A program made the translations under genes and the position numbers. A stretch of DNA of 64,000 nt, from NCBI GenBank assembly GCA_030426085.1, contig JAUHYW010000004.1, positions 186,001 through 250,000 on the forward strand. Reading direction: 5' to 3'. This stretch comes from a bacterium. Lineage in GTDB: Bacteria > Myxococcota_A > Bradymonadia > UBA7976 > UBA1532. The notes under the pieces were generated by a model. The model was given only the letters and a program-made list of their open reading frames with translations, was not told the DNA's origin and made no database searches. The stretch's first letter is position 1. Each line of letters starts with the position of its first letter. Shown here piece by piece: positions 1 through 64,000 of this stretch.

Positions 1-233
1 GCAGCCCGCTGGGTCCCGCCTGCCGCGTCGCGCTGCGCATCGAGCTGGTCCGCTGCGACGGCGCGCCGCTGGTGACGGTCGAGCCGCCGCCCCAGGGCGC
101 GGTCGACCCCCGGCTCGAAGACCGCGCCCGCCGCCGACTCGCCGAGCGCATCACCGGGGCCCGGCTCGCGCCGCTGCTCGCCCGCGCGCTGGCCGGGGTC
201 CTGCCCATCGCCCGCCCCGAGCCGGCCGAATGA
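1..233 (+). CDS. C-terminal fragment of an unidentified protein
   Basis: An open frame enters from the left edge (first full codon at position 3) and stops at TGA 231-233, giving the last 76 residues of a protein whose body lies outside the window. The visible part is rich in Ala, Arg, Leu and Pro, with a short Pro-Pro-Pro stretch and an Arg-rich, probably helical tail. I recognise no domain. Its stop overlaps the ATG of the next gene as ATGA, so the two are probably translated together; since that gene encodes a secreted thioredoxin-fold protein, an envelope role is possible but only inferred. Confidence 0.55.
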   Translation, partial: SPLGPACRVALRIELVRCDGAPLVTVEPPPQGAVDPRLEDRARRRLAERITGARLAPLLARALAGVLPIARPEPAE

Positions 234-751
234 TCCCGCTCCTGCTCGCCCTCACGCTCGCCGCGCCGGCGGTGGGCCAGTCGCTGCCGTGGTTCGCCGG
301 CTGGAGCGCCGACGATCGGGTCATCAACCGCGACGCGGTGCTCGCCGCGCCGGCCGAGGGGCGGGTGATCGTGCTGTTCGCGACGTGGTGCGCGCCGTGC
401 GAGGCCGGCTTGAAGGCGCTGGCGGCGGCCCGGGAGGAGGGCGCGCTGCCCGGGGTCGAGCTGACGCTGATCGCGTGCGGCGAGCCGCCGGCCACCGTGA
501 AGCCGTGGCTGGCCGCCCGAGGTCTGGACGGCGTCCGGGTGATCTACGACCGCTTCGGGGCCATCGCCCGCGACCTCGGGGTCGAGCGGTCCACCGGCAC
601 CGCTCGCCGCCTCGCCCTGCCCCGGGTCGTCGTCGCCGATCGGGCCGGCGTCGTGCGGGCGGTCTTCGACGGGGCCGAGGCCCACGATCCGGCGCGCGTC
701 GCCGCCGCGCTGAAGACGCCGACCCCGCTCAGAGCACCCGCAGCGCCGTGA
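230..751 (+). CDS. TlpA-like secreted thiol-disulfide oxidoreductase
   Basis: A 173-residue protein with a cleavable-looking signal peptide (hydrophobic residues 2-16) followed by a thioredoxin fold. The redox motif WCAPC lies at residues 53-57 after a typical beta strand (VIVLFATW), and a likely cis-proline sits in the ALPRVVV segment near residue 133. Family knowledge: TlpA/ResA proteins use a CxxC pair in the periplasm to reduce or exchange disulfides, often in cytochrome c maturation or extracytoplasmic protein repair. The start overlaps the previous stop by ATGA. The 3' end overlaps, tail to tail, the HupE-like gene on the other strand by 23 bases. The specific substrate cannot be read from the sequence. 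Confidence 0.85.
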   Translation: MIPLLLALTLAAPAVGQSLPWFAGWSADDRVINRDAVLAAPAEGRVIVLFATWCAPCEAGLKALAAAREEGALPGVELTLIACGEPPATVKPWLAARGLDGVRVIYDRFGAIARDLGVERSTGTARRLALPRVVVADRAGVVRAVFDGAEAHDPARVAAALKTPTPLRAPAAP

Positions 752-1841
752 CCGCCAGCCCCAGCCCGATCAGCCCCACCAGGAGCGCGGCGAAGGTCGG
801 CCGGGCCCACCGGCTGCGCCCCACCACGACCAGCAGCGGGAACGCCAGCGCCACCAGCGCCACCTGACCCAGCTCGACCCCCAGGTTGAAGCCCAGCAGG
901 GGCCACAGGCGGTCGGCGCCGGCCGGCAGCCGCTCGGCGAGCAGGCCGGCGAAGCCGAAGCCGTGCACCAGCCCGAAGCCGAAGCAGATCGCGAGCGGCG
1001 CCGCCAGCCCGGTCTGCGAGCTCATGCCCGAGCCGGGGTGATCGAGCGTGCCCCGCCGCAGCCGGTACAGCGCCAGCCCGGCGGCCACCGCGATCGAGAG
1101 CGCGATCACCGGCTCCACCAGCGCCGGGTGCAGCTCGACGAGGCCGGTGGCCCCCAGCCCGAGGGTCACGCTGTGGGCCACGGTGAAGCCGGTGACGACC
1201 GCCAGCAGCCGCCGCAGCCGCCCGCAGCCGAGCACCAGCGCGAGCAGAAACGCGAGGTGGTCCCAGCCGACCGCGATGTGCTCGGCGCCCAGCAGGCCGA
1301 AGACCCACAGCGTCTCGGCCACCGGCGGCGGCTCGCCGACCCGCACGGTCACCCGCTCCAGGCCCCGGTCGAGCACCAGCGGCACCGGGCTGTCCTGCCC
1401 GTCGACGACCACCAGCGCCGCCCAGCGCAGGCTCGGGTGGCGCCCGGCGGGCCACAGCAGGGTCAGGTCGCGGGGTGGAGCCGGGCAGCGGGCCCGCAGC
1501 TCGAGGCGCAGGGCCAGCGCGTCGAGGCGGCCCCACTCGGCCAGCGTCAGCGGGCACTCCTCCCCGTCGGCCTGCACCGCGAGCCAGCCGGGCAGCGCCC
1601 CGGGCAGCGCCTCGTCGAACACCCGGGGCGGGATGGGCACGTTCTCCGGCAGGCCGAGGAGCTGCACCAGATCGGCGATGCGCCCGTCGAGCTGCAGCGC
1701 GACGGACGCCGATCCGTCGACGTGGACCCCGATCCGGGCCAGCCCCGCGTCGTGGGCCGCCGCCGGCCGGGCGACGAAGAGCGCGGCCAGCAGGAGGCCG
1801 ATCCACCCCCACCGGGGCGGCCGGCCGACCCGGTGCGCCAC
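729..1841 (-). CDS. HupE/UreJ-type integral membrane protein
   Basis: A 370-residue protein: N-terminal signal peptide ending ARPAAA, an extracytoplasmic beta-rich region of about 150 residues, then six or so membrane helices. The membrane part carries the two hallmarks of the HupE/UreJ_2 family: a GAEHIAVGWDHLAFLLAL segment and the later GLVHGFGFAGLL. Family knowledge: HupE and UreJ relatives are thought to move nickel or cobalt, but the long two-part version seen here is uncharacterised in most organisms. I chose the GTG at 1841 because it gives a good signal peptide; upstream open frame continues into the shadow of the stress protein gene and is unlikely to be coding. No hydrogenase or urease genes are in the window, so the cargo is unknown. 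Confidence 0.8.
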   Translation of the reverse strand: MAHRVGRPPRWGWIGLLLAALFVARPAAAHDAGLARIGVHVDGSASVALQLDGRIADLVQLLGLPENVPIPPRVFDEALPGALPGWLAVQADGEECPLTLAEWGRLDALALRLELRARCPAPPRDLTLLWPAGRHPSLRWAALVVVDGQDSPVPLVLDRGLERVTVRVGEPPPVAETLWVFGLLGAEHIAVGWDHLAFLLALVLGCGRLRRLLAVVTGFTVAHSVTLGLGATGLVELHPALVEPVIALSIAVAAGLALYRLRRGTLDHPGSGMSSQTGLAAPLAICFGFGLVHGFGFAGLLAERLPAGADRLWPLLGFNLGVELGQVALVALAFPLLVVVGRSRWARPTFAALLVGLIGLGLAVTALRVL

Positions 1842-1845
1842 CCGA

Positions 1846-1874
1846 TGGACTTCGCCGCGGGGCCCGGCTATACC
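1846..1874 (+). promoter_or_regulatory. Candidate sigma-70 promoter for the universal stress gene
   Basis: TGGACT (1846-1851) and TATACC (1869-1874) are separated by 17 bases, upstream of the ATG at 1921, in the only AT-leaning part of the divergent spacer. The match is moderate and rests on sequence alone. Confidence 0.3.
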
Positions 1875-1920
1875 GGGCCGTCGCCCCGGGCCGGGCCCGG
1901 GGACATCGAGGGAGGATGCG

Positions 1921-2382
1921 ATGAAGACCATTTCGAAGATCCTGGTGCCGGTCGACTTCTCCGACTGCTCGCGGGCCGCGGTGCAGGCGGCGCTCGACCT
2001 CGCCCTGCGGTACGAGGCCGAGCTGGAGCTGCTGCACGTGCACGAGGTGCCGTTCACCGCCGGCGCGGTGCTGGTGCGCACCGGCGACGGGCGGGAGGTC
2101 ACCATGGACGCCTTCCTCGGCGAGGAGTCCCGCCGGCTGCTCGGCGAGATGGTCGACAGCGTCGACGACCTGGTCAAGGCGCCGCACCACCAGGTGGTGC
2201 AGGGCGGGGTGGCCCACGTCTCCATCGTCGACCGGGCCAAGGCCGTCGGGGCCGACCTCATCGTCATGGGGACCCACGGCCGCAGCGGCCTGTCGCACCT
2301 GCTCATGGGCAGCGTCGCCGAGAAGGTGCTGCGCGGCGCCCCGTGCCCGGTGATGGTCGTGCGGGACGCGTACGAGGACTGA
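1921..2382 (+). CDS. Universal stress protein (UspA family)
   Basis: A 153-residue single-domain Usp. The N-terminus KILVPVDFSDCS carries the conserved Asp of the nucleotide site, and the C-terminal GTHGRSGLSHLLMGSVA segment gives the G-2x-G-9x-G-S motif of ATP-binding Usp proteins. A strong GGAGG ribosome site precedes the ATG. Usp proteins are cytoplasmic and act in stress survival, often by binding ATP; partners are not predictable. It stands alone between the divergent HupE-like gene and the convergent response regulator. Confidence 0.93.
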   Translation: MKTISKILVPVDFSDCSRAAVQAALDLALRYEAELELLHVHEVPFTAGAVLVRTGDGREVTMDAFLGEESRRLLGEMVDSVDDLVKAPHHQVVQGGVAHVSIVDRAKAVGADLIVMGTHGRSGLSHLLMGSVAEKVLRGAPCPVMVVRDAYED

Positions 2383-2397
2383 CCGGACTCGGCGGGC

Positions 2398-3087
2398 TCA
2401 TCGGCCCTCGTAGCGGTAGCCGACCCCGTGCACCGTGCGGATGAGGGTCGGGCTCTTCGGGTCGGGCTCGATGCGCTTGCGCAGCTTGCTGATGTGCTGG
2501 TCGAGCGTGCGGCTGTTGGGCACGTGATCCAGCCCCCAGCACTCGGTGAAGAAGGTCTCCCGGTCGACCACCTCGCCGGTGCGCCGATGCAGCGCGGTCA
2601 GGATCTTCACGTCCCGCAGGCTGAGGTCGATGGTGCGCCGCCCGCGGTAGGCCCGCAGCTCGGCGGGGTGCACCTCCAGGTCGCCGAAGGTGAACGGCGC
2701 GTCGTCCCGGTCGGCCCCCGGCCGGCGCAGGCAGCGGCGGGTGACCGCCCGGATGCGGGCGATGACCTCGCGCACCCCGAACGGCTTCTGGATGAAGTCG
2801 TCGGCCCCCAGCTCGAGGCCCACCACCCGGTCGATCTCCTCCGACTTGGCGCTGATGAAGATGATCGGGAGCTCGGGGTTGTCCCGGCGCACCCGGCGGC
2901 AGACGTCGTAGCCGTTGACCCGGGGCATCATGATGTCGAGCAGCACGAAGTCCGGCCGCCCGGTGGCGATGCGGTCGAGGGCCTCCTGCCCGTCGGCGGC
3001 GGTGATGACGCCGTAGCCCTCGGCCTCGAGGATCTCGACCAGCCCGCTGCGGATGTTGGGGTCGTCTTCGGCGACGAGCACTCTCAT
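2398..3087 (-). CDS. OmpR/PhoB-family response regulator
   Basis: A 229-residue regulator. Residues 1-120 are a receiver domain with the acidic pair D8/D9, phospho-acceptor D51 (in LLDIMMP), S79 and K101, all present. Residues about 130-229 are a winged-helix DNA-binding domain ending in the typical RTVHGVGYRYEGR. It is the second gene of a two-gene operon: the kinase stop overlaps this ATG by 4 bases. The regulator should be phosphorylated by the kinase encoded just upstream and bind direct repeats near its targets, which are not known; the adjacent VWA lipoprotein is one candidate. Confidence 0.95.
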   Translation of the reverse strand: MRVLVAEDDPNIRSGLVEILEAEGYGVITAADGQEALDRIATGRPDFVLLDIMMPRVNGYDVCRRVRRDNPELPIIFISAKSEEIDRVVGLELGADDFIQKPFGVREVIARIRAVTRRCLRRPGADRDDAPFTFGDLEVHPAELRAYRGRRTIDLSLRDVKILTALHRRTGEVVDRETFFTECWGLDHVPNSRTLDQHISKLRKRIEPDPKSPTLIRTVHGVGYRYEGR

Positions 3088-4655
3088 GACAGCTCCTCTC
3101 GGGCCGCGCCGCCCGCCGGCTCGGCGCGGGGGGCGGCGAAGGTCGCGGTGAACCGGGCCCCGACCGCCGACGGCTCCAGGACCAGATCACCGCCGTGCAA
3201 TCGGGCCAGCGTGCGGGCGATGCCGAGCCCGATGCCGGTGCCGGCCACGCCGTCCGACAGCCGATCACTGACGCGGTAGAACGGCTCGAAGATGCGCGCC
3301 CGGTGCGCCTTGTCGACGCCCGGCCCGGCGTCGGCCACCGTCAGGCGCAGCGTATCACCCGGCTGGCGGGTGCTCACGGTCACCCGGCCCCCGTCGGCGG
3401 CGTACTTCTCCACGTTGCCCAGCAGGTTGGCCAGGATCTGCCCCACCGCGTCGGCGTCCAGCGCGGCGCGGTGCTCGGCGTCCAGGTCGGCCTCGATCGT
3501 GATGCCCTTGGCGGCGAACGCCGGCTCGAACTGGGCCAGCACGCCCTCGACGAGCGCGTCGGGGCGGTGGGGCGTGGGGCGCAGGGTCAGCCGGTCCCGC
3601 TGGTGGCGGGCGAAGGTCAGGATGTTGCCGATGAGCCGGCTGAGCCGCTGGCTCTCGTCGACGATGACCCCCAGGTGGCGCCGGGTGCGGTCGTCGGCGT
3701 CCCACAGCGCGTCGTCGAGCAGCTCGGCGTACATCCGGATGTTGGTCAGCGGGGTCTTCAGCTCGTGGCTGACCTGGTTGACGAAGCTCACCCGGCGGGC
3801 GGCCCGGCGCAACTCGGCGGTGCTCGCCCGGTAGAACCACAGCGCCAGCCCCAGCAGCGCCAGCGCGACCCCGGCCAGCCCGGCGTAGAGCCCGGCCATG
3901 CTCGGGGCCGGCGGCGGGGGGCCGCTCCACGTCAGGCGCCACGCCTCCAGCGGCGGCGGCAGGGCCCGCTCGAGGCGGGGGCTGAGGCCGGCCGGCGGCT
4001 CCCAGGCGCCCCACTGGTAGACCACCCGCCCGCTGGAGTCGACCAGGGTCAGCCGCTCGGTGCCCGTCGAGGGCGCGCGCTCGGTGGTCGGCAGCGCGGC
4101 GATGACCGCGGCCAGCAGCCGCGGGCGGTCGACCTCGACCGCGACCGTGCGCCCGTCGGGCAGCGGGCGGCGATACATCAGGTTGAGCCCGCCGGCCCAG
4201 AACCAGATGTACCACCCGGGCACCACCCCCCCGTCCTGGGCCGCGTCGCCCGCCGCGGGGCGGGCGAAGTCCCGGTTCTCCCACAAGCCCCGGGTGCGCT
4301 CGAGGAAGGCCCGCTCGTCGGCGCTCAGCGGACCGTCGGGCGGGGGGAAGCTCAGCCGGGCCTCGCCGTCGAACACCAGGACGTGGCCCAGCCGACGCTC
4401 GGCGCGCAGCCGGCTGCGCAGGGCGGGCGCGTCGGGCGGCAGGTCGTCGGTGGCGGCGAGCAGGTCGCCCTCCAGCGCGGCGATGACCCGCTTCACCGCC
4501 TCGGCGGTCTCGTCCAGCCGGGCGGCGATCACCCCGTCGAAGCGGACCTGCACCGCCCGGTCCTCGCCGTCGGTCAGGCGCACGCCGAGCCAGGCCAGCG
4601 CGACGAGCGGGCTGAGCACGAGCACGGCGAGCACGAGGGCGAGGCGGGGGCGCAC
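3084..4655 (-). CDS. Membrane sensor histidine kinase
   Basis: A 523-residue kinase: transmembrane helix at residues 5-25, periplasmic sensor of about 240 residues without a recognised fold, second transmembrane helix (GLYAGLAGVALALLGLALWF), then dimerisation domain with H-box VSHELKTPLTN and an HATPase domain with N-box (LANLLGNVEKYA), DAGPG and GIGLGIA. It should autophosphorylate the H-box histidine and pass phosphate to the response regulator it overlaps. Start is GTG at 4655, with a CGGAG-type ribosome site. A WYIWFWAGG tract in the sensor is unusually aromatic. The signal is unknown. Confidence 0.93.
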   Translation of the reverse strand: MRPRLALVLAVLVLSPLVALAWLGVRLTDGEDRAVQVRFDGVIAARLDETAEAVKRVIAALEGDLLAATDDLPPDAPALRSRLRAERRLGHVLVFDGEARLSFPPPDGPLSADERAFLERTRGLWENRDFARPAAGDAAQDGGVVPGWYIWFWAGGLNLMYRRPLPDGRTVAVEVDRPRLLAAVIAALPTTERAPSTGTERLTLVDSSGRVVYQWGAWEPPAGLSPRLERALPPPLEAWRLTWSGPPPPAPSMAGLYAGLAGVALALLGLALWFYRASTAELRRAARRVSFVNQVSHELKTPLTNIRMYAELLDDALWDADDRTRRHLGVIVDESQRLSRLIGNILTFARHQRDRLTLRPTPHRPDALVEGVLAQFEPAFAAKGITIEADLDAEHRAALDADAVGQILANLLGNVEKYAADGGRVTVSTRQPGDTLRLTVADAGPGVDKAHRARIFEPFYRVSDRLSDGVAGTGIGLGIARTLARLHGGDLVLEPSAVGARFTATFAAPRAEPAGGAAREELS

Positions 4656-4683
4656 GGGGGACTCCGAGGTTCGGGGCAGCGGC

Positions 4684-6096
4684 TCAGTACATCTGCTGCA
4701 TGTCGTACTCGATCTGCCGCTTGCGCATCTTCTTGCGCTGCCGGCGGTAGTTCTCGCCGTCCAGGTTCGAGGCGTCCTCGTTGTTGGCCCGCTTCAGCTT
4801 CTGGAGCGACGGGGCCTTGTACCGCTGGAAGTTGTCGTCGAGCCAGGCCGCGTTGTCCTGGAGCACCTGCCGCGCCTCCCGGGTCCGGCCCTGATCGTTG
4901 AGCATCAGCGCCATGCGGTTGCGCTCGTTGGCCACCAGCTCGATCGCCTTGACCATCACCGACTGGTCCCGGGCCCGGTCGGCCTCGGCGGCGGTCGCCA
5001 CGAAGCCGATGTCGACCCCGCCCCGCAGCCGGTCGGTCATCTGGGTCAGCAGGTTGCCGTAGCTCGCCTCGACCCGGGCCACCGGCATGCGCCCGCCCAG
5101 CTCGCCGGGGGGCACCTCCAGCTCGAGCAGGGCGAACTTCTCCTCGCTGGCGTAGAGCTGGTTGAGCCGGACGACGACCTGCTGGCCGACGATGTCCCCG
5201 TCGCGGCCCAGCAGCCGCACCGGGCGGACCCCCGGGGCGCAGTCGATCGTCAGCGTCGCGTTCCGGCCGACCACCTTGAGCACCGTGCCGAACTCCAGTT
5301 CGAAGAAGCGGGCGAGGTCGGACGCCCGCTCGATGAAGGCGTGGTTGCCGTCCGCGGCGCGGGCGAGCTGGGCCATCAGATCCTCGTTGTAGTCCAGCCC
5401 CAGCCCCAGGGTCGTCACCGACATGCCCTCCCGCATCAGCGAGGCGCCCAGCCGGGCCAGCTCGCTCGCCGAGCTGGGGCCCACGTTGGCCAGCCCATCC
5501 GAGAGCAGCACCACCCGGTTGACCCGGTTGCGGTCGAAGAACTTGCGCAGCTCCTCGGCGCCCTTGCTCACCCCGGCGAAGAGGGCCGTATTGCCCCCCG
5601 CCGACAGGCGGTCGATGCCGTGGTGGATGGTGCGCTTGTCCATCGCCTTGGTCGCCGGCACCACCACCCGCACGGTGCTGTCGTAGGCCACCACCGAGAC
5701 GATGTCCGACGGGGCCAGCCGGTCGACCGCCAGCCGGGCGGCCTCCTTGGCCTGATGCAGCTTCTGCCCGCCCATCGAGCCCGACTTGTCGAGCACGATC
5801 GACACGTTGACCGGCGGCCGGTCGCCGGCGTCTTCGAGGGCCAGACCGGTCAGGCCCACCTTGAGATAGACCTTGTTCTTCTGGCCGGCGACGGCCAGCG
5901 GCTGGCCCAGGGCCACGTCGAGGCGGGCGGTCCGGGTGGCCGGCGCGAGGGGCCGGTCGAGCTGTGCCTGCTGAGGATGGGCCTGCTGAGGATGGGCCGG
6001 CTGGGCCGAGGCGGCGCAGCCGGCGGCGAGGGCGGCGAGGGCGGCCAGCCCGAGGAGGGTGGGGGAACGTTCGGGCGACTGTTCGGGCGACTGCAT
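4684..6096 (-). CDS. VWA-domain lipoprotein
   Basis: A 470-residue lipoprotein: signal sequence ending LAALAAGC with Cys at about residue 27, a short Gln/His/Pro linker, then a von Willebrand A domain whose metal site (MIDAS) reads DKSGS, followed later by LLSDGLANVG. The C-terminal third is basic and Gln/Arg-rich (KKMRKRQIEYDMQQMY end). Such proteins, often called Ca-activated chloride channel homologues, bind protein ligands through a divalent metal at the outer face of an envelope membrane. It lies 28 bases upstream of the kinase gene on the same strand, so it may share its transcript. Ligand unknown. Confidence 0.88.
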   Translation of the reverse strand: MQSPEQSPERSPTLLGLAALAALAAGCAASAQPAHPQQAHPQQAQLDRPLAPATRTARLDVALGQPLAVAGQKNKVYLKVGLTGLALEDAGDRPPVNVSIVLDKSGSMGGQKLHQAKEAARLAVDRLAPSDIVSVVAYDSTVRVVVPATKAMDKRTIHHGIDRLSAGGNTALFAGVSKGAEELRKFFDRNRVNRVVLLSDGLANVGPSSASELARLGASLMREGMSVTTLGLGLDYNEDLMAQLARAADGNHAFIERASDLARFFELEFGTVLKVVGRNATLTIDCAPGVRPVRLLGRDGDIVGQQVVVRLNQLYASEEKFALLELEVPPGELGGRMPVARVEASYGNLLTQMTDRLRGGVDIGFVATAAEADRARDQSVMVKAIELVANERNRMALMLNDQGRTREARQVLQDNAAWLDDNFQRYKAPSLQKLKRANNEDASNLDGENYRRQRKKMRKRQIEYDMQQMY

Positions 6097-6213
6097 ACGC
6101 GCTCTCCTTCGCGAAGGGTCCGTCGTGACCCTATCGACGGCGCCGCAGCCGATGGTGAGGGGGGATTGAGGCGAATGTAAAACGATCGTGAACGCCGCCC
6201 GGCCGCCGGCCGG

Positions 6214-7311
6214 TCAGGGCAGGGCGCCGAGGGGATCGAGCCGATCGAAGATGCGCCGCATCACCGCCCGGCGCAGCGCGGGCGTCTCCCTCACATGCAT
6301 CGGCTGCTCGAGGTGCAGGAAGCGGCCCCGGGCGTCGGCGGCGGCGTGGAGGCACACGTCGTTCACCGCGTTGAGGTGCCGCCCCTGCGCGTTGGTCGTG
6401 CCGCAGTGCCGGTCGGTCGGCACCATGCCCGGCACGCCGTTGCAGCTCATCACCTCGGCCTCGCCGTCGAGGGCCTCGACCAGCTCGGCCGCCGCCGCCC
6501 CGATCGGGCTGCCGGCGCCGGTGCCCAGCTCGGTGCCGTCGGAGACGATGACCTCGTTGCGCCCGACCCCGTGCAGGCTCACGGCGGCGTGGGACCCGTA
6601 GCGCTCGGCGAGCGCGACGTGCATCGCGTGGAAGACCGACGCCGGGTTGTGGGCCGCGTCGCTCTCCCGGTACGCCCCGTCGTGCGCGCCGCAGACCGAG
6701 GTCACCCCCGAGCAGGCCAGCTCGACCGCGCTCGCGCAGCGGTGGGCCCCGCTGACGACGAGGGCCCGGGCCCCGCCGTCGAAGAACGCCTCGATCCCCT
6801 GGGTGAGCGTATGGGCCTCGAAGTAGGGGTGGGGCGCCTCGACGATGACCCGCCGGGCGGGGCCCGGGCGCCAGGCCATCAGCGCCAGGCCGCTGCCCGG
6901 CGGCGGGCGGAACATCACCACCGCCGCCTCGGGATCCTGGCAGACGGTGTAGGCCGGCTGGTCCTCATCCGGCGCGCCGCGGACCGGCAGCCGGGCCCCC
7001 GCCTCGAGCATGCGGGCCATCTCGCGCAGCTGCCCCTGCGCGCCGAGGTCGAACGCCTCGGCGAAGACCGCGCCGATGCGCTGCTCGGGGCCGGCGTCGT
7101 AGCCCGTGTCCCGCCCCGGCGGCTGGATGGCGCCGGGGTCGAAGTACAGCCGCAGGTCGTCCACCGGGCACCGGGGCAGGTCGTCGACGACGAGCGGGAT
7201 CTCGGGTGGGTCGCCGAAGGGTTGCTCACCGCAGGCGGCGAGCGCCATCGCGCATCCGATTGTGACGATCGTATTGGAGTAACGAGTAGGGTACAGGATG
7301 GGCAGGCGCAC
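6214..7311 (-). CDS. Uncharacterised lipoprotein with metal-enzyme-like motifs
   Basis: A 365-residue protein. I chose the GTG at 7311, which has GAGG six bases upstream and gives a compact lipoprotein signal (TIVTIGCAMALAAC); an ATG at 7371 would add 20 polar residues. The mature protein has blocks that look like a hydrolase site: EAPHPYFE, SGAHRC, ESDAAHN, SLHG, SCNG and HLEQ, rich in His, Glu and Asp that could bind zinc, and six or more cysteines. The arrangement recalls amidohydrolases of the N-formylglutamate or polyglutamate type, but I cannot assign a family. It is exported and lies downstream of nothing obvious; the 5' side is AT-rich by local standards. Confidence 0.75.
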   Translation of the reverse strand: MRLPILYPTRYSNTIVTIGCAMALAACGEQPFGDPPEIPLVVDDLPRCPVDDLRLYFDPGAIQPPGRDTGYDAGPEQRIGAVFAEAFDLGAQGQLREMARMLEAGARLPVRGAPDEDQPAYTVCQDPEAAVVMFRPPPGSGLALMAWRPGPARRVIVEAPHPYFEAHTLTQGIEAFFDGGARALVVSGAHRCASAVELACSGVTSVCGAHDGAYRESDAAHNPASVFHAMHVALAERYGSHAAVSLHGVGRNEVIVSDGTELGTGAGSPIGAAAAELVEALDGEAEVMSCNGVPGMVPTDRHCGTTNAQGRHLNAVNDVCLHAAADARGRFLHLEQPMHVRETPALRRAVMRRIFDRLDPLGALP

Positions 7312-7529
7312 GGGATGCCTCGTGGGTCGTGAACAGAGAAACTCCTGTGATTTCAAATAAATAAAGGCCAATGACCCACCCGGGGAGGCTGGGCTGCCCC
7401 GGCGATGTCACCGCCGGTTGGCGCCGATAGCTGAGCTTACCGATCCGATACGGTGGTCATTGCAACCACATACTCACACCATAGAGGTCATCGGAGGATT
7501 TTTGAAGGGTAGGTGTCGATATTATTACA

Positions 7530-7583
7530 GTGACGGATCGTCACGCTTGAGGCGGGCAGGGGCGAGGGCGGGAGCGGCCCGCC
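7530..7583 (-). terminator. Candidate terminator region after the propeller lipoprotein gene
   Basis: Reading along the minus strand just past the stop at 7585 there are two perfect six-base-pair hairpins: GGCGGG/CCCGCC (7567-7583, loop 5) and GTGACG/CGTCAC (7530-7544, loop 3), followed by an AT-rich run. There is no clear U tract, so an intrinsic terminator is only possible. Confidence 0.3.
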
Positions 7584-7584
7584 G

Positions 7585-9435
7585 TCAGAACGACACCAGG
7601 CGGACCACGAAGCCGTCGCTGTTGGCGGCGCCGGCCAGCGGCCCGTGGGGGCCGATGCGGGGCCCCTCCCGGCTGTAGTAGCGCCCGCCCAGGATGAAGG
7701 CGCCGCCCTCGGGGTCGACCGCCACGTCGAGGGCCATCTCGGAGAACCCGGTGCCGAAGGCGAGCGCTTCCTGCAATACGAGGTCACGGTCGAGGCGAGC
7801 GGCGAACCCGTCGACCCCGCCCTCCGCCGCCAGACCGAAGGCGCCCCCGGCGAAGGGCCCGGCGAGGTAGAGCCCGTCCGGCCCGAGGGCCATCGCGGCG
7901 TAGCTGGACGTGGGGAAGGGGGTCTCGGTCTGGTCGGCGGCGTCCCCGAAGGCCACCGCCCGGGCCCCGCCGTCGGGCTCGAGCCGCATCACGAAGTAGT
8001 CGGCCGATCCGGCGCTGGGGGTGGGGGCCTCGCCCCCGAGGTCGGCGGCGTCGGTGAACCAGCCGAAGAGGTACAGCGCGCCCGACTCGGGGTCCCGCAC
8101 CATGTCGTAGAGCCCGTCGTCCCCCGCGCCGCCGAAGCGCCGGGTCCAGCGGTGGGCCCCGTCGGCCTCGAGCGCGGTCACGAAGACGTCGCCCGCTCCG
8201 GCGCTGGCGACCGGGTCGCCGCCCCACGACATGAAGCCCTCGAAGCGCCCGGCCACATAGATGACCCCGCCCGCGCCCCGGGCGATGCCCCAGCCGCTGT
8301 CGGCGCCCTCTCCGCCGGCCTGACGGGCCATGAGCAGCGCGCCGTCGGCCCCGTCGAAGACCGCCGCGAAGGCGTCGGTCCCGCCCGCGCTGACGAACAC
8401 CCGCTCGCCGAATCGGACCTCGCCGCTGATGCGGCCGGTCAGCAGCACTCGCCCCTCGGCGTCGATGGACACCCGCTCGCTGCCGTCGCGGCCGGCGCCG
8501 CCGAGGTGGCGGGTCCACCGGGTGCGGCCGTCGGGCTCGAGCATCAGCAGCGCGATGTCGTCGAGGCCGCTGCTGTCGAGGTAGCCCTCTTCGAGCGGCA
8601 GCGCCCCGTAGATCCGGATGAGGACCAGCACCTCGCCGGCCGGCCCGACGGCGAGCTGGCTGGCGAACTCGTCGTCGGCGGCGCCCCAGGTGCGGCTCCA
8701 GATCGGGTTGCCCTGGCGGTCCCAGCGGCCGATACCCACGTCGGCGTCGGCCCGGGCGGCGGGGGTGTAGCCCGCGCCGAGGTTCACCCCGTGGTCGTAG
8801 TCGAGCAGCGCCAGCACGTCGCCGTCGGGGGCCACCGCCACCGCGCGCACGGCCTGGTTGTCGGGCGAGGCGAAGGTGTGGACCCAGGTGTCGCTGCACG
8901 GGGGCGTCTCGCCGTCGCAGTCGTCGTCCTCGGGGGTGCGGCAGTCCTCGCCCAGCGGCGGTCGGGCGCCCTCGCAGGGGCCGAAGCCGCTGCCGTCCTC
9001 GGCGCAGGTGCGCTGGCCGCCGACGCAGGGGCCGACCCCTTCGGTCTCCGGCGGTCCGGGGTAGCACGGCTGCGTATCGCCGGGCTCGCAGGCGCATTCG
9101 AACACCGTGCACGGCGGGATGGGGTCGACCGGGGCCGCGTCGCGGAACGGCGAGCCCACGTCCCGCCGCTCGGCGTCGGGTGTGGCGTCGAGGGCGAGGT
9201 CGGGGGCGGCGTCGAGGGCGAGGTCGGGGGCGGCGTCGAGGGCGCGGTCCGGGTCGGCGTCGACCGCGGCGTCGAGATCCGGCGCGGCGTCGCGGCCGAG
9301 GTCCAGCGCGCGGTCGGGGGCGGCGTCGCCCGGCGCGGCGTCCACCGGCGTCGCGTCGGCCGGGGTCGCCGCGTCGTCGTCGCACGCCGCGAGCGACAGC
9401 GCGAGCAGCCAGAGGGCCGGCGCACTTCTCGACAT
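7585..9435 (-). CDS. Secreted propeller-type lipoprotein (SBBP-like repeats)
   Basis: A 616-residue lipoprotein. Signal with lipobox LALSLAAC, then about 80 residues of Ala/Asp/Pro repeats (APDLALD type), a cysteine-rich stretch of about 60 residues (CACEPGDTQPCYPG, CVGGQRTC, DDDCDG) typical of myxobacterial surface lipoproteins, and about 450 residues of repeating strands with G-D-xx-Y-V-x-G and D-G-x-x-x-W-T-R patterns, as in SBBP/beta-propeller proteins. Probably outer-surface and protein- or glycan-binding. Start chosen at ATG 9435, which directly precedes the lipoprotein signal. It diverges from the CotH gene with only 31 bases between starts. Confidence 0.85.
   Translation of the reverse strand: MSRSAPALWLLALSLAACDDDAATPADATPVDAAPGDAAPDRALDLGRDAAPDLDAAVDADPDRALDAAPDLALDAAPDLALDATPDAERRDVGSPFRDAAPVDPIPPCTVFECACEPGDTQPCYPGPPETEGVGPCVGGQRTCAEDGSGFGPCEGARPPLGEDCRTPEDDDCDGETPPCSDTWVHTFASPDNQAVRAVAVAPDGDVLALLDYDHGVNLGAGYTPAARADADVGIGRWDRQGNPIWSRTWGAADDEFASQLAVGPAGEVLVLIRIYGALPLEEGYLDSSGLDDIALLMLEPDGRTRWTRHLGGAGRDGSERVSIDAEGRVLLTGRISGEVRFGERVFVSAGGTDAFAAVFDGADGALLMARQAGGEGADSGWGIARGAGGVIYVAGRFEGFMSWGGDPVASAGAGDVFVTALEADGAHRWTRRFGGAGDDGLYDMVRDPESGALYLFGWFTDAADLGGEAPTPSAGSADYFVMRLEPDGGARAVAFGDAADQTETPFPTSSYAAMALGPDGLYLAGPFAGGAFGLAAEGGVDGFAARLDRDLVLQEALAFGTGFSEMALDVAVDPEGGAFILGGRYYSREGPRIGPHGPLAGAANSDGFVVRLVSF
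9184..9255. repeat. 24-base tandem repeat coding for Asp/Ala/Pro linker
   Basis: Two identical 24-base units (9184-9207, 9208-9231) and one variant (9232-9255) lie in the linker of the propeller lipoprotein. The period is a multiple of three, so copy changes alter linker length without shifting the frame. Confidence 0.75.
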
Positions 9436-9458
9436 GATCCGGGGCCTGTTCCTACTAT
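9429..9458 (+). promoter_or_regulatory. Candidate promoter giving a nearly leaderless CotH mRNA
   Basis: TCGACA (9429-9434, one mismatch to TTGACA) and TACTAT (9453-9458) are 18 bases apart. The ATG at 9467 is only eight bases past the -10 and has no purine-rich ribosome site, which fits a leaderless transcript. Confidence 0.33.
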
Positions 9459-9466
9459 CGCTCGTA

Positions 9467-10912
9467 ATGCACATACCGATAACGATACGCCGGGCGCCCG
9501 GTGCGGCCCAACTCTCGCGACGCGCCGGGCTGTACGCCGCGCTGGGCCTGCTGCTCGCCGCCTGTATGGCCGACGCGCCGGCGGCGGATGAAGCGCCCGA
9601 GGCGCCGGCCGCCTCGCCTCGCCCTGGCGCGCTGCCCCGCTTCGACGAGCTGCCCCGTCCGGGGGTCGACGCGCCCGATCGGCCGGCGCCGATCCAGCAC
9701 ATCCGCCCGCCGACCCGGGGGCCGTTGATCCGCCCGACGCCGGCGCCGCCGGCCCGCTTCCCCTACGACGCCGAGGGCTGCCACTGGCTCCTCCGTCAGG
9801 ATCACGTCCCGACCTTCCACGTCGAGCTGAGCGACGAGACGCTGGCCCTGCTCGAGTTCGACCGGGAGTGGGGCTATGCGCGCAACGAGCTGGAGATCGA
9901 GGACACGCCGTATCACCCGGTGGCGTCGTTCCGCTACGGCGACATCGAGGCCCGCGGGGTGCGGGTGCGGCTGCGGGGCAACCCCAACTTCTGGGCCGGG
10001 CAGAACAAGTTCCAGTTCCAGTTCTCGTTCGACGAGGACAACCGCTACGGGCATTTCCTCGGGCTGCGCAAGATCCTGTTCGACGCCGCGCAGTTCAACC
10101 GCTCCTTCCTGCGCGACCGGCTGGCCTACTCGGTCGCCCGGCAGGCGGGCCTGGGCGCGCCGTGCGCCAACAACGCCCGGCTGATGCTCAATGGCGCGTA
10201 CTACGGCCTGTTCACCCACGTCGAGAAGATCGACGAGGTCTTCTTGTGGAACCGGCTGCGCCAGCCCACCGGCGATCTGTGGAAGCGGGCCAACTGGCGC
10301 CTGCGCACCAACGAGGATCGCAGCGACGAGCGCCGGCTGGAGGCGCTGCTGATGGCCGCCGATCTGGCGGCGCTCGACCGGATCTTCCACGTGCCCATCG
10401 GGGCCCGGGTCCTGGCCTTCGAGGCGCTGCTGCCCGCCCCCGACGGGGCCTGGGCCGGCGGGCTCAACGCCTACTACTACGACGACCCGCACACCGGCCG
10501 CTTCGTGCACCTGCCGTGGGATTACGACGGCGCGTTCATCCAGAGCGACTACAAGTACGTCGACCCGCTGCGCTGGGAGAAGCCCGAGCGCTCGTTCGGG
10601 CGGCCGTTCTTCGACGTGATCGTGGGCGACCCCGCCGGAGAGGCGCTGTACGTCGACACGCTCGAAGAGCTGCTCGAAGACCACTACCGCCCCGAGGTGC
10701 TCGTCGCCCGGATCGACCGGTGGCAGGCCCAGATCGAGCAGGCGATGCTCGACGACCCCAACAAACCGTTCGACGCCCAGCTCCACTACGAGCGGACCGA
10801 CCGCATGCGGGCCCACATCCACCTGCGGGCCCGCTTCCTGCGCGATTGGATCGACTGCCACCGCGCCGGCGGGGTCTTCATCGCCGAGGCGGGCTGCACC
10901 GGGCGGGATTGA
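9467..10912 (+). CDS. CotH-like kinase-fold lipoprotein
   Basis: A 481-residue lipoprotein: hydrophobic signal with LGLLLAAC, a Pro-rich spacer, then a CotH domain. Recognisable blocks are VRVRLRGNPNF, KFQFQFSFD, RKILFDAAQFNRSFLRDRLAY, YYGLFTHVEKID and the late HLPWDYDGAF with its acidic DYD. Family knowledge: CotH of Bacillus is an atypical protein kinase of spore coat proteins, and CotH-like secreted proteins are common in Myxococcota. Here a lipid anchor would place it in the envelope, where ATP is scarce, so its activity is uncertain. An in-frame extension upstream of 9467 exists but is antisense to the neighbouring lipoprotein gene and is rejected. It diverges from that gene. Confidence 0.88.
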   Translation: MHIPITIRRAPGAAQLSRRAGLYAALGLLLAACMADAPAADEAPEAPAASPRPGALPRFDELPRPGVDAPDRPAPIQHIRPPTRGPLIRPTPAPPARFPYDAEGCHWLLRQDHVPTFHVELSDETLALLEFDREWGYARNELEIEDTPYHPVASFRYGDIEARGVRVRLRGNPNFWAGQNKFQFQFSFDEDNRYGHFLGLRKILFDAAQFNRSFLRDRLAYSVARQAGLGAPCANNARLMLNGAYYGLFTHVEKIDEVFLWNRLRQPTGDLWKRANWRLRTNEDRSDERRLEALLMAADLAALDRIFHVPIGARVLAFEALLPAPDGAWAGGLNAYYYDDPHTGRFVHLPWDYDGAFIQSDYKYVDPLRWEKPERSFGRPFFDVIVGDPAGEALYVDTLEELLEDHYRPEVLVARIDRWQAQIEQAMLDDPNKPFDAQLHYERTDRMRAHIHLRARFLRDWIDCHRAGGVFIAEAGCTGRD

Positions 10913-10965
10913 CAGCCCCCGCCCGCCGGCCGACACTCGCCCGACCCGACCGGAGGAAGAGCCCC

Positions 10966-11670
10966 ATGGCCCGCGCGACCCTCATGCTCCTGATCACCGC
11001 CACGGCCCTCGCCGGCTGCCAGCGCGCCGAGGAGGCCGGCGAGCCGGTGGCCGCCGGCGAGAGCGGGCAGACGGCCGCGCCGGCCGCGGAGACCCCAGAG
11101 CCGGCGGGCGACGACCCCCAGGCCCAGCTCGTCGCCCGGCTCGCCGGCGACTGGCGGATGGATCTCGAGTCGCTCGAGCGCGACCCCCAGATCGCGAAGC
11201 TGCCGCCCCAGCAGCGCATGCAGGCCCTGGTGATGGCCCGCCAGATGATGTCCGACGTGAGCTTCTCGTTCACCGAGGACGGCAAGGTCCGGCTCGGCTT
11301 CGGGCCCACCGGGCGCACGGGGACCTACACCGTCGACAAGGTGGACGGCAACGCGCTGCACATCACGACCCGCACGAAGCAGGGGGACGACGAGAGCGTG
11401 GAGAAGGTCGTGCTGCGCATCGAGGGCGACGCGATGTGGGTCACCGAGGGGGCCGATGGGCGCACCATCCGGCTGCTGCGGGGCAAGCCCGCGCCGCCGA
11501 CGAGTCAGCCGACCGCCGCCGGTTCGCAGCCGGCCAACGGGCTGCCCCCGGGGCACCCTCCGGCCAACGGCCCGGCCTCCCAGCCGACGGCGCCCGCCTC
11601 CCAGCGGGCCGCGCCGGCGTCCCAGCCCAAGATGCCGGCGCCGAAGCCGGCCGATCCCGCCGCGCAGTGA
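10966..11670 (+). CDS. Small lipoprotein with lipocalin-like core
   Basis: A 234-residue protein with lipobox TALAGC (Cys near residue 19), an acidic/Ala/Pro linker, a domain of about 110 residues starting LAGDWRMDLESL and continuing with alternating strands (FTEDGKVRLGF, GTYTVDKVDGN, DAMWVTEGADG), and a Ser/Gln/Pro/Ala-rich tail. The strand pattern and the opening Gly-Asp-Trp resemble lipocalin-type beta barrels that measure out a small molecule, but no family is certain. GGAGGAA lies just upstream of the ATG, 53 bases after the CotH gene, so both may be one transcript. Confidence 0.8.
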   Translation: MARATLMLLITATALAGCQRAEEAGEPVAAGESGQTAAPAAETPEPAGDDPQAQLVARLAGDWRMDLESLERDPQIAKLPPQQRMQALVMARQMMSDVSFSFTEDGKVRLGFGPTGRTGTYTVDKVDGNALHITTRTKQGDDESVEKVVLRIEGDAMWVTEGADGRTIRLLRGKPAPPTSQPTAAGSQPANGLPPGHPPANGPASQPTAPASQRAAPASQPKMPAPKPADPAAQ

Positions 11671-11798
11671 GCCCGACGCCGACCGGGCCCGTCGAACCCC
11701 CGCCGTCGGGGGCCGACCGGCGGGCGGTCGCCGCGATCGGCGGGCTGAGCGTGCTGCTGTGCGCGGGCGACTTCGCCCGGCGGGCGCTGCGCGGCTGA
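11667..11798 (+). CDS. Possible 43-residue membrane peptide
   Basis: A GTG at 11667 overlaps the stop of the preceding lipoprotein as GTGA and opens a 43-codon frame with one hydrophobic stretch (AVAAIGGLSVLLCAG) followed by Arg residues. The coupling pattern matches many real neighbours in this window, yet the frame is short and could be chance. No family recognised. Confidence 0.3.
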   Translation: MSPTPTGPVEPPPSGADRRAVAAIGGLSVLLCAGDFARRALRG

Positions 11799-11807
11799 GG
11801 CGCGGGT

Positions 11808-12620
11808 TCAGGGCCGACGCAGCGGCAGCACGGCCTCGGCCGGCATCCAGGCGCCGCCGCCGTCGGGCAGGATGACCTGCCGCCAGTCGCCCTCTTCGCC
11901 GCCGATCCGCACCTTGACCCCCGGCAGCACCGCCGCGACCGCCGGGTACTGCTCGCCCGGCCCCTGGCGAGCGGTGCCGTCGACGGCGACCACCCCGTAC
12001 AGCCGGTCGCCGACCACCGCCTGCCGCCCGTAGAGCAGCCCCCCGGCGCCCAGGGAGACCAGCCCGAAGACCACCGCCGCGAAGCTGGCCGCGGTGCGGG
12101 TGGCGGCCCGGGTCGTGCGCCGCATCAGGTGCAGCGCGCCGAAGAGCAGGACCCAGGCCACCGCGAAGATGAGCCCCAGGGTGCGGGGGGAGAGCGCGGT
12201 CAGCAGGCCGGTGCCGGCGTCGTCCTCGCCGGGCAGGATGCTGCGCTTGTCGGCCCGCCCGCCCAGCGCCGCGTCGACGACCTGCTGGCGCACGACGCCC
12301 AGGTTGTGGGCCGCGTCGGCGTGCCCCGGGTCGAGCAGCAGCGCCTGTTCGAAGGCGTGCATCGCCGGGCCGGGTCGACCGGCCCGCGCGGCGGCGGTGC
12401 CCCGGTTGTACCAGAGGTCGGGGTGCCCCGGCGCCTGCTCGACCGCCCGGCCGTAGGCCTCGGCGGCGGCGGCGAAGTCCCCCTGCCAGAACGCCTCCCG
12501 CCCCTGCTCGGCGGCGGATGGCGTGGTCTGCGCCGTAGCGGCCATCGGCCCGAGCAGGGCCGCGCCGAGCAGGGCCGCGCCGAGCAGGGCCGCGCCGCGC
12601 AGCCGCATCGCGATGCCCAT
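11808..12620 (-). CDS. batE: BatE: TPR and SH3 membrane protein
   Basis: A 270-residue protein: signal/anchor made of repeated ALLGA units, TPR-like helices at about residues 35-105 (WYNRGTAAARAG, DAAHNLGVV), two membrane helices (GLIFAVAWVLLFGALHL and a second about 20 residues on), then a C-terminal bacterial SH3 domain (ARQGPGEQYPAV ... WMPAEAVLPL). This TPR-TM-SH3 order is that of BatE in the Bacteroides aerotolerance operon. It is the last gene of the bat operon and its ATG shares one base with the BatD stop (TGATG). Likely scaffolds the Bat complex at the membrane. Confidence 0.85.
   Translation of the reverse strand: MGIAMRLRGAALLGAALLGAALLGPMAATAQTTPSAAEQGREAFWQGDFAAAAEAYGRAVEQAPGHPDLWYNRGTAAARAGRPGPAMHAFEQALLLDPGHADAAHNLGVVRQQVVDAALGGRADKRSILPGEDDAGTGLLTALSPRTLGLIFAVAWVLLFGALHLMRRTTRAATRTAASFAAVVFGLVSLGAGGLLYGRQAVVGDRLYGVVAVDGTARQGPGEQYPAVAAVLPGVKVRIGGEEGDWRQVILPDGGGAWMPAEAVLPLRRP
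12551..12595. repeat. Triple 15-base repeat in the batE signal sequence
   Basis: Three identical 15-base units code for Leu-Leu-Gly-Ala-Ala repeats in the hydrophobic start of BatE. Slippage here would change signal length by five residues per unit and keep the frame. Confidence 0.8.
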
Positions 12621-14422
12621 CAGCCGACCTCCCGCTCGACGGCGTCGATCGCGTCGGCCGCCCGCCCGGCCGCGCTCGCCAGCCCGCTCGCCGCGTCGGC
12701 CGCCGGGGCGAAGCGGGCGAAGTCGCACGCGTCCAGCTCTTCGAGCAGGCGCTCGATGGCCCCGTCGCCGACGCCCCGGGCGCGCAGGGCCTCCCGGGTG
12801 GCGTCCCGGGTGAGCCCGTTGAACGGCGCCCCGAATCGGCGCTCGAGATACTCCACGATCACCCGCGCGACCGCGCTGTAGCCCGCCCGGTCGCCGCCCG
12901 CCTTGCGCCCGATGCGCTCCAGCGCCAGGCGGGCGTCCCGAGCCGCCGTGCGCGCCGCGCGGCTGCCGGCGGTCGCGTCCCGCCGGGCGCGCCACCGCTC
13001 GCCGAGCCAGCCCAGCGCGAACAGCAGCGGCGCCCCGGCCAGCACCGCCGGGAACCACGCCCCCAGCCCGCCCCGGGCCTCGGCGGCGGGGTCGACCTCG
13101 GCCCGGATGTCGCGCAGCCCGGGGCCCTGCTCGCCCGCCGGCCGCTCCGCGGGGGCCTCGACCCCCGGCTCGCCCTGGACCTCGACCGTCAGGCGCGGGG
13201 TGCGGGCCACCGCGTAGCGGCCGGTGTCGGGGTCGAAGTAGGGCAGTTCGAATCGAGGCAGCGCCAGCCGCCCGCCCCGGTTGGGCCGCAGGAGCCAGGT
13301 CTGACGCCGCACGCCGGTCATCTGGCCCGCCCGGCGGGTGGTGCGGGTGTCGTCGCCGGCGGGGAAGACCTTGAAGTCGGGCATCGGCGGCAGCGTGACC
13401 GGGGGCACGTTCTGCACCAGCCCGTCGACCCGGGTCACCACCGTCAACTGCACCCCCTGCGAGGCGTCGATGCGCCGCTGGTCGACCGAGGCCGTCAGCC
13501 GGGTGCGGCCCACCGCCGGGCCGGAGAACCCCGCCGGGCGCCCCTCCACCGGCAGCGGCTTCACGGTGATCGGGACCGCCGCCGCCGTGCGGTTGATCAA
13601 GCTGCGCGGGCCGCCGAAGACCCGCATCCGCCGGACCACCATCTCGGCGCCGACCGCCGGCAGCGGCTGCGCGCCCGCCCGCAGGGGGAAGAGGGTGTAG
13701 CGAGCGACCTCCTGCCGCTCGAAGCGCAGGCCGCCGATGTCGATGCGCCGGGTGCGCGGCCGCCGGTCCTGCTTGTGCTGCTCGTTCCAGAAGCCGGTCA
13801 GGTCGATCTCGCCGACCTTGAAGTCGCGGATGCCGATGCCCTCGCGTACGTAGACGTACAGCCGGGCGTCGAGCTGCTGGCCGAGCCACACCGACTGCCC
13901 GTCGACCTCCCACCGCAGGAAGACCACCTCGTCCGGGGCCCGCTCGGCGTCGTCGCTCCCGGGTGCCTGCCCCGGGGTCGCCGGGGCCTGGGGGTTGGCG
14001 ACCCCGCCGTCGGCCACCGTGATCGTGATCGGATCGGACTCCAGGGGCGCCCCGGGCACCTTGAGGGTGAAGGCGCCGATGGTGAGCCGCCCGGCCCGCT
14101 TGGGCCGCAGGTTGAGGGTGATCGTGGTGGTGCGGGTGCCCCGGAAGCCGTCGACCCGGGTCGACTCGGACTGGCCGGACAGATCCCAATCGGCCAGATC
14201 GGGCGCCGACAGCTCGATCTGGGCCCGCGCGTCGCCCTCGGTGCGGGCCCGGATGCGCACCGTCACCGCCTCGCCGAGCTGCACCGTCTGCGGGTCGGCT
14301 TCGACCCGCAGCGAGGCGTCGGCCCACGCCGCGGCGGGCCAGACGAGGGCCAGCAGCGCACCGACGATCAGGGCGACGCCCGCGAGCCGCCGGGTCACGC
14401 GGACGGGGCCGGGGGCGGCCAT
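12620..14422 (-). CDS. batD: BatD: large extracytoplasmic oxygen-tolerance protein
   Basis: A 600-residue membrane protein. Signal peptide (residues about 10-34), then some 400 residues of beta-rich Ig-like modules starting DPQTVQLGEAVTVRIRA, the pattern of the BatD family, a membrane helix (WFPAVLAGAPLLFALGWLG, near residue 465), and a cytoplasmic tail with coiled helices. The tail ends in a domain (YSAVARVIVEYLERRFG) that also appears in the protein encoded at 18079-19164, so the two share a module. BatD normally partners BatA/BatB VWA proteins in the periplasm. Starts with ATG sharing one base with the BatC stop. Confidence 0.9.
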   Translation of the reverse strand: MAAPGPVRVTRRLAGVALIVGALLALVWPAAAWADASLRVEADPQTVQLGEAVTVRIRARTEGDARAQIELSAPDLADWDLSGQSESTRVDGFRGTRTTTITLNLRPKRAGRLTIGAFTLKVPGAPLESDPITITVADGGVANPQAPATPGQAPGSDDAERAPDEVVFLRWEVDGQSVWLGQQLDARLYVYVREGIGIRDFKVGEIDLTGFWNEQHKQDRRPRTRRIDIGGLRFERQEVARYTLFPLRAGAQPLPAVGAEMVVRRMRVFGGPRSLINRTAAAVPITVKPLPVEGRPAGFSGPAVGRTRLTASVDQRRIDASQGVQLTVVTRVDGLVQNVPPVTLPPMPDFKVFPAGDDTRTTRRAGQMTGVRRQTWLLRPNRGGRLALPRFELPYFDPDTGRYAVARTPRLTVEVQGEPGVEAPAERPAGEQGPGLRDIRAEVDPAAEARGGLGAWFPAVLAGAPLLFALGWLGERWRARRDATAGSRAARTAARDARLALERIGRKAGGDRAGYSAVARVIVEYLERRFGAPFNGLTRDATREALRARGVGDGAIERLLEELDACDFARFAPAADAASGLASAAGRAADAIDAVEREVG

Positions 14423-15963
14423 CAGTAGTCCTCCATCCGGGGCACGACCCGCAGCTCCTTGAGCGCCTTCTCGAGCTGCGGGTTGCGCTCGTGCTCGTCG
14501 AGGGCGTCGATCAGCTTGTCGAGGTCGATGGCCTGCTCTGGCTCCGGCTGGGGCTGGTCCTGCTGGTCCTGCTGGTCCTGCTGGTCCTGTTGATCTTGCT
14601 GATCCTGCTCCTGCTCATCCTCGTTCTGGTCCTGCTCGTCCTCGTTCTGGTCCTGCTCGTCCTCGCTCTGATCCTGCTGGTCCTGCCCGCTGTTGTCCTG
14701 GGGCGGGGCCAGCTCCAGCGAGTAGGAGTTCTCTCGGTCGCCGGCCGGGATGACCCGCACCAGCGCCTCGACCGGGGCCTCCTCGTCCGACGGCAGGTCG
14801 AGCACCATGCCGCCCTGCGCCGCCCGGCCCACCTGCTCCGGCACCTGCCCCAGGGCGTCGAAGCGCTCCACCGCCAGGGGCGCCCGCTCGGCGTCGAAGC
14901 CCACCTTGAGCTGCCGCTTCTCGCCCGGGGGCACCGTCATCCGGTACCAGTCGGCGTCCCCGGGGCAGGCCTTGAGCCCCGGCTTCTGACCGTCCTCCAG
15001 CGCGGTGGCCGACTCGGGCGCGTCGTTCTCCTCGAGCGGGTCGTCGACCGGGCACGGGGGCACGAAGTCGATCTGAAGCCCGTAGCTCACCTCGGCCGCG
15101 CCGGGCCCCGACACCTGGATGTGATACACCCCGTCCGCCTCGAGCCCGGTGACCCCGACCAGGGCCTTGCCGTCGACCATCGGCGCCTCGCGCAGCGGCC
15201 GCTCGTCGTCGGGGGCGAAGAGGGCCAGCCGCACCGCGCGGGTGTCCTCCTCCTCGAACGGCTTCAGCTCGCCGGTCAGGCGCACGAACAGGATCATGTC
15301 CCGCTTGCCCTCGACCGCGTACCAGTCCTCGTCGGTGGGGCACAGCAGGCGGTCCGTCACCTCGGGGGCCTGCTGCAAGTCGATCGGCTTCGCCTCGCCC
15401 CGGCTGTCGTCCGGCTCCCGATCGTCGTCCCGCTGCACGCAGGGCGGGTTGGCCCGATGCCAGGCCAGCTCCATGTTCCACCGGGCGTCCTCGTCGTCCG
15501 GGCGCAGCGCGAGCACCTGCCCGAAGTCGATGACCGCGCCCTCCCACAGCGTCTTCGCCGCCGCGGGGTCCTCCTCGGCCCCGGCCCGCCCGATCGTGAC
15601 CAGCCCCCGGGCGAAGAGCAGCCGGGCCCGCAGGTCGGCGCTGGGGCGCTCGGCGAGCGGCTGCGGCGGCAGGTCGTCGATCTGGCGCTCGGCCTGCCGC
15701 TTCGCGTCCCGCTCGGCGAGCCCCCGCAGGGCCTGATCGAGGCTGCTCGACGCGTCGTCCCACCGCTCGAGCGCGACGTAGGCCTGGGCCCGGGCGAGGT
15801 GCACCTCGGGCGCGTCGGCCTCGACCTCGGCCAGGGTGCTCAGCGCCGACTCGGCCTCGGCGTCGCGCAACTGGGTCCGGGCGGTCTCCACGTCGGGCTG
15901 GTCGCACATCATCGGCCCGAAGCCGACGAGCCCCAGCGACAGGAGCACAATCCGCAGCCTCAC
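14422..15963 (-). CDS. batC: BatC: TPR protein with PPC-like domains and Gln/Asp/Glu tract
   Basis: A 513-residue protein, longer than simple BatC proteins. Order: short signal with Cys (GFGPMMCDQP), TPR-type helices (residues about 25-155), two beta-rich segments that look like bacterial pre-peptidase C-terminal (PPC) domains (first around TDEDWYAVEGKRD, second beginning LEENDAPESATAL and continuing with DADWYRMTVPPG), a highly repetitive Gln/Asp/Glu tract of about 50 residues, and a short helical end. The tract and TPRs are usual for BatC; the PPC-like pair is not. Starts at GTG 15963, overlapping BatB by GTGA. Likely envelope-located with the rest of the complex. Confidence 0.85.
   Translation of the reverse strand: MRLRIVLLSLGLVGFGPMMCDQPDVETARTQLRDAEAESALSTLAEVEADAPEVHLARAQAYVALERWDDASSSLDQALRGLAERDAKRQAERQIDDLPPQPLAERPSADLRARLLFARGLVTIGRAGAEEDPAAAKTLWEGAVIDFGQVLALRPDDEDARWNMELAWHRANPPCVQRDDDREPDDSRGEAKPIDLQQAPEVTDRLLCPTDEDWYAVEGKRDMILFVRLTGELKPFEEEDTRAVRLALFAPDDERPLREAPMVDGKALVGVTGLEADGVYHIQVSGPGAAEVSYGLQIDFVPPCPVDDPLEENDAPESATALEDGQKPGLKACPGDADWYRMTVPPGEKRQLKVGFDAERAPLAVERFDALGQVPEQVGRAAQGGMVLDLPSDEEAPVEALVRVIPAGDRENSYSLELAPPQDNSGQDQQDQSEDEQDQNEDEQDQNEDEQEQDQQDQQDQQDQQDQQDQPQPEPEQAIDLDKLIDALDEHERNPQLEKALKELRVVPRMEDY
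14554..14679. repeat. 9-base and 21-base tandem repeats in batC
   Basis: Four perfect and two near-perfect 9-base units (CTGGTCCTG, 14554-14607) are followed by three 21-base units (14617-14679). They code for the Asp-Gln and Glu-Asp repeats of BatC. Both periods are multiples of three. Confidence 0.8.
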
Positions 15964-17027
15964 GCCTCCCCCTCCCGCCGGGGCCGACGGCGGCGCTCGC
16001 CGATCAGCAGGTCCAACAAGAGCAGCAGGATGGCCGGAAACAGCACGTACTGGAACTTCTCGCCGTAGCGGTGGCGCATCGCCGACTCGAGCGCCGACTT
16101 CTGCAGCGTCTCCAGCTCGGCGGCGATCATGCTCGACACGTCGTCGCCGTCGTATTGGAAGACCCGCTGGCGGTCGGTGGCCTCGGGGTCGGCCAGCCGG
16201 GCCAGGTCTTCGAGCAGGGACACGTCCAGCTTCGAGTAGATCGGCTTGCCGGCGCTGTCCTTCTGGTAGCCCTGATGGCTGCCGTCCTCGCCGACGATCG
16301 GGATGGGCTCGCCCAGCCGGGTGCCCACCGCTACCGCGTAGAGCCTCACCCCGGCCTCGGCCGCCTTGCGGGCCGCCTCCCGGGCCGCCTCGCCGTCGTC
16401 GCCGGCCACGTCCTCGCCGTCGGTGATGAGCAGCAGCACCCGGCTGCGGCTCGACCGATCGCCGCGGTCCTCGGCTCCGGTCAGCAGCGCCACGCCCTTG
16501 TCGATGGCCATCGCGAGGTTGGTGCCGCCCACCGGCATCTGCATCGGGTCGAGGCTGTCGAGGTACAGCCGGATGGCGCTCTGGTCGGCCGTCAGCGGCG
16601 ACTGCACGAAGGCCACCCCGGCGAACGGCACCAGCGCGACCCGGTCGCCGACGAGCTGGGCCAGCAGCGTGCGGAGCTGCATCCGGGCCGCCTCGATGCG
16701 CGAGGGCTGCACGTCGCGGGCGAGCATCGACTTGGAGATGTCGAACCCGATGGCGATGTCGATGCCCGTCTGCCGCAGCGCCTCCGGCCGGCGCCCGTAC
16801 TGCGGGCGGATCGCGGCCACCACCGCCAGGGTCAGCGCCAGCCCCACCACGAGCTGCTTGAGCAGCCGCCGCTCGGGGCTGAGGGTGGCGATCAGGCGCA
16901 GCACCAGCGGGTGGTCCCCGGCCCGGGCCGCCAGATGGCGCCGGATCAGGTGACCGTAGACCCACAGCGCGATCGCGGCGACCGGCAGCGCCAGCAGCCA
17001 CCACATCTCGGGCTGGCCCCACCTCAT
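15960..17027 (-). CDS. batB: BatB: membrane VWA protein
   Basis: A 355-residue protein with an N-terminal membrane helix (WWLLALPVAAIALWVYG), a second at LLKQLVVGLALTLAVVAAI, a VWA domain (residues about 85-290) with MIDAS DISKS, a conserved Thr in GGTNLAMAID and LLLITDGED, and a C-terminal helix (YVLFPAILLLLLDLLIG). This anchored-VWA layout is that of BatA/BatB. Ligand binding should depend on Mg or similar. It overlaps BatA by ATGA and BatC by GTGA, so stoichiometric synthesis with both is likely. It differs from BatA by a shorter insert and by a basic C-terminus. Confidence 0.92.
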   Translation of the reverse strand: MRWGQPEMWWLLALPVAAIALWVYGHLIRRHLAARAGDHPLVLRLIATLSPERRLLKQLVVGLALTLAVVAAIRPQYGRRPEALRQTGIDIAIGFDISKSMLARDVQPSRIEAARMQLRTLLAQLVGDRVALVPFAGVAFVQSPLTADQSAIRLYLDSLDPMQMPVGGTNLAMAIDKGVALLTGAEDRGDRSSRSRVLLLITDGEDVAGDDGEAAREAARKAAEAGVRLYAVAVGTRLGEPIPIVGEDGSHQGYQKDSAGKPIYSKLDVSLLEDLARLADPEATDRQRVFQYDGDDVSSMIAAELETLQKSALESAMRHRYGEKFQYVLFPAILLLLLDLLIGERRRRPRREGEA

Positions 17028-18082
17028 GGGAACCTCCGCAAGACGGTCTGCGACAACAAGATCTCCAGCATCAGCAGCGCCAGCGCCGGCAGCAGGAGCG
17101 AGAGGTACTTCTCGTCCTTGTCGGCGGCGGCGTAGTCCACCAGCCGCGACTTCTCGAACTCGTCGAGGATGTTCTGGAAGTCTTCGGCCAGCTCCTGCTC
17201 GTTCTCCGAGCGGTAGAACCGCCCCCCGCCCTTCTCGGCGATCTGCTCCAGCAGCGCCGGGTTCACGTCGTTGTCGACCTTGCGGTACATCTGCTGGCCG
17301 GTGAACAGGTCCACCGAGCCGGTGGGCTGGCGGGTCTGGTCCTCGGAGCCGACGAGGATGGTGAAGACCTTGACCCCCCGCTCGGCGGCCTCGGCGGCCA
17401 TCTGCAGCGGGCTGACCTGGCTGCCGTTGTCCTCGCCGTCGGTGATGAGGATGACCAGCCGGGTCTTGGCCTCGCTGTCCCGCAGGCGGGCGATGCTCAT
17501 CGCCAGCGCGTTGCCGATGGCGGTGCCCGACCCGTCGATGTCGTCCAGCTTCAGCCGGTCGAGGATGTCCAGCATCACCCCGTAGTCCAGGGTCAGCGGG
17601 AACTGCAGGAAGGCCTCCTTGCCGAAGACGACCAGGCTCACCCGGTCGTACTGCCGGCTCGAGATGAAGTCCCGCAGCACCTGCACCCCCGCGGTGAAGC
17701 GGTCGCGGGGCTGCTCGCCAGCGTTGCGCAGCTTCACGAGGTCGGCGTCGCTGATGTCGATCGAGCGCATCGAGCCCGACATGTCGAACGCGACGACGAT
17801 GTCGATGCCCTCCACCTCGGCGGTCTCGGCCTCGGGCAGCTGGGGCCGGGTCAGCGCGGCCAGCATCAGCCCCAGCGCGGCGAAGCGCAGCAGCAGCGGG
17901 GCGTGGGCCAGCCGGGCCCGCCAGCCGCGGCGTACGTGCTTCACCCGCTCCCGGGCGGGGAACCGCAGCCCCGGCGCGTGGGCCCAGCGCTTGCGCCAGC
18001 CGTGGATCGCGCCCAGCGCGGTCAGGCCGACCAGCACCCAGAACGCCACCACCGCGGTCAGCTCGTAGTCGGGCCAGATCAC
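17024..18082 (-). CDS. batA: BatA: membrane VWA protein
   Basis: A 352-residue protein starting with GTG at 18082, which overlaps the previous stop as GTGA. Two N-terminal membrane helices (AVVAFWVLVGLTALGAIHG and LLLRFAALGLMLAAL), a VWA domain with MIDAS DMSGS, GSGTAIGNALA and LVILITDGED, and a C-terminal helix (YLSLLLPALALLMLEILL). Compared with BatB it carries an insert (SIDISDADLVKLRNAGEQPRD) after the MIDAS Asp, a feature of BatA. MoxR-type ATPases act as chaperones for such VWA proteins; the MoxR here heads the same operon. Confidence 0.92.
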   Translation of the reverse strand: MIWPDYELTAVVAFWVLVGLTALGAIHGWRKRWAHAPGLRFPARERVKHVRRGWRARLAHAPLLLRFAALGLMLAALTRPQLPEAETAEVEGIDIVVAFDMSGSMRSIDISDADLVKLRNAGEQPRDRFTAGVQVLRDFISSRQYDRVSLVVFGKEAFLQFPLTLDYGVMLDILDRLKLDDIDGSGTAIGNALAMSIARLRDSEAKTRLVILITDGEDNGSQVSPLQMAAEAAERGVKVFTILVGSEDQTRQPTGSVDLFTGQQMYRKVDNDVNPALLEQIAEKGGGRFYRSENEQELAEDFQNILDEFEKSRLVDYAAADKDEKYLSLLLPALALLMLEILLSQTVLRRFP

Positions 18083-19164
18083 GTCCGCCCCTCCTTGGTC
18101 GGCGGCGCGTCGGGGATCCGGGTCAGGGTGATGAAGCCCCGCGCCTGCCGGGTGACGGTGTCGATCGCCGACTCGGTGGGGCTGAAGTCGGCGAACTTGA
18201 CCAGATCGGTCTCGGCGAGGAAGTCGTCGAGCCCCATCCGCACCTCGGCCGGGAGCTGCCGGGCCTCGGCCCAGGCCCGGATCTGGTCGCTGGTCATCTC
18301 GGGGCCGTCGATGCCGAACCGCCGCTGGAGGTAGCGCCGCACGATCTCCGAGAGACGCACGTAGAACTCGCCGACCCGGCCCTCGGCGGGCAGATCCTCG
18401 GCCAGCAGAGCCTCGAGCTCGGCGAAGGCGATGACGTGGGCCGGCCGGGGGTCCACCGGCGGGCCCGGGTCGACCTGCCGCCCGTCGAGGTACCGCTTGA
18501 CGAGCACCCCGACCCCGACCCCGAGACCGACGCCGCCGAGCACGCACAGCGCGATGAACAGCGGCCAGTTGAAGACCCGGTAGGGCAGGGGGCCGTGGCG
18601 CTGGAAGAAGCCGTCCCGGGCGGCGGCGTCGTCGCCTTCGGCCCCGCCGGTCGGGGTCTCGAAGGTGCGGAACTTCGGATCGGTCGCCCCGCCGAGCACG
18701 CTGCCGACGGGCACCACCTGGGGCGGCACCGCCACCGTGCCCTGGCCGCCGGTGGCCTCGGTGTAGACGACGGAGAGGCCGCGCACCCGCACCTTCTTCA
18801 TCGAGTCCGGCCGCACGCCGAGGGTGCGCACCGTCTCGAGCAGGCCGTCGTCCCGGGGCTTCGCCGGGGTCGGCGGGTCGACGGCGAAGCGCTCCGGCGC
18901 GGTGACCTCGATGCTGACCTCGGGGCGGTGGACCGCGGTGAGCGTGCAGACCAGCCGCTCGCCGATGCGCACCGGGTCGGGGGCGCACGCCATCTGGATG
19001 GCGGGGGGCGGCCCCTGAGCGGGCGGGGGGCCGGGCGGCGGCGCGTCGGGCGGGCCGGCGTCGGCGGTCGGGGGCGGGCCGCCGTCCGCGCTCCGGGCCA
19101 GCGTGGGCAGCGCGCACAGCGCCGCCAGCAGCGCCGCGGTGGTGATGGGGGTCGACCGCCTCAT
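18079..19164 (-). CDS. DUF4381-like membrane protein of the bat operon
   Basis: A 361-residue protein: signal peptide, Pro-rich linker, an extracytoplasmic beta domain (about residues 55-160, opening CAPDPVRIGERLVCTLTA, BatD-like), one membrane helix (WPLFIALCVLGGVGLGVGVGVLV), and a cytoplasmic helical domain (FYVRLSEIVRRYLQRRFG ... DDFLAETDLVKFADF). The helical domain matches the tail of BatD in this same operon and the DUF4381-type proteins often encoded between DUF58 and BatA. Overlaps both neighbours by four bases. Probably a structural partner linking cytoplasm and periplasm. Confidence 0.78.
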   Translation of the reverse strand: MRRSTPITTAALLAALCALPTLARSADGGPPPTADAGPPDAPPPGPPPAQGPPPAIQMACAPDPVRIGERLVCTLTAVHRPEVSIEVTAPERFAVDPPTPAKPRDDGLLETVRTLGVRPDSMKKVRVRGLSVVYTEATGGQGTVAVPPQVVPVGSVLGGATDPKFRTFETPTGGAEGDDAAARDGFFQRHGPLPYRVFNWPLFIALCVLGGVGLGVGVGVLVKRYLDGRQVDPGPPVDPRPAHVIAFAELEALLAEDLPAEGRVGEFYVRLSEIVRRYLQRRFGIDGPEMTSDQIRAWAEARQLPAEVRMGLDDFLAETDLVKFADFSPTESAIDTVTRQARGFITLTRIPDAPPTKEGRT

Positions 19165-20045
19165 CCGCGCCTCGCCCGGACCTTGAAGTACTTGACCAGC
19201 GGCGCCGCGTAGTCCCGGGCGTCCGTGCGGACCTCGATCGGGGTGACGCCGTAGCGTTTGAGGTCGCCGTCCCGCGCCGCCCGCCGCTCGGCCTGGGCCC
19301 GGTCGTAGCCCCGGCGCACGCCCGCCCGCCCGGCGTCGAGCGCGTACAGCCCGCCGCCCTCGGCGTCCTCGAAGAAGACCAGCCCCAGGTCGGGCAGCGC
19401 CTCCTCGGCCGGGTCGACCACCGTCAGCGGCACCAGATCGTGGCGCTTGGCGGCGACGTGCAGCGGCCGCTCGTAGCCCTCGTCGAGGAAATCCGAGATG
19501 AGGAAGACCACCGCCGAGCGCCGCTGCACCTTGGCCACGAAGCTCAGCGCCTCGCCCAGGTCGGTGCCCTCGCCCACCGGGTCGAAGCGCAGGATCTCGT
19601 CGATGAGCCGCAGGACGTGCTTGCGGCCCTTCTTGGGCGGCACGTAGATCTCGACGGTGTCGGTGAACGCCACCAGCCCCACCCGGTCGCCGTTCTTGAT
19701 GGCCGAGAACGCCATCATCGCCGCCAGCCGGGCCGCCACCCGCCGCTTCTCGTCGCCGACGGTGCCGAAGGCCATCGAGCCCGACATGTCGACCATGATC
19801 AACACCGTCAGCTCGCGCTCTTCGACGTAGGTCTTGACGTAGGGCTCGCCGGTGCGGGCGGTCACGTTCCAGTCGATGGTGCGGGGGTCGTCGCCGGGCA
19901 GGTAGGCCCGCACCTCGTCGAACGACATACCCCGCCCCTTGAAGACGGAGTGGTACTGACCGGCCATCTGCTGGTTGACCAGCCGGCGGGTCACGATCTC
20001 GATGCGGCGGATCTCCGCCAGCAGCTCGCGGGAGAGGGCAGCCAT
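19161..20045 (-). CDS. DUF58 protein of the MoxR-Bat operon
   Basis: A 294-residue soluble protein. Residues about 30-75 hold the DUF58 signature (GDDPRTIDWNVTARTGEPYVK then EERE), directly followed by a VWA-like fold with MIDAS DMSGS and later FLISDFLDEGYE. Family knowledge: DUF58 genes sit beside moxR in most bacteria and the pair is thought to act in assembling or activating VWA complexes, with a link to cell envelope integrity. Ends in a basic RARRG. Seven bases after the moxR stop; its own stop overlaps the next ATG. Confidence 0.93.
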   Translation of the reverse strand: MAALSRELLAEIRRIEIVTRRLVNQQMAGQYHSVFKGRGMSFDEVRAYLPGDDPRTIDWNVTARTGEPYVKTYVEERELTVLIMVDMSGSMAFGTVGDEKRRVAARLAAMMAFSAIKNGDRVGLVAFTDTVEIYVPPKKGRKHVLRLIDEILRFDPVGEGTDLGEALSFVAKVQRRSAVVFLISDFLDEGYERPLHVAAKRHDLVPLTVVDPAEEALPDLGLVFFEDAEGGGLYALDAGRAGVRRGYDRAQAERRAARDGDLKRYGVTPIEVRTDARDYAAPLVKYFKVRARRG

Positions 20046-20052
20046 GGCGCGG

Positions 20053-21048
<996 letters not shown>

Positions 21049-21083
21049 GTTGGGACCTCCCGCTGATGGCTGTTGGCGGCGCG

Positions 21084-21111
21084 TCTCTAAGCACCGGGCG
21101 GCCGGTGTCAA
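21084..21111 (-). promoter_or_regulatory. Candidate promoter of the moxR-bat operon
   Basis: On the minus strand a perfect TTGACA (21111-21106) is followed after 16 bases by TAGAGA (21089-21084), 36 bases before the moxR GTG. It is the best -35 box in the window and heads an operon of more than 9 kb. Confidence 0.45.
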
Positions 21112-21185
21112 CCGCCGACCCCCCCGGGCCATTCCCGGCGGGGCCGGCCTGAGGCGGCCATTCCCCGGGTTTCCCCGGCGAGCGC

Positions 21186-21214
21186 TTGACGCCGACCCCG
21201 TCGGGTCCCATCAT
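21186..21214 (+). promoter_or_regulatory. Candidate promoter of the DUF1844/protease operon
   Basis: TTGACG (21186-21191), 17-base spacer and CATCAT (21209-21214) lie 32 bases before the ATG at 21246. The first 12 bases, TTGACGCCGACC, recur exactly in the candidate ctaA promoter. Confidence 0.43.
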
Positions 21215-21245
21215 TCGGCGCTTGCTCACCCAGCCGGAGGTCCCG

Positions 21246-21446
21246 ATGAACGTGCCCGAAGACAAGCTGCTCGACAAGCGCCTGGTCCGCCGCCACATCG
21301 AGCGGGGCCTGGTCGCTCAGGCCACCTACGACAAGGCGATGTCCGATCTGCCCGACGCCGTCGAGAACGCGGCGGTGGTCCAGGTCGAGGTCTCCTCGGT
21401 GGGCGTCTCCGACGTCCAGGCCAAGGACACCGGCGACAACGAGTAG
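21246..21446 (+). CDS. Small acidic protein of unknown function
   Basis: A 66-residue soluble protein, helical in its first half (KRLVRRHIERGLVAQATYDKA) and with an acidic second half ending GDNE. A strong GGAGG precedes the ATG. It is the first of three closely spaced genes (34 bases before the DUF1844 gene), divergent from the moxR operon. The wording of the helix (RGLVAQATYDKAMSDLPD) looks conserved-protein-like rather than random, but I know no function. Confidence 0.75.
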   Translation: MNVPEDKLLDKRLVRRHIERGLVAQATYDKAMSDLPDAVENAAVVQVEVSSVGVSDVQAKDTGDNE

Positions 21447-21480
21447 CCCCCGACGCCACCCCCCTTCGATGGAGCCGCCG

Positions 21481-21807
21481 ATGACCGACGACGCACACAC
21501 CGGCCGCATCGTCGACACCCCCGACCCCGACGGGGGCCCCGAAGCGCTCAAGAGCCGCACCCTGCGCGAGATGACGTTCTCGACCCACGTCATCTCGCTC
21601 AACGCCATGGCGCTGATGCACCTCGGCGAGATGGAGGGGGTGCCCGACGCCGAGCGCGATCTCGACGCCGCCCGCCACACCATCGACACCCTGATGGTGC
21701 TGCGCGAGAAGACCGCCGGCAACCTCACGCTCGAAGAAGAGAAGCTGCTCGAGAGCGTGCTCTACGACCTGCGGATGAAGTTCCTGCGCCACGCCGGCGG
21801 ACGGTGA
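21481..21807 (+). CDS. DUF1844 family protein
   Basis: A 108-residue protein whose second half carries the DUF1844 signature: FSTHVISLNAMALMHLGEM, DLDAARHTIDTLMVLREKT and LTLEEEKLLESVLYDLRMKF. DUF1844 proteins are small, helical, mostly found in Deltaproteobacteria, Acidobacteria and Planctomycetes, with no known function. Its stop overlaps the protease GTG as GTGA, so the two are coupled, which hints at a shared envelope-quality role. Confidence 0.92.
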   Translation: MTDDAHTGRIVDTPDPDGGPEALKSRTLREMTFSTHVISLNAMALMHLGEMEGVPDAERDLDAARHTIDTLMVLREKTAGNLTLEEEKLLESVLYDLRMKFLRHAGGR

Positions 21808-23021
21808 ACCGACCGACGCTGCTCGCGCTGGCCGCGCTCGCCTTCGGGTGCCGCGAGCCCTCGACGCCCGCGCCGGGGCCGCCCCCGGCCACCGAGCCCG
21901 CGATGCAGGCCCCCGCTGCGGCCGACCCCAGCGCCCGCGCGCCCCGGGCCCCGACCGACGTGCGCCGCGCGGCGCCGGCCGAGGCCGACGGCGGGTCCGA
22001 CATCACCCCCCGGGCGCCCACCGATCTGATCGGATCGGCCCCGCCCGAGCCTCCCCGGATCCGGCTGCGCCCCGAAGGCCCCCGCCCCCGGGCGCCGCTG
22101 CCCGCGGGCACCGTCGGCGGGCCCGACTTCTCGGCGGTCTTCGACGCGGTGGCCCCCTCGGTGCTCGGGGTCGTCGCCGGGCGGCTGGTCGACGGCCGCT
22201 TCCAGGCCGATCGCACCGGCACCGGCTTCGTCTGGGACAGCGACGGCCGGGTCGTCACCAACGCCCACCTCATCGGCGACGCCCCCCGCATCCGCATCCG
22301 CACCCGGGAGGGGCGGGTCACCCGGGCCCGGCTGGTGGGGCTCGACGCGGCGACCGATCTGGCCGTGATCGACCCCGGGCCGCTCGACCTGCCCCCGGTG
22401 GCCCTCGCCCCCACCGAGAGCGTGCGCCCGGGGGCCTGGGTCGCCGCGGTGGGCAATCCCCAGGGCATGGCCCACTCGATCACCGTCGGCGTCGTCAGCG
22501 CGGTCGGCCGGCGCACGCTGCCCCCCGGGGCGCCCGAGCTGGCCGAGTTCATCCAGAGCGACGTGGCGGTCGACGTGGGCAGCAGCGGCGGCCCGCTGGT
22601 CGACACCCGGGGTCGGGTCGTGGGGCTGAACACCGCCGTCGTCGGGGGCAAGCTGACGTTCTCCATCCGGGTCGACATGGTGCACACGGTGGCCGAGCGG
22701 CTCATCGCCGACGGGGCGTTCGTGCGGGGCTTCGCCGGCATCTACACCGGTCGGGTCACCGCCAAGGTGGCCCGGGAGGCGGGCCTCGAGCGCCGCCGGG
22801 GGGTGCGGGTGCGGGGGGTGGTGAAGGGCGGCCCGGCGGCGCAGGCCGGCATCCGCCCGGGCGACGTGCTGCTCGAGTTCGGGGCGCACGCGGTGGACGA
22901 GCCCGAGGCGCTGCCCTGGCTCGTCGCGGCGACCCGACCGGGCACGGCGGTGCCGGTTCGCCTCGTGCGGGGCACCGCCCGGGAGACGCTGACGCTGACG
23001 GTGGGCGCATCGGACCAGTGA
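21804..23021 (+). CDS. DegP/HtrA-like S1C serine protease lipoprotein
   Basis: A 405-residue protein: lipobox LAALAFGC at residues about 9-16, a Pro/Ala/Arg-rich linker of about 85 residues, a chymotrypsin-fold protease and a C-terminal PDZ domain (RGVRVRGVVKGGPAAQAGIRPGD). The catalytic triad is readable: His in VVTNAHLIGD, Asp in DAATDLAVID and Ser in DVGSSGGPLVD. It should degrade or refold damaged periplasmic proteins. Start is GTG overlapping the DUF1844 stop. Unlike classic DegP it is lipid-anchored and has only one PDZ domain. Confidence 0.93.
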   Translation: MNRPTLLALAALAFGCREPSTPAPGPPPATEPAMQAPAAADPSARAPRAPTDVRRAAPAEADGGSDITPRAPTDLIGSAPPEPPRIRLRPEGPRPRAPLPAGTVGGPDFSAVFDAVAPSVLGVVAGRLVDGRFQADRTGTGFVWDSDGRVVTNAHLIGDAPRIRIRTREGRVTRARLVGLDAATDLAVIDPGPLDLPPVALAPTESVRPGAWVAAVGNPQGMAHSITVGVVSAVGRRTLPPGAPELAEFIQSDVAVDVGSSGGPLVDTRGRVVGLNTAVVGGKLTFSIRVDMVHTVAERLIADGAFVRGFAGIYTGRVTAKVAREAGLERRRGVRVRGVVKGGPAAQAGIRPGDVLLEFGAHAVDEPEALPWLVAATRPGTAVPVRLVRGTARETLTLTVGASDQ

Positions 23022-23043
23022 TCGGTGCGGCGAAGCGCGGCCT

Positions 23044-25011
23044 TCAGTCCCCGCCGAGCAGGTCGACCTTCTTCTCCCCCGACTTGCCGTCGCCCGTCGC
23101 CGGGCCGTCGCCTTCGCCGAGGGTGATGATGCCCCGCGGCTTGCGCGGCTTGCCCTCCGGGCGCTCCTCGGCCGCCGGCTTGCCGATGGGCAGCACGCCG
23201 GTCGCCGCGGGCTTGTCGGGCGGCGGCTCGACCGGCTGGACCCGGACGGGCTCGGGCGGGGTCTCGGGCCGGATCGCCGCCCCGTCGGCGGGGTCCGGCT
23301 TCGGGCTCGGCTCGTCGCCCTTCGCCTCGACCCGCGCGGCCCGCTCGGCGGCCAGCGCGCGGGCCGTCGCCTCCGCCGCTGCCCGGGCCTCGGCCGCCGC
23401 CGCCTGGCGGTCCGCCTGCCGGGCCTTCCACCGCTTCACCGCCTCCGGATCGACCTGCTTCGCCTCGGGCTCCAGCTCGAGCGCGCGGCTCCAGCCGCCC
23501 CGGCGGGCCTCCTCGGCCGAGAGCGTCACGGTCTGCGGCGCGTGCCCCTCGAGGGTGAGCGTGAGCCGGCGCACGTCCGTCGGCAGGATGCCGCTCCACG
23601 GGGTCTTGCCCAGGAGCTGGCCGTCGGCCAGCCGGATGCTCGCCCCCTCGGGCGTGCTGGCCAGCGTGTTCAGCCGGGCGGTGGGCGCGGCGTCGACCGG
23701 CGACGCGTCGACCGGCGCCGCGTCCGGTGGCGGGGGCGCGACCGGCGCGGCGTCGGCCGGCCTCGGCGGCGGGGCGGCGCTGTCGGCGGCCGCGGTCGTC
23801 ACCGTCGCCGCGTCGGCAGGCGGCGCGGGGGGCGGCGTCGGCGGGCGCAGCACCAGGAAGAGCGCCACCCCGGCCAGCAGCACGATCGCCGCGATCAACG
23901 GCCACCGGGGGCCGCCCGCCAGCGGGGGCGGCTCGGGGTCGGGCGGCCGGCGGGGCGGAGGCGGTGGCGGCGGGTCGTCGAGCGGGGGCGGCACCACCAC
24001 CTGATCGGGCGCGTGGTCCATCTGGGGCAGGTTCTCGAACGAGTCCTCCATCTCGTCGAGGAAGCCCTCGTCGTCGACGTCGGACGGCGCCGGCGGCGTG
24101 GCCAGCCCCATCACCGCCAGCCGGGCCTCCGCGGCCCCCGCGAAGCGCTCGGCGGGCTGCTTGGCCATGAGCCGCTCGACCACCGCCTGGGCCGTCTCGA
24201 GCGCGGGCAGCTCCACCCCCCGGTCGGCCAGCCGGGGCACCGGGCGGGTCAGGTGCGCCCGGCGCAGGTCGGCCCGGCTGCCTTCGAACGGCGGGCGGCC
24301 GGTCAGCAGGTGCACGAGCAGCGCGCCGACCGCGTACAGGTCGCTCTGGGCGTCCCCCTGACCGGTGGCGAACAGCTCCGGCGCCCGATAGCGCAGCGCG
24401 TCGGCCGGCGGATCTTCGTCGGGTCGACCCAGCGGCGGGTCGGGCGCCTCGGGCCGGGTGAGGCCGACGTCGAGCACGGTCACCGTGGGGCCGTCGCCGT
24501 CGTCGTCGCCCAGGAAGATATCGGCCGGCTCGAGGTCGAGGTGGGGCAGCCCCTCGGCGTGGGCCGCGCCGAGCGCGTCCAGGATCCGGGCGGTGATGGC
24601 CACCGCCTGCGCCGGGGCCAGCGGCGCCTCGCGCCCGAGCCGCTCGCCGAGGCTGACCCCTTCGAGCAGCTCCATGATCACGTAGACGTCGCCGTCCACC
24701 GTCGAGCCGTGCCCGTGGATCGAGACCAGATGGGGATGACGGACCGCCGCGATGCGCCGGGCCGCCGCCTGGAGGGCATCGCGCTGCGCCTCGCCCTCGA
24801 CCGGCACGACCTTGACCGCGACCCGCGGCTCGTCGCCCCGGGCGGCCTCCCAGATCGTCGCCCCGCCGCGCCCGACACCGATGAGGGCTTCGAGCACGCA
24901 CCCGCCGACCGATTGCCCCGCGCGGTCGGCCACCAGCGGCGTCCCGTCGTCGGGGCAGCGCGCGTCGGGCGCGTCGAACCGCTGCCGACACTGGGGACAC
25001 AGCCACTTCAC
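23044..25011 (-). CDS. Degenerate Ser/Thr kinase with zinc ribbon and PEGA domain
   Basis: A 655-residue protein. Order: N-terminal zinc ribbon (C5, C8, C19 and neighbours), kinase-like domain (residues about 38-310), an acidic linker, one membrane helix (WPLIAAIVLLAGVALFLVL), a Pro/Ala/Asp spacer, a PEGA domain (STPEGASIRLADGQLLGKTPW), and a charged Ala/Glu/Arg tail. The VAIK lysine is kept (K67), but the alpha-C glutamate is replaced, the HRDLKPxN loop reads HLDLEPAD (157-164) and DFG reads DVG (181-183). Catalytic Asp residues remain, so weak activity is possible, yet a pseudokinase role is likely. GTG 25011 has GGAGG upstream. Confidence 0.87.
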   Translation of the reverse strand: MKWLCPQCRQRFDAPDARCPDDGTPLVADRAGQSVGGCVLEALIGVGRGGATIWEAARGDEPRVAVKVVPVEGEAQRDALQAAARRIAAVRHPHLVSIHGHGSTVDGDVYVIMELLEGVSLGERLGREAPLAPAQAVAITARILDALGAAHAEGLPHLDLEPADIFLGDDDGDGPTVTVLDVGLTRPEAPDPPLGRPDEDPPADALRYRAPELFATGQGDAQSDLYAVGALLVHLLTGRPPFEGSRADLRRAHLTRPVPRLADRGVELPALETAQAVVERLMAKQPAERFAGAAEARLAVMGLATPPAPSDVDDEGFLDEMEDSFENLPQMDHAPDQVVVPPPLDDPPPPPPPRRPPDPEPPPLAGGPRWPLIAAIVLLAGVALFLVLRPPTPPPAPPADAATVTTAAADSAAPPPRPADAAPVAPPPPDAAPVDASPVDAAPTARLNTLASTPEGASIRLADGQLLGKTPWSGILPTDVRRLTLTLEGHAPQTVTLSAEEARRGGWSRALELEPEAKQVDPEAVKRWKARQADRQAAAAEARAAAEATARALAAERAARVEAKGDEPSPKPDPADGAAIRPETPPEPVRVQPVEPPPDKPAATGVLPIGKPAAEERPEGKPRKPRGIITLGEGDGPATGDGKSGEKKVDLLGGD

Positions 25012-25266
25012 CGATGGACCTCCGGTGGTCGGACGAGGTTGCCGGGCGACGCGTGGTGGGGTATGACGCTCGCCTCTCAGGTATGTAGCGCGCCGGGACG
25101 GGCGCCGACAACCGCCTTGTCGGCCCACATCCGGGTGTCGAGCACCGGTGGAAGGCCCGGCCGTAGGGGGCTGCGCCGGCCTCGGCGCGGGGTGAGACAC
25201 AGAGAGTTGGCCAGCCGAGCCCGACTTGGCCTACGATGGCCGTCGATTCGGCGCGGAGGAGCGAGA

Positions 25267-26019
25267 GTGAGCCGGACTTCGCAGCTCGTGAGGGGAATGC
25301 TGCTGAGCGCGCTCGTGACGGGCCCCGCGGTGGCGCAGACCGGCGGCGACGCCGATCCGGTCGAAGCGCTCGCCGCCCAGGGCCTCGAGTGCTTCCAGAA
25401 GCGCGACTTCAACTGCGCGGTGGACAAGTACCGCGAGGCCTACCGCATCGAGCCGGTCGCCGCGCTCCTCTACAACATCGCGTTCATCTACGACAAGAAG
25501 CTGGAGCAGCTCCAGCTCGCCCGGGACTACTACTTCCGCTACGTGAAGGCGCCGGACCCCGACCCCGACACGAAGCTCGCCGCGCTCGAGCGCATCGTCG
25601 AGATCGACCAGATCCTCAAGGACCGGACGCCCGATCCCAAGGACGACCCCGATCCCCCGCCGCCCCCGCCGCCTCCGCCGCCCGACGACACCCAGCTCTA
25701 CGCCGGCTGGGCCACGCTCGGGGCCGGGGTGCTCATCGGCGGCGTCGGCGGCGTCTTCGGCCTGCTCGCCTCGCAGGCGGCCGACACCCAGTCGAGCACC
25801 ACCGACCCCGGCGAGTGGAACGACATCCGGGACTCGGCGCCGACCCAGGCCGTCATCGGCGACATCGGCATGATCGTCGGCGGCGCGGCCATCGTCACCG
25901 GCCTGGTGCTGGTGCTGACCCACGACGACGGCACCCAGCCGGCCACCGAGGCCGGCGCCTCGCTCCAGGTCGCGCCGAGCGCCTCGGGCTTCGGGCTGTC
26001 CATCGGCGGCGCCTTCTGA
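25267..26019 (+). CDS. Secreted TPR protein with two C-terminal membrane helices (paralogue A)
   Basis: A 250-residue protein: signal peptide ending AVAQT, TPR-type helices at about residues 25-120 (CFQKRDFNCAVDKYREAY, LLYNIAFIYDKK), a Pro-run linker, and two membrane or glycine-zipper helices (GWATLGAGVLIGGVGGVFGLLAS and IGMIVGGAAIVTGLVLVL). Its plan and wording match the protein encoded at 30054-31031, so they are paralogues. Proteins of this plan are frequent next to kinases in Myxococcota; function unknown, likely envelope scaffold. Starts at GTG 25267, diverging from the kinase gene. Confidence 0.82.
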   Translation: MSRTSQLVRGMLLSALVTGPAVAQTGGDADPVEALAAQGLECFQKRDFNCAVDKYREAYRIEPVAALLYNIAFIYDKKLEQLQLARDYYFRYVKAPDPDPDTKLAALERIVEIDQILKDRTPDPKDDPDPPPPPPPPPPDDTQLYAGWATLGAGVLIGGVGGVFGLLASQAADTQSSTTDPGEWNDIRDSAPTQAVIGDIGMIVGGAAIVTGLVLVLTHDDGTQPATEAGASLQVAPSASGFGLSIGGAF

Positions 26020-26141
26020 CGCATCGCCCGTCCGCCGGGCGCGGCCTCCAGCCGCCGACCGGCAACCCCCCATTGCCTTTGCCCACCCGTCCGGAGTGAA
26101 CTGGAGTCGGCGCACCGTGCGTCGAAAGGCCCCCGAGGCCC

Positions 26142-27917
26142 ATGGAGCACCTGCACGATACCGGACGCCTGCGGCGGCGGCCGGCGGTCCACCCCGAGCG
26201 GCGGACCCTGCCGCCGGCCGAGCCGCTCTCGCGGCGCCACGGCTGCTCCATCGCCGCGCTGCGGGCGCTGGCCCGCGACCGACCCCAGGCCTTGATGCAC
26301 GTCTTCGTCGACCCCGCCGGGCATTACGAGATCTGGCGGGCGGCGCGTCTGGTGCAGCGCATCGCCCACTTCGCCGGCGCCCTGGCCCGGGACGGCGTAG
26401 GGCCCGGTGACCGGCTGGTCCTGGGCATCGCCGAGCCCCTCGATCTGGTCACCGCGTGGCACGCCTGCGCCTGGCTCGGCGCGGCCCCGGTGGTCTACGG
26501 CCGCCCGCTGGGCCGTCGGCGTGACGGGCACTGGCGGCGGGAGATGGTCGACGTGCTCGTCGACCTCGACCCCCGGGTGGTGCTGGTCGACGACGACTTC
26601 GCCGAGCGGGCCACCGAGCATCTCCAGATCACCCGCGCGATCTGGCGCCGGATGCGGGCGGTCGAGGCGGCGATCGCGGCCGGGGTCGACGTGCCCCCGC
26701 CCGTCACGCCCCGGACCGACGAGACCGCCTTCTTCGCGCTGACCCAGGGCAGCACCACCGGCGCGCCCCGCCCCATCGCCATCGAGCACGGCGCGCTGCT
26801 CGCCCGGCTCGACGAGCTGGTGGCCCACTGCGCCGGCCGGGCGACCGATCTGGTCTGCTCGTGGCTGCCGCTCAACCCCCGCAACGGCCTGCTCTCGGCG
26901 GTGCTCGTGCCCGCGCTCTACGGGGTGCCCTCGGTGCTCGTCGACCCCATCGCCTTCATGTTCGAGCCGGCGATCTGGCCGTGGGCGATGCACGCGTTCC
27001 GGGGCAGCATCACCACCGCGCCCGGCCGGGGGTATCACGTCTGCGCCCGGGCGGTGCACGACGCCGATCTGGCCGACCTCGACCTGGGCGACTGGCGGCT
27101 GGCGCTGGTCGGCGGCGAGATGACCCACCCCGAGCACCTCGACAGCTTCGAGTCCCGGTTCGCCCCGCTCGGGTTCCGTCGGCGGGCCTTCACCGCGGCT
27201 TACGGCGGTGCCGAGTCGATGGGCATGGCCACTTGCGGCGCCCTCGGCGACCCGCCGCGGGTCGACGTCATCGACGCCGACCGCCTCTCGACGGCTGGTT
27301 TGGCCACGCCCGACGGGCTCGAGCCGACCTCGATGATGGGCGTCGGCCGGTGCATGCCCGGCCTCGAAGCGCGCATCGTCGACGCCGCCGGGCGCCCGGT
27401 CGGTGAGCGGGCGCTGGGGGCGCTCGAGCTGCGGGGCGCCGGGCTGGGTCGAGCGATCGGCGCCGGGGCGCCCGAGTCGGGCGGCTGGCTGGCGACGGGG
27501 GACGTCGGCTATCGGGTGGATGACGAGCTGATCGTCTGTGGGCGGAGCACCGACCTGCTGCGCATCGACGGGCGCCGCTGCCCGGCGGTGGTCGCCGAGC
27601 GGGCGCTCGATCGCCTCACCGACATCCGCTGGGGCTGCGTCGTGATCGATCAGGCTCCACCCGGCGCCGAGCGCTCCTCGCCGGTCGTCGTCTTCGAGCA
27701 TACGAGCTGCGATCGGGACACCCTCGACGCGCTGGTGCGGGACGTCGAGGCGATCTTCGCCGAGGTGGTCGGCCACCCCCCGGATCGGGTCGTGCCGGTG
27801 CGCCAGCAGGGCCTGCCCCGGGCGCCCAACGGCCAGCTCCGCCGAGCGCGGGTGCTGGCGATGCTCAAGGCCGGCGCGCTGGCCCCGCCGCTGCCCGGCT
27901 TGCGCCTCCTGCGCTGA
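26142..27917 (+). CDS. FAAL-like adenylate-forming enzyme, A10 lysine replaced
   Basis: A 591-residue ANL-superfamily protein closest in layout to fatty-acyl-AMP ligases: motif A3 LTQGSTTGAPRP, then SWLPLNPRNGLLSAVL, the FAAL-type AFRGSITTAPGRGYHVCAR, GGEMTHPEHLDSF, AAYGGAESMGMA (A5) and GWLATGDVGY (A7). FAALs activate fatty acids as acyl-AMP for transfer to acyl carrier proteins. Two residues are off: the usual His of the PLYHDMGL block is Pro, and the A10 lysine is Gln (Q565, PRAPNGQLRR). No acyl carrier protein or polyketide synthase is nearby. So true ligase activity is doubtful. Confidence 0.82.
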   Translation: MEHLHDTGRLRRRPAVHPERRTLPPAEPLSRRHGCSIAALRALARDRPQALMHVFVDPAGHYEIWRAARLVQRIAHFAGALARDGVGPGDRLVLGIAEPLDLVTAWHACAWLGAAPVVYGRPLGRRRDGHWRREMVDVLVDLDPRVVLVDDDFAERATEHLQITRAIWRRMRAVEAAIAAGVDVPPPVTPRTDETAFFALTQGSTTGAPRPIAIEHGALLARLDELVAHCAGRATDLVCSWLPLNPRNGLLSAVLVPALYGVPSVLVDPIAFMFEPAIWPWAMHAFRGSITTAPGRGYHVCARAVHDADLADLDLGDWRLALVGGEMTHPEHLDSFESRFAPLGFRRRAFTAAYGGAESMGMATCGALGDPPRVDVIDADRLSTAGLATPDGLEPTSMMGVGRCMPGLEARIVDAAGRPVGERALGALELRGAGLGRAIGAGAPESGGWLATGDVGYRVDDELIVCGRSTDLLRIDGRRCPAVVAERALDRLTDIRWGCVVIDQAPPGAERSSPVVVFEHTSCDRDTLDALVRDVEAIFAEVVGHPPDRVVPVRQQGLPRAPNGQLRRARVLAMLKAGALAPPLPGLRLLR

Positions 27918-27961
27918 CCGCGGCGCTTGAAACCAGGGCCCGGTCGTGGTCCAACCGGGCC

Positions 27962-28480
27962 ATGACCACCTCCGACGACCGCAGCCGGACCGAGCGCCGC
28001 CGCGCCGAGCGGGCGCTGCTCGACGAGCGCAAGGCCCTGCTCGACGCCCTCGCCGGGCTGCCCCCCGAGGCGCGCGCCGCGATCCCCGGCCCGCCCGACC
28101 TGCGCGCAGCGATCGAGCAGATCACCGACATGAAGGCCGACTCGGCCCGCCGACGCATCATCCGCCACTTCGCCCGCCGCACACCCGAGGCGGCCTGGCC
28201 CGACCTGCGGGACGCGCTCGCGACGCTGAAGGGGCTGCCTCCGGAGGCGGTCGTCACCGTCGAGGACGAGCAGGCCGCCGACTGGGCCGGGCGCCTGATC
28301 GAAGACGGAGACGCGGCGCTGGCCGGGTTCCTCGACCGCTTCCGGGCGGTCGATCGCAACCATGTGCGCCGCTTGCAGCGCAACGCCCGCAACCGTGAGG
28401 GATCGGCGGCCGCCCGGGCCCGGGCGGCGCTCGAAGAGGCGATCAAGGAGGCCCTGCTCGCCGAGGAGGGCGACGGGTGA
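27962..28480 (+). CDS. darP: DarP/YjgA-like (DUF615) ribosome-assembly protein
   Basis: A 172-residue charged, all-helical protein. It has the DUF615 pattern: an N-terminal basic helix, LLDALAGLPPEARAAI, DLRAAIEQITDMKADSARRRIIRHFAR and a C-terminal helical pair with DRFRAVDRNHVRRLQRNAR. In E. coli this protein (YjgA, renamed DarP) helps late 50S subunit assembly and binds 23S rRNA. Shares orientation with the adenylating gene 44 bases upstream. The match is by pattern, not alignment. Confidence 0.8.
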   Translation: MTTSDDRSRTERRRAERALLDERKALLDALAGLPPEARAAIPGPPDLRAAIEQITDMKADSARRRIIRHFARRTPEAAWPDLRDALATLKGLPPEAVVTVEDEQAADWAGRLIEDGDAALAGFLDRFRAVDRNHVRRLQRNARNREGSAAARARAALEEAIKEALLAEEGDG

Positions 28481-28498
28481 GCGCCCGTCGACCGGCGT

Positions 28499-28981
28499 TC
28501 ACCCGCCGGCTTTCATCTGTCCGGCGAGATAGTTCTGCAGGCCGACCTGCTCGATGAGGCCGAGCTGGGTCTCGAGCCAGTCGATGTGCTCCTCCTCGCT
28601 GACGAGGATCTTCTCGAGCAGGACCCGAGTGCCGTGGTCGTCCTGCTCGGTGACCATCTCGATCGCCCGCCGCAGCCGGGGCACCGCCTGGTACTCCATC
28701 TGCAGGTCGAGTTCGAACTGCTCCTTGACCGTCTCGCCGATGGTGACCTTGCCCAACCGCTGCACGTTGGGCACGCCGTTGAGGAAGAGGATGCGCTCGA
28801 TGAGCCACTCGGCGTGGCGCATCTCGTCGATGGACTCCTCGCGCACGTAGGCGTGCAGCGCGTCGAGACCCCAGTCCCCGCACATCTTGGCGTGCAGGAA
28901 GTACTGGTTCACCGCGGTCAACTCGCCGGTGAGGATCTCGTTGAGGACGTTGATTGTGGCTTTGTCGGGCTTGCGGTCCAC
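28499..28981 (-). CDS. bfr: Bacterioferritin
   Basis: A 160-residue ferritin-fold protein of normal Bfr length. Di-iron ligands are in place: E20, E53 and H56, then E and EEEH in [13 protein letters not shown], with Y27 nearby. The heme-binding methionine M54 ([11 protein letters not shown]) identifies it as Bfr rather than plain ferritin. It forms a 24-mer that oxidises and stores iron. GTG start at 28981 has GGAGG upstream. It is encoded 40 bases after its ferredoxin, on the same strand, so iron storage and release are co-expressed. Confidence 0.95.
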
Positions 28982-29021
28982 GGGGCCTCCTCGAAGGCGC
29001 CCGCCGATCCCGCCGGGCGCG

Positions 29022-29207
29022 TCAGCTTGTGGGGGTGCGGGTCGTCGACCGATGCTCGCGCAGCATGCGCCGCAGCTCGGGTCGGCACTGTCCACAGTCT
29101 CCACCGGCGCCGCAGCTTCGCTTCAGCGCCGCCAGATCGACCGCACCCCGTCGCGCGGCGTCGCGCACGTCGCGGTCGGTCACCCCTTCGCATATACAGA
29201 TGATCAT
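29022..29207 (-). CDS. bfd: Bacterioferritin-associated ferredoxin
   Basis: A 61-residue [2Fe-2S] protein of the BFD family. The four cysteines follow the family spacing: CIC near the start (C4, C6) and [10 protein letters not shown] near residue 40. Bfd docks on bacterioferritin and feeds electrons to its heme so that stored Fe(III) leaves as Fe(II). ATG at 29207 gives the exact family N-terminus (MIICICEGV); a longer in-frame start exists but adds non-homologous residues. It lies directly upstream of bfr. Confidence 0.93.
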
Positions 29208-29251
29208 CGCAACGTGCTCCGTCGCGTCCATCCCCTGGACCGTATTCAAGA

Positions 29252-29280
29252 AAATATCGGCAATCGACATTCGGTTTCAA
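29252..29280 (-). promoter_or_regulatory. Candidate promoter of bfd-bfr
   Basis: Minus strand TTGAAA (29280-29275), 17-base spacer, ATATTT (29257-29252), 45 bases before the bfd ATG. The area is clearly AT-rich against its surroundings, as expected for an iron-responsive control region, but I do not see a convincing Fur box. Confidence 0.4.
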
Positions 29281-29381
29281 TTGATTACCGAGAAAAACCG
29301 ATCCCGGGCATCCGTCGGGCGGCGGCGCGCGGCGCGCGGACGTGATATGAGAGCGGACCCACGACGCGGAGGCACGGCCGG

Positions 29382-30035
29382 ATGGCGGCGGAGCAACTCC
29401 AGGATCTCTTCATCGGCATCGCCGGTCTCATCGGAGCCGGCAAGACGACGCTGGCGACCTCGCTCGGCGCCCACCTCGAGCTGCCGGTCTACTTCGAGCC
29501 GGTGCAGGACAACGAATACCTGGCCGACTTCTACCGCGATCCGAAGAGCTACGCCTTCGCCACCCAGATCTACCTGCTCAACCGCCGCTTTCAGCAGCAT
29601 CAGGAGATCATCTGGCGCGGCGGGGGCGGGGTGCAGGATCGCACGATCTACGAGGACGCGGTGTTCGCCAAGACCCTGGTGACCCAGGGGCTGCTCGAAG
29701 AGCGCGACTACCGGACCTACCTCGACCTGTTCCGGCACATGAGCAACTTCATGTGCCGGCCCAACCTGATCGTCTACCTCGACCTCAGCCCGGCGTCGTC
29801 GATGGCCCGCATCCAGCAGCGGTCGCGGGACGTGGAGTCGGGCATCAGCATGGAGTACCTCGCCGCGCTGCACGCCGAGTACGAGCGCTTCATCCACGAC
29901 ATCGCCCGCACGGTGCCGGTGATCCGGGTCTCGTGGGAGGAGTACCGCGACGTGGAGGAGATGGCGGGGGTGATCGAGCGGGAGTATCTGCACGGCAGCT
30001 TCCTGCGCACGGTGCAGTGGACCCCGACCGGCTGA
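29382..30035 (+). CDS. Deoxynucleoside kinase
   Basis: A 217-residue P-loop kinase of the dNK/dGK family: GIAGLIGAGKTT (P-loop residues 15-22), EPVQDNEYLADFYRDP, the DRTIYEDAVFAK block equivalent to the DRS substrate motif, IVYLDLSPASSMARIQQRSRDVE (lid) and a C-terminal helix. It phosphorylates deoxynucleosides for nucleotide salvage in the cytoplasm. Which base it prefers cannot be read. Faces the bfd promoter, with which it shares an AT-rich 174-base spacer, and meets the TPR paralogue tail to tail. Confidence 0.9.
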   Translation: MAAEQLQDLFIGIAGLIGAGKTTLATSLGAHLELPVYFEPVQDNEYLADFYRDPKSYAFATQIYLLNRRFQQHQEIIWRGGGGVQDRTIYEDAVFAKTLVTQGLLEERDYRTYLDLFRHMSNFMCRPNLIVYLDLSPASSMARIQQRSRDVESGISMEYLAALHAEYERFIHDIARTVPVIRVSWEEYRDVEEMAGVIEREYLHGSFLRTVQWTPTG

Positions 30036-30053
30036 GGCCGATGAGCCCGCCCG

Positions 30054-31031
30054 TCAGAAGCGACCGATGAGCCCGACCCCGCCCGGCAGCGGCACGAGCG
30101 CCGCCTCGGTCTTCGCCTCGCCGTCGAAGACGCCGTACTCGAGCGCCAGCATCGCGCCCCCGCCGACCAGGGCGGCGGCGCCCAGGCCCCACAGCACGTA
30201 GGCCGCGGTGCCCGCGCTGTCGTAGCGCTCGGTGGCCTCGTCCTTGTCGGCCACCAGCGCCCGCTGCTCGTCGGAGTCGGACGTCCCCCGCAGCGACGCC
30301 ACCGCGGCGTCCCGGTCGTCGGAGGCGGCGAGCGCCTCGGCGTAGAAGACACCCCCCAGCGCGCCGAACAGCGCGCCGGCGCCGAGGGTCGACCAGCCGG
30401 CGATGCCCAGGGCGCTCATGCCCTCCGGCGGCGGCGGCGGCGCCTCGACCTCTCCGAAGGCCAGCTCGACGTACTCCCCGGTCGACAGCCCGAGGTTGCG
30501 GGTCCACGGCTTGCCGTTGGCCGGGGTCACCCGCAGCACCCGCTTGCCCGGCTCGGCCCGGACGAGGCCATCCTCGAGCTCGGCCGGCTGGCCGTCGATG
30601 GTGATCTGCGAGTTGAGAGGCAGGCCGACGATGCGGATGCGGGCCCGGCGAGCGGCGGCGATGGTCTTCTCCATCACCCGGATGCGCCGCTGAACCTCGC
30701 CCCGATCCTCGGCCTGGGGGCCGATGCGCTTGAGGTAGGACTGGTAGTGCACGATCGCCTTCTCGGGATCGCCCATCTCCTCGGCGGCGCGGGCCATGTT
30801 GTAGAGCAGGATCGGCACCGGATCGAGGTTGTAGGCCGCCTGGAACTGCTCGGCGGCCGAGCGGTAGTCCTTGGCCTTGAAGAAGGCCCGCCCCTGCTCG
30901 AAGTAGACCGCCGCCTGCTCCTGAGCGGTGAGCTGCTTCTCGGCCGGCGCCGCGTCGGCCGGCACCTGGGCCGCGGCCGGGCCGGCCGCGAGGGCCATCG
31001 TGAGCAGGCCATGGGGGAGTCGACGCATCAC
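30054..31031 (-). CDS. Secreted TPR/PEGA-like protein with membrane hairpin (paralogue B)
   Basis: A 325-residue protein: signal peptide (ALAAGPAAAQ), TPR helices at about residues 40-130 (AVYFEQGRAFFKAKDYRSAA, LLYNMARAAEEMGD), a PEGA-like beta segment (RIVGLPLNSQITIDGQPAEL), a short polyproline, and two C-terminal helices (GWSTLGAGALFGALGGVFYAE and YVLWGLGAAALVGGGAML). Its GWxTLGAG helix and TPR wording mirror the protein at 25267-26019. Here a PEGA-like domain is added. The start uses the first of two ATG codons. Convergent with the nucleoside kinase; upstream gene is on the same strand 157 bases away. Confidence 0.82.
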   Translation of the reverse strand: MMRRLPHGLLTMALAAGPAAAQVPADAAPAEKQLTAQEQAAVYFEQGRAFFKAKDYRSAAEQFQAAYNLDPVPILLYNMARAAEEMGDPEKAIVHYQSYLKRIGPQAEDRGEVQRRIRVMEKTIAAARRARIRIVGLPLNSQITIDGQPAELEDGLVRAEPGKRVLRVTPANGKPWTRNLGLSTGEYVELAFGEVEAPPPPPEGMSALGIAGWSTLGAGALFGALGGVFYAEALAASDDRDAAVASLRGTSDSDEQRALVADKDEATERYDSAGTAAYVLWGLGAAALVGGGAMLALEYGVFDGEAKTEAALVPLPGGVGLIGRF

Positions 31032-31188
31032 GCGGCATCCTCCGGCGCCGGGCGCCCGCTGTCAAGATGGCGGGTCGTGGGCCGGCTCGGCTCGCCGTCG
31101 GCCTCGCTGCCCGGCCAATGGCCCGCGAGCGCCGGTTCTCCGGGGTCCCGGCCGACCCCCGAACGACGGCGCCGACCCCGCCGCCCCA

Positions 31189-33468
31189 CTAACGGATTCG
31201 ATCGGGGGCTGTCGGTGGGTCGAGCTCCTCAGCGCCCCGGATCAGGGCGCTGAGGGCGTGCTGGGTGAAGTCGATGCGCACCTCCTGCTCGACGAGCGAG
31301 CGGCGGATGCCGCCCGCAGCCGCCGCGGGGTCGGGCATCATCCAGGCGTTGTCCGGCCGGATGCGCTCCCGGGACAGCGCGTCGAGCGCGCCGGCGATCT
31401 GGGCGTCGAGGGTGTCGAGGGCCCCGTCGCCGAGGCCGTGCTGCCGGGCGAGGGCCCGGGTGGAGACGATCGCCTCGCTGAACCCGGCCGCGCCCGGCGC
31501 CTGGGGCACCATCAGCCCGCTGAAGCCGTAGTGCCCGGCGAAGTCGGCGTTGTCCCAGCCCTCGGGCTCGTATTGCAGCCGGCGCACGAACTCGGCGTAG
31601 CCCATGCAGAAGTCGAGGTACTGGGACTTGCGCAGCCGGGGGTAGGCCTCCTCGGCGGCGATGCAGGTCCAGTGGTCGGCCCCGTAGATGAACCACCCCA
31701 GGAAGTAGCCGGCGTACTTGGGGCCGGTCAGGTAGTCCAGGGCCCGCTCGGCGGCCTCGAGATCGCGGGCGTCGCCGAGCACCTCGTGGGCCATGACGAG
31801 CGCCAGCGCGGCCTCTTCGCTGTAGAACATGCTGCGCTTGTAGATGTTGGGCACCGCGGTGGGCACGTGGAAGTCGTGGTAGAAGTCGCCGTTCGGCTTC
31901 TGCATCGACCGGATCCAGGCCGCGAGCCGGCGGGCGGTGTCGGCGTAGCGGGCGTCGTCGGTGCGCCGCTGATACTCGAGCATGCCCACCAGGGTCAGCG
32001 CGCTCGAGCCGAGGTCGGCGAAGTCGCCCCGGGCCTTGGGCACGCAGGTCCGGCTGGGGTCGCCGCACTCGGCGGGCATGGCCTCGATCAGCCAGCTCAT
32101 CGCCTTCTCGGCGCCGGCCCGGAACCGGGCCTCACCGGTCAGCCCGTACAGCAGCGCCAGGGCGTACACCGTGCCCGCGTGGCGGGGCACGCTGTACGCG
32201 TCGCCCTTGGGGTGGTGGTCGGTCAGCGGGAAGTACTGGTAGTGGAACCGGTTGTCGGGTCGGATCTGGCGCAGCACGAAGTCGCCCCCGTCGACCGCCG
32301 CCCGGCGCCAGGCGTCGGGGCCGGTGTCGACCGGCGGCACATTGCCCCGCACGGCGGGCAGGACCTCCACCCGGTCGGCGGCCTCGATCCAGCCCTCGGT
32401 CCGGATGCGCTCGAGATCACCGCTGCGGCCCAGGCGCCCCAGCACGCTCCCGGCGTCCAGGCCCAGCCGCAGCTCGCGGATGCCGGGCACGAGCGGGGCG
32501 AGGCCGAAGCGCTGACCCTTGACGAGGTCGTCGGGCAGCAGGGTCCGCCGGCTCTCACCGCTCACCCGGCGCAGGCCGTCGAGGCCGGGGTTGACCGACA
32601 GGGCGACGATCGGGCCGAAGTCGGAGAGCACCGGGGCGGCGCCGACGACCCGATCGATCTTGATGCGCCCGCCGATGCCCGCCCGGCCGACGACCGCCGG
32701 GTGAGCCGCCATCGCGTCGGCGGCCCGGGCGACGGCGGCGGCGAGGTCGTCGCCCTCGCCGGTGACCCGGGCCCGGACCCGGCCGTCGACCCACAGGGTC
32801 GCGTAGAGCGGGCCGGGGCCCACTTCGAGGCCCTCCAGCGCGTCGAGCGGGGGGCGGGTGCTGCCGTCGAGCGCCGCCCGCACACAGCCGATGGCCTGCT
32901 GCCGCCCCACGCTCGAGACCGGGTCGAGGGGGTCGATGTCGTGCCGGACGTGCAGGGCGAGGCCCACGAGCAGAGGCAGCGCCGAGAGGCCCATCACCGC
33001 CTTCAGCCAGCCGCGGCCGCCGGCCATCTCCTCCCGGACGCGGGCCCGCAGCAGGCCGTAGAGCTTGAGCGCGGGGTAGAGCCCCAGCGCCTGCACCGCG
33101 ACGCTGGCGAAGAGCAGGGCGGCGATGGACGCTCCCCGGCCGAAGTCGCCGAAGATGGCGTGCAGGTAGGCCCACGAGCCGATCAGGGCCGAGACGAGCA
33201 CGACCCCGAGCACGAAGCCGACCAGCCCCCCGAAGACCGAGAGCCGCCAGCCGAGCCGCCAGCCGCGCCACAGGCCGTGGCCCGCGACGAGGTGCAGCGC
33301 CGCGTAGAGCAGCAGGGCGATGTTGATCCCGGGGCTCTTCCACGGGATCAGGGCGATGGCCAGATAGGCGAGCACCAGCCCGCCGATCGCGTCGGCGATG
33401 GCCCACAGCCGCAGGCTGCGGCGGGTGGCGTCGGAGAGATCGGCCGGGCGGGGCGGGGGCGGATTCAT
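31189..33468 (-). CDS. Membrane protein with AMMECR1-like and alpha/alpha-toroid domains
   Basis: A 759-residue protein. Five membrane helices (residues about 18-180), an AMMECR1-like segment of about 150 residues (ATLWVDGRVRAR ... LSVNPGLDGLRRVSGESRRTLLP), then about 380 residues of helix pairs forming what looks like a six-hairpin alpha/alpha toroid (HAGTVYALALLYGLTGEARF, MSWLIEAMPAECG, YSEEAALALVMAHEVLGDA). Such toroids occur in glycosidases, uronyl epimerases and lyases that act on carbohydrates. Acidic and His-rich loops (YYPLTDHHPKG-type) could form a catalytic site. No partner gene indicates a substrate. Confidence 0.8.
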   Translation of the reverse strand: MNPPPPRPADLSDATRRSLRLWAIADAIGGLVLAYLAIALIPWKSPGINIALLLYAALHLVAGHGLWRGWRLGWRLSVFGGLVGFVLGVVLVSALIGSWAYLHAIFGDFGRGASIAALLFASVAVQALGLYPALKLYGLLRARVREEMAGGRGWLKAVMGLSALPLLVGLALHVRHDIDPLDPVSSVGRQQAIGCVRAALDGSTRPPLDALEGLEVGPGPLYATLWVDGRVRARVTGEGDDLAAAVARAADAMAAHPAVVGRAGIGGRIKIDRVVGAAPVLSDFGPIVALSVNPGLDGLRRVSGESRRTLLPDDLVKGQRFGLAPLVPGIRELRLGLDAGSVLGRLGRSGDLERIRTEGWIEAADRVEVLPAVRGNVPPVDTGPDAWRRAAVDGGDFVLRQIRPDNRFHYQYFPLTDHHPKGDAYSVPRHAGTVYALALLYGLTGEARFRAGAEKAMSWLIEAMPAECGDPSRTCVPKARGDFADLGSSALTLVGMLEYQRRTDDARYADTARRLAAWIRSMQKPNGDFYHDFHVPTAVPNIYKRSMFYSEEAALALVMAHEVLGDARDLEAAERALDYLTGPKYAGYFLGWFIYGADHWTCIAAEEAYPRLRKSQYLDFCMGYAEFVRRLQYEPEGWDNADFAGHYGFSGLMVPQAPGAAGFSEAIVSTRALARQHGLGDGALDTLDAQIAGALDALSRERIRPDNAWMMPDPAAAAGGIRRSLVEQEVRIDFTQHALSALIRGAEELDPPTAPDRIR

Positions 33469-33539
33469 CGGCGCTCCGTCGAGGCTTGCCAGGGCGCCGA
33501 GGTTGGCTCAATGTGGGGCCGCTGACAAGCGGAGGGCGC

Positions 33540-33974
33540 ATGAAGGCGCGCATCAAGCTGATCGAGGGGGTCGCCTGGATGGCCGAGGCCGACAGCGGTC
33601 ACGGGCTGGTGATCGACGGGTCACCGGCGATCGGGGGCCGCGACCGGGGGCCCCGGCCGATGGAGCTGGTGCTCCAGGGGCTGTGCGCGTGCAGCGGCAT
33701 GGACGTCGTCAGCATCCTGCGCAAGCAGCGGCAGGACGTGGTCGACGTGGTCATCGAGGCCGAGGCCGAGCGGGCGGCCGAGCCGCCGAAGGTCTTCACC
33801 CGCATCGCGCTGACCTACCGGGTGATCGGGCGCAACCTGCGCCCCAAGGCCGTCGAGCGGGCGGTGCGGCTGTCGGCGGACACCTACTGCTCGGTGTCGA
33901 AGATGCTCTCGGCGACGGTCGAGATCAGCGACCGGATCGAGATCGTCGAGCTGGATCCGCCGACCGCGCAGTGA
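33540..33974 (+). CDS. OsmC/YhfA-family peroxidase-like protein
   Basis: A 144-residue OsmC fold. The two family cysteines are present: C51 in LCACSGMDVVS and a second near residue 118 in DTYCSVSKML. The CSGMDVVSIL wording fits the YhfA branch. OsmC proteins reduce organic hydroperoxides with these cysteines. GGAGGG precedes ATG 33540; the upstream in-frame ATG at 33486 lacks a ribosome site. Confidence 0.92.
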   Translation: MKARIKLIEGVAWMAEADSGHGLVIDGSPAIGGRDRGPRPMELVLQGLCACSGMDVVSILRKQRQDVVDVVIEAEAERAAEPPKVFTRIALTYRVIGRNLRPKAVERAVRLSADTYCSVSKMLSATVEISDRIEIVELDPPTAQ

Positions 33975-34001
33975 GCGATCGGGGGGCGGGCGACGGGTGT
34001 C

Positions 34002-34030
34002 TTGGATCCGGGCGACGACCGGCGTATGTA
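34002..34030 (+). promoter_or_regulatory. Weak promoter candidate before the kinase-SUMF1 gene
   Basis: TTGGAT (34002-34007), 17 bases, TATGTA (34025-34030). If used, transcription would begin just before the GTG at 34044 and favour that start over the ATG at 34083. Confidence 0.25.
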
Positions 34031-34043
34031 GAGAAGTGACCCG

Positions 34044-37000
34044 GTGAGGTCGTCGGTGAGCGGGGCCGGCACGGACGGGGTGATGGCGGAGCACGCGATC
34101 GACAAGCAGCTCGAAGGTCGGCTGTTCGACCTGCTCGAGACCCGGGCCCGGATCCGGCTGGGTGATCTGGTGCTGCTGCGCCGACGCAGCCGCGAGCGGG
34201 GGGTGACCCTGCTGCACACGGCGCTCGAGGCGGGCCGGGTCGAGCCGGAGCAGGCGCGGCTGCTCGCCGAGCTGGCCGGCATGCCCGATCCGACGGTCGG
34301 CGACCCCGACGAGGAGGGCCGCTACGGGGCCCCGGACGACTCGCTGTCCGACTCGCTGCTCGACTCGGTCGTCGACGCCCCGCCCGAGACGGTGACCCGC
34401 CGTCGGCGCCGCTCCACCGAGCCTCGGGCCGAGATCCCGACCCTGCGCGCGCCGGCGCCGCTCGACCGCCCCGCTCGGGAGTCGCTCGACCTGCCCCCGC
34501 CCGCGTCGACCTCGTCGCCGCCCGCGCCCCCCGAGCCGCCGCCCCTGCGGGCCCCCCGCTGGGTCGACGACCGCCCCACGGTCAAGATGGACTCCCCGCC
34601 GTCGGCGCCGCCGGCGCCCCGGGTGATCGACCGCATCTCGGCCCCCCGGGCCCGGCCGCCCTCGTCGCCGCCGCCCGATCCACGCCCGCCGACGCCCCGG
34701 GTCGTCGGCGAGCTGTCGCCCCGGCGGGTGACGCCCCGGGTGCCCGAAGCCCCGCCGCCGCTGCCGGCGGAGACCGAGCGCCCGCCGAGCCCTCCGCCGC
34801 GCCGGGCCTCGCCGCCGCCGCTGCCCGGCGCCGACTTCCGGGATACGCTCACCCCCGAGGGCGAGCGGCTCTCCGAGATCGAGACGGTCGAGCCGCTCGA
34901 CGACGAGTGGGGCGACACCGCGCCCCCGAGCGGCACCGGCCCCGCCGAGTCGGGGGACGAGCTCGAGCTGCCCATCGGGGCCGACCGCTACGCCCTCGGC
35001 GACGAGCTGGGGCGGGGGGGCATGGGCCAGATCCTCGAGGCCCGCGATCTGGCGCTCGACCGCCCGGTGGCGCTCAAGCTGCTGCACGACGAGGACCACC
35101 GCGACGCCGCGCTGCGGCTGCGCTTCGTGGACGAAGCCCGGGTGACCGGCCAGCTCCAGCACCCGTCGATCCCGCCGGTCTACGACCTCGGCCGGCTGGG
35201 GGACGGGCGGCTCTTCTTCGCGATGAAGCGCATCGAGGGGCGCACCCTGCGGGACGTCGTCGAAGAGCTGCGCGAGGGCCACGGCGAGACGGTGCGCCAC
35301 TTCGGGCGGGTGCGGCTGCTGACGGTGTTCGGCCGGGTCTGTCGGGCGATCGCCTACGCCCACAGCCGGGCGGTGATGCACCGCGACCTCAAGCCGGACA
35401 ACATCATGCTCGGCGAATTCGGCGAGGTCACGGTCATGGACTGGGGGCTCGCCAAGCCGTTCGACGCCGATCCGGCCACCGACCACGGGGCCGATCCCGG
35501 CGCCGACCGGCCCTCGGGCGAGCGGCCCGCGATCAACACCACCCGCGAGACCTCGGCCCGCTTCCAGACCCGCTCGGGCGAGGTGACCGGCACCCCCCAG
35601 TACATGCCGCCGGAGCAGGCCGAGGGCCGCATCGACGCGCTCGGGGCCCACAGCGACATCTACAGCCTCGGCGCGGTGCTCTACGAGCTGCTGACGCTCG
35701 AGCCGCCGTTCGACGGGGTCAGCGCCCGGGCGGTGCGCACCGCGGTCATCGAAGACCAGGTCGTCCCGCCCTCGCTGCGGGCGCCCGAGGGGCGGGAGGT
35801 GCCCCACGCCATCGAGCAGCTCTGCCTGCAATGCCTCAGCAAGGACCCCCACCACCGGCCGAAGACCGCCGGCGAGGTGGCCGATCGCATCGACCGGTTC
35901 CTCGAGGGCGAGCAGGATCGGGCCCGCCGGGCGAGCGAGCGCGACCGGCTGCTCGAGGCGGGCACCGAGGCGGCCGAGGCGTATTACGCGCACGGCGAGC
36001 AGCACAAGCAGCTCCAGGCGAAGACGGCCAAGATGCGGGCCCGCATGGCGCCGTGGGCCCACTCGTCGGAGCGGGCCCAGCTCTGGTTGCAGGAGGACGC
36101 CGAGCGGGTGGCCCGGGTCCAGGCGGCGCAGTCGCTCTCCGAGGCGATCGTGGCCTACCACGCCGCGCTCGAGACCGACCGGGACCACCCCGACGCCCGC
36201 CGGGCGCTCGCCGCGCTATATTACAACGCCTTCGAGACCGCCGAGCGCGACCGGGACCAGGTGCAGATGGCGCTCTACGCCCACCTCGTGCGGGCGTTCG
36301 ACGACGAGGCGGGCACCTTCTCGACCCGGCTGAAAGGCGACGGGCGGCTCGAGCTGCAGACGCTGCCGGCGGGCATCCAGGCCCGGCTGTACACCTACCG
36401 CTCGGTGGAGCGGGTGCAGCAGCCGGCCGAGGCCAAGAACCTGGGCCAGACCCCGGTCGTGATCGACCCGATGCCGATGGGCAGCTACCTCATCGAGCTC
36501 AAGGGCCCCGGGCTGACGACCCGGGCCCCGATCTCGATCACCCGCCAGCGGGTGCTGCGCATGCGGCTGCGGCTGTTCCCCGACCGCATCCGGGGGCCGG
36601 GCATGGTGCACGTCGTCGGCGGCCCGGCGCGCCTCGGCGGCGACCCCCAGGCCCAGCTCGCCCGGCCGGCGCGCACCCTCGACGTGGAGGACGTCTTCAT
36701 CGCCGAGCGGCCGGTCACCGCCCAGGCGTATCGCGAGTTCCTGCATCACGTCGCCCAGACCGAGAGCCCCGAGGCGGCCGCCGCCCGCGCTCCGCGGGAT
36801 GGCCCGGGGGGCCAGCCCCTGTGGCAGATGGATCCGATGGGCCGGTTCACCATCCCCGATCGAGACGTGCACGGCGTCGGCTGGCACCCCGACTGGCCGG
36901 TGGTCGCCATCAGCTTCGCCGACGCCGAGGCCTACTGCCGCTGGCTGAACGAGATCCGGGGCCCGGGGCATCGCCTGCCGACCGAGGTGGAGTGGGAGAA

Positions 37001-37334
37001 GGCGGCCCGGGGCGCCGACGGGCGGCTCTTCCCGTGGGGCGACACCTGGGAGCCGACCTTCTGCCACATGGGCATCAGCCGCCCCGGCGCGCCCGAGCGG
37101 GGGCCGAGCGGCGCCTTCGCCACCGACGTCAGCCCCTACGGCATCGAAGACCTCGCCGGTGGGGTCAGCGAGTGGACCAGCACGCGGCTCGACGGCGGCG
37201 AGCAGCGGGTGATCAAGGGCGGCCACTGGGCCAGCGGCCCCACCGAGTGCCGGGCCGCGAGCCGCTTCACCCAGCCGGTCGATCGCACCCTGCCGACCCT
37301 CGGCTTCCGGGTGGCCCGCAGCGCGCCGACGTGA
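34044..37334 (+). CDS. Ser/Thr kinase fused to a SUMF1-like domain
   Basis: A 1096-residue protein. N-terminal helical part (residues about 15-90, a vesicle-type GspE/PilZ-like lead is not evident), a long Pro/Arg linker, a complete kinase domain (GRGGMGQILEA, VALKLL, HRDLKPDNIML, DWG in place of DFG, MPPEQA), a helical TPR-like middle, a PEGA-like segment and a C-terminal SUMF1/FGE-sulfatase domain (PVTAQAYREF, FADAEAYCRWL, RLPTEVEWEKAARG, LAGGVSEWTS, IKGGHWASG). The kinase should be active; in Myxococcota such fusions use the SUMF1 fold as a binding module. Start is GTG 34044 or ATG 34083; neither has a strong ribosome site. Confidence 0.9.
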   Translation: MRSSVSGAGTDGVMAEHAIDKQLEGRLFDLLETRARIRLGDLVLLRRRSRERGVTLLHTALEAGRVEPEQARLLAELAGMPDPTVGDPDEEGRYGAPDDSLSDSLLDSVVDAPPETVTRRRRRSTEPRAEIPTLRAPAPLDRPARESLDLPPPASTSSPPAPPEPPPLRAPRWVDDRPTVKMDSPPSAPPAPRVIDRISAPRARPPSSPPPDPRPPTPRVVGELSPRRVTPRVPEAPPPLPAETERPPSPPPRRASPPPLPGADFRDTLTPEGERLSEIETVEPLDDEWGDTAPPSGTGPAESGDELELPIGADRYALGDELGRGGMGQILEARDLALDRPVALKLLHDEDHRDAALRLRFVDEARVTGQLQHPSIPPVYDLGRLGDGRLFFAMKRIEGRTLRDVVEELREGHGETVRHFGRVRLLTVFGRVCRAIAYAHSRAVMHRDLKPDNIMLGEFGEVTVMDWGLAKPFDADPATDHGADPGADRPSGERPAINTTRETSARFQTRSGEVTGTPQYMPPEQAEGRIDALGAHSDIYSLGAVLYELLTLEPPFDGVSARAVRTAVIEDQVVPPSLRAPEGREVPHAIEQLCLQCLSKDPHHRPKTAGEVADRIDRFLEGEQDRARRASERDRLLEAGTEAAEAYYAHGEQHKQLQAKTAKMRARMAPWAHSSERAQLWLQEDAERVARVQAAQSLSEAIVAYHAALETDRDHPDARRALAALYYNAFETAERDRDQVQMALYAHLVRAFDDEAGTFSTRLKGDGRLELQTLPAGIQARLYTYRSVERVQQPAEAKNLGQTPVVIDPMPMGSYLIELKGPGLTTRAPISITRQRVLRMRLRLFPDRIRGPGMVHVVGGPARLGGDPQAQLARPARTLDVEDVFIAERPVTAQAYREFLHHVAQTESPEAAAARAPRDGPGGQPLWQMDPMGRFTIPDRDVHGVGWHPDWPVVAISFADAEAYCRWLNEIRGPGHRLPTEVEWEKAARGADGRLFPWGDTWEPTFCHMGISRPGAPERGPSGAFATDVSPYGIEDLAGGVSEWTSTRLDGGEQRVIKGGHWASGPTECRAASRFTQPVDRTLPTLGFRVARSAPT

Positions 37335-37365
37335 TATCCGGCGCTGCCCACGGGAGGAGCGCCAC

Positions 37366-38646
37366 ATGAAGAAGACGAGAGTCGGACTGCTGAGCGCCGG
37401 GTTCGCCCTGGCGACGCTCTGCGCCTGCGACGACCAGTCGCCGGTGCCCGGAGGCGGCGGCGGCGACGCGGTCATCGGCGCCCTCGACGGCGCGCTGGAC
37501 GCCCCCCCGCCGGAGCCGGAGCCCGAGGCTCAGCCCGAACCGGAGGCCCCGCCCGAGCCCGAAGCCCCGCCCGAGCCGGAGGCCCCGCCCGAGCCGGAGG
37601 CCCCGCCCGAGCCCGAAGCCCCGCCCGAGCCCGAAGCCCCGCCCGAGCCCGAAGCCCAGCCCGATCCCGAACCCGAAGCCCAGCCCGATCCCGAGCCCGA
37701 GCCCGAGCCGCCGGCCGACTTCGTGCGCTTCGTGGCGCTCGGCGACGCGGGCAAGGGCAACGACGGCCAGCGGCGGGTGGCCGGCGCCATCGCCGACGCC
37801 TGCGCCGAGCTGGGCGGCTGCGACTTCGTGGTGCTGCTCGGCGACAACATCTACGACGCCGGCTGCGACGACGAGAACGATCCCCAGTGGATCACCAAGT
37901 TCGAGGAGCCCTACGCCGAGGTCGACCTGCCGTTCTACGCCAGCCTCGGCAACCACGACTACGGCGCGCCGCCCATCCTGCAGGAGCTCGCCGGGGGCAT
38001 CGGCATCGACCCCCGCCGGGGCGAGGCCCAGCTCGCCTACGCCCGGGTGCAGGACAAGTTCCGCATGCCCGACCTCTTCTACCGCTTCGCCGAGGGCCCG
38101 GCGGAGCTCGTCGCGCTCAACACCGCGACCGTCTTCTGGCGCGACCTGCCCTTCGTCGAGGCCTTGACCGGCTTCGGCGAGGTCACCGACGCCCAGATCG
38201 AGGCCCTGCCCCGGTGGGCCGCCGAGCCGCTCGCCCCGTGGCGCATCGCGTTCGGCCACCACCCGTATGTCTCCAACGGGCCCCACGGCAACGCCGGGCT
38301 CTACGACGGGGTGTTCATCGACGGCCTCATCGGCTCGGGCACCGCCCTGCGCGACTTCTTCGAGGACCACGTCATCGGCGAGTTCGACGTGCTGCTGTCG
38401 GGGCACGACCACAGTTTGCAGGACCAGGGCGACTTCGACGGCACCGCGGTCTTCGTCTCGGGGGCCGGGGCCTCGACCACCGACCTGGAGGGCGACAACC
38501 CCGCCATCTGGCAGTCGGTCGACCGGGGCTTCATCATCGTCGAGGTCACCCGCCGCCGGCTCGACGCCCGCTTCATCACCGTGCCCGACGAGAGCGCCGC
38601 CGCCCGCCCGTGGGTCGAGGCGCACACCCGCACCCTCATCCGCTAG
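37366..38646 (+). CDS. Metallophosphoesterase (acid phosphatase-like) lipoprotein
   Basis: A 426-residue lipoprotein: lipobox ATLCAC (Cys near residue 21), a Pro-Glu-Pro-Glu-Ala repeat spacer (about residues 50-115), then a calcineurin-like phosphoesterase of the purple acid phosphatase type. All five metal/catalytic motifs are readable: GDAG, GDNIYD, GNHDYG, GHHPY and GHDHS. It should hydrolyse phosphate monoesters at the cell surface. The repeat arm probably lifts the enzyme off the membrane. GGAGG lies before the ATG, 31 bases after the kinase gene, so both may be co-transcribed. Confidence 0.92.
   Translation: MKKTRVGLLSAGFALATLCACDDQSPVPGGGGGDAVIGALDGALDAPPPEPEPEAQPEPEAPPEPEAPPEPEAPPEPEAPPEPEAPPEPEAPPEPEAQPDPEPEAQPDPEPEPEPPADFVRFVALGDAGKGNDGQRRVAGAIADACAELGGCDFVVLLGDNIYDAGCDDENDPQWITKFEEPYAEVDLPFYASLGNHDYGAPPILQELAGGIGIDPRRGEAQLAYARVQDKFRMPDLFYRFAEGPAELVALNTATVFWRDLPFVEALTGFGEVTDAQIEALPRWAAEPLAPWRIAFGHHPYVSNGPHGNAGLYDGVFIDGLIGSGTALRDFFEDHVIGEFDVLLSGHDHSLQDQGDFDGTAVFVSGAGASTTDLEGDNPAIWQSVDRGFIIVEVTRRRLDARFITVPDESAAARPWVEAHTRTLIR
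37516..37710. repeat. Pro-Glu coding tandem repeat, 15-base period
   Basis: Roughly a dozen 15-base units, near-identical to CCCGAGCCGGAGGCC, code for the Pro-Glu-Pro-Glu-Ala spacer of the phosphoesterase. The period keeps the reading frame. Confidence 0.85.
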
Positions 38647-38836
38647 GGCTGGGCGCCGCCGGGCGCGACCTCTGCCCCCCGCCGACATCGAAGGGTCGCT
38701 GCGGTCACGAACGTCGCCCCGCGCGCTTGCAGATGAAGAAGTATTGCAAACGCTCGGAAGATGCCTGATGCGCGGATCCGGCTACATCCACTAGCGTGGC
38801 CCGCGTCCGGGACAGCGCGCGCATCGAGGAGTCCCC

Positions 38837-39829
<993 letters not shown>

Positions 39830-39857
39830 CCCGGCCCCACCCCGCCTCGCCTGTCAC

Positions 39858-39919
39858 CCGCAGACGGGACACCGCTGTCACTTGATTGCCACTGCGCCCC
39901 CGATGGGTTACGTCTGCGG
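39858..39919. repeat. Inverted repeat around the OPT promoter
   Basis: CCGCAGACG (39858-39866) and its exact reverse complement CGTCTGCGG (39911-39919) flank 44 bases holding a candidate promoter. The left arm is also part of a small hairpin (CCCG CAGA CGGG). Could be an operator pair or a large stem-loop. Confidence 0.4.
39886..39913 (+). promoter_or_regulatory. Candidate promoter of the OPT transporter gene
   Basis: TTGCCA (39886-39891), 16 bases, TTACGT (39908-39913), 34 bases before ATG 39948 and bracketed by the inverted repeat. Confidence 0.3.
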
Positions 39920-39947
39920 AGACCCGACGGCCCTCGCGGAGTGATCC

Positions 39948-41711
39948 ATGGCAGAGACCCAATCGAGCGGCCCGCCGACCGGCGGCATCGCGCCTTATCG
40001 CGAGCTGACCCCCGCCGCGGTGGTCTTCGGCGTGCTCATCGGCATCGTGATGACCGCCGCCTTCGTCTACATCGGCCTCAAGCTCGGCTTCACCCTGCCC
40101 GGCTCGACGGTGGCGGCGATCCTCGGCTTCGCGGTGCTGCGGGGGGTGCTGCGCCGGGGCAGCATCATCGAGAACAACATCAACCAGACGGTCGCCTCGG
40201 GGGTCAACAACGCCTCCTCGGGCATCGTCTTCACCCTGCCGGCGCTGTTCCTGCTCAGCGCGACGAACACCGACATCACCGTCGAGCCGCTGCCGGCCAT
40301 CCTCGCCGCCATCGGGGGGTCGTTCCTCGGGGTGGCGGTGATCATCCCGCTGCGCAAGCAGATGATCGAGTTCGAGCGGCTGCGCTTCCCCAGCGGCATC
40401 GCCGTCGCCAGCCTGCTCAAGTCGCCCGGCGCGGGCGCGCAGCAGGCGAAGCTGCTCATCGGCGGCGCCCTGATCGCGACCCTGATCCACGTCCTGGCCA
40501 ACTTCCACATCCTGCCCCACGAGATCGACGTCGGCGGCCCCATCGGGCTGCCGGTCTACTTCCCGCTGGCGATCTACGTGTCGTTCGCCTCGGTCGGCGC
40601 GGGGCTGCTCTCGGGCAAGGGCGGGCTGCCGTTCGTGCTCGGGGGGGTGCTCGCGTGGTGGGTCATCAGCCCGTCCGTGGTGCTCACCGAGTGGGTGCCC
40701 ACCGCCGCGGCGCTCGGCTTCTCGGACGCGCCGGCCGGCTACGACGGCTGGAGCGCGGGCACTGTCTACGGTGAGATGCTGCGCCCGATGGGCATCGGGG
40801 TGCTCGTCGGCGGCGCGCTCGCCGGGGTCTTCGCCAGCCTGCCGGCGCTCAAGAGCGCGCTCAAGAGCCTCTCCCAGGCGGCCAAGGCCGGCTCGAGCGG
40901 CGGCAGCGACGAGCTGAGCCCGACCATCCTCTACATGGGCATCGGCGGGGCCATCGTGATCCTCTTCGGGGCGGCGATGCTGTCGAGCGGCTCGATCAGC
41001 GTCGTGCAGGGCATCGGCATCGCCCTCGTGGGCACCGTCTGGCTGGCGCTGGCCGGCCTCGTCGTCGCCCAGGCCACCGGCATGACCGACATCTCGCCGC
41101 TCTCGGGCATGAGCCTCATCGGGGTCACCCTGATGTTCTTCATGTCGGACGGCAACGCGGTCGCCTCGATCGTGCTCGGGGTCTCGGTGTGCATCGGCAT
41201 CGGCCAGTGCGCCGACATGATGAGCGACCTGAAGTCGGGCCACCTCGTCGGCGCCATCCCCCGCAAGCAGCAGATCGCGCAGTTCGCCGTCGGCTGGATC
41301 GGGGTCCCGGTCGCCGTCGGCGTGCTCTTCCTCCTGTGGGGCGACGGGGGCGGCTTCGGGCCGTCCAACCCCGAGCTGTCCGCGCCCCAGGGCGCCGCGC
41401 TCGCCGGGGTGATCGACAGCCTCGGCCAGGGCGCCGCGCCGCTCGACAAGTACGCCGGCGGGCTGGCCATCGGCCTGGGCCTCGGCGTCTTCCCCATCGC
41501 CGGCCTGGGGGTCCTGGTGGGGCTGGCGATGTATCTGCCGTTCTCGATCACGCTGACCTACGGCATCGGCTGCCTGACCTCGATCGCGCTGGGCCGCAAG
41601 CTGGGCGACGCCTGGATCGGCTCGACGCTGGTCCCGGTGGCCGCCGGCTTCATCATCGGCGAGGCGCTGACCAACCTCGGCGCCACCCTGATCCAGCTGG
41701 CCGTGGGCTGA
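39948..41711 (+). CDS. OPT-family oligopeptide transporter
   Basis: A 587-residue membrane protein with about fourteen hydrophobic helices and the OPT-family opening: PYRELTPAAVVFGVLIG, AFVYIGLKLGFTLPGS and later NNINQTVASGVNNASSG. OPT proteins import small peptides or metal chelates with protons. The bacterial YSL-like branch handles peptides such as glutathione. A cytoplasmic loop (ALKSALKSLSQAAKAGSSGG) separates two halves. Its stop is 11 bases from the next gene, a probable partner. GGAG-type ribosome site. Confidence 0.93.
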   Translation: MAETQSSGPPTGGIAPYRELTPAAVVFGVLIGIVMTAAFVYIGLKLGFTLPGSTVAAILGFAVLRGVLRRGSIIENNINQTVASGVNNASSGIVFTLPALFLLSATNTDITVEPLPAILAAIGGSFLGVAVIIPLRKQMIEFERLRFPSGIAVASLLKSPGAGAQQAKLLIGGALIATLIHVLANFHILPHEIDVGGPIGLPVYFPLAIYVSFASVGAGLLSGKGGLPFVLGGVLAWWVISPSVVLTEWVPTAAALGFSDAPAGYDGWSAGTVYGEMLRPMGIGVLVGGALAGVFASLPALKSALKSLSQAAKAGSSGGSDELSPTILYMGIGGAIVILFGAAMLSSGSISVVQGIGIALVGTVWLALAGLVVAQATGMTDISPLSGMSLIGVTLMFFMSDGNAVASIVLGVSVCIGIGQCADMMSDLKSGHLVGAIPRKQQIAQFAVGWIGVPVAVGVLFLLWGDGGGFGPSNPELSAPQGAALAGVIDSLGQGAAPLDKYAGGLAIGLGLGVFPIAGLGVLVGLAMYLPFSITLTYGIGCLTSIALGRKLGDAWIGSTLVPVAAGFIIGEALTNLGATLIQLAVG

Positions 41712-41722
41712 GGAGCACGAAG

Positions 41723-42697
41723 ATGAAGTACCTCGGCATCCTCATCCTGGCGATCGGCGTGGGGCTGTGCGCCGCGTTCGGCGCCCGGCTCAGCGACGGC
41801 ATGTACGAGCAGACCCGCCTCGGCGGGCAGATCGCGCTGCTCGAGGCGCAGACCGACAAGGCGTGGGCCGACTACTGCGCCGCCCGCGAGGCGGCGAAGC
41901 TCGAGCAGGGCGAGTGCGCCCCGCCCGAGGAGGCCGACGACCCGCCGGCCGACACCCCGCTCGAAGCGGCCGAGGACGGCGCCGAAGCGGCGGTCGAAGA
42001 CGAGGCCGCCCAGACGCCGACCTACGACGAGGCGCTCGCCGCCGAGAAGGCCGCGCTGGCCGGCGTGGCCCCGAACGCCGAGGGCCTCTCCGGTCCGCCG
42101 GCCCAGGCCCGAGGCCGCTGGCTCGAGGCCCGCACCGCGCTGGTCGAGCCCCGGGCGCAGAAGGCGTCGACCCCCCTGCCCGGGCCCGAGACCCGGCTCG
42201 CCGGCTGGTTCGAGCTGTCCGGGATGCCGTTCCTCGGCGGACTGGCCCTGATCGTGATCGGGGCGGTGCTCGGCCGGCGGGCGGCGAAGGCCGAGCTGAG
42301 CGGCGATTCGAAGTCGGGGGACGACACCCGGGTCGACTTCGGGGTGGCGGTGGCCGATCTGGCGCAGAAGCTCCGAGCGCTGGCCGACCGGGCGGCGGCG
42401 CTCGACGCCCCGACCCCCGCTCAGCGCAAAGAGGTGCAGGCCGAGATCGAGGCGCTCCAGCTCACCCGCTTCGGGCCCATCGTCGAGGCCCGCTATCAGC
42501 TCCAGAACCGTATCGGGCTGGCCGGCTTCGCCCACGTCTTCGGCCCGCTCTCCGGCGCTGAGCGCTGGCTCAACCGGTCGTGGAGCACCCTGGCCGACGA
42601 GCACTGGCCCGAGACCCGGACCTCGCTCGCCCGCAGCGCCGAGCAGATGGCCGAGGCCGCCGCCGCGCTGGCCGAGGAGCTGAAGCAGGCCGGCTGA
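41723..42697 (+). CDS. Membrane-anchored coiled-coil protein linked to OPT
   Basis: A 324-residue protein: N-terminal membrane helix (LGILILAIGVGLCAAFGA), an acidic Ala/Glu-rich stretch of about 130 residues, a second helix (PFLGGLALIVIGAVLGR), and a C-terminal helical region of about 150 residues with coiled-coil spacing (AVADLAQKLRALADRAAAL, EVQAEIEALQLTRF). No family recognised. It lies 11 bases after the OPT gene with a GGAG site, so it is very likely co-made, possibly as an accessory subunit. Ends convergent with feoB. Confidence 0.8.
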   Translation: MKYLGILILAIGVGLCAAFGARLSDGMYEQTRLGGQIALLEAQTDKAWADYCAAREAAKLEQGECAPPEEADDPPADTPLEAAEDGAEAAVEDEAAQTPTYDEALAAEKAALAGVAPNAEGLSGPPAQARGRWLEARTALVEPRAQKASTPLPGPETRLAGWFELSGMPFLGGLALIVIGAVLGRRAAKAELSGDSKSGDDTRVDFGVAVADLAQKLRALADRAAALDAPTPAQRKEVQAEIEALQLTRFGPIVEARYQLQNRIGLAGFAHVFGPLSGAERWLNRSWSTLADEHWPETRTSLARSAEQMAEAAAALAEELKQAG

Positions 42698-42720
42698 AGG
42701 CCCCCGGCTGACGCGGGCCT
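42698..42720. terminator. Candidate bidirectional terminator hairpin
   Basis: AGGCCC (42698-42703) pairs with GGGCCT (42715-42720) across an 11-base loop, in the 32-base gap between the convergent stops of the coiled-coil gene and feoB. No U tract. Confidence 0.3.
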
Positions 42721-42729
42721 CGCACCGGC

Positions 42730-44922
42730 TCAGGCGAAGCCCAGCAGCCTGCCGCCCTGGTAGACCACGAACGCGGCCACCCAGGCCAGCGCGGTCATGT
42801 ACACGAACATCAGCAGCGGCCAGCGGTAGCTGCGCGTCTCGCGCTTGACCGCCGCCAGGGTCGACATGCACTGGCAGGCCAGCGCGAAGAAGACCAGCAG
42901 CGACAGCCCCATCAGCGGGGTGTAGCGCGGCTTGCCCAGGGCGGTCTTCTCCTCCCGGATGGCGGCCCGCAGCCCGGGGTTGTCCTCGTCGACCTCGCCG
43001 ACGCTGTAGACCACCCCCAGCGTGCCCACGAAGACCTCGCGGGCGGCGAAGGCGCCGATGATGGCGACCCCGATCTTCCAGTCATAGCCCAGCGGCTCGA
43101 TGACCGGCTCGATGGCCCGGCCCATGCGACCGGCGTAGCTCTGGCGGAGCTGCTCGCTGGTGATCTGGGACTCCAGCCGCTCGATGGACGGCGCCCCGGG
43201 GCCCTGCTCGAGCTCGATGCGGGTCCGCTCGGCGCTCAGCGCGTCGATCTCGGGGGTGGTCTGGGGGAAGGTCAGCAGCCCCCACAGGATCGCGGTGCAC
43301 ACCAGGATGACCGTGCCCGCCTCGGAGACGAACACCCTGCCCCGGCTGAGCACGAGCCGGGTCACCGAGCGGGGGTCGGGCAGCCGGTAGGGGGGCAGCT
43401 CGAGCAGCAGCGGCACCCGGGGGCCCTTGAGCACCGTACGCCCCAGCACCGCCGCGGCGAGCAGGGCCATGACGATGCCGAAGAAGTACAGCGCCACCAT
43501 GGTGAGGCTCTGCACGTTGAAGACGCCGGCCACGTAGCTCGCCGGGATCACCGCGCCGATGATGAGGGTGTAGACCGGCAGCCGGGCCGAGCAGGTCGTC
43601 AGCGGCAGCACCATCATCGTGAGGAAGCGATCACGGCGGCGCTCCATGGTGCGGGTGGCCATGATCGCGGGCACCGCGCAGGCGTAGGCGCTCAGCATCG
43701 GCACGAACGCCCGCCCGTGCAGCCCGATGCGGTTCATGATGCGGTCCATCAAGAACGCCGCCCGGGCCATGTAGCCGCTGTCCTCCATGATCGCGATGAA
43801 CAGGAACAGCAGCAGGATCTGGGGCAGGAAGACGAGCACGTTGCCCACCCCGCCGATCAGCGCGCCCACCAGGAAATCGGTGAACAGCCCCTCGGGCAGC
43901 GTGGCGGTCGTCCAGCCGGCCAGCCAGCCGAACCCGTCCTCGATGAGCGTGATGAACGGGTCGGACCAGGCGAACAGCGCCTGGAACAGCAGGAACATCA
44001 GGCCGATGAACACCGCGAAGCCGGCGACCGGGTTGAGCAGCACCCGGTCGACCTTCTCGGTCCAGCTCTCGGGCACCTCCTCCCGGGTGATCCAGTCGGC
44101 GGCGTGGCGGTCGATCCAAGCGTAGCGGGCGGCGATCGCCTCGCCGTCGATGTCCCGCCCGGCCTCTGACGCCCGCTGGAGCCGGTCGAGCACCCGCAGC
44201 CGCAGGTCGGCCGGGGCGTCGGTCAGCTCGTCATCGGCGTCGATGCTCATCAGGGCCCACAGCCCCACCGCTTGGCGGAGCTGGGGATCGGCGCCGGCCG
44301 GCACCGCGCCGTCGAGCGCCTCGTCGATGGCCTCGAGGTCGGCCTTCAGCCCGGGGGACGGGGTCCAGACCCACTCGGTGGCGCGGGGGCGGCTGGCCAG
44401 CGCCTCGTTCACCGCCGCCCGCAGATCGTCGAGGGTCCGGGGCTGCGTCGCGATCACCGGCACCACCGGCACGCCCAGGGTCGCCGAGAGCCGCTCGACG
44501 TCGATGCGGACCCCCGCCGCCGCGGCGGCGTCGATCATGTTGAGGGCGATGACCGCCGGCCGGCCCAGCTCGAGCACCTGCAAGGCGAAGTAGAGGTTGC
44601 GCTCGAGGTTGCTCGCGTCGGCGATGATGATCGCCAGGTCGGGCGCCGGCACCCCGTGGCGGCCGATGAGCGCGTCGATGGCGATCTGCTCTTCGACGCT
44701 GCGGGCGGCGAGGCTGTAGGTGCCGGGCACGTCGACCAGATCGGCGTGGCGGCCGTCGCCGAGCGCCATGCGCCCCACGGTGCGCTCGACGGTGATGCCG
44801 GGGTAGTTGCCCACCCGGGCGTTGGCCCCGGTCAGGCGGTTGAAGAGCGTGGTCTTGCCGGTGTTGGGGTTGCCGACCAGCGCCAGCAGCGGCGCGGCGT
44901 CCTTCGACGGAGTCTCGCTCAC
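42730..44922 (-). CDS. feoB: FeoB ferrous iron transporter
   Basis: A 730-residue protein in the usual FeoB size range. N-terminal G domain: G1 GNPNTGKTT at residues 17-25, G2 NYPGITVE, G3 DVPGTYSLA, G4 NMID; then a helical guanine-dissociation spacer and about ten membrane helices with two Gate motifs (FLPQILLLFLFIAIMEDSGYMARAAF type). It imports Fe(II) using GTP. GTG start at 44922 overlaps the feoA stop by GTGA. There is no feoC. Confidence 0.96.
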   Translation of the reverse strand: MSETPSKDAAPLLALVGNPNTGKTTLFNRLTGANARVGNYPGITVERTVGRMALGDGRHADLVDVPGTYSLAARSVEEQIAIDALIGRHGVPAPDLAIIIADASNLERNLYFALQVLELGRPAVIALNMIDAAAAAGVRIDVERLSATLGVPVVPVIATQPRTLDDLRAAVNEALASRPRATEWVWTPSPGLKADLEAIDEALDGAVPAGADPQLRQAVGLWALMSIDADDELTDAPADLRLRVLDRLQRASEAGRDIDGEAIAARYAWIDRHAADWITREEVPESWTEKVDRVLLNPVAGFAVFIGLMFLLFQALFAWSDPFITLIEDGFGWLAGWTTATLPEGLFTDFLVGALIGGVGNVLVFLPQILLLFLFIAIMEDSGYMARAAFLMDRIMNRIGLHGRAFVPMLSAYACAVPAIMATRTMERRRDRFLTMMVLPLTTCSARLPVYTLIIGAVIPASYVAGVFNVQSLTMVALYFFGIVMALLAAAVLGRTVLKGPRVPLLLELPPYRLPDPRSVTRLVLSRGRVFVSEAGTVILVCTAILWGLLTFPQTTPEIDALSAERTRIELEQGPGAPSIERLESQITSEQLRQSYAGRMGRAIEPVIEPLGYDWKIGVAIIGAFAAREVFVGTLGVVYSVGEVDEDNPGLRAAIREEKTALGKPRYTPLMGLSLLVFFALACQCMSTLAAVKRETRSYRWPLLMFVYMTALAWVAAFVVYQGGRLLGFA

Positions 44923-45155
44923 CGGCGCCGCTCCGTCCGCTCGACGGCGACCGCGGCCGCCTCCCGGCGGCGGATCGAGACCTTGCAGCCCCGCACCGCG
45001 AACTCCAGCGGGTCGCCCAGCGGGGCGACCTTGCGCAGCTCGACGGCGGTGCCCGGCACGAAGCCCAGCTCCATCAGCCGGCGGCGGAACGGGCGATCGC
45101 CGCCGATGGACTCGAGGATGGCCCGCTCGGCGGGCGCGAGATCGGCGAGGGTCAT
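44919..45155 (-). CDS. feoA: FeoA small SH3-like iron uptake protein
   Basis: A 78-residue FeoA with the family core LMELGFVPGTAVELRKVAPLGDPLEFAVRGCKVSIRR. It is a small cytoplasmic SH3-like partner needed for FeoB function. GAGG-type ribosome site precedes ATG 45155. Translation is coupled to feoB by the four-base overlap. The region upstream shows no Fur box that I can support. Confidence 0.94.
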   Translation of the reverse strand: MTLADLAPAERAILESIGGDRPFRRRLMELGFVPGTAVELRKVAPLGDPLEFAVRGCKVSIRRREAAAVAVERTERRR

Positions 45156-45304
45156 GGCGTCCTCCAAGGGCTCCCCGGCGCTCGACGGGCGGCCAACGTA
45201 GCCGTCGCCCGGCCCCGACGCCAGAGGTGAATGACACGCAGTTTCACCGGACGGTCGCGGAACAGCCGCCCGATGGCCTCGGTTCTCGGGCGGCGTCGGT
45301 CGGT

Positions 45305-45334
45305 TTGTCCGCCTCGCGCGCTTGGCGGTATGGT
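45305..45334 (+). promoter_or_regulatory. Weak promoter candidate before the prepilin-like gene
   Basis: TTGTCC (45305-45310), 18 bases, TATGGT (45329-45334), about 58 bases before the ATG. Confidence 0.25.
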
Positions 45335-45392
45335 GACGCGTATCGTGGCTCCGGGCTGCCAGGCGGCCCCGCCACCCTCGGGAGGTCCCCAC

Positions 45393-47081
45393 ATGCGACG
45401 CCGAAGTCATGGGTTGACGCTGGTCGAGACCCTGGTGGTCCTCGCCATCGCCGGGCTCATCATCGCGGTCCTGCTGGCGGTGTTGCTGCCCAGCGACGAC
45501 CGCAAGGTCCGCCTCGAAGCCGAGCGCCTCGCCGCCTTCCTGACCGCCGCGTCGGCCGAGTCGGTGATGCGCGACGCCCCGGTCCGGGTCGTCTTCGACC
45601 TCGATCGGGGCACCGCGACCCGGGAGTTCACCCGGCTCGGGGCCGACATCACCTCGGCGCTGTGGCAGGAGGACGAGAACGCCGAGATCTTCGAGGTGCG
45701 CAACCCGGTGCGCCTCGACACCGTCGACTCGGGCGAATCGCCCGACCGCACCTCGGGCAACGGCTACCTGATCTTCCGCGGGGAGCGCACCGAGGGCGCG
45801 GTGGTGGTGCTGGGCGTCGAGCAGGTCTTCTACTCGGTGGTCGTGCCGCCCAACGGGGCCGAGATCAAGGTCGAGAAGGGCCGCTCGGGGCGGCCGGGGG
45901 GCGGGGCGCCGATCGACCGCGACCTGCGGCCCTTCGCCGACGCGCTCGGCAGCGGGCTGGGCGGCGACGCGGTGGCCGGCAACCTGCCGGTCGGCGGGCT
46001 CGGCGGGGCCAACCCGCTGCCGAACCTGAACCCCAACGCTGGCAGGAACACCTCGAACCGGGCGCGCGGTGGGCGCGACAACGACCGCCGGGACGACGCC
46101 CCGCCCGAGCCGAGCAGCGACCCGGTGTCCTCCACCAAGCCCAAGACCTCGCCGTCGCCGCCGAAGCCGCCGGTGACCGACAAGACGCCGCCCCCCGACC
46201 CGCCGGAGCCCCAGGAGCCCGAGCCGGCGGATCCGACCGACCCCGATCCGAACCCCCAGATCGGCGGGGCGTGCGTCACCGACGTGGACTGCGGGCCGGC
46301 GGACGGTTGGGCGGCGTGCAATCAGGCGACCGGCACCTGCGAACTCGAGCCGGTGGGCCGGGCCCTGCGCCTGTCGGACGTGACCGTGAAGCAGCCGACC
46401 GACCAGCAGATCAAGGGCCCGATCGAGAGCATCCTCAAGGGTCAGATCGCCCAGGGCCAGCTCCACCTGATCACCTACTTCGACTCGGGGCGGGTGTGGC
46501 TGGTGCAGGGGCAGCGGGCGGGCGAGATCGAGACCCAGAGCGAGGATGTGATCAAGCAGTACCGGCAGGTCAGCAGCTTCCCGACCTACCCTGGCGACGA
46601 CCTGCCGGCCGAGGGCTACGCCTGCGACCAGGAGGCCCAGAGCTGCCAGGTGTCGTTCGCGCTCGCCGAGGACGAGATCGAGATCTTCATCCAGCAGAGC
46701 ACCAACCCCCCGCCCCAGACCTGCAACTATCAGGTGCTGCGGCTCAAGGTCGAAGTCGCCGTGCGGGTCACCCTCGCCCCGGGGCTGGTCGTGACCGAGA
46801 CCGGCCCGGCGAGCGACGGCGCGCCGGAGACCTACATCCGGCTGACGGCCTTCCTCGGCACCGCCGCCGCCCGGGAGATCGGGTTCAACGGGCAGACCCT
46901 CGAGGGGCTGCTGCAGAGCGAGATGCCGCTCGAACAGGCCGCCGAAGACGAGGTGGGCGACCTCAACGGCGACGGCCAGCCCGACGCGTGGCGCTTCGTC
47001 TTCGAGGGGCCGGCAGAGACGGTCGGGCTGACCCAGGCCCCGTCCGAGGATCCCAACGCCCGCCCCCAGTACTGCCTCTGA
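45393..47081 (+). CDS. Orphan prepilin-type protein with long Pro-rich linker
   Basis: A 562-residue protein. It begins with a type IV prepilin leader and helix (MRRRSHG then LTLVETLVVLAIAGLIIAVL, cleaved after Gly, Glu at +5), and a GspH-like beta section (RVVFDLDRGTATREF). At residues about 200-300 comes a Gly/Asn/Pro/Asp linker, then a short cysteine pair segment (CVTDVDCGPADGWAACNQATGTCE) and a C-terminal beta domain with an LNGDGQPDAWRF calcium-like loop. At 562 residues it is much longer than a pseudopilin. No secretion or pilus genes are near, so a prepilin peptidase elsewhere must process it. Confidence 0.85.
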   Translation: MRRRSHGLTLVETLVVLAIAGLIIAVLLAVLLPSDDRKVRLEAERLAAFLTAASAESVMRDAPVRVVFDLDRGTATREFTRLGADITSALWQEDENAEIFEVRNPVRLDTVDSGESPDRTSGNGYLIFRGERTEGAVVVLGVEQVFYSVVVPPNGAEIKVEKGRSGRPGGGAPIDRDLRPFADALGSGLGGDAVAGNLPVGGLGGANPLPNLNPNAGRNTSNRARGGRDNDRRDDAPPEPSSDPVSSTKPKTSPSPPKPPVTDKTPPPDPPEPQEPEPADPTDPDPNPQIGGACVTDVDCGPADGWAACNQATGTCELEPVGRALRLSDVTVKQPTDQQIKGPIESILKGQIAQGQLHLITYFDSGRVWLVQGQRAGEIETQSEDVIKQYRQVSSFPTYPGDDLPAEGYACDQEAQSCQVSFALAEDEIEIFIQQSTNPPPQTCNYQVLRLKVEVAVRVTLAPGLVVTETGPASDGAPETYIRLTAFLGTAAAREIGFNGQTLEGLLQSEMPLEQAAEDEVGDLNGDGQPDAWRFVFEGPAETVGLTQAPSEDPNARPQYCL

Positions 47082-47123
47082 GCCCGCCCGGGGGGATATC
47101 CGGCGACGACCGACCTCGAACGG

Positions 47124-47152
47124 TTGACTGTCGACCGTGGTCCGGGTTTTGC
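47124..47152 (+). promoter_or_regulatory. Weak promoter candidate for the acidic lipoprotein
   Basis: TTGACT (47124-47129) is a good -35, but the box 17 bases on (TTTTGC, 47147-47152) is poor. It lies 45 bases before ATG 47198. Confidence 0.25.
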
Positions 47153-47197
47153 TTCGCTGGTTCGCGCACGCTTCACCCGAATCGACGAGAGGCCGCC

Positions 47198-48247
47198 ATG
47201 ACATACACCCGACGCATCGCCCCCCTGCTCATCGCGGGCGCGGTCACCTGCCTCGCCGCCTGCGACGACGAGTCCAACACCACCCCCGACATGACCGTGG
47301 TCGACATGGTCGTGCCCGGTCCCGACACCACCCCCGACCCCGAACCCGACGCCGATCGCGACATGGATGTCGTGGACCTCGCGGTCGATGCCGAGATCGA
47401 CATGGAGATCGACGCCGAGATCGACATGGAGATCGACGCCGAGATCGACGCCAACACCATCGTGATGCCCGGCGAGGCCTGCGAGGAGGGCGGCGAGGCC
47501 TGCGAAGGCGAGTGGCGGCGCTGCGTGGACGGCGCCTGCCAGGTCGACCTGCGGCCCGATGTCTACGTCGTCAACGCCATCCGGGTGATCGAGCCCGCCG
47601 GCTCGGCCCAGCTCATCGAGATGTTCATCGGCGACGTGGTCGACCAGAACCGGCTCAACCTCATCATCGAGCCGGGCGGCTACAACGACATGAACGAGTA
47701 CCTGTTCTACATCGGCAATGGCGGCTACCGGGCCGGCGAGTACGACTACCTGCGCACCCGGCCCTACCCGATCATGAACTTCTTCGGGTTCTGGCGGGAC
47801 GACGAGGAGAACGGGCTGCGCTGGGCCCCCGACGACGAGGTGGGCTTCCTGCTCAACGTGCCCAGCGGCAGCGTGGAGAACGCCGACGGCGAAACCGTCG
47901 ACTGCATCAGCCAGCTCGTGACCACGGTCGAGCTGACCATGACCCCCGGCCTCGACGCCGGCGGCGACCCGCTGCTCAACGCCAGCCTCTCGGGCTCGCT
48001 GCTGCGCTCCGACGCCGAGCAGGTCGAGTTCCGGCTCGAGAACGGCGCCGTCCTGCGCCTCGTCGACCTGCTCAGCCCCGAGGATCTGCGGCTCGACACC
48101 GACGGCGACGGCGTGAACGACGCCTACCCGTTCGCCTTCGACGCCGACGCGGCCCCGGTCGTCTTCGTCGGCGATCCGCCCGCCGCCGACGGCAGCAACC
48201 GCGATCCGAACCCCATGATCGTCAACGATCCCGCCTGCAACCAGTGA
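47198..48247 (+). CDS. Acidic surface lipoprotein
   Basis: A 349-residue lipoprotein with lipobox TCLAAC (Cys near residue 22). It has an acidic Asp/Glu/Ile repeat arm, a Cys-rich short module (CEEGGEACEGEWRRCVDGAC) as in the propeller lipoprotein, and a beta-rich domain of about 200 residues, ending with a TDGDGVNDAYPF calcium-type loop. The prepilin-like protein upstream ends with a similar LNGDGQPDAW loop, so both may bind calcium and work at the surface. Family unknown. Starts 116 bases after the prepilin-like gene. Confidence 0.82.
   Translation: MTYTRRIAPLLIAGAVTCLAACDDESNTTPDMTVVDMVVPGPDTTPDPEPDADRDMDVVDLAVDAEIDMEIDAEIDMEIDAEIDANTIVMPGEACEEGGEACEGEWRRCVDGACQVDLRPDVYVVNAIRVIEPAGSAQLIEMFIGDVVDQNRLNLIIEPGGYNDMNEYLFYIGNGGYRAGEYDYLRTRPYPIMNFFGFWRDDEENGLRWAPDDEVGFLLNVPSGSVENADGETVDCISQLVTTVELTMTPGLDAGGDPLLNASLSGSLLRSDAEQVEFRLENGAVLRLVDLLSPEDLRLDTDGDGVNDAYPFAFDADAAPVVFVGDPPAADGSNRDPNPMIVNDPACNQ
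47390..47452. repeat. 24-base tandem repeat in the acidic lipoprotein
   Basis: Two perfect 24-base units (47390-47413, 47414-47437) and a 15-base partial unit code for repeated Ala-Glu-Ile-Asp-Met-Glu-Ile-Asp. In frame. Confidence 0.85.
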
Positions 48248-48325
48248 GCCCCCGGCGGGCGGTCGACGGCCGCCCGCCGCTCCACCCGCCCGGCACAACC
48301 CGCTCGCCTGATCGGCCAAACCCGA

Positions 48326-48331
48326 TATAAT
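48326..48331 (+). promoter_or_regulatory. Perfect -10 box before the SlyD-like gene
   Basis: TATAAT lies 33 bases before ATG 48365, in an otherwise GC-rich stretch. No good -35 box is present at 16-18 bases, so an activator may be needed. Confidence 0.35.
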
Positions 48332-48364
48332 GCCCCGGTCACTCGCGACCGATGAGGGCGGAAC

Positions 48365-48856
48365 ATGCGCATCGAAGAAGGCCAGATCGTCACGATCGAA
48401 TACACCCTGCGCGGCCAGGACGGGCAGGTCCTCGAGTCGTCGAAGGATCGCGGCGCGATCACCTTCAAGCTCGGCTCGCAGCGCATGCTGCCGGGGCTCG
48501 CAGCGGCGATGGAGGGCATGAAGGTCGGCGAGACCCGCAAGGGCATCATCCCCGCCGGCGAGCTGGTGCCCCGCGACGCGGTGCCCACCCGCAAGGTGCT
48601 CTTCAGCGAGTTCCCCGAGGGGGTCGAGCCCAGCGTGGGTGATCGGTTCCAGGCCAAGGGCCCCGAGGGCAACCCGGTGATCTTCGAGGTGAGCGAGGGC
48701 CATGACGACGGCGTCACGGTGCTGCTGCTCCACCCGCTGCACGACACCGAAGTCAGCTACGAGGTCGAGGTGCTCGCCGCCCGCAAGTCCAACCTGCCGC
48801 CGCCGCCGCCGGTCGATCTGCCCGATATGAGCGATCTGCTGGAGTCCTCGGACTGA
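48365..48856 (+). CDS. SlyD-like FKBP peptidyl-prolyl isomerase
   Basis: A 163-residue FKBP-fold protein of the SlyD type: VTIEYTLRGQDGQVLESS, the active-site strand GSQRMLPGLAAAMEGM, and an insert-in-flap chaperone domain between about residues 68 and 128, before the last strand (EVSYEVEVLAARK). It isomerises Xaa-Pro bonds and binds unfolded chains. The short Pro-rich, acidic tail replaces the His-rich metal tail of E. coli SlyD. Ribosome site GAGGGCGG. Confidence 0.9.
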   Translation: MRIEEGQIVTIEYTLRGQDGQVLESSKDRGAITFKLGSQRMLPGLAAAMEGMKVGETRKGIIPAGELVPRDAVPTRKVLFSEFPEGVEPSVGDRFQAKGPEGNPVIFEVSEGHDDGVTVLLLHPLHDTEVSYEVEVLAARKSNLPPPPPVDLPDMSDLLESSD

Positions 48857-48884
48857 TCGCCGCCGCCCCGGGGGGCGCCGCGAT

Positions 48885-49379
48885 TCAGAGCGGCGTGTCG
48901 GGGGTGAGCAGCTCGACCAGCCGCCACCTGCCGATGCGCAGCGTATCGCTCCAGGTGCCGCCTTCGGCCTCGAGCACGGCGGCGTAGGCCGTCTTGAGTT
49001 CGATCTCTTCGCCGGTCAACCAGCTCGCCGCGAGGCTGAAGCCGGGGTTGTGCCCCAGCAGCAGCAGGCTGTCGACGTCGTCGGCGACGGTCTCGATGAT
49101 CTGGCGGATGGCGGCGAGGCCGCTGAGGTAGAGGGTCTCGGTGAAGCGTGGCTCGAGGGTGTCGGGCATCGACGCCATCAGCCCGTCCCATGTCTCCCGG
49201 GTCCGGGTGGCGTCGCTGCTGATGACCCTCGCCGGGGTGTAGCCCCGATCGCGGACGAGCCGCCCGAGGTGGGGCGCGTCCCGCCGGCCGCGGCTGTTCA
49301 GCGGCCGCTCGTGATCGCTCTGGGCCGCTGTGTTCCACGCGCTCTTGGCGTGGCGCATGATGATCAGCCGGCGCTTCAT
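48885..49379 (-). CDS. sixA: SixA-type phosphohistidine phosphatase
   Basis: A 164-residue histidine phosphatase with RHG motif IIMRHAKSAW, an HERPLNSRGRRDAP segment, SSDATRTRET and the second active His in LLLGHNPGFS. SixA removes phosphate from histidine phosphotransfer domains. This gives the region a further phospho-signalling enzyme beside its kinases. 20 bases separate its start from the preA stop, on the same strand. Confidence 0.93.
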   Translation of the reverse strand: MKRRLIIMRHAKSAWNTAAQSDHERPLNSRGRRDAPHLGRLVRDRGYTPARVISSDATRTRETWDGLMASMPDTLEPRFTETLYLSGLAAIRQIIETVADDVDSLLLLGHNPGFSLAASWLTGEEIELKTAYAAVLEAEGGTWSDTLRIGRWRLVELLTPDTPL

Positions 49380-49398
49380 GAGTGGGCGGTGATGAAGG

Positions 49399-50685
49399 TC
49401 AATGGGCGCCTTTCTTCGGCCTCAGGGTCGCCCCCTCGCCGACGTGCTGGTTCCAGGTCGCCGGGGTGTACCCGTTGTCCACCTCGACCATGCTGATGCA
49501 GCCGGGCACCGGGCACACGATCTGGCACAGGTTGCAGCCGACGCATTCGTCCTCGTCGATGACCGGGACCCGGCTCTCGCCTGTAGGGTGGATGCACTGA
49601 TGGGCCCCGTCGTGGCACGCGGTCACGCAGAGCTGGCAGCCGATGCAGCTCTGGGCGTCGATCTTGGCGATGGTCTCGTAGTTGAGGTCGAGCTGGCCCC
49701 ACTCGCTGAAGCTGGGCACCGCCTTGCCGACGAGCTGGTCGACGGTGGCGAAGCCGTGGCGGGCCATGTACTCGGTCAGCCCCTCGATCATGTCCTCGAC
49801 GATGCGATAGCCCCGCAGCATGACCTCGGTGCACACCTGGACCGAGGTCGAGCCGAGCAGCATGAACTCGATCGCGTCCCGCCAGTTGCGCACCCCGCCG
49901 ATGCCGCTGATCGGGATGTCGAAGCCCGGGTCGCGGGCGAGCGCGCCGACCATGTGCAGCGCGATGGGCTTGACCGCCGCCCCGCAGTAGCCGCCGTTGG
50001 TCGACAGGCCGCCGACCCGGGGTTCGGGCACGAAGCGGTCGATGTCGACCCCGATGATCGACTTGATGGTGTTGATCAGGCTGACCCCGTCGGCGCCGCC
50101 CCGCTTCGCCGCGAGGCCGTGGGGCACGATGTCGCCCACGTTGGGGGTCAGCTTGACGAGCACCGGCACGGTGGCGAACTCCTTGGCCCAGCCGGTGATG
50201 CGCTCGTTGACCTTGGGCTCCTGGCCCACCGCCGAGCCCATGCCCCGCTCGCACATGCCGTGGGGGCAGCCGAAGTTCAGCTCGAGGCCGTCGGCCCCGG
50301 CGTCCTCCGAGCGCTGGATGATCTCCTTCCACTCCTCGCGGGTCTCGACCATCAGCGACACGATCACCGCGTGGTCCGGATAGCGCTTCTTGACCTCGGC
50401 GATCTCGCGGAAGTTGACGTCGAGCGGGCGGTCGGTGATCAGCTCGATGTTGTTGAAGCCGATGGCCGCCGTGCCCCGGTAGTTCGTCGCGCCGAAGCGG
50501 CTGGAAACGTTCTGGATCGGGGTGCCGAGCGTCTTCCACACCGCGCCGCCCCAGCCGGCGTCGAACGCGCGCATGATCTGCTCGCCGCTGTTGGTCGGCG
50601 GGGCCGAGGCCAGCCAGAACGGGTTGGGCGAGCGGATGCCGGCGCAGTCGGTGGTCAGATCGGGCTTCACCTTGGCGGCGGCCAT
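49399..50685 (-). CDS. preA: PreA-like dihydropyrimidine dehydrogenase catalytic subunit
   Basis: A 428-residue protein: FMN-binding TIM barrel (KTLGTPIQNVSSRF, NFGCPHGMCERGMG with the active-site Cys, VLVKLTPNVGDI, ISGIGGVRNW) and two C-terminal [4Fe-4S] cluster motifs (CIGCQLCVTAC and CVGCNLCQIVCPVPGC). With PreT it reduces uracil and thymine using NADH. A GAAGGAG site precedes the ATG, which shares one base with the preT stop. No dihydropyrimidinase gene is in sight. Confidence 0.95.
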   Translation of the reverse strand: MAAAKVKPDLTTDCAGIRSPNPFWLASAPPTNSGEQIMRAFDAGWGGAVWKTLGTPIQNVSSRFGATNYRGTAAIGFNNIELITDRPLDVNFREIAEVKKRYPDHAVIVSLMVETREEWKEIIQRSEDAGADGLELNFGCPHGMCERGMGSAVGQEPKVNERITGWAKEFATVPVLVKLTPNVGDIVPHGLAAKRGGADGVSLINTIKSIIGVDIDRFVPEPRVGGLSTNGGYCGAAVKPIALHMVGALARDPGFDIPISGIGGVRNWRDAIEFMLLGSTSVQVCTEVMLRGYRIVEDMIEGLTEYMARHGFATVDQLVGKAVPSFSEWGQLDLNYETIAKIDAQSCIGCQLCVTACHDGAHQCIHPTGESRVPVIDEDECVGCNLCQIVCPVPGCISMVEVDNGYTPATWNQHVGEGATLRPKKGAH

Positions 50686-52019
50686 CACACGGCTCCTTCG
50701 GTCTTCTGCGAGCGCAGGCTGTTGTCGGCGGCGAGCCAGGCGTCGATGGCCCGGGCGGCGGCTTTGCCTTCGGCGGCGGCGTTGACGACCTCTTTGCCGC
50801 CGTTGGCCGCGTCTCCCCCGGCATAGTACCCCGGGCGGCCGGTGTAGCCGTGCGCGTCGACCACCAGCCGGCCCCGGTCGAGGCGCACCCCGTCGAGCCC
50901 GGCGATCAGCTCGCCGAGCTTGCCCTGCCCGATGGCGAGCAGCACCAGATCGGCCGGCAGGCGGTGGGCGCTGCCCTCGATGGGGCGCTTCTTCTCGTCG
51001 AGCTTCACCGCGTCCACCGCGAGGCCGTCGTCCCCGCGCGCGAAGCCGGTGGGCTGGGTCTGCCAGATGGCTTCGATGTTCTCCAGCTTCGCCGCCTGCC
51101 ACTCGTGGGCGTAGCCGCTCATGCCGGCCTCGGTGCCCCGGTAGACCATCGCGACCCGGGGCACGCCGAGCCCCTTGAGCTCGCGCACCGCGTCGACGGC
51201 GGTGTTGCCCCCGCCGATGACCAGCGCCCGCTCGACGCCGTCGAGGTCGACCTCGCCGAGCTTGAACCGCTCGATGAAGTCCACCGCGCCGTGGATGCCC
51301 GCGATCCCCTCGCAGTCGGGCAGCCAGCCGTCGGGGCCGAGCCCGAAGCCGACGAAGACCGCGTCGAAGTCCCGCTCGAGGTCGGCGAAGGTCACGTCCC
51401 GGCCGACCTCGACCCCGGTCTTCAGCTCGACGCCGCCGATGGACAGGACCCAGTCGACCTCGTCCTGAGAGCGGTCGGCCTTCATCTTGTAGGGGGCGAC
51501 CCCCGTCGTATTGAGCCCGCCGACGACGGCCCGCTTCTCGAAGATCGTGCAGCCGTGGCCCATGCGACGCAGGGCGTGGGCGCAGGCGAGCGAGGCCGGA
51601 CCGGCGCCGACGAGCGCGACCCGCTTGCCGGTGTCTTCGCCCGCCTCGAAGAACGTCCAGCCCTCGGCGTAGGCGACGTCGGTCGAGTAGCGCTGCAGCT
51701 TGCCGATCTGGATCGGGGGCACGCCCATGTGGTTGTAGACGCAGTCGCCGACGCACAGCACCTCGACCGGGCAGACCCGGGCGCAGCTCATGCCGAGGAT
51801 GTTGGCCTCGAAGATGGTGCGGGCCGATCCCTTGACGTTGTCGGTGGCGATCTTGCGGATGAACTCGGGGATGTCGATCCCGGTGGGGCACGCCTGGATG
51901 CAGGGCGCGTCGCTGCAGTAGAGGCAGCGGTTGGCTTCGGCGAGGGCCTGGCCGGTGGTGTAGGCCGGCTTGAAGTCGTCGAAGACGGCCTCGCTGCGTG
52001 CGCTCGGGGGCCGGATCAT
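50685..52019 (-). CDS. preT: PreT-like NAD-dependent dihydropyrimidine dehydrogenase subunit
   Basis: A 444-residue flavoprotein: N-terminal cysteine-rich domain with CLYCSDAPCIQACPTG and CARVCPVEVLCVGDC for two iron-sulfur clusters, FAD site VALVGAGPASLA, NAD site ALVIGGGNTAVDA, and a final FAD loop (GYYAGGDAANGGKEVV). This is the electron-input subunit of the PreAT pair; glutamate synthase small subunit is its nearest look-alike. Heads the preT-preA-sixA run. Confidence 0.94.
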   Translation of the reverse strand: MIRPPSARSEAVFDDFKPAYTTGQALAEANRCLYCSDAPCIQACPTGIDIPEFIRKIATDNVKGSARTIFEANILGMSCARVCPVEVLCVGDCVYNHMGVPPIQIGKLQRYSTDVAYAEGWTFFEAGEDTGKRVALVGAGPASLACAHALRRMGHGCTIFEKRAVVGGLNTTGVAPYKMKADRSQDEVDWVLSIGGVELKTGVEVGRDVTFADLERDFDAVFVGFGLGPDGWLPDCEGIAGIHGAVDFIERFKLGEVDLDGVERALVIGGGNTAVDAVRELKGLGVPRVAMVYRGTEAGMSGYAHEWQAAKLENIEAIWQTQPTGFARGDDGLAVDAVKLDEKKRPIEGSAHRLPADLVLLAIGQGKLGELIAGLDGVRLDRGRLVVDAHGYTGRPGYYAGGDAANGGKEVVNAAAEGKAAARAIDAWLAADNSLRSQKTEGAV

Positions 52020-52114
52020 GGGGTCTCCTCGGTCGGCGGGCGCCGCGCGCGGGGGCGCGGGTCCGGGAGCGCCAATCTAACGCACCGCCGGCCGGGGGCC
52101 AATATGAGACGCCG

Positions 52115-53002
52115 TCAGGAGGCCGTCGGGCGCCCCGCGCGGAAGGCGTCGAGGATCGCCTCGGCCTGGGGCCGGTCGTCGGGGTCGGTCTCGTCGACGA
52201 AGCGGCGCAGCCGCAGCAGGGCCTCCTCCCGGCGGCCGAGCGCGTCGAGCGCCCGGGCGATGCCGGCGTGCAGCAGCATCACGTCGGGGAACCGCCGGTG
52301 CAGGGCCTCGAGCGCGGCCAGCGCGCCCGGGGGGTCGTCTTCGATCCGGGCCAGGGCCGCCTGCACCTCGGGCCCGATCATCATCGCCTCGAACACCACC
52401 CGGGGCACGAACGGACTGCGCAGGATGCCGAGCCCGTCGGTGACCTGCCCCGGCCGGGGGCTGAACGGCAGCAGGTTGAACCCGGCCCCGAGCGCGGCGG
52501 CGAGGCAGAAGCTCTGGGCGACCACCACCCCCCAGTCGTCGCTGGACGCGAGCAGGGTGTCCCAGCCGATCGCGAGGGCGACCGCGGCGGCGAGCAGCAG
52601 CTCGACCCCGGGGCCGGCGGCGTAGATGAGGGCGTTCTTCCACCGGGCGCCGTCGATGCGGTCGGGCACCACCTCGACCAGCCCGACGATGGGGAACGCC
52701 CGGAGCTCGACCGGTACGCCGCCGATGGTCGGGCGGCCCACGGTGGGGCCGAAGCCGAGCTGCACCCGCTCGACCCGCCAGCCGACGAGCCGGGCGACGA
52801 CGGCGTGCCCCGCCTCGTGGATCACCGTCAGCAGGCCGTAGAACCCGAAGAAGAACAGGGTCGCCATGCGCCCGGGGGTGATGTCGCGCAGGATCTCGGC
52901 GGCGAAGAGGCCGAAGACGATCAGGCAGAAGACGAACAGGAAGATCCGGTCGCCGCCGGAGGGCGGCTTCCGGTCGGCGGTGCCCGGGTGGTCGTGGAAC
53001 AT
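52115..53002 (-). CDS. M50-family site-2-protease-like membrane metallopeptidase
   Basis: A 295-residue membrane protein with the zinc motif HEAGH (in LLTVIHEAGHAVVARLVG), three to four membrane helices and a second zinc-site region around FNLLPFSPRPGQVTDGLG, where the usual NxxPxxxxDG is altered to include Gly-Gln-Val-Thr-Asp-Gly. A TPR-like tail of about 100 residues follows. M50 peptidases cut within membranes, often releasing sigma-factor control proteins. The M50 fold with a TPR tail is unusual. Adjacent genes do not show an anti-sigma factor. Confidence 0.85.
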   Translation of the reverse strand: MFHDHPGTADRKPPSGGDRIFLFVFCLIVFGLFAAEILRDITPGRMATLFFFGFYGLLTVIHEAGHAVVARLVGWRVERVQLGFGPTVGRPTIGGVPVELRAFPIVGLVEVVPDRIDGARWKNALIYAAGPGVELLLAAAVALAIGWDTLLASSDDWGVVVAQSFCLAAALGAGFNLLPFSPRPGQVTDGLGILRSPFVPRVVFEAMMIGPEVQAALARIEDDPPGALAALEALHRRFPDVMLLHAGIARALDALGRREEALLRLRRFVDETDPDDRPQAEAILDAFRAGRPTAS

Positions 53003-53034
53003 GGCGGCGTCCGGGGGCGGGCGCGGGGTCGACT

Positions 53035-53736
53035 CTACTCGCGGAAGGCGATGACGAGCCGCAGCACGTACCAGAAGAGCAGCGCCACCGCCGAGAACAG
53101 CGCCAGCGACGCGGCGACGTGGGCCCCGACCGGGTAGTGATGCAGCACGTTGGAGGTGTAGTAGAGGATGTAGCCCGCCGCCAGCGCCACCATCGCCGCC
53201 GAGAAGAGCGAGCCGAGGGTGAAGCCGAAGATCAGCGAGACGACGATGAGCCCCATGGCGGCGAACCCGCCGAGCATCAGGGCCCGCCCCATGAAGGAGA
53301 AGTCCTTCTTGGTGAGGAAGACCGAGGCGGTCAGCCCCCCGAAGACGATCAGCGTGAGCACCCCGGCGGTGGGGATGACGTTGGGGTCGATGAAGTAGGC
53401 CGCGACGTACAGCATCGGCGTCAGCAGCAGCGCCTCGGCGACGACGTAGAGCCCCAGGCCGAGGTACTGCTTGCCCTGGCTGCCGCCCGAGGCGGCCCAC
53501 TTCTCGGCGATCCAGCCGACGGCCATGAAGGCGCCGAGCATGAGCAGCCAGTTGAGCGGGCTGCCGTAGGCGAAGCGCATCATGGACTCGCCGACGGTCT
53601 GCACCAGCACGTAGCACAGCCCGGCGCAGGCCAGGATCGCCCCGCCGAGGTGGCCGTAGGTCAGCCGGATGAACTCGGCCCGCTCGTTGGCCGAGGCGTG
53701 GGCCGCGGCCCGGTCTTGGAAGGCGGCGTAGGACAT
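53035..53736 (-). CDS. Bax inhibitor-1/YccA-family membrane protein
   Basis: A 233-residue protein with seven membrane helices and the BI-1 wording ERAEFIRLTYGHLGGAI at the N-terminus and VALAAGYILYYTSNVLHHYPV near the end. Family members act in membrane stress responses and possibly as pH-sensitive calcium leaks. 32 bases upstream of the M50 gene on the same strand. Confidence 0.92.
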   Translation of the reverse strand: MSYAAFQDRAAAHASANERAEFIRLTYGHLGGAILACAGLCYVLVQTVGESMMRFAYGSPLNWLLMLGAFMAVGWIAEKWAASGGSQGKQYLGLGLYVVAEALLLTPMLYVAAYFIDPNVIPTAGVLTLIVFGGLTASVFLTKKDFSFMGRALMLGGFAAMGLIVVSLIFGFTLGSLFSAAMVALAAGYILYYTSNVLHHYPVGAHVAASLALFSAVALLFWYVLRLVIAFRE

Positions 53737-53808
53737 GGCGGTCTCCGTGGTCGGGTTCGCGATCTTCGATGCCGGCGGGGCGCGATCGGCCGCAGCGCCG
53801 ACGGTCGT

Positions 53809-54921
53809 TCAGAGCAGATTGAACGACGCGTTGAGCAGCAGCGAGTTCTGCATCTGCCACTCGTCGATGATGGTCGGCAGGTACTTCGCCGAGAGCACGT
53901 AGTCCAGGGACGCCCACTTGGCCAGCTTGACCCCCACCTTGAGGCCGACGTCGACGTTGGTCTTCTCGAGGCCCTCGAGGTCGGGCTGCTCGGGGTCGGT
54001 GTAGAGCGGGTAGAGCACGTTGCCCAGGAAGCCGTAGGTCACCGTCTCGGTGAGCGCGCCCTCGGCCTCGACCTCGAGCTCGATGCCGATCTGGGTGCTG
54101 TCGTTGAGCGAGACGATCTCGATGACCGGGGTCGTGTCGTCGTCGGCGACCGCCCGCCCGCCCTGGGTGATGATCTGCTGGGCGCCGCCGCCGAGGCTGA
54201 TGGTCAGCTCGATCAGCTTGTCGTCGATCGGGTTGGCGAACACCCCGATGCTCTCCCGCAGCAGCAGCGGCTCGAAGGCGCTGGTCAGCTCGAGCGACGT
54301 GCGGCCGGCGAGCGGCTCGGCCGGGCCGCCGTCGACGCTGTACTCGGCGTCGGCGGCCAGCAGCAGCTCACCGGGGAAGAGCTGGGTCGAGGCCCGGAAT
54401 CGGGCGAAGGGGCCGAGCCAGGGCACCGCTTCGAGGTGGTAGAGGTACATCGAGCGCAGCTTGCCCTCGTCGGTGCTCTTGATGAACTCGTTGAGCGGCG
54501 GGGCGCTGGTCCGGCTGTGGGTGATGTCGAGGCTGTTGCGCCACTCGTGCAGCCCCAGGCGCAGGTCGGCGCTGCCCTTGACGGTGGCCCCGAGCTGGTG
54601 GGTCGTGCCGTCCTCGATGCCGGGCACGTCCCGGCTGTCGGAGAGCGCGTAGTTGATGCCCACCTGCAGCTTGAGGGTCCACCCGTCGACCGGCCCCTTC
54701 GGCTTCTGCATGGCCAGGGCCGCTTCGGCCGCCGAGCACTCGCAGCCGAGGGCCTTGGCCGCTTCGATCTGGGCTTTCTTCTCGGCGAGGGCCTTCTCGG
54801 CGGCCTCGCGCTCTTCGAAGATCGCCTTGCCCTCTTCGGTGGAGACGAAGTCGGCGGGCTGAGCCGCCGCGGCCAGGGGCAGGCTCATCAGGCCCAACAC
54901 CAGCATGCATACTCGAGTCAC
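53809..54921 (-). CDS. DUF3078/DUF481-like outer-membrane beta-barrel protein
   Basis: A 370-residue protein: signal peptide (LMSLPLAAAAQ), a helical coiled-coil stretch with two Cys (EEREAAEKALAEKKAQIEAAKALGC style), then repeating strands (LKLQVGINYALSDS, LHEWRNSLDITHSR, FARFRASTQLF) and an outer-membrane type end (LLLNASFNLL). The pattern of WRNSL and of strands 10-14 long resembles DUF3078. Likely an outer-membrane protein; cargo unknown. Opens the minus-strand run BI-1, M50, preT. Confidence 0.85.
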   Translation of the reverse strand: MTRVCMLVLGLMSLPLAAAAQPADFVSTEEGKAIFEEREAAEKALAEKKAQIEAAKALGCECSAAEAALAMQKPKGPVDGWTLKLQVGINYALSDSRDVPGIEDGTTHQLGATVKGSADLRLGLHEWRNSLDITHSRTSAPPLNEFIKSTDEGKLRSMYLYHLEAVPWLGPFARFRASTQLFPGELLLAADAEYSVDGGPAEPLAGRTSLELTSAFEPLLLRESIGVFANPIDDKLIELTISLGGGAQQIITQGGRAVADDDTTPVIEIVSLNDSTQIGIELEVEAEGALTETVTYGFLGNVLYPLYTDPEQPDLEGLEKTNVDVGLKVGVKLAKWASLDYVLSAKYLPTIIDEWQMQNSLLLNASFNLL

Positions 54922-55056
54922 GTCGTATCACTCCCGGCAGCCGGGGCCGCCCGCTGAAGTCGGTGGAGCACATGCCGGGTGGCACGCGCGATCGCTTGGA
55001 GAGTCGCGGGCCGGGGGCCGGCTGTCAACCGGGCCCGTGGTCGCCCGGGGCCGGGC

Positions 55057-56061
55057 TCACGGCAGCCGCACCCCGGCCAGCACGCCCCGGTGGTCGGAGA
55101 CCACGTCGGGCAGGACCCGGTGCTCGACGATGTCGAGGCCCCGGGAGGCGAAGATCCAGTCCAGGCGCCGCTTGTGGAACGGGAAGGTCACCAGCGGCGC
55201 CTCGGGGTCGTGGGCCCGCAGCCCGAGCGCCTCGGCCAGCCGACGCAGCCCCTGCTCGCGCGCGTCCCACGAGGTGTTGAAGTCGCCCACCACGATGCGC
55301 AGCCGGTCCCGGGCGCGCAGCTCGTCGATGAGCGTCTCGATCTGCCGCCGGCGGATGGCCGCCCGGGCGAAGTCGAGGTGCACCGAGACGACGTCGACCG
55401 GGCAGTCGGGCGCGGTGGGGTGGGTCACCGTGCTCAGCACGAAGCCCTTGTTGAAGGTGGGCGGCGAGGGCACGAACGTGACCGAGAGCGGGTCGCTGAG
55501 CGGCAGCCGGGCGGCGAGCGCGGTGCCGTACTCGATGCGGGGGGCGACCATGTGCGCCCCCCGGACCCGCCAGCCGAAGCCGGACGCCTCGGCGATGAAC
55601 TCGACGTGGTCGAAGCCGCCGCTCCAGAAGGACGGCCCGTCGGCCTCCTGGAAGGCGACGACGTCCGGGCGCTCGCGGCGCAGCACCTCGGCGACGGCGT
55701 CGAGGTTGCGCTGGATGGTGCGGGTGCGCTTGAGGGCCTGATGAAAGCCGGTGCTGCGGCCGTGGGCCAGGTTGAGGGTGACGACCCGCAGCATCGCCCG
55801 GCCGTCGGCGTCGGCCCGCCCTCCGCTCTCGGGGGCGCTGGTCCGGTCGACGTCGGGCACGGCCCGCAGCGGGTCGCTGCGCGGGGGCAGCGTACGTCGG
55901 ATGCGGGCCACCACCCGGGGGCGGCGGGCGATGGCCCGCCGGATCCGGCTGCGCCGGGCGGGCGGGCTGTCGGGCGAGGTGTCATCCGCGGCGGCGGCGT
56001 CGTCCACCGGGGCGGCGTCGGCCGGCGTCTCGCTCTCGGTCGGGGCGTCGGGTTCGGGCAT
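55057..56061 (-). CDS. Endonuclease/exonuclease/phosphatase-family protein
   Basis: A 334-residue protein: acidic/Ala-rich, then Arg-rich N-terminal region of about 90 residues, followed by an EEP domain with VVTLNLAHG, VVAFQEADG (metal Glu), VVSVHLDF, IVVGDFNTSW, LDWIFAS and VSDHRGV (catalytic His). The substrate could be DNA, inositol phosphate or sphingolipid, which the sequence does not settle. The start I use is ATG 56061; a GTG 18 bases further up is equally possible. Divergent from the CDF gene. Confidence 0.87.
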   Translation of the reverse strand: MPEPDAPTESETPADAAPVDDAAAADDTSPDSPPARRSRIRRAIARRPRVVARIRRTLPPRSDPLRAVPDVDRTSAPESGGRADADGRAMLRVVTLNLAHGRSTGFHQALKRTRTIQRNLDAVAEVLRRERPDVVAFQEADGPSFWSGGFDHVEFIAEASGFGWRVRGAHMVAPRIEYGTALAARLPLSDPLSVTFVPSPPTFNKGFVLSTVTHPTAPDCPVDVVSVHLDFARAAIRRRQIETLIDELRARDRLRIVVGDFNTSWDAREQGLRRLAEALGLRAHDPEAPLVTFPFHKRRLDWIFASRGLDIVEHRVLPDVVSDHRGVLAGVRLP

Positions 56062-56106
56062 GTCCAAAGGTGTGCTCACCGGGGCGCGCAATGCAACGGG
56101 TCGACG

Positions 56107-56131
56107 AGGGCCGCATCTCTCCGACGGCCCT
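56107..56131. repeat. Hairpin upstream of the CDF exporter gene
   Basis: AGGGCCG (56107-56113) and CGGCCCT (56125-56131) form a perfect seven-base-pair stem with an 11-base loop, 43 bases before the CDF start. Its role, if any, is not visible. Confidence 0.35.
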
Positions 56132-56173
56132 TCGGATTGCTCTGCGGGGGCCGATCGGAGACGATGTCGACGC

Positions 56174-57220
56174 ATGGGACATGGACACAGCCACCACGGG
56201 CACGGTCACGCTCACGGCCACGAGCACGGCCACACCCACGGCCACGCCCACGGCGGCGACCCCTACTCCGAGGCCGGCCGGCGGGCGCTGCGCTGGTCGC
56301 TCGTCCTCAACGGCGGCTTCCTGCTGATCGAGGCCGGGGTCGGCTGGTGGGCCGACTCCCTGGCGCTGCTGTCGGACGCGGGGCACATGGTCGGCGACGT
56401 CAGCGCGCTGATGCTGGCCTACGTGGTCGCCGGGCTCGCCCGGCGGCCGGCGACCCCCACCCGCACCTTCGGGCTCACCCGGGCCGAGGCCCTCGGCGCC
56501 TTCGTCAACGGGCTGGCCCTGCTGGTGGTGGTCGGCTTCATCGCCGTCGAGGCCATCGAGCGGGTGAGCGGTGACCCGCCGGCGGTGCCCGGCTGGCCGG
56601 TGCTCGTGGTCGGCGCGATCGGGCTCGCGATCAACCTCGGCTCGGCCTGGGCGCTGTGGCGCAGCGCCTCGGGGGACATCAACGTGCAGGGGGCGCTGGC
56701 CCACATGCTGGCCGACGCGCTCGGGTCGGTCGGCGCGATGGTCGCCGCGGGGCTGATCCTGCTCTTCGGCTGGCACTGGGCCGACCCGGCGGTGAGCCTC
56801 GTCGTCGCCGGGCTCGTGCTGTGGGGCGCCCTGCGGGTGGTCGCGTCCGCGACCCGGGTGCTGCTCGACTTCGCCCCCGCCGATCTGGACGCCTCGCGCA
56901 TCGAAGAGGCCCTGAGCGCGTTGGCCGGCGTCGCGGCGGTGCACGACGTGCACGTCTGGGGGCAGGCGGGGTCCCGGGTGATGGTCACCGCGCACGTCGT
57001 ACCGGCCGCCGAGGCCACCCCGTTCGACGTGCTGCGCCGGGCCGAGGTCTGCCTGCGCGAAGGGCTGGGCGTGGGGCACTCGACCCTTCAGATCGAGCCG
57101 CGCACCGGCTGCCCCCAGCCGGCGTGCCCGTTCGCCGAACCGCAGGCGGACGCCGAGCCGGGGCACGACCACGCCGCGCACAGCCACGACGAGCCCCCGG
57201 CGGCCGCCCACCGACACTGA
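56174..57220 (+). CDS. CDF-family zinc exporter, His-rich at both ends
   Basis: A 348-residue cation diffusion facilitator: His-rich N-terminus (residues 1-27, Gly-His repeats), six membrane helices, HxxxD zinc sites in helix 2 (SDAGHMVGD) and helix 5 (HMLADALGS), a cytoplasmic ferredoxin-like domain (VHDVHVWGQ) and a second His-rich tail. It exchanges protons for Zn(II) or Co(II) to remove excess metal. The double His tails may buffer or deliver metal. Starts at ATG 56174, after a short divergent spacer. Confidence 0.94.
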   Translation: MGHGHSHHGHGHAHGHEHGHTHGHAHGGDPYSEAGRRALRWSLVLNGGFLLIEAGVGWWADSLALLSDAGHMVGDVSALMLAYVVAGLARRPATPTRTFGLTRAEALGAFVNGLALLVVVGFIAVEAIERVSGDPPAVPGWPVLVVGAIGLAINLGSAWALWRSASGDINVQGALAHMLADALGSVGAMVAAGLILLFGWHWADPAVSLVVAGLVLWGALRVVASATRVLLDFAPADLDASRIEEALSALAGVAAVHDVHVWGQAGSRVMVTAHVVPAAEATPFDVLRRAEVCLREGLGVGHSTLQIEPRTGCPQPACPFAEPQADAEPGHDHAAHSHDEPPAAAHRH

Positions 57221-57439
57221 AGAGCTTTCCCACACACTCCGGCGCTTCACCCAGCACCGTCCCGAACGCCGAGCTCGGTGTCTCTCAGGCTCGAAATACC
57301 GTCTGATATTCCTGCGGCTTCGTTCCTCGGCGTCCGGCCCGGCGCTGTGCTCGACCGTATCTTGTGGGCAAGCTCTGAAGGGGGAGACAGCGCGGCGGTG
57401 GTGGCCAGCGCGCGGCGACCTGCGCGGCGCGCCCCGCCA

Positions 57440-58536
57440 TCAGCCGGTCGGCGGCTCGGTCTCGCCCCGCAGCGCCATCGGCGGCAGCAGGCCGTCGGTC
57501 TCCCGGATCGGCGGCGGCGGCAGCGTCGTCGCCCGCCGCTGGATGGGCAGCGTGACGATGAACGTGCTGCCTTCCCCCGGCGCGCTCTGGGCGGTGATCG
57601 CCCCGTCGTGGGCCTCGACGATGCGCCGACACAACGTCAGGCCGATACCCCGCCCGGGGAAGGCGTCGGCGGTGTGCAGCCGCTGGAAGAGCCGGAAGAT
57701 GCGGTTGACGTAGCGCTGGTCGAAGCCGATCCCGTCGTCGGAGATCGTCAGCATGAAGCACGGGGTGCCGTCCGCCGGCCGCTCGAGATAGCGCCCCCCG
57801 ATCTCGATGTGGGGGCCCGCGCCGGGCCGGCGGAACTTGAGCGCGTTGCCCACGAGGTGGACCATGAGCCGCCGGATCTGACCCGGGTCGGCCTCGATGG
57901 TCGCCAGCTCGCCGATACGCACCTCGGCCCCGGCCTCGGCCACCAGGGACCCGTGCTCCTCGACCGCCGCCCGGGCCACCTCGCCCAGATCGATGCGGGC
58001 CGCCTTGGGGGTCTGGTCGGGGCGGTGCAGATCCAGCAGATCGTCGAGCAGGCCTTCGAAATGATCGGCCGCCTGCCGCATGCGCACGAGGTGCTGCCGA
58101 CCGCCCTCGCTGAGCCGCGCCCGCTCGTCCTCGGCGAGCAGATCACCGAACATCCGGATCTTGCGCAGTGGCTCCTGCAAGTCGTGGGTCGCCGCGAAGG
58201 CGAACTCCCGCAGCTCGCGGGTGCTCTTCTCGAGTCGCTCGGCCCCGATCTGCCGCCGGCGGCGGACCTCGGCCTCGACCGCGCGCACCTCGGCCCGGGC
58301 CGCGTCCCGCTCGACCTCCAGATCGGCGATGCGGAGCTGGAGCTCGGCGATGCGCTCGTCGGGCAGGGGCCGCTCGACCGTCGGCGGATCCAGCGCCCGG
58401 GTCCGGGCCAGCGCGATGCCCAGGACCAGCCCGAGCGCCAGCGGCGCCGGCCACCATGCCGCCCCGCTGGCGAGGCCATGGCCCACCGCCAGCCCCAGCA
58501 GGGCACCCAGCGTCAGTCCGAGCGGCCCCGCCCGCA

Positions 58537-58537
<1 letters not shown>
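57440..58537 (-). CDS. Membrane histidine kinase coupled to a AAA ATPase
   Basis: A 365-residue kinase: two membrane helices near the N-terminus (LGALLGLAVGHGLASG and WPAPLALGLVLGIALA), a coiled coil (IAELQLRIADLEVERDAARAE), dimerisation domain with H-box ATHDLQEPLRKIR and an HATPase domain with N-box (VHLVGNALKF), DDGIGF and GRGIGLTL. The DLQEPLR wording places it with phytochrome-type kinases. No receiver domain or partner regulator is adjacent. Its start shares one base with the stop of the AAA gene, so both are made together. Confidence 0.92.
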
Positions 58538-60663
<2,126 letters not shown>

Positions 60664-60778
60664 CGGGCCCTCCTCTCGAGATTGCGCGATCTTGCCCGCC
60701 CGGGCGACGGCACTCAAGGCGCGCCTGCCGGGGCCCGCCGGCGGTCGCCCGCGGCCGGTGGTCGAATGGCCGCCAGCG

Positions 60779-60808
60779 TTGACGCCGACCGGCGCCTCGC
60801 GGCATCTA
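60779..60808 (+). promoter_or_regulatory. Candidate leaderless promoter of ctaA
   Basis: TTGACG (60779-60784), 18 bases, CATCTA (60803-60808). The ATG follows eight bases on, with no ribosome site, which fits a leaderless mRNA. The core TTGACGCCGACC also occurs at 21186. Confidence 0.4.
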
Positions 60809-60815
60809 TCCCCGG

Positions 60816-61877
60816 ATGCTCGACCCGAACCGCGAACCCCCGCCCGGCGCAGCGACCGCGGCCCCGCCCCGAGCGGTGGTCGTCTGGCTGTGCACGGTCT
60901 ATGGCTTCATCGCCGCGATGGTGCTCATCGGCGGCATCACCCGGCTGACCGGCAGCGGCCTGTCGATGGTCGCCTGGCACCCGCTGATGGGCGCCCTGCC
61001 CCCGCTGACCGAGGCCGACTGGCTGGCGGTCTTCGCCGACTATCAGCGGTCGCCGCAGTATCAGCAGGTCAACCACTGGATGACGCTGAGCGACTTCCAG
61101 CAGATCTTCTTCTGGGAGTACTTTCATCGGCTCTTCGGGCGCCTCATCGGGGTCGTCTTCTTCGTGCCCTGGCTCTACTTCACCGTGCGCCGCCGGCTGA
61201 CGGGCCGGTGGGCCGGGCGGGCGCTCGTCGCGTTCGTGCTCGGCGGCCTGCAAGGGCTGCTCGGCTGGTTCATGGTCAAGAGCGGCCTCGTCGACGTGCC
61301 CGCGGTGAGCCACTATCGCCTCGCCGCCCACCTGTCGCTGGCCTTCTTCGTCGGGGCCTACATCGTCTGGCTGGTCCTCGACATGCGCCCCGGGCCGGCC
61401 CGCGCCGGCGATCGGCGACTGTATCGGGCGGGCTGGGCCCTGATCGGGCTGCTCGCGGTGCAGATCGTCTACGGGGCCTTCATGGCCGGCACCCGCGCCG
61501 GCTACATGTACCAGACGTGGCCCGACATGAACGGCGCCTGGATCCCGGCCACGCTGGGTCACATCGAGCCGTGGGCGCTCGACCTCGTCGCCAACCCGGA
61601 CACCATCAACTTCGTGCACCGCACCCTGGCCTGGCTCGTCGCCCTCGGCGCCGGGTGGCTGGCCGTCGCCGCCTGGCGCCGGGCCGACAGCCGCCGCCAG
61701 CAGGGGGCGGCGGTCATCCTCGGCGGGCTGGTGCTCGTGCAGTTCGCGCTCGGAGTGCTGACCGTGCTGTACGCGGTGCCGGTCGCCCTCGGCGCGGCCC
61801 ACCAGCTCGGGGCCTACCTGCTGCTCACCGCCGCGCTGTGGGTGACCCACGGCCAGAAGCCGATCCCGCCCGGCTGA
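60816..61877 (+). CDS. ctaA: Heme A synthase (CtaA/COX15)
   Basis: A 353-residue protein with about eight membrane helices. Family motifs: GGITRLTGSGLSM, FFWEYFHRLFGRLIG (heme His), HYRLAAHL, FVHRTLAWLVA and AAHQLGAYL. It oxidises heme O to heme A for aa3-type cytochrome oxidase, so this organism respires oxygen. No oxidase subunit is in the window. Divergent from the AAA gene. Confidence 0.95.
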   Translation: MLDPNREPPPGAATAAPPRAVVVWLCTVYGFIAAMVLIGGITRLTGSGLSMVAWHPLMGALPPLTEADWLAVFADYQRSPQYQQVNHWMTLSDFQQIFFWEYFHRLFGRLIGVVFFVPWLYFTVRRRLTGRWAGRALVAFVLGGLQGLLGWFMVKSGLVDVPAVSHYRLAAHLSLAFFVGAYIVWLVLDMRPGPARAGDRRLYRAGWALIGLLAVQIVYGAFMAGTRAGYMYQTWPDMNGAWIPATLGHIEPWALDLVANPDTINFVHRTLAWLVALGAGWLAVAAWRRADSRRQQGAAVILGGLVLVQFALGVLTVLYAVPVALGAAHQLGAYLLLTAALWVTHGQKPIPPG

Positions 61878-61883
61878 CCGCGC

Positions 61884-62381
61884 TCAATCACCGCCCAGAT
61901 TGCAGGCGTTCTCCGTCGGCATGCACCCCGAGAGCAGCTCAGCGGCCGGGGTCAGCGGCTGCCCGTCCTGGTCGACCTCGAAGGTGCCCCCGCGGATCCA
62001 GGCCGAGACGACCCGCCACGCGCAGCCGGTCGTGCCCGCGAAGCAGATCGGGTGGCCCACCGCCGCCGGATCACCAGCCAGGGCGACCCGCAGCAGGATG
62101 CTGTCCTCGGGGTTCTCCAGGTCGACGGCGGCCTTGGCCGACTGATACTCGGCGTCGCGGGCGCCGGCCTCGCCGGTGATCTTGAAGTTGCCCTGTGTCA
62201 CCGCGTGGCAGAAGGCCTGCCCGCAGCCGATGGTCAGCATCGCCTGCTGGGCGGCGATGAAGTCCGCCTGGTTGTCGGGTATGACCTCGAGGGCCAGCGC
62301 GGTGACCTCGCCCTCGCCGCAGCCGACGAGGGCGACGGCGGCGAGCGCGAGCGCCAGCGCGGCAGGCGCCGATCGATTCAT
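61884..62381 (-). CDS. Cytochrome-like lipoprotein with CX4CH motif
   Basis: A 165-residue lipoprotein (lipobox AVALVGC). Its core resembles small myxobacterial heme-type proteins: TIGCGQAFCH gives a CX4CH heme-binding motif in place of CX2CH, followed by VDLENPEDSILLRVAL, a Cys pair in ICFAGTTGCAWRVV and SAWIRGGT. The CX4CH motif is known from cytochrome c3. Whether heme is attached is not proven. Its ATG overlaps the RlmE stop by ATGA. Convergent with ctaA, seven bases apart. Confidence 0.8.
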   Translation of the reverse strand: MNRSAPAALALALAAVALVGCGEGEVTALALEVIPDNQADFIAAQQAMLTIGCGQAFCHAVTQGNFKITGEAGARDAEYQSAKAAVDLENPEDSILLRVALAGDPAAVGHPICFAGTTGCAWRVVSAWIRGGTFEVDQDGQPLTPAAELLSGCMPTENACNLGGD

Positions 62382-63262
62382 GGCTCCTCCTGCTCGTCGG
62401 GGGTCTCGGGGGCGAGGCGGCCCTGGGCGACGATGAACAGCTCGACGCTCTCGCTGCGGGTGCTCTTGGGCTTGATGCGCTTGAGCGTGCGATAGCGGGC
62501 CTTCACCTCGGCGACCAGATCGGGCACATCGCCGCCCTCGAAGACCTTGCACACGAAGGCTCCGCCCGGCCGGACCAGCGCGTCGGCCAGGTGCAGGGCC
62601 CGGCGGCACAGGTCGACCGAGCGCACATGATCGGTGAAGCGGTCGCCGGTGGTGTCGGGGGCCATGTCGCTGAGCACGACGTCGAAGGGCCCGCCGCCCG
62701 CGTCGAGGAAGACCGCCGCGTCGGTCTCGAAGATGTCGCCCACCAGGGTGGTGACCTGGGGCGCGTCGAACTGGATGGGCCGGCGGTCGATGCCCACGAC
62801 CCGGCCCCCGGGACCGACCTTCTTCGCCGCGTACTGGGTCCACGAGCCGGGGGCGCAGCCCAGGTCGAGCACCCGCAGGTTGCGCCGCAGGAGTCGGGTG
62901 CGGCGGTCGATCTCCTCGAGCTTGAAGACGCTGCGGGCGGCGTACCCCGCGGCCTTGGCCCGGCGGGTGTAGTGGTCCGGTCGACGACGGCTGGCCATGG
63001 GCTCAGCCTGCCCGACGGCCCCGGTGGACGCAAGGCGGGCGAGGCGGGCCCGCAGCGCCGCCGCCCGGGCCTCCCGGTCGCCGATCACCGGCCCGGTGGG
63101 GCTGGCCAGCCGGTCGCCGGGGCGGGCCTCGGGCGGCAGATCGGCGATGGGCACGTCGAGCTGGCGCCCGGCCTCGTCGATCAACACCGCCATCGGTGGC
63201 TCGAAGCGGTCGATGCTCAGCACGAGCAGGGCCACCGCGGTCAGCAGGCCGAAGAGGGTCAC
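62378..63262 (-). CDS. rlmE: DUF3006-RlmE fusion: 23S rRNA 2'-O-methyltransferase
   Basis: A 294-residue frame read from GTG 63262, which overlaps the RadC stop by GTGA. Residues 1-88: hydrophobic start (LFGLLTAVALLVLSI) and a DUF3006 segment (IDRFEPPMAVLIDEAG, VPIADLPPEARPGDRL). From residue 89 (ATG 62998) comes a complete RlmE: SAM site DLGCAPGSW, SDMAPDTTG, VCKVFEGG and SVELFIV, giving the K-D-K-E set. RlmE methylates U2552 of 23S rRNA (E. coli numbering). No stop separates the parts, so either a fusion is made or RlmE starts separately at 62998, which has only a weak ribosome site. Confidence 0.85.
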   Translation of the reverse strand: MTLFGLLTAVALLVLSIDRFEPPMAVLIDEAGRQLDVPIADLPPEARPGDRLASPTGPVIGDREARAAALRARLARLASTGAVGQAEPMASRRRPDHYTRRAKAAGYAARSVFKLEEIDRRTRLLRRNLRVLDLGCAPGSWTQYAAKKVGPGGRVVGIDRRPIQFDAPQVTTLVGDIFETDAAVFLDAGGGPFDVVLSDMAPDTTGDRFTDHVRSVDLCRRALHLADALVRPGGAFVCKVFEGGDVPDLVAEVKARYRTLKRIKPKSTRSESVELFIVAQGRLAPETPDEQEEP

Positions 63263-64000
63263 GCCGGGTCTCCCAGCAGCACCCAGGCGTCGCGCCCGCC
63301 GACGAGCACCACCCGCTCGAGGTGCAGGCCCACCAGCCGGGCGGCCTCGTCCAGCCGCAGCGCGGCCTCCCGCTCGGCCGGGCGGGGCTCGCCGCCGGGG
63401 CGCACCACGAACACCCACCACGGGCCGGGCCCCTCGCCCAACATGCGGGCCAAGTGGCTGCCCAGGCGGGTGCGGGGGCCGAGGCCCTCCCCCAGCGCCA
63501 GGGTCACCGGCTCGACGTGCTCCTGGGGGCGCAGGCCGAGGACGGCCCGCTCGCCGATGGCCACCTGCCCCCGCATGCGCTCGATGGCGTCGGTCAGCGG
63601 GTCGTCGGGCGGGGGCGGCGCGGCCGGCGGCTCGACCGGGCCGGATCGCAACGTCAGTTCGAAGGCCGCCCGGATGCGGGCCGCCTTGACCGGCCCGATG
63701 CCGCGGATCGTCTGCAGCGCCTCGGGGGTCGCCGCGCCGAGGGCCTCGACCCCGCCCAGCTCGTCGAGGACCCGCCGGGCGAGCTGGAGCGCGTCCTCGC
63801 CGTTGCCCCGCCCGGTGCCGAGCACCAGCGCCAGCAGGCCGGCCGAGTCGAGGGTGTGGGCCCCGTCGCGCAGCAGCTTCTCCCGGGGGCGGTCCTCCGG
63901 CGGCAGATCCCACAGCGTGGGGCCGCCGGGGCCACCGGGGTCGTCGTCGTCGGGCGGTGGCCCTGGCGGCGGCGCGGGGTCGGTGTCGGCCTCGAGGCGG
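63259..64000 (-). CDS. RadC-family protein with degraded JAMM motif (5' end outside)
   Basis: The window ends inside this gene; 246 codons are visible. The N-terminal helix-hairpin part is typical RadC (WDLPPEDRPREKLLRDGAHTL, GLLALVLGTG, IRGIGPVKAARI). In the C-terminal JAMM domain the usual HNHPSGDP metal motif reads VVRPGGEP, so both histidines and the Asp are gone. RadC proteins are thought to act in DNA repair or horizontal exchange. This copy probably has a non-enzymatic binding role. Its stop overlaps the DUF3006-RlmE start. Confidence 0.85.
   Translation of the reverse strand, partial: RLEADTDPAPPPGPPPDDDDPGGPGGPTLWDLPPEDRPREKLLRDGAHTLDSAGLLALVLGTGRGNGEDALQLARRVLDELGGVEALGAATPEALQTIRGIGPVKAARIRAAFELTLRSGPVEPPAAPPPPDDPLTDAIERMRGQVAIGERAVLGLRPQEHVEPVTLALGEGLGPRTRLGSHLARMLGEGPGPWWVFVVRPGGEPRPAEREAALRLDEAARLVGLHLERVVLVGGRDAWVLLGDPA

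Follow-up and report, generated by a model that had tools for sequence, protein, structure and literature searches.

A probable promoter nested in an in-frame DUF3006-RlmE junction and the predicted leaderless expression of RlmE in a Myxococcota family

In the window, the 64,000-nucleotide stretch of DNA analyzed here, a DUF3006 domain and a complete RlmE-type methyltransferase occupy one continuous reading frame. The favored explanation, with a probability of roughly 70%, is that RlmE is made alone from a promoter nested at the junction, starting at position 62998, and that the DUF3006 frame can additionally yield a DUF3006-RlmE fusion. The same DNA would then have three roles: it ends the DUF3006 coding sequence, acts as a promoter and leads into rlmE.

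Organization of the locus

The genes concerned are the following.

62378-63262, minus strand: continuous DUF3006-RlmE reading frame, GTG start, 294 aa (translation and Pfam)
63259-64000, minus strand: RadC-like gene (UPF0758_N, Pfam), its stop overlapping the DUF3006 start; extends past the window edge
62378-62998, minus strand: complete RlmE with its own ATG at 62998, a predicted leaderless start (PF01728, 173.6 bits)
61884-62381, minus strand: small lipoprotein-like gene (ORF call), its ATG overlapping the RlmE stop (ATGA)

The initial annotation, made from the sequence, described a frame that opens at a GTG overlapping the RadC stop and runs uninterrupted through DUF3006 into a complete RlmE. 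Both parts of this description hold: the overlap is a GTGA with the RadC-like gene upstream, and translation of the window DNA from GTG 63262 to the stop codon at 62378-62380 (minus strand) meets zero internal stops, giving 294 residues with matches to PF11213 and PF01728. Since the DUF3006 start overlaps or directly adjoins an upstream stop in 10/10 genomes having this DUF3006, GTG 63262 is credible as a start. Openness of the frame alone is weak evidence, because the 10.1 Mb source genome is 74% GC and the window's minus-strand frame meets no stop anywhere between 64000 and 62378; what lifts the frame above chance is that eight more genomes have DUF3006 and RlmE in one stop-free frame.

Of the flanking genes, the lipoprotein-like gene (61884-62381) had no Pfam match, and in the RadC-like protein Pfam matched UPF0758_N and not the JAB domain. 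As a separate observation, VRPGG or a similar sequence replaces the HNHPSG metal motif in the RadC-like proteins of the window and of loci L004-L008, L010, L011, L013, L014 and L123, and these residues suggest a RadC that is conserved but has lost catalytic activity.

A probable promoter within the junction

The DNA of 12 family RlmE genes, three of which lack the fusion, was aligned with the RlmE start codon as anchor, and revealed a probable promoter lying across the last codons before RlmE.

62996-63034, minus strand: nested promoter and start codon, C-TTGCGT-N17-CAGGCT-GAGCCC-ATG (12-genome alignment)
63028-63033, minus strand: -35-like hexamer TTGCGT, beginning in a rare Leu codon CTT (TTG invariant, 12/12)
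63005-63010, minus strand: -10-like hexamer CAGGCT, ending 6 nt before the ATG (CA 12/12, last T 11/12)
62999-63028, minus strand: linker residues 79-88, overlapping the promoter, of low model confidence (pLDDT)

All 12 genes fit TTG-N20-CANNNT-N6-start codon, with the exceptions of one that lacks the -10 T (G002, where the hexamer is CAAATG) and one with 7 bases before the start (G004). The invariant alignment positions upstream of the start are TTG, T44, C49 and A50, and the spacings are otherwise fixed, at 17 nt between hexamers and 6 nt to the ATG or GTG. In the window the pattern has one match, with 0.01 expected. The promoter is retained where DUF3006 is absent (G011 and G004) or separated from RlmE by a TGA (G001), and a looser version of it fits 3/75 RlmE genes outside the family.

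Codon usage in the fused frames provides a further view of what is conserved. The Leu codon at the -35 position is CTT in 9/9 fused frames, compared with 15/259 of the other Leu codons in the same frames, an enrichment with a binomial probability of 7e-12 that ignores shared ancestry, and kinship among the 12 aligned sequences inflates naive p-values. Other invariant Leu columns are encoded mainly by codons other than CTT. The -10 T is likewise kept in 8/9 fused frames although the residue it helps encode varies among A, R, G and F, and in the alignment of fused proteins the linker amino acids are not conserved; the AlphaFold model gives pLDDT values of 63 for residues 71-80 and 58 for residues 81-90. 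Because the CTT and the -10 T are kept while residues vary and the linker peptide is unconserved, this comparison of sequences indicates that the DNA and not the peptide is conserved at the junction, and points to selection on the DNA.

A generic sigma-70 scan detected no promoter at the junction; both hexamers differ greatly from the E. coli sigma-70 consensus, which explains the miss. Two other candidates were considered and rejected: a heat-shock (sigma-32) promoter, prompted by CTTGAA, and a junction peptide motif (RHGAP or GQAEP before Met) representing a translated Shine-Dalgarno sequence, for which the pairing is unremarkable and the bases fit the -35/-10 spacing.

The conserved DNA might instead not be a promoter at all, with RlmE made by internal, Shine-Dalgarno-directed ribosome entry on a long radC-DUF3006-rlmE mRNA. 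In G002, where the -10 is degraded, a GGAGG lies just ahead of the ATG, and predicted pairing is moderate in some copies. The conserved positions, however, counted from the start codon, are -35 and -12 to -7, separated by 17 nt, and do not form a GGAGG, mean predicted pairing is weaker at RlmE than at DUF3006 starts (about -5 versus -8 kcal/mol), and the spaced motif recurs genome-wide with an excess that vanishes when the spacer is altered by one base, all of which makes internal entry in place of a promoter unlikely. Predicted pairing at 62998 itself is weak to moderate, and ribosomes could enter there on the long mRNA as well as on one from the nested promoter.

A predicted leaderless promoter class in the family

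The pattern CTTG-N20-CANNNT-N6-ATG has 19 matches in the source genome and 0 for the reversed pattern. Across eight family genomes (G000, G001, G003, G005, G006, G007, G010 and G012) there are 99 matches at spacer 17 versus 16 at spacer 16; the corresponding counts are 9 and 10 in five genomes that belong to other families of the class. The counts of looser scans partly track codon phase, so that the one-base change in spacer is the better control, and the statistics are drawn from pattern searches together with 464 kb of sequence. Half of the 18 other matches in the source genome start proteins with Pfam domains, including an ABC transporter, a protein kinase, a TetR, an acyltransferase, an M16 peptidase and others, and the M16 peptidase gene shares the same CAGGCTGAGCCCATG.

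The locus points to a promoter class, CTTG-N20-CANNNT-N6-ATG, that is predicted to be leaderless and is strongly over-represented in the Myxococcota family and not in the five genomes of other families. From the spacing it is predicted that the transcript would have its +1 at the RlmE start codon, giving a leaderless mRNA. In the literature searched, no paper had leaderless genes in Myxococcota as its subject by title or abstract.

Distribution and history

DUF3006 and RlmE share one stop-free frame in 9/13 family genomes, the window included, spanning seven genera. In G001, of the same genus as the window, the two are in frame with a TGA between them; G004 and G011, both of genus g4, have RlmE and no DUF3006; and G008 gave no match in the 13-genome survey. 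Elsewhere in the class (44 genomes) RlmE occurs only in genus g14, and there alone, and a DUF3006 profile trained on the family detected no DUF3006 at 75 RlmE loci from outside it or at four g14 loci. The class-level search places the fusion only in the window's Myxococcota family, and the search of other genomes proposed in the initial annotation yielded eight further examples, all from that family.

These relatives bear on whether a sequencing or assembly error conceals a stop codon between the two domains, as the initial annotation had cautioned. The relatives are metagenome-assembled genomes, which leaves some room for such errors, but nine genomes from seven genera share the stop-free junction; as an explanation for all of them a hidden stop is excluded, and its probability is negligible.

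In the sister-family genome G013 a RadC-like gene is followed directly by a DUF3006 with its own stop and a signal-like N-terminus, and the 3.2 kb locus has no RlmE. In G011 the order is RadC, about 75 bp containing the promoter, and RlmE. Based on these two gene orders, the RadC-DUF3006 pair is probably ancestral; RlmE would then have come to lie downstream in the family, and the stop of DUF3006 would have disappeared or, in one genus, the whole of DUF3006. The family backbone is not resolved in the RlmE gene tree, and hence the tree does not settle this order of events.

DUF3006 and its hydrophobic front

Two features define the first part of the frame.

63065-63217, minus strand: DUF3006 domain match, residues 16-66 (PF11213)
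63215-63256, minus strand: hydrophobic helix, frame residues 3-16, with no K/R ahead of it (AlphaFold helix and hydropathy)

PF11213 scores 41.5 bits in the fusion and 39.8 bits with DUF3006 alone, against a cut-off of 32.3. In the AlphaFold model the helix at 3-16 is followed by a small domain for DUF3006, then by a linker of low confidence and the RlmE fold. Hydropathy of the N-terminal stretch is 2.68 over 15 residues, and the hydrophobic front noted in the initial annotation is kept among relatives. Ahead of this stretch there are 0 K/R in 9/9 fused copies and 3-4 in both unfused copies, a difference with a Fisher p of 0.018 in a small sample with relatedness ignored. As a hint from these residues, the lack of K/R might reflect a fused form retained with its enzyme in the cytoplasm. 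DUF3006 was not mentioned in the literature searched.

Most family genomes also carry a second, free-standing DUF3006 (G000:C67:50922-51044, designated L002; L103-L108; L111), and genus g4, without the RlmE-linked DUF3006, is without the free-standing one too. The free-standing DUF3006 of the sister family (L110 and L113) terminates in DDDGGDFSL and adjoins a small conserved gene (SLSDEQLK...ILKKVY).

The RlmE protein

Over the full frame, PF01728 (FtsJ) scores 172 bits against a cut-off of 24.1. Residues K114, D199, K239 and E274 are invariant in nine aligned sequences and correspond to what we take to be the catalytic K-D-K-E tetrad of E. coli FtsJ, and the RlmE part folds like E. coli FtsJ 1eiz, which is among the top structure matches. 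The NCBIfam equivalog cut-offs for RlmE are missed (TIGR00438, 163.5 versus 300.15 bits; PRK11188, 139 versus 269 bits), although RlmE families are nonetheless the best-scoring ones. With the equivalog cut-offs unmet, the protein is best described from its sequence as an RlmE-like FtsJ homologue for which methylation of U2552 in 23S rRNA is likely rather than established. Growth of E. coli without RlmE is 2-4 times slower (PMC11194073). The class-level search (E 1e-10) detected no RlmE in about 40 of the 57 genomes, where another enzyme may fill its role.

Products of the locus

In the favored explanation, transcription from the TTG-N20-CANNNT promoter would begin within 1-2 bases of the RlmE start codon, and RlmE would be translated by itself from a leaderless mRNA at 62998; both the transcription start and the leaderless translation are predictions. 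Translation of DUF3006 would start at GTG 63262, coupled to the RadC-like gene, and because DUF3006 has no stop in nine genomes, it must enter RlmE. Ribosomes on the stop-less DUF3006 would run on into RlmE; the resulting DUF3006-RlmE polypeptide, whose existence and abundance we infer, would probably be the lesser of the two products.

The frame itself has been maintained. Junction lengths are 45, 54, 105 and 126 nt (192 nt in G001), all multiples of three, and across 200 linker codons stops number zero in frame 0 and 1 and 7 in the two alternative frames, some of these stemming from the promoter's own CTTGA. Taken with the nine stop-free genomes and the fused copies' lack of the K/R seen in both unfused ones, this would suit a fusion protein that is the sole product, RlmE acting in the family as a DUF3006-anchored enzyme. 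A fusion alone does not account for a promoter kept with codon-level precision, for an unconserved linker peptide, or for the g4 RlmE genes, which have no DUF3006 yet the same promoter, and it is very improbable. An RlmE that exists only in membrane-anchored form, the odd prospect raised in the initial annotation, is thus unsupported: six bases separate ATG 62998 from the end of the promoter, which is present in 12/12 relatives, and G001, of the same genus, has a TGA before RlmE yet retains the promoter. The annotation's other suggestion, that two products are made from one frame, is favored, with a nested promoter and leaderless mRNA as the mechanism, while its fusion product is unproven.

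A narrower version of the favored explanation, possible but less than even in probability, is that RlmE from the nested promoter is the sole meaningful product, DUF3006 having merely lost its stop, with run-on as noise. At 74% GC, base composition predicts stops in only about 1.5% of random codons, the linker amino acids are unconserved and one lineage has a stop; on the other side, a conserved DUF3006 adjoins the RadC-like gene in ten genomes, its translation must enter RlmE in nine, and the frame persists over several junction lengths. The kept frame and the missing K/R are hints, not proof, that the fused form is also made. More tentative still is a pair of functional isoforms, in which soluble RlmE from the nested leaderless promoter would be accompanied by a membrane-attached DUF3006-RlmE whose orientation is altered by loss of N-terminal charge, leaving the enzyme cytoplasmic. 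If the long form is made, it would amount to membrane-linked rRNA methylation, which would be unusual.

More generally, two genes with overlapping signals can pass for a single fused gene when a genome is rich in GC, and a choice of the longest frame would here assign RlmE a misleading N-terminus.

Comparison with known systems

Like the small DUF3006 (PF11213) protein, the domain described here exceeds the Pfam cut-off, but it differs in its hydrophobic N-terminal stretch and in having no stop before the next gene; sister-family G013 has the same RadC-DUF3006 pair, but as separate genes. With RlmE (FtsJ/RrmJ), the 2'-O-methyltransferase of 23S rRNA U2552, the protein shares the complete FtsJ fold and K-D-K-E residues, and it differs in its sub-cut-off NCBIfam scores and the DUF3006 ahead of it in frame. 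Bacterial genes with internal starts that yield long and short forms exist, and here too one frame has two predicted products; in this case, however, the shorter product is a whole enzyme in its own right, and a nested leaderless promoter would act as the switch.

The closest parallel for the promoter is in leaderless genes. In Deinococcus, experiments support a leaderless layout whose -10 motif precedes the ORF by about 6-7 bp (PMC12340547), and leaderless layouts with a -10 near the ORF are predicted in many bacteria (PMC3160421). As in the leaderless genes of Deinococcus-Thermus and Actinobacteria (PMC12340547, PMC3160421), a -10-like element about 6 bp before the start recurs genome-wide; in contrast to them, the element is CANNNT and not TANNNT, has a CTTG partner across an invariant 17-nt spacer and, at rlmE, sits inside another open frame.
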